A stretch of 12,835 nt of DNA from Nitrospinae bacterium RIFCSPLOWO2_12_FULL_45_22 (GTDB lineage: Bacteria; 2-12-FULL-45-22), in NCBI GenBank assembly GCA_001803565.1, contig MHDQ01000290.1, positions 1 through 12,835 on the forward strand, in the 5' to 3' direction. Under the pieces are notes generated by a model. The model made no database searches and had not been told where the DNA came from. It was given only the letters and a program-made list of their open reading frames with translations. Both the position numbers and the translations under genes were made by a program. How positions within the stretch are numbered: the first letter of the stretch is position 1; every line of letters starts with the position of its first letter. This document shows positions 1 through 12,835 of the stretch, piece after piece.

Positions 1-35
1 TTGGTATGCGCAAATAATTATGTCGCTCTGTATAG

Positions 36-95
36 GTTTGGTACGAGATAAAGGGAAAAAATCTATCTACTCCCCCATAATACCTCGTACCAAAC
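36..95. repeat. 12-bp perfect inverted repeat (hairpin)
   Basis: GTTTGGTACGAG at 36-47 is the exact reverse complement of CTCGTACCAAAC at 84-95, with a 36-nt spacer. There is no T-run directly after it, so a rho-independent terminator is not supported. It could be an element end or a regulatory palindrome. Confidence 0.6.
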
Positions 96-374
96 TCCCC
101 CACCCGTTATGTTGGATCATGGAGCAAGTTCTATGCCATAAAAATGGAATAGCTTAATTGGAACTGCCTCGAGGGGGCAAATGCCGTACCAATAAAGATA
201 TGGGGAATTATATTGCCAGAGAACCCGGACATTCAGGGCAACAGCTTCCGATTTTTGATCACCCAACAATGTATTACATTTTGAAAGAGATCCATCTGAT
301 GCCTTGATGGAGGCCCATATTTCTCTATTACAATTTTTAATGGTCAATTAATCCTGATTGACATGGGGGAGTTT
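92..374. repeat. Segment bounded by 11-bp inverted repeats, possible small element remnant
   Basis: AAACTCCCCCA at 92-102 and TGGGGGAGTTT at 364-374 are perfect reverse complements. A second partial copy of the left arm, ACTCCCCCAT, occurs at 69-78. The arms enclose the 76-codon minus-strand frame 117-347, which has no recognised domain. Such an arrangement could be a degenerate insertion element. No flanking target duplication was identified, so this stays tentative. Confidence 0.3.
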
Positions 375-493
375 TTTCAATAGAATGGTGTTTTGAATAG
401 TTCAGTAAGACTCTATCCCCTTTATCTGGTGATAAATCTTAGGAGGTCTAGTAGGAATTACATATTTTACAGGAATTTCGTTTTTGGACGCAC

Positions 494-508
494 ACCCACT
501 TCGTGGGT
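494..508. repeat. Short perfect hairpin upstream of the kinase gene
   Basis: ACCCAC at 494-499 pairs with GTGGGT at 503-508 around a TTC loop. It lies about 85 bp before the histidine kinase start. No U-tract follows, so it is not a canonical terminator. Confidence 0.45.
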
Positions 509-593
509 ACCCGACGCAGATTTTCAGGATTTTAAATACAAATTACGAGTCCGTGCCCGTGGTCCGTGTCCTAATGGTGCATCATAATATTAA

Positions 594-2180
594 ATGAAGA
601 TAACCATAAATAAAAAATTAATGATACTCTGTTTAAGTATAGCAGTACCTGAGGCCCTTATCCTGGGGGCTATTAGTTATCGCTCTTTACAAGAATTGGT
701 CCAGGTGAACCGTCAGTTGGAAGAGATAAGCCGGTCTCTAGAAATAACCAATCTCTTAGGCAGGACTATTAATCAAACTATTATACCCATCAGCAGTTAC
801 TTGATGAGTGGTGACCCGCAGGAGCAGCAACGTTTTCAGAAATTAAAGGAAGTAATTAGAAGAAACCTGGCTTTGTGTCACAATGGCCAATGCCATAGTA
901 GCACCAAACAACCCGCTGAGATGGTCAAGGTTATCCAACCAATAATTAAGGAGGTAGATGAAAAATCGAGGACCATCTTTGCCCTTTCGTATCCCTTGCA
1001 GGATAATTTAAGCGGGCCCTTAATAAAGGGCATAGAAGAGCTGGCCGGGAGGGCAGATATTTTATTAGGCAGGATGTCAGCCGCTCTTCTTATACGGGTA
1101 GAAGAATTAAGGCAACGGTCCCAGAAAATCAGCCAAAAAAACCTGAACGCTATCCTGATAGCTATGGCAGTATTAGTGGCCCTGGCTGCCCTGGTCTCTC
1201 ATTACATCTCGCGCCGGCTTACCTATCCCTTGTATCAGCTTCTATTTGGTATCCAGAAGGTAGTTAAAGGGGACCTGGACCAGCGTATAGAGGTAAAGGT
1301 AAAGGACGAGATTGGGGAATTGACATATTCTTTTAATCATATGGTTAAAGAGTTAAAGACTTACCGGGATAGCTATGAGGAATATAGGAGGTCATTAGAA
1401 CAAGAGGTAAAAGAAAAGAGCGATGAGTTGCGTCAAACCGAGGCCTTTCTTATTCAATCGGATAAATTGGCCTCCATCGGGCTGTTGGCCAGTGGGGTGG
1501 CCCATGAGCTTAATAATCCCTTAACCAGTATCTTGATGAATGTTAATTTACTAATGGAGACTACCTATAAAGATACCGAGTTGCATAGAGAATTACAAAA
1601 GATTGATGAAGACGGCTCTCGGTGCAAGAAGATAGTAGAAGACCTATTAAGCTTCGCGCGCCAGAATAAGGAGATGAACCGCAATAATAATATAGAAAAG
1701 GGTTGTTTTGAGGTAAATAAATCTCTGGAGAAGACCCTTTCTTTTATCCAACCTGAGATCTTACGACGAGATATAAAGATTGATTTAGACCTGGCCCCCG
1801 AGATTCCCTCCTGTATCGGTGATGAAAAGTATATCCAGCAAGTCTTTATAAATATTATCCTTAATGCCATCCAATCAATAGAGAAGAGGGGTAAAATAAA
1901 TACCTCAACTTCATTCTCTCGCCCGGATAATGGGGTGGAGATAATCATTAAAGATAACGGTCCGGGCATACCTAAAGAACACCGAGATAAGCTCTTTGAT
2001 CCCTTCTTTACCACCAAGCCTGAAGGGACTGGCCTCGGTTTATCCATCTGTTATGGAATCATCAGCCGGTATGGAGGCGCGATAGAAATTGAGAGCCTTA
2101 CCCGGGAGGAGATAAGCCCAGAAATGGAGAATGTCGCTCCCGGCACGACAGTTAAGCTGACCCTGCCGGCAGTAAAGTAG
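594..2180 (+). CDS. Membrane sensor histidine kinase with HAMP domain and candidate haem c site in the sensor region
   Basis: Sensor kinase of the NtrB/ZraS-like type (528 aa), which would autophosphorylate and pass phosphate to the response regulator encoded next. Visible architecture: N-terminal membrane helix (about residues 8-28), periplasmic helical sensor region (about 29-184), second membrane helix (about 185-206), HAMP linker (about 207-258), coiled coil, then the dimerisation domain with the phospho-acceptor His304 in GVAHELNNPL. The ATPase domain shows the N box (Asn424), G1 DNGPGIP (454-460), F box LFDPFFTT (467-474) and G2 GTGLGLS (478-484), so catalysis should be intact. Unusually, the sensor region carries CHNGQCH (95-101), a CX4CH motif that could bind haem c covalently. 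The start has no obvious Shine-Dalgarno site; ATG 621 is an alternative, but it would shorten the N-terminus just before the first helix. The family call is firm; the signal is inferred. Confidence 0.93.
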   Translation: MKITINKKLMILCLSIAVPEALILGAISYRSLQELVQVNRQLEEISRSLEITNLLGRTINQTIIPISSYLMSGDPQEQQRFQKLKEVIRRNLALCHNGQCHSSTKQPAEMVKVIQPIIKEVDEKSRTIFALSYPLQDNLSGPLIKGIEELAGRADILLGRMSAALLIRVEELRQRSQKISQKNLNAILIAMAVLVALAALVSHYISRRLTYPLYQLLFGIQKVVKGDLDQRIEVKVKDEIGELTYSFNHMVKELKTYRDSYEEYRRSLEQEVKEKSDELRQTEAFLIQSDKLASIGLLASGVAHELNNPLTSILMNVNLLMETTYKDTELHRELQKIDEDGSRCKKIVEDLLSFARQNKEMNRNNNIEKGCFEVNKSLEKTLSFIQPEILRRDIKIDLDLAPEIPSCIGDEKYIQQVFINIILNAIQSIEKRGKINTSTSFSRPDNGVEIIIKDNGPGIPKEHRDKLFDPFFTTKPEGTGLGLSICYGIISRYGGAIEIESLTREEISPEMENVAPGTTVKLTLPAVK

Positions 2181-2267
2181 GTAATTGGGTTATTAGGTTA
2201 TTAGGGTTATAGGGAAGAGGGCGCGATCTGTATTGGCTGAAACCCGAAACCCAACTAGAGGAGTGTT
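2181..2267. repeat. Palindromic spacer between kinase and regulator genes
   Basis: TTGGGTT (2185-2191) pairs with AACCCAA (2248-2254), and GGGTT (2204-2208) with AACCC (2241-2245), giving an imperfect hairpin. Positions 2184-2203 are identical, in inverted orientation, to 10094-10113, so this spacer belongs to the same repeat family as the 10032-10153 element. The regulator's Shine-Dalgarno site (AGAGGAG, 2257-2263) lies just past the hairpin. Confidence 0.6.
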
Positions 2268-3644
2268 ATGGATAGATCAAATAACCATAAGGGCAATATT
2301 CTGGTGGTAGATGATGAGATAAGAATAGGTGAGGCAATAAAAAAGGCCCTGGAGAGGAGTGGGTATCAGGTAGAGACTGCTGTTAATGGGACCCTGGCCT
2401 TAGAAAAGATGAAAGAAGCCCCCTTTGAGGTAGTCATTTGCGACCTAAAATTACCCGATATGGATGGTGTCCAATTGTTGCGCGAGATCAAAGAAAACCA
2501 ACTTGATACTACTGTGATTATGGTAACTGGATATGCCACGGTCGAGTCGGCTATCTCATCTATAAAATTAGGTGCCCAGGAATACATCTGTAAGCCCTTT
2601 AAGCCAGAACAGATTAGGGCGGCAGTGAGTGAGGCATTGGAAAAGAGGGATATCCTGAGTGATGAGTTACAAGAATTATATGGCCATCAGATAATAGTAG
2701 GCAAGAGCCCCCAGATGAGAAAGGTTTTTCAAATGGCCCAAAAAGTAGCGGATAATAACTCCAATGTGCTGATTACCGGGGAGAGTGGTACTGGCAAGGA
2801 GGTGGTAGCCCGAACCACCCATGCTTTTAGCCCCAGGGCCAGTAAACCTTTTGTAACAGTTAATTGTGCTGCTATCCCGGAGACATTACTGGAAAGCGAG
2901 CTTTTCGGCCACCGGAAAGGGGCCTTTACCGGAGCTACTTACAGCCGTAAAGGGAGCTTCGAGTTGGCCCATGGTGGGACTATTTTTTTAGATGAAATTG
3001 GGGAAATGAAGGTAGACATGCAGGCTAAAATCCTTAGGGTCCTGGATGAACGTAAGGTAAAAAGGGTGGGGGCAGAAGAGACTATTGGCATTGATGTGCG
3101 CGTTATTGCGGCTAGCAATAAAAATTTGGAAGAAGAGATGCGATCGGGCAATTTCAGAGAAGACCTCTTCTATCGCTTAAATGTGATCCAGATAGCCATC
3201 CCTCCTTTGCGGGAACATAAAGAAGATATCTCTATCCTTGCTCATTATTTCCTTAAAGTTTATCAGGAAGAGATGAAGAAAAAAATAAATGGATTTTCTG
3301 AGGAAGTGATGAACTCCCTGCTGGCTTATGACTGGCCAGGAAATATTAGGGAATTAAAGAATGCTATTGAGAGGGCAGCTATCCTGGTGGAAAAAAATTC
3401 TCCCCTTAGAAAAAGCCACTTTCCTCACCAGATCCAACTCCTAAGTCCCAGCCGGTGCGCAAAAAGGGAGGGGAAAGAAGGGGGTCTAAAGACTATAGCC
3501 CCCCTGAAAGATATGGAGATCAAATATATTGAAGAGGTCATGGAGATGTGCAGAGGTAATAAAACAAAAGCGGCAAGGCTGCTGGGTATTACACCGGTAA
3601 CTATCTGGCGAAAGTTAAGTAAAGGATTGCACTCAGATCGATAG
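2268..3644 (+). CDS. Sigma-54-dependent response regulator, NtrC family
   Basis: Transcriptional activator that opens sigma-54 promoters using ATP once phosphorylated (458 aa, the usual length for an NtrC/ZraR/AtoC-type protein). Domains in order: receiver (about 9-125) with the acidic pair Asp15-Asp16, phospho-acceptor Asp59 and Lys109; AAA+ domain (about 142-375) with Walker A GESGTGKE (171-178), the sigma-54 contact loop GAFTGA (218-223) and Walker B GTIFLDEIGEM; C-terminal Fis-type helix-turn-helix around NKTKAARLLGITPVTIWRK. All key residues are present. ATG 2268 has the Shine-Dalgarno AGAGGAG 5 nt upstream. It is presumably co-transcribed with and phosphorylated by the preceding kinase. 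The nearest visible target is the -24/-12 promoter at 4006-4021, about 360 bp past its stop codon, which points to control of the respiratory operon on the right (inference). Confidence 0.95.
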   Translation: MDRSNNHKGNILVVDDEIRIGEAIKKALERSGYQVETAVNGTLALEKMKEAPFEVVICDLKLPDMDGVQLLREIKENQLDTTVIMVTGYATVESAISSIKLGAQEYICKPFKPEQIRAAVSEALEKRDILSDELQELYGHQIIVGKSPQMRKVFQMAQKVADNNSNVLITGESGTGKEVVARTTHAFSPRASKPFVTVNCAAIPETLLESELFGHRKGAFTGATYSRKGSFELAHGGTIFLDEIGEMKVDMQAKILRVLDERKVKRVGAEETIGIDVRVIAASNKNLEEEMRSGNFREDLFYRLNVIQIAIPPLREHKEDISILAHYFLKVYQEEMKKKINGFSEEVMNSLLAYDWPGNIRELKNAIERAAILVEKNSPLRKSHFPHQIQLLSPSRCAKREGKEGGLKTIAPLKDMEIKYIEEVMEMCRGNKTKAARLLGITPVTIWRKLSKGLHSDR

Positions 3645-3660
3645 CCCCTTGTTCTTATAA

Positions 3661-3680
3661 TTAACCGAACATCGGATTAA
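3661..3680. repeat. Weak hairpin after the regulator gene
   Basis: TTAACCGA, an ACA loop and TCGGATTAA form a stem with one bulged base, 17 bp past the regulator stop codon. The following bases are not a T-tract, so any terminator role is doubtful. Confidence 0.25.
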
Positions 3681-3741
3681 CAGAGTACCCCCATTAAAAA
3701 ATGTAATGGAATAAAGAGCCAAAAACCCTACTACTGGCACT

Positions 3742-3871
3742 AATCCGAAAAATGCGTATATGCTCTCAAATAGTTGTAGGGCAAGGCTTCAGCCTTGCAT
3801 GAAATATTTGCCGAAGCAAGCTTAAAGGCTTGCCCTACCTGAGTTTGAAAAGAGAATTGCATTTTTCGGGT
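3742..3871. repeat. 130-bp palindromic MITE-like element, copy 1
   Basis: This is a long imperfect palindrome. The outer arms are AATCCGAAAAATGC (from 3742) and GCATTTTTCGGGT (to 3871). The inner arms contain GTAGGGCAAGGC and its near reverse complement GGCTTGCCCTAC. Two small hairpins, GCAAGGC-TTCA-GCCTTGC and GCAAGC-N6-GCTTGC, sit near the centre. It is about 96% identical (5 differences in 130) to copy 2 at 4059-4188, and no transposase is encoded. It looks like a non-autonomous mobile or REP-type element. Confidence 0.85.
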
Positions 3872-3900
3872 TAATATCCTTACAAAACTTAACCGCAATA

Positions 3901-3918
3901 TTCCCCACATTCCCCACC
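3901..3918. promoter_or_regulatory. Tandem 9-bp direct repeat upstream of the sigma-54 promoter
   Basis: TTCCCCACA and TTCCCCACC follow each other directly (8 of 9 identical), about 90-105 bp upstream of the -24 element. That is the usual distance for an enhancer bound by an NtrC-type activator. Activator sites are more often inverted repeats, so this is only a candidate. Confidence 0.2.
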
Positions 3919-3957
3919 AAAAAGCTTAAAAAATAATAATCTCTTATCGTTTTTGCC

Positions 3958-4010
3958 TGCCAAGGGGTCAAAGTGGGTTCTTCATTCGCCATAAGAATAA
4001 GTCCTTGGCA
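3958..4010. promoter_or_regulatory. 8-bp inverted repeat overlapping the -24 element
   Basis: TGCCAAGG at 3958-3965 is the exact reverse complement of CCTTGGCA at 4003-4010, and the right arm covers most of the -24 TGGCAT. It could be an operator or a chance palindrome. A protein bridging both arms would compete with sigma-54 polymerase. Confidence 0.25.
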
Positions 4011-4021
4011 TAAAAATTGCT
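4006..4021 (+). promoter_or_regulatory. Sigma-54 (-24/-12) promoter for the cupin/cytochrome operon
   Basis: TGGCAT (4006-4011), five A residues, then TTGCT (4017-4021) matches the sigma-54 consensus TGGCAY-N5-TTGCW, with the invariant GG and GC separated by exactly 10 nt. Transcription would start near 4032 and run right into the cupin gene at 4209 and probably the cytochrome operon. The leader would contain the whole second palindromic element (4059-4188). A sigma-54 activator gene lies immediately upstream, which strengthens the call. Confidence 0.8.
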
Positions 4022-4058
4022 CTTGTTAGGTAGAATATTTTTCTACTACACCATGTTG

Positions 4059-4188
4059 AATCCGAAAAATGCGTATATGCTCTCAAATAGTTGTAGGGCA
4101 AAGATTCAGCCTTGCATGAAATATTTGCCGAAGCAAGCCTGAAGGCTTGCCCTACCTGAGTTTGAAAAAAGAATTGCATTTTTCGGGT
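4059..4188. repeat. 130-bp palindromic MITE-like element, copy 2
   Basis: Same element as 3742-3871, in the same orientation and 317 bp further right. The right internal hairpin is a better pair here (GCAAGCC-TGAA-GGCTTGC), while the left one is weakened by two changes. It lies between the sigma-54 start point (about 4032) and the cupin Shine-Dalgarno site (4195-4199), so the mRNA leader should fold into a long hairpin. Confidence 0.85.
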
Positions 4189-4208
4189 GAAGATAAGGAC
4201 GAATAAAG

Positions 4209-4571
4209 GTGTCCAATATTAGAGTAATAGAAAATGGGGCCTCTTTAGTAGCCATCCAAAAAACCGGTTTAACTATAAAATGGATTTTTAAAAATGAATT
4301 CCTGGAGATATTAACTTTAGAGATGGGCCCAAGGACCTTATTAGAAGAGCCCTATATTTGCCAATATCAGGGTATCCATCACATTCTTGATGGAGAATTA
4401 ATATTTGAAACAGCAAGGGAATCTTATCAGGTTAAGAAAGGGGATATTATTTGGTGGGGCTCTGGTCCGTCTTTTAGAATAAAGAACCCCAATAATTTTA
4501 AAGGAATTATTTATACCTTACTTCTTAAGCCTGAATCTTGCACAAATGCCAGTGGTAGCCAGCTACATTGA
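4209..4571 (+). CDS. Small single-domain cupin protein
   Basis: Cytoplasmic protein of 120 aa with one predicted beta-barrel cupin domain. The central stretch runs GIHHILDGELIF (55-66), then YQVKKGDIIWWGSGPSF (73-89), which follows the cupin_2 pattern 'xVLxGExxF...L..GD.i..p.g.pH'. The usual last metal-ligand histidine is replaced (GPSF instead of G-P-H-like), and only the HH pair at 57-58 remains. It may therefore bind a ligand without metal or act as a small sensor. The start is GTG 4209, with AAGGA at 4195-4199 placed 9 nt upstream. It is the first gene after the sigma-54 promoter. Its DNA is visibly more AT-rich than the cytochrome genes that follow. Its role in the respiratory operon is unknown. 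Confidence 0.75.
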   Translation: MSNIRVIENGASLVAIQKTGLTIKWIFKNEFLEILTLEMGPRTLLEEPYICQYQGIHHILDGELIFETARESYQVKKGDIIWWGSGPSFRIKNPNNFKGIIYTLLLKPESCTNASGSQLH

Positions 4572-4653
4572 CAAAAATATGATTTATATTTAAACTTTAC
4601 TTCTTTTAATTTAATAGTATAGGAATTTTCATTTTAATAATGCGGTTTTGTGG

Positions 4654-4678
4654 TAGTCGCAGGCTTTAGCCGGCGCTA
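4654..4678. repeat. Short REP-like hairpin
   Basis: TAGTCGCAGGCT, TT and AGCCGGCGCTA form an imperfect stem around GGCT-TT-AGCC, 22 bp before the pentahaem cytochrome start. The GGCTTxAGCC core resembles the small hairpins inside the 3742 and 4059 elements, but the flanks differ. Confidence 0.45.
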
Positions 4679-4700
4679 ATTTAAAAAGGGATAATTGGAT

Positions 4701-5201
4701 ATGCCGAAGAAGATCATCTTTAGTCTATATCTAGTTTTGGTCATTGGGGCAGTAGTTGTCTACTGGTCGAAGATCGGAGAGCCCAACATAAAACAGCCTA
4801 TACAATTTAACCATTTAAAGCACAAAGAAGTAGCTGATTGTGAAACCTGCCATAAATATATTAAGGAGCAAGCTTTTGCTAGCTTGCCGGTTAAAGAGGA
4901 TTGTGCGGCCTGTCATGAGAGTCCTATTACCGATAGCCCGGAGGAGAAAAAACTCCTGGATTTTATTGAAAAGGGAAAGAACATTTCGTGGGCTCGCCTC
5001 TATGAGTTACCTCCTCATGTCTATTTTTCCCACAAGAGGCACGTGACCATTGGTGATTTAGAATGCAAGTCGTGTCATGGTTATATGGCAGACCAGCAAA
5101 GCCCACCCAAAAAACCCTTAGTAGCCCTTATGATGGATGATTGCATCGCGTGCCATAGGAGCGCCGGTATTAAAACAGATTGCATAGCTTGTCACCGATA
5201 A
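4701..5201 (+). CDS. Membrane-anchored pentahaem cytochrome c (ActA/QrcA-like position)
   Basis: Periplasmic electron-transfer subunit of 166 aa. An N-terminal uncleaved-looking membrane helix (about 5-22) is followed by five haem-binding motifs: CETCH (47-51), CAACH (68-72), CKSCH (122-126), CIACH (148-152) and CIACH (161-165). Two matching segments, FNHLKHKEVADCETCH and FSHKRHVTIGDLECKSCH, supply histidines for bis-His ligation and suggest an internal duplication of a cytochrome c7-type unit. ATG 4701 is preferred over the in-frame TTG 4695 because AAAGGG (4685-4690) lies 10 nt before the ATG but only 4 nt before the TTG. A one-helix pentahaem cytochrome directly before MopB, ferredoxin and NrfD genes is the arrangement of ActA in alternative complex III; QrcA of Qrc is the other relative. 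The assignment to a complex rests on context. Confidence 0.9.
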   Translation: MPKKIIFSLYLVLVIGAVVVYWSKIGEPNIKQPIQFNHLKHKEVADCETCHKYIKEQAFASLPVKEDCAACHESPITDSPEEKKLLDFIEKGKNISWARLYELPPHVYFSHKRHVTIGDLECKSCHGYMADQQSPPKKPLVALMMDDCIACHRSAGIKTDCIACHR

Positions 5202-5206
5202 ACAAG

Positions 5207-5365
5207 TTCAATGCAAAATGCAAAATTAACAATTAGCATTTCAAAATAATAGAGGCAAGGGGCAATAGGCAATGGGTTATGAATTCTCTATTTGCTCCCC
5301 ATTGCCTATAGCCTCTCGCCTAACATTGTTAATTGTTAATTTTGCATTGTTAATTTTGCAATGAA
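5207..5365. repeat. Palindromic MITE-like element of the TTCAATGCAAAAT family, copy 1 (with nested palindrome)
   Basis: It begins TTCAATGCAAAATGCAAAAT 5 bp after the cytochrome stop codon and ends TTTTGCAATGAA just before the next gene's Shine-Dalgarno site. The two ends are near reverse complements. Compared with copy 2 (7823-7913), it carries about 70 bp of extra central sequence that is itself a palindrome: GGCAATAGGCAATGGG (5261-5276) against CCCATTGCCTATAGCC (5298-5313), with one mismatch. This looks like one palindrome inserted in another. No coding capacity is seen. Confidence 0.75.
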
Positions 5366-5375
5366 GGGAAGATGA

Positions 5376-7808
5376 ATGATGGGTATAAACAGGAGGGATT
5401 TTTTAACCGCACTAGGTGTAGCCGGAGGTGGTTCTGCCCTGGCCTTTGGCCCCCAGGTGGGCCTCAAGGTCTTTCAAACCCTGTGGGGTGAAGATTGGGT
5501 AGAGGTACCAACGGGATTAGAGACTCGAATAAATTCTATCTGTCAGCAGTGTCCGGGTGGATGCGGGATAACTGTGAGGTTAGTGGGTGACCGTGCGGTA
5601 AAGATAGATGGTAATCCCTTCTATCCCATTAACCGGGGAGGCTTATGCCCCAAAGGACAATCTGGCCTCCAATCCCTTTATGACCCTGATAGGATACGAG
5701 GGCCGCTTAAACGGGTGGGAGAAAGGGGCGCCGGAAAATGGGAGTCTATCTCCTGGGATGATGCTATCAAAACAGTAATAACAAAGCTGCAGGAGATAAG
5801 AGAAAAAAAAGAAACCCATACCATAGCGATTATGGCAGGGGAAACCAGGGGCTTGATGCAGGCATTGTTGGAGAGATTTTTGCTGGCCTTTGGCTCACCT
5901 AATTATATCCGGGTCTCAGATGACCTGGCCGCCGGGCCCCTGGATGCCTTTTATCTCATGCAGGGATTAAAAGAGGGGCTGGTTTATGACCTGGAACAGG
6001 CCAACTATATATTATCTTTTGGCTGCGATCTGCTCCAGTCTTTCTGGTCCCCGGTGCAGGTCTTGAGGGCCTTTGGCTATATCAGGCGGGAAAGGGGCAG
6101 CCGTGCCCGGGTGATCCAGATAGAACCCCGCCAGTCTATAACCGCTACCAAAGCTGATGAGTGGATTCCAATCAATCCCGGTACTGAAGGGGCGCTAGCT
6201 TTAGGCATTGCCCACCTGATGATTAGAGAGGGGTTGCATGACGAAAATTTTATCTGGAATAATGCCTTTGGGTTTGAGGACTGGATAGATGATTCTCGGA
6301 TAAGCCACCAGGGCTTCAAGGGCCTGGTTCTTAAAGAATATTCGCCGGGTATTGTCTCTAGCATAACCGGGGTCCCCGTAGATGTGATAATACGATTGGC
6401 CCGGGAATTCGCTACTACTAAGCCAGCGGTGGCTATTGGACTGAGGGGTGATGTCCCTTCGCAGATGGCAGTCCATGCCTTAAATGCCCTGGTAGGAAGT
6501 ATTGATAGCCCAGGTGGAGTATTGGTAGCCCGGGATATCCCCGTTCCCGAATTACCCCCGATAGAGCCAGACGAGATTTCGCAAAAAGGGGCCCAGATGC
6601 CTCATATCGCCCAGCCGGCTAAAGAAAAGTATCTTTTAGCTGACTATTTACCCCATACCTTCCTGGAAAGGGCTTCAACGGGTGAGCCTTACAAATTAGA
6701 GGCCCTCTTCTTATATCAAACCAATCCCATATTTTCCTCTTTTAACCCGGAAGGGGTTGCTGGGGCATTGGACAAAATCCCTTTTATTGTTAGCTTCTCC
6801 TCTTTTATGGATGAGAGTAGCCAGCAGGCCGATCTGATTTTACCAGACCATACTTACCTGGAGAGGTGGCAGGACGACCCGGTCTATAACCTGAAAGGAT
6901 ACCCTATTATTGGGCTAAGAAGACCCGTGGTAAGCCCACTTTATGATACTCGTCATACCGGCGATGTTATTATCCAGTTGGCCAGGGGATTAGGTGGCTC
7001 TCTAGCCCAGGCCTTCCCCGGGAAAGATTTTCCGGAAACCCTTCAATACTATTTTCAGAAGCTCTTTGAACAAGGCCGGGGAGACCTGGTAGGACAGGAA
7101 TTTGAAGAGGCATGGTCTAAGCTCCTGGCCCGGGGCGGGTGGCGATCTCCTTCATACCAGACTGCCGAGGAATTTTGGCAAAGGCTGCAAGAAAAAGGGG
7201 GTTGGTGGGAACCTATCTATTATTATGGCGAGGGAGAAAGGGTCTTTAAAACACCTTCTCAAAGATTTGAGTTTTATTCCCAAATATTGAAGGAGAGGGT
7301 AGGGGTTCTGGCCGAAGAGAGGCTTAAGGCTATAGGGGTGCAGGTCCGGGGGGATAAGCTCTTTTTGCCCCACTGGGAGGCAGTCAAGCCGCCTGAAAGC
7401 AACGAAGAGCAGTATCCCTTTATCCTTAATATTTACCAGCCCCTGGTCTTTGCCGGGCTGATAAATGCAAGCCAACCCTTCCTGCAAGGAATCACCAGCC
7501 CAGCGCCTCTTGAAAGATGGGATTGTTGGATAGAGATAAACCCCGAGTTGGCCAAAAAATTGGGTATATCTTATGGAGACCAGGTATGGGTCGAGTCGCC
7601 CAGAGGTAAGTTGAGCTTCCGGGCCAAGTTGGTTGAGGGGGCGATGCCCGAAGTAGTTAATATCCCCCTGGGGGTTGGCCATAAGGCCTTGGGCCGCTGG
7701 GCAAAAAACATAGGAAAGAACCCCCTTTTAATAGTAGAAGGGCATTTAGAGCCTCTAACGGGAAGACCCCTTATCAATACTACCAGAGTGAAGATATATC
7801 GGGCATAG
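5376..7808 (+). CDS. Tat-exported molybdopterin oxidoreductase-family large subunit (ActB1/QrcB/PsrA-like)
   Basis: Large periplasmic subunit of a CISM-type complex (810 aa, normal for the DMSO-reductase superfamily). The N-terminus has a Tat signal with NRRDFL at residues 5-10. A [4Fe-4S] site follows: Cys56, Cys59, Cys63 and Cys91 (CQQCPGGC...GLCPKG). The remaining body has the superfamily layout, including LFLYQTNPIFSSFNP, ADLILPDHTYLERW and a C-terminal molydopterin-binding-type barrel (about 695-810, GDQVWVESPRGK). After FGSPN (172-176), where PsrA/PhsA relatives carry the Mo-ligand cysteine, the sequence reads RVSDDLAAGP. No Cys, Sec or Ser occupies the expected place, and Asp182/Asp183 is the only visible alternative. 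It may therefore be a cofactor-free structural subunit, as in ActB/QrcB, or an Asp-liganded enzyme. AAGGGAAG (5363-5370) supports the start; ATG 5379 is equally possible. Substrate unknown. Confidence 0.9.
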   Translation: MMGINRRDFLTALGVAGGGSALAFGPQVGLKVFQTLWGEDWVEVPTGLETRINSICQQCPGGCGITVRLVGDRAVKIDGNPFYPINRGGLCPKGQSGLQSLYDPDRIRGPLKRVGERGAGKWESISWDDAIKTVITKLQEIREKKETHTIAIMAGETRGLMQALLERFLLAFGSPNYIRVSDDLAAGPLDAFYLMQGLKEGLVYDLEQANYILSFGCDLLQSFWSPVQVLRAFGYIRRERGSRARVIQIEPRQSITATKADEWIPINPGTEGALALGIAHLMIREGLHDENFIWNNAFGFEDWIDDSRISHQGFKGLVLKEYSPGIVSSITGVPVDVIIRLAREFATTKPAVAIGLRGDVPSQMAVHALNALVGSIDSPGGVLVARDIPVPELPPIEPDEISQKGAQMPHIAQPAKEKYLLADYLPHTFLERASTGEPYKLEALFLYQTNPIFSSFNPEGVAGALDKIPFIVSFSSFMDESSQQADLILPDHTYLERWQDDPVYNLKGYPIIGLRRPVVSPLYDTRHTGDVIIQLARGLGGSLAQAFPGKDFPETLQYYFQKLFEQGRGDLVGQEFEEAWSKLLARGGWRSPSYQTAEEFWQRLQEKGGWWEPIYYYGEGERVFKTPSQRFEFYSQILKERVGVLAEERLKAIGVQVRGDKLFLPHWEAVKPPESNEEQYPFILNIYQPLVFAGLINASQPFLQGITSPAPLERWDCWIEINPELAKKLGISYGDQVWVESPRGKLSFRAKLVEGAMPEVVNIPLGVGHKALGRWAKNIGKNPLLIVEGHLEPLTGRPLINTTRVKIYRA

Positions 7809-7822
7809 AGTGTGGGGATGGA

Positions 7823-7913
7823 TTCAATGCAAAATGCAAAATTAGCAATTAGCATTTCAAAATCAATTCCTTCTTGTTAATTGCTAATTTTACATTGTTA
7901 ATTTTGCAATGAA
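7823..7913. repeat. Palindromic MITE-like element of the TTCAATGCAAAAT family, copy 2
   Basis: The left end (7823-7844) is identical over 22 bp to the left end of copy 1 except for no visible change, and the right end (TTTTGCAATGAA, to 7913) is also shared. AAAATTAGCAATTA at 7837-7850 and its reverse complement TAATTGCTAATTTT at 7879-7892 form a 14-bp perfect stem. It fills most of the gap between the large subunit and the ferredoxin gene, so the two copies flank the large-subunit gene. Confidence 0.75.
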
Positions 7914-7936
7914 GGCAAAAGACGAAGTGGGTTTAT

Positions 7937-7943
7937 GGAGGAG
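7937..7943 (+). promoter_or_regulatory. Ribosome binding site deciding the ferredoxin start
   Basis: GGAGGAG lies 9 nt before ATG 7953. The upstream in-frame ATG 7935 has only a weak AAGTGGG before it, and its own codons contain this site. This favours ATG 7953 as the start. Confidence 0.55.
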
Positions 7944-7952
7944 AAAGAAGGT

Positions 7953-8636
7953 ATGGTCCGATGGGGAATGGTTATAGACTTAGACAAGTGTACTGCCTGC
8001 CAGGCCTGTGTAGTAGCCTGTCAGGTGGAAAATAACGTACCTCCGGCTGATCCCACAATAGATGCTCAATACCGAGCAATCCATTGGTTGCGTTTACTAG
8101 AATATCGGGAAGGAGAATATCCTCATGTCCGTACCCGGCTGATACCCCGGCCCTGTATGCATTGCGATAAACCGCCCTGTGTCAAAGTCTGTCCAGTAGG
8201 GGCCACTAATATAGGCAGTGAAGGGATTGTAGATCAGATTTATGGCCGCTGTATTGGGTGCCGGTACTGTACCACTGCCTGTCCCTATACGGTCAAATAT
8301 ATGAACTGGTACCGACCCCGATGGCCTGAGGAGATGAAAAAGGCCTTTAATCCGGATGTTACCATCCGGCCCAAGGGGGTAGTAGAGAAATGTACCTTCT
8401 GCTCTCATCGGTTGATAAAGGCCCGGGAGAGGGTAAGGGCAGAGGCCAGGGAGCTAGGCCCGGGTGATTATATCCCAGCATGCGTAGAGACCTGTCCGAG
8501 TAACGCTATGTATTTTGGCGATCTGGAGAACCCTAACGGCACGGTTTTTCAGTTGGCCCGCAGTCACCGGGCCTTTAAGCTATTGGAAGATTTAGGTACT
8601 GAGCCTAAGGTTATCTATCTTTCTGAGGGAGAATAG
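7953..8636 (+). CDS. Four-cluster ferredoxin subunit (PsrB/NrfC/ActB2/QrcC-like)
   Basis: Electron-transfer subunit that would sit between the molybdopterin-family subunit and the NrfD-type membrane subunit (227 aa from ATG 7953; 233 aa if ATG 7935 is used). It has 16 cysteines in the four-cluster pattern of the DmsB/PsrB family: CTACQACVVAC (13-23), CMHCDKPPCVKVC (68-80), CIGCRYCTTAC (100-110), and CTFC (147-150) with CVETC (177-181). All positions are filled, so four [4Fe-4S] clusters are predicted. R. marinus-type ActB is reported to have one [3Fe-4S]. There is no signal peptide, so export would be by piggy-back on the Tat signal of the large subunit. The stop codon is 1 nt before the next start, implying translational coupling with the NrfD gene. 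Confidence 0.93.
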   Translation: MVRWGMVIDLDKCTACQACVVACQVENNVPPADPTIDAQYRAIHWLRLLEYREGEYPHVRTRLIPRPCMHCDKPPCVKVCPVGATNIGSEGIVDQIYGRCIGCRYCTTACPYTVKYMNWYRPRWPEEMKKAFNPDVTIRPKGVVEKCTFCSHRLIKARERVRAEARELGPGDYIPACVETCPSNAMYFGDLENPNGTVFQLARSHRAFKLLEDLGTEPKVIYLSEGE

Positions 8637-8637
8637 G

Positions 8638-10017
8638 ATGGTAATAGATCCGAAGGTTATAGAAGCCGAAAGAGAGCTGGTAGCAAAAATAGATCAAGAT
8701 GAGATCCTGTTCAAGCCGATTCTTAGTACAGGTAAGGGTTTTTATCTGGTAGCAGCGGCCTTGTTAACTATCGTGGTGCTGGCAGCATATGCCTATCTTG
8801 CCCAATTCCGCTACGGGCTAGGGGTAACCGGGCTAAATACCCCAACTTATTGGGGTGTCTATATAACTAATTTTGTCTTCTTTATTGGCATTAGCCATGC
8901 CGGTACCTTGATCTCGGCTATCTTACGGATAGCCCGGGCCGAATGGCGCCGCTCTATTACCCGCTCCGCAGAGGTAATAACGGTGCTGGTATTATTCTTT
9001 GGAGCGGGGAATATTATTATTGACCTGGGAAGACCTGACCGGCTCCTTAATGTCATCTATTATGGCCGCTTCCAATCGCCACTGCTCTGGGATGTGGTCA
9101 GTATAACTACTTATCTTACTGCCAGCTCTATCTATCTCTATCTACCATTGATACCGGATATAGCGTTGTTGCGGGATAGGGTCAAGGGGATCCGGCACTG
9201 GTTTTATAAAGTCCTGGCCCTGGGCTGGCGAGGTACTGAGCGGCAGATCCACTGGTTGGAGATAGCGATTGCCATCATGGCGATCCTGGTTATCCCGATC
9301 GCGGTTTCGGTTCATACGGTAGTGTCTTATGTTTTTGCCATGACTATCCAGCCCATGTGGCACAGTGCTATCTTTGGCCCTTATTTTGTGGTGGGAGCTA
9401 TCTTTTCTGGTATCGCAGCCATTATAATAGCTATGGCTATTATCCGGCGAGTGTATCACTTAGAGGACTATCTGAGGCCAGTCCATTTTGATTATTTAGG
9501 TGTCTTACTTCTGGTTATGTGCTGCCTCTGGTTCTATTTTACCTCCTGTGAATATCTAACAGTGTTTTATGGCGCCGAACCTGTCCACCTGGCAGTCTTT
9601 TATTCTAAGATCACGGGACACTACGCACCCTATTTCTATGCCATGTTAGCTACCTGTTTTGTCATACCCTTTGCTATCCTGGCTAATGGTAAGACCCGCA
9701 ATGTGACCGGCTGTGTCATTGCCTCTATCGCAGTCACTATAGGTATGTGGCTAGAGCGGTTTACCATTGTAGTGCCGACCCTGGTCAATCCCCGCCTCCC
9801 TTATGAGCGTGGTATTTATATGCCTAGTTGGGTAGAGTGGTTCATTTTTGCGGGCTGTTTTGCCTTTTTTACTCTCCTCTATATGCTATTTACTAAACTA
9901 TTCCCTATTGTATCCATTTGGGAGATAAGAGAAGGTCGCGAAAAATCCCTGGCTGAAGTAGAAGAGAGGCTAAGGACGTATTTGCCTTTTAAAGAAGAAG
10001 TAAGCAGTAAGAAGTAA
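8638..10017 (+). CDS. NrfD/PsrC-family quinone-interacting membrane subunit (ActC/QrcD-like)
   Basis: Integral membrane protein of 459 aa that would exchange electrons with menaquinone or another quinone and pass them to or from the iron-sulphur subunit. It has many hydrophobic segments, roughly ten helices, which fits the longer ActC/ActF/QrcD branch rather than the eight-helix short NrfD proteins. Family-like motifs are visible: GISHAGTLISA (84-94), IIDLGRPDR (127-135), HTVVSYVFA (226-234), PMWHSAIFGPYF (239-250) and WLERFTIVVPTL (371-382). The Shine-Dalgarno GAGGGAG lies inside the end of the ferredoxin gene and the genes are 1 nt apart. The last residues (EEVSSKK) and the stop codon lie inside a short DNA repeat (9998-10022), so the C-terminal tail is probably repeat-derived. 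Direction of electron flow cannot be read from sequence. Confidence 0.93.
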   Translation: MVIDPKVIEAERELVAKIDQDEILFKPILSTGKGFYLVAAALLTIVVLAAYAYLAQFRYGLGVTGLNTPTYWGVYITNFVFFIGISHAGTLISAILRIARAEWRRSITRSAEVITVLVLFFGAGNIIIDLGRPDRLLNVIYYGRFQSPLLWDVVSITTYLTASSIYLYLPLIPDIALLRDRVKGIRHWFYKVLALGWRGTERQIHWLEIAIAIMAILVIPIAVSVHTVVSYVFAMTIQPMWHSAIFGPYFVVGAIFSGIAAIIIAMAIIRRVYHLEDYLRPVHFDYLGVLLLVMCCLWFYFTSCEYLTVFYGAEPVHLAVFYSKITGHYAPYFYAMLATCFVIPFAILANGKTRNVTGCVIASIAVTIGMWLERFTIVVPTLVNPRLPYERGIYMPSWVEWFIFAGCFAFFTLLYMLFTKLFPIVSIWEIREGREKSLAEVEERLRTYLPFKEEVSSKK

Positions 10018-10022
10018 GCAGT
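9998..10022. repeat. 13-bp-period tandem repeat across the NrfD-type stop codon
   Basis: GAAGTAAGCAGT occurs at 9998-10009 and again at 10011-10022, followed by a degenerate third unit (GAACAGT). The first unit is read as the last codons of the membrane-subunit gene, and the second contains its TAA stop. Confidence 0.6.
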
Positions 10023-10031
10023 GAACAGTAC

Positions 10032-10153
10032 ACCGTAGAGCACGCAAAAGAGGATATTGGGTCATTGGGTGACTACGTTATTGCGCCATTACTTAATAAC
10101 CTAATAACCCAATAACGTAATGACCTATCGAGGGTCTTTGCGTGCTTTACGGT
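10032..10153. repeat. 122-bp palindromic intergenic element
   Basis: Left arm ACCGTAGAGCACGCAAAAGA (10032-10051) and right arm TCTTTGCGTGCTTTACGGT (10135-10153) are reverse complements except for one mismatch and one extra A. The interior also folds back: GGTCATT...TACGTTATT on the left against AATAACGTAATGACC on the right. The stretch 10094-10113 matches 2184-2203 exactly in inverse orientation. It separates the membrane-subunit gene from the tetrahaem cytochrome gene and could form a processing or attenuating hairpin in the mRNA. Confidence 0.7.
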
Positions 10154-10195
10154 ATAATTTTGGATTAACTTAGATGGGTCCAAGGGAGGAAGGGA

Positions 10196-11392
10196 ATGGG
10201 TATAGTTAAGATAGTTGTTGGTCTCATGACCATAATAGCAATTCTGTCATCACTTGCAGGAGCGGAGGATTATCGTCTCCCTAGCAATCCAGTTGAGGGC
10301 TCCCGGATCTTTATTAACAAGGGTTGTATCAAATGTCACGCCATAAAAGATGAAGGAGGGACTATTGGGCCTGATTTGGGCAAGGTGAGTATAGGTGGGA
10401 CCTTGCTGGATATGGCTGGTGTTATGTGGAACCATGCCCCCTATATGGAAGGGGTAATGAAGCAAGAGAAGATTATCTGGCCAGTATTATTGGGTGAAGA
10501 GATGGCCAGTCTTATAGCCTATCTCTATTTCGTGAACTATTTTGATGAGCCGGGTGATCCTGCAGTTGGCCAGGCCCTTTTTGTGAGTAAGGGTTGCATA
10601 AAATGCCACAGCATAAACGGTAGTGGTGGTAAAATCGGACCGGGTTTAGACAAATTTAAGCAGAATGCCTCCCCCATTGTTATCACTCAGGCCATGTGGA
10701 ATCACGGTCCCCAAATGTCAGCTAAGATGAGCCAGTTAGCTATTCAGCCACCGCAATTCCAGGGGAAAGAAATCATAGACCTATTGGCTTATATCAAGAC
10801 CCAGGCTAAGGGTAGGATTGCTGGAGGGACGGCTTATATGCTTCCTGGGAACCCCCAGGAAGGGAGAAATATTTTTGTAGAAAAGGGTTGTATCAAATGC
10901 CATGCCGTAAGGGCTGAAGGCGGTACCACTGGCCCGGATTTAGGAAAAAGGGCCACAGAACTATACCGTAGTGTTAATCAAGTAGCAGGCATCATGTGGA
11001 ATCATGGTTCTACTATGTGGGCTAAGATGAAGGAAAAAGGAATAGAAGTCCCCAAGTTTTCTGGTAAAGAAATGGCCGACCTCATTGCTTATCTCTACTT
11101 TATCCGTTATTTTGATAAACCAGGAGACCCGATAAAGGGCCCCAGGTTATTTTCTGATCGGTGGTGCATAAAGTGCCATAGCATCAAAGGGGAGGGGGGA
11201 AAGGTAGGCCCAGATTTAGCAAAGGTAAAGGGTATCTCTTCACCGGTAGACTTAGCAGCCATGATGTGGAACCATGTCCCGATCATATATAAGGAAACCG
11301 TTAAGCAACAGATCCCCTGGCCCCAGTTTCAAAAAGGAGAAATGGCCGATATATTAGGCTATTTGGAGGCGACGCAGGAAAAACCCAAGTAG
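10196..11392 (+). CDS. Tetrahaem cytochrome c of four tandem monohaem domains
   Basis: Exported periplasmic electron carrier (398 aa) with a cleavable-looking signal (LSSLAGA/EDY, cut near residue 23). Four class-I-like domains follow, with haem sites CIKCH at 44-48, 134-138, 232-236 and 324-328. Each domain reads: LF..KGCIKCH, an EGG/GxGG turn, GPDL, MWNHxPxM, a short helix, then E(M/I)xDLxAYL. Domains 1 and 3 both end YLYFxxYFDxPGDP, and a longer linker (about 201-220) separates domains 2 and 3, so the protein looks like a duplicated two-domain unit. Domain 4 has MWNHVPII, lacking the Met that the other three keep after WNH, so its sixth haem ligand may differ. A strong Shine-Dalgarno (GGGAGGA, 10184-10190) precedes the ATG. 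Context suggests it is the acceptor or donor for the upstream quinone complex (ActE-like role), which is inference. Confidence 0.92.
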   Translation: MGIVKIVVGLMTIIAILSSLAGAEDYRLPSNPVEGSRIFINKGCIKCHAIKDEGGTIGPDLGKVSIGGTLLDMAGVMWNHAPYMEGVMKQEKIIWPVLLGEEMASLIAYLYFVNYFDEPGDPAVGQALFVSKGCIKCHSINGSGGKIGPGLDKFKQNASPIVITQAMWNHGPQMSAKMSQLAIQPPQFQGKEIIDLLAYIKTQAKGRIAGGTAYMLPGNPQEGRNIFVEKGCIKCHAVRAEGGTTGPDLGKRATELYRSVNQVAGIMWNHGSTMWAKMKEKGIEVPKFSGKEMADLIAYLYFIRYFDKPGDPIKGPRLFSDRWCIKCHSIKGEGGKVGPDLAKVKGISSPVDLAAMMWNHVPIIYKETVKQQIPWPQFQKGEMADILGYLEATQEKPK

Positions 11393-11436
11393 GAGAGAAT
11401 AAAATTGCGGATTGCGGAATAAAGGAGGGCTTAAAT

Positions 11437-11694
11437 ATGGGTAAAGAAGAAAAGGTTATCCTTACGGTCCAAATGACTAGCCTAATCCTGTTCTATCTCT
11501 TTGGGGCCGGGGTAATAACCTTTGTCTTATCGGTAGTATATCGCTCCTGGATGAATAATGATGCCTGGGTGCATGCCATCGTCATAGCGGCGATTATAAT
11601 ACCCGTATTTTTGATCTTAACCTTTGTCGTTACTGTGATATTTGTGGTTACCATCAAAGAAGGCAGGGAGGTGGAGAAGGAGGTTAGGTTATGA
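11437..11694 (+). CDS. Small two-helix membrane protein of the cytochrome operon
   Basis: I do not recognise this 85-aa family. It has two hydrophobic segments (about 13-35 and 45-73) joined by a short loop (YRSWMNNDAWVH), and a charged C-terminus (KEGREVEKEVRL) probably on the cytoplasmic side. There are no cysteines or CXXCH sites. AAAGGAGGG (11421-11429) sits 7 nt before the ATG, and the stop overlaps the next cytochrome start (ATGA at 11691-11694). Such a tight position between two cytochrome genes suggests a small accessory or anchoring subunit of the complex. It lacks any sequence feature that would prove this. Confidence 0.75.
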   Translation: MGKEEKVILTVQMTSLILFYLFGAGVITFVLSVVYRSWMNNDAWVHAIVIAAIIIPVFLILTFVVTVIFVVTIKEGREVEKEVRL

Positions 11695-12835
11695 GAATAG
11701 TCAGGAAAGTATTGGTCTTTTGGTTTTGGGCTACCCTTGTGCTGAGTCCCGCACTGTTAATAGCCCAGGAAGAGTCTTATATTCTGCCCGGTGATGCTAA
11801 GCAGGGCTGGCAAACGTTTTATACTAAAGGGTGTATAAAATGCCACGCCGTCTGGGGAGAGGGAGAAAGGATTGGCCCAGACCTCTCTCAAGCACCGGCT
11901 GGCCAGCATATGACTGCGGCCGGGCTAATAGCAGAGATGTGGAACCACGGCCCGGAGATGTGGGGAAAGATCACCACTAAAGGGGCTGAGCATAAACAGA
12001 TTACCCAGGGAGAGATGGCTGATATTTTCGCCTTCTTATATTTCATCCGTTATACGGATGAGCCGGGCGACCCGCCTAAGGGCAAAGAACTATTGACCGC
12101 CAAGAAATGCGCTGAATGCCATGGGATCGCTGGTAAAGGGGGAAAGATCGGGCCGGACCTGACTAAATGGTCTATGTATACTAATCCCATAGTCTGGGCC
12201 CAGATGATGTGGAACCATGCTACTAAGATGAAGGCCGAGATGGGGAAAAAGGGTATACCTTGGCCAGAGTTTAAAGGGAATGAGATGGTGGACCTCATTG
12301 CCTATATCAGAAGTATTAAGCCCGCCGCGGAAAAAGTCTACCTATCCCCCGGTGACCCGGCCGAAGGGAAGACCCTCTTCTCCCAAAAGGGCTGTATTAA
12401 ATGCCACGCTATACGGGGCAAAGGGGGTAAGAAAGGGCCAGATTTAGGAGAAAAAAAGGAATTCCCACCTACTTTGTCACAACTAGCCGGCCGCATGTGG
12501 AACCATTTTCCGGGCATGTGGGAAGAGATGGAAAAGGAAAAGGTCTCTATACCAGAGCTATCGGCTAAAGATATGGTCAGTATCACCGCCTATCTCTTTT
12601 CTGTTAGATACTTCGACCCACCAGGAGACAAGGAGAGAGGGGAAAGGGTTTTTACCGAGCGAAAATGTAGCCACTGCCATACCGTAGGAGGTAGGGCTAA
12701 AGAGACTATAGGGCCGGATTTGAGCGGTTTGCGGGGCAAAGTATCACCCATATTGCTGGCTACGGCCTTATGGAACCATGGTCCTGATATGTTCAAGCGC
12801 ATGAAAGAAGAAAACATCCGTTGGGAGAGGGCTAC
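11691..12835 (+). CDS. Second tandem-domain multihaem cytochrome c (3' end beyond window)
   Basis: An open frame runs from ATG 11691 to the window edge (381 codons seen). It begins with a hydrophobic export segment (MRIVRKVLVFWFWATLVLSP) and shows four haem sites: CIKCH, CAECH, CIKCH and CSHCH, each followed by a WNH motif (EMWNHGPEM, MMWNHATKM, RMWNHFPGM, ALWNHGPDM). Domain 1 ends LYFIRYTDEPGDP and domain 3 YLFSVRYFDPPGD, with a longer linker after domain 2. This is the same two-plus-two layout as the 10196-11392 protein, so the genes are probably duplicates. Compared with that protein, only some 20-25 residues of domain 4 should be missing, unless further domains follow. Domain 4 has LWNH in place of MWNH. 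The start overlaps the upstream stop by 4 nt, implying coupled translation. Confidence 0.9.
   Translation, partial: MRIVRKVLVFWFWATLVLSPALLIAQEESYILPGDAKQGWQTFYTKGCIKCHAVWGEGERIGPDLSQAPAGQHMTAAGLIAEMWNHGPEMWGKITTKGAEHKQITQGEMADIFAFLYFIRYTDEPGDPPKGKELLTAKKCAECHGIAGKGGKIGPDLTKWSMYTNPIVWAQMMWNHATKMKAEMGKKGIPWPEFKGNEMVDLIAYIRSIKPAAEKVYLSPGDPAEGKTLFSQKGCIKCHAIRGKGGKKGPDLGEKKEFPPTLSQLAGRMWNHFPGMWEEMEKEKVSIPELSAKDMVSITAYLFSVRYFDPPGDKERGERVFTERKCSHCHTVGGRAKETIGPDLSGLRGKVSPILLATALWNHGPDMFKRMKEENIRWERA

Follow-up and report, generated by a model that had tools for sequence, protein, structure and literature searches.

Does the sensor kinase encoded at the start of this locus carry a covalently bound haem through which it could control the cytochrome operon that lies downstream? 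We addressed this in a stretch of 12,835 nucleotides (the window), in which the plus-strand gene at 594..2180 encodes a 528-residue sensor histidine kinase, as judged from its open reading frame, Pfam matches and hydropathy. Hydropathy placed membrane helices at residues ~9-28 (TM1) and ~183-206 (TM2) and predicted that the Lys-rich N-terminus lies inside, while Pfam matched HAMP (205-255, after TM2), HisKA (297-358) and HATPase_c (409-526). The protein has the HisKA and HATPase_c domains of a HAMP-HisKA sensor histidine kinase, and its kinase boxes are intact (AHELNNPL at 303, DNGPGIP at 454 and GTGLGLS at 478), so it is expected to be active. Because there are two membrane helices, an inside N-terminus and HAMP, HisKA and HATPase_c all following TM2, residues 29-184 (156 residues; 678..1145, plus strand) are predicted to form a periplasmic sensor domain. 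These residues had no Pfam match at E 0.1, and a search of the window's own genome revealed no second copy of the sensor, the other matches there being mostly to the HAMP region. The overall two-component architecture is ordinary; the scaffold is unusual.

The periplasmic domain contains two Cys and two His residues, and all four lie inside a single seven-residue stretch, CHNGQCH, encoded at 876..896 on the plus strand by the codons TGT CAC AAT GGC CAA TGC CAT (C95 H96 N97 G98 Q99 C100 H101). Codon reading, hydropathy and Pfam together bear out the earlier note, which had placed a CX4CH motif at codons 95-101, between the two predicted membrane helices and in the periplasm. The motif shares with those of c-type haem proteins the form CXnCH (n 2-4), with the His immediately after the second Cys, and a predicted position outside the cytoplasmic membrane. 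Cytochromes c3 use CX4CH. Shuffling of the periplasmic domain produced CX4CH by chance at 1.3e-4 (1 in 7,700) and the broader C-X2-4-CH at 6e-4. Published genome surveys count CX4CH among haem motifs (PMC10734462). Counting against a haem reading, CXXCH is commoner than CX4CH, and the haem domain models of Pfam gave no match to the sensor domain.

A search of 60 diverse genomes yielded a sole strong match, in a genome of another phylum (G032), with 42% identity over residues 4-137; the orthologous gene (L011/L041) reaches the contig end after residue 149. Its motif is CGTALCH compared to CHNGQCH in the window kinase (QSCGTALCHEASKRPGEM in the orthologue and LALCHNGQCHSSTKQPAEM in the window kinase). 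C95, C100, H101, K105, P107, E109 and M110 are identical in the orthologue, while all four spacer residues (H96, N97, G98 and Q99) and C13 of TM1 are changed. At the 42% background identity, the probability that C95, C100 and H101 would be kept and the four spacer residues changed is ~0.008 (0.42^3 x 0.58^4, calculated post hoc). A pattern of this kind would follow if the haem-binding positions were all that mattered. Taken alone it fits haem and metal binding alike, yet it weighs against a simple disulphide, since H101 is kept although a disulphide needs no H101. Conservation of C95, C100 and H101 among orthologues had been proposed as a check on the haem interpretation; all three are kept in the CGTALCH of the one orthologue found. 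No further orthologue was detected at E 1e-6 among 386 spread genomes searched with a two-sensor profile, where a match in G265 proved to be a motif-less relative, and three more motif-less relatives were found in the phylum of that genome. Phyla for further searching were chosen using 16S loci. No additional orthologue was found in the phyla of G032, G015, G058, G215 and G315 (1-7 genomes each), including the three-genome phylum of G215, the nearest by 16S (87%). A single-sequence scan of genome contigs returned an unrelated HAMP match and no further orthologue, and viral contigs and plasmids contained none. Upstream of the G032 orthologue (L041, 4597-6817) are a gene for a radical SAM/SPASM protein and another whose product has a haem domain of the ethylbenzene-dehydrogenase type and contains CMAACH; this neighbourhood is haem-related and unlike that of the window.

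CX4CH was also found in other sensor kinases. Two further kinases of the window's genome, L008 (G000:C251) and L009 (G000:C127), each have two periplasmic CXXCH motifs (CQICH and CHACH/CHECH) and are probable haem-c sensor kinases, as judged from these motifs. The model of the GSU0582/GSU0935 sensor family (PF21563) matched L008 above and L009 below the Pfam cut-off, and it also matched L020. An alignment pairs the second motif of L008 with RCQSCH, the haem motif in GSU0935 (PDB 3b42); it is weak (E 0.8) but is supported by the passing of the PF21563 cut-off by L008. Kinases from two other phyla, L018 (544-2193, G058) and L020 (757-2541, G015), have the same layout as L008 and L009, and their second motif is CYTAACH, a CX4CH. 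CYTAACH replaces the CXXCH of L008 and L009 in these dihaem kinases, which places CX4CH at a haem-c site of sensor kinases other than the window protein. All four resemble the window protein in being HAMP-HisKA kinases with periplasmic haem-c motifs, including CX4CH at the second site of L018 and L020, but they differ in having a PF21563/Cache-like sensor with two motifs and no helical bundle. Surveys restricted to CXXCH would miss haems such as that at the second site of L018 and L020.

We next considered the scaffold on which the motif is presented. AlphaFold2, run on a single sequence, modelled residues 29-184 as four helices (30-72, 75-93, 107-129 and 142-182; mean pLDDT 58) with the motif in the predicted H2-H3 turn, where pLDDT fell below 50; an AlphaFold model of residues 1-273 had a pLDDT of 43. 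Foldseek with the model of residues 29-184 gave no significant match (best E 0.2), and prominent among the non-significant matches were the periplasmic four-helix sensors PcaY_PP, LytS-N and Adeh_2942. VIA-align placed Vc1313, NarQ, Adeh_2942, QseE, MCP2201 and Tsr at Z 8-11, values that are weak for helical bundles and may mean merely a common arrangement, below the bundle-specific level. A PDB sequence search with the sensor returned PilJ alone (E 0.08). Adeh_2942 is a four-helix sensor that likewise lacks a Pfam match and has helices at 38-75, 77-101, 104-134 and 137-179 (PMC3831638), limits similar to those predicted here. The models suggest that the sensor fold is likely a four-helix bundle. 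Five remoter, helical relatives without the motif (L044 and L050-L053) align along the entire sensor domain and have in common with it P65 followed by a Y/F-L segment; a profile comparison against these relatives alone gave an hhalign probability of 97% (E 3e-11), the alignment being broken by a gap of four residues where the motif lies. Three of the five have a Cys close to position 95 but lack CH. We considered whether the motif is a clear insertion and found this weakly supported, since the turn exceeds that of four motif-less relatives by 2-4 residues but is shorter than that of the remaining one.

The gene that follows the kinase (2268..3644, plus strand) encodes an NtrC-type response regulator in which Pfam and motif searches identified the receiver, sigma-54 AAA+ domain (GAFTGA at 218) and Fis-type HTH of a sigma-54 activator, consistent with the earlier claim that the kinase adjoins such a protein. 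NCBIfam gave an AtoC-like match below cut-off. A sigma-54 (-24/-12) promoter-like site, TTGGCATAAAAATTGCT, lies at 4005..4021 on the plus strand, ~190 bases before the cupin gene and on its coding strand, and is the sole exact match in the window to TTGGCAYRN4TTGCW. With one mismatch or fewer allowed, this pattern had 3 matches in the window compared to 0.10 expected by chance; a looser pattern with two mismatches was not above chance in the window. This promoter match upstream of the operon supports a link between the kinase/NtrC-type pair and the cytochrome genes. A second sigma-54-like site, with one mismatch, occurs at 123-139 on the minus strand, points leftward out of the window and possibly serves a divergent gene. 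The intergenic region also contains a 136-base MITE- or REPIN-like element in two copies that are 95% identical (3742-3877 and 4059-4194); its ends, CCGAAAAATGC...GCATTTTTCGG, are inverted, and a further inverted repeat lies inside it. The site at 4005-4021 lies between the two copies, so that an operon leader would run through the second.

The first gene past the promoter (4209..4571) has a GTG start and encodes a small cupin-like protein (weak Pfam cupin match, E 0.01). It is followed, also on the plus strand, by genes for a QrcA/ActA-like cytochrome with five CXXCH motifs (4695..5201, listed from TTG with an ATG possible at 4701; NCBIfam QrcA E 4e-28, below cut-off), a QrcB/PhsA-like subunit of the molybdopterin oxidoreductase family with a Tat-like signal and an Fe4S4 domain (5376..7808; Pfam, NCBIfam), a QrcC-like iron-sulfur subunit (7935..8636; NCBIfam QrcC E 7e-89, below cut-off) and an NrfD/DsrP/QrcD-like membrane subunit (8638..10017; Pfam NrfD, NCBIfam). 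PDB matches of the QrcA/ActA-like protein include subunit A of alternative complex III. Two cytochromes c, each with four CXXCH domains, come next (10196..11392, from Pfam and motifs, and 11691..12833, from the open reading frame, Pfam and motifs), the second running off the window. The multihaem cytochrome, molybdopterin-family, iron-sulfur and NrfD-type subunits are encoded in the same order as in Qrc menaquinone reductase and alternative complex III (ACIII), from which the operon differs by its two extra four-domain cytochromes c. Because the NCBIfam scores for QrcA-D fall below the curated equivalog cut-offs (98/180, 329/440, 298/400 and 41/570 bits), we term it Qrc/ACIII-like rather than Qrc. 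Order and strand suggest that the cupin-to-cytochrome genes are co-transcribed, with some gaps of up to ~300 bases. The operon encodes 13 CXXCH motifs, in agreement with the description of the kinase as lying near a multihaem operon, and c-haem maturation is expected in this organism on account of these motifs. A long imperfect inverted repeat was seen by eye at 10020-10160, between the NrfD-like gene and the gene for the first four-motif cytochrome.

We propose, with a probability of roughly 0.62, that the kinase is a covalent-haem redox or ligand sensor that controls the Qrc/ACIII-like complex. Haem c on the sensor domain is probable from the sequence evidence: the haem-binding positions are the only part of the motif kept in the cross-phylum orthologue, haem sensor kinases elsewhere have CX4CH instead of CXXCH, and the sigma-54 promoter ties the kinase/NtrC pair to the cytochrome operon. 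In this model the outer domain would fold, as the weak models suggest, into a helical bundle like those of Tar and NarQ, and C95 and C100 would form thioether bonds to one haem with H101 as its proximal ligand, as implied by the motif. The periplasmic domain has no His other than H101 and the non-conserved H96, so the distal position would either be empty or have Met or Lys as ligand; the orthologue retains M110 as well as K105. A redox change of the haem, or binding of a small ligand, would shift the bundle and alter autophosphorylation through TM2 and HAMP. Sigma-54 polymerase at 4005-4021 would in turn be activated by the NtrC-type regulator, so that the cupin gene and the Qrc/ACIII-like cytochrome operon are expressed. 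An empty or weakly occupied distal site would be as compatible with binding of NO or CO as with redox sensing, and a kinase-type sCache_heme protein behaves as an NO sensor (PMC12889525); for these reasons redox sensing is not strongly preferred over gas sensing. The earlier proposal of a haem-c redox sensor thus held in part: covalent haem is the best-supported reading of the motif, orthologue, CYTAACH kinases and operon, while its redox role is less settled.

Three alternatives to a haem were weighed. C95 and C100 could be joined in the H2-H3 turn by a redox-active disulphide, whose opening and closing would alter the bundle and the kinase, with H101 incidental. These are the sole two periplasmic Cys residues, they lie five residues apart and both are kept in the orthologue; yet the His right after the second Cys is kept too, while H96 and the spacers change, and the neighbouring operon abounds in haem c rather than thiol chemistry, which makes a disulphide unlikely. 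Alternatively, C95, C100, H101 and a fourth ligand could bind a metal ion (zinc, copper or nickel, for example), making the kinase a metal sensor. A helical sensor could coordinate metal through two Cys and a His, and some metal-sensing kinases are periplasmic. We consider metal binding quite unlikely, however, given that the domain has no other Cys or conserved His to complete the site (H96 changes), the neighbouring genes are respiratory and the window encodes no metal transporter or chaperone. It is also conceivable that the motif arose by chance and holds no cofactor, and that the bundle senses a small molecule like Tar, NarQ or PcaY, which would fit the occurrence of the same scaffold in motif-less relatives. 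This is very unlikely in view of the frequency of ~1e-4 for such a motif in the periplasmic domain and its retention in another phylum despite turnover of the spacer.

A covalent haem would invite comparison with the periplasmic haem-c sensors known from the papers searched, which are Cache/PAS-like and in which CXXCH is conserved in 99% of sCache_heme domains (PMC12889525, PMC8396549). The sCache_heme group (Tll0287/DUF3365, PF11845; GSU0582 and GSU0935, PF21563) is believed to stem from a ligand-binding scaffold that received a short insert able to bind haem (PMC12889525, PMC8396549). Its members resemble the proposed haem sensor as periplasmic sensor domains of kinases or chemoreceptors that use one covalent haem c for redox or NO sensing, but have a Cache alpha/beta fold and CXXCH, whereas the window domain is predicted to be all-helical and has CX4CH. 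Residues 29-184 did not match PF11845 or PF21563 at E 0.1, and in place of the canonical CXXCH both the window kinase and its orthologue have a four-residue spacer. The domain is no sCache_heme member, although it may work like one. The weak model of the domain resembles NarQ, Tar/Tsr, PcaY_PP and Adeh_2942 (PMC3831638) in predicted helix order and lengths, but none of these is known to hold a covalent cofactor, and the H2-H3 turn of Adeh_2942 is short. We found no haem-c four-helix sensor kinase in the open-access papers searched. It is a tentative, if quite possible, reading that a four-helix-bundle sensor gained a CX4CH haem-c turn independently of sCache_heme and was wired via sigma-54 to a Qrc/ACIII-like complex. 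If the haem were confirmed, it would represent a second, independent graft of haem onto a sensor scaffold, here a helical bundle, and would lie beside helices leading into the membrane. The system would then offer a direct test of how periplasmic redox state or ligands switch a Qrc/ACIII-type complex. Scans for CXXCH only would miss CX4CH sensors such as the window kinase.
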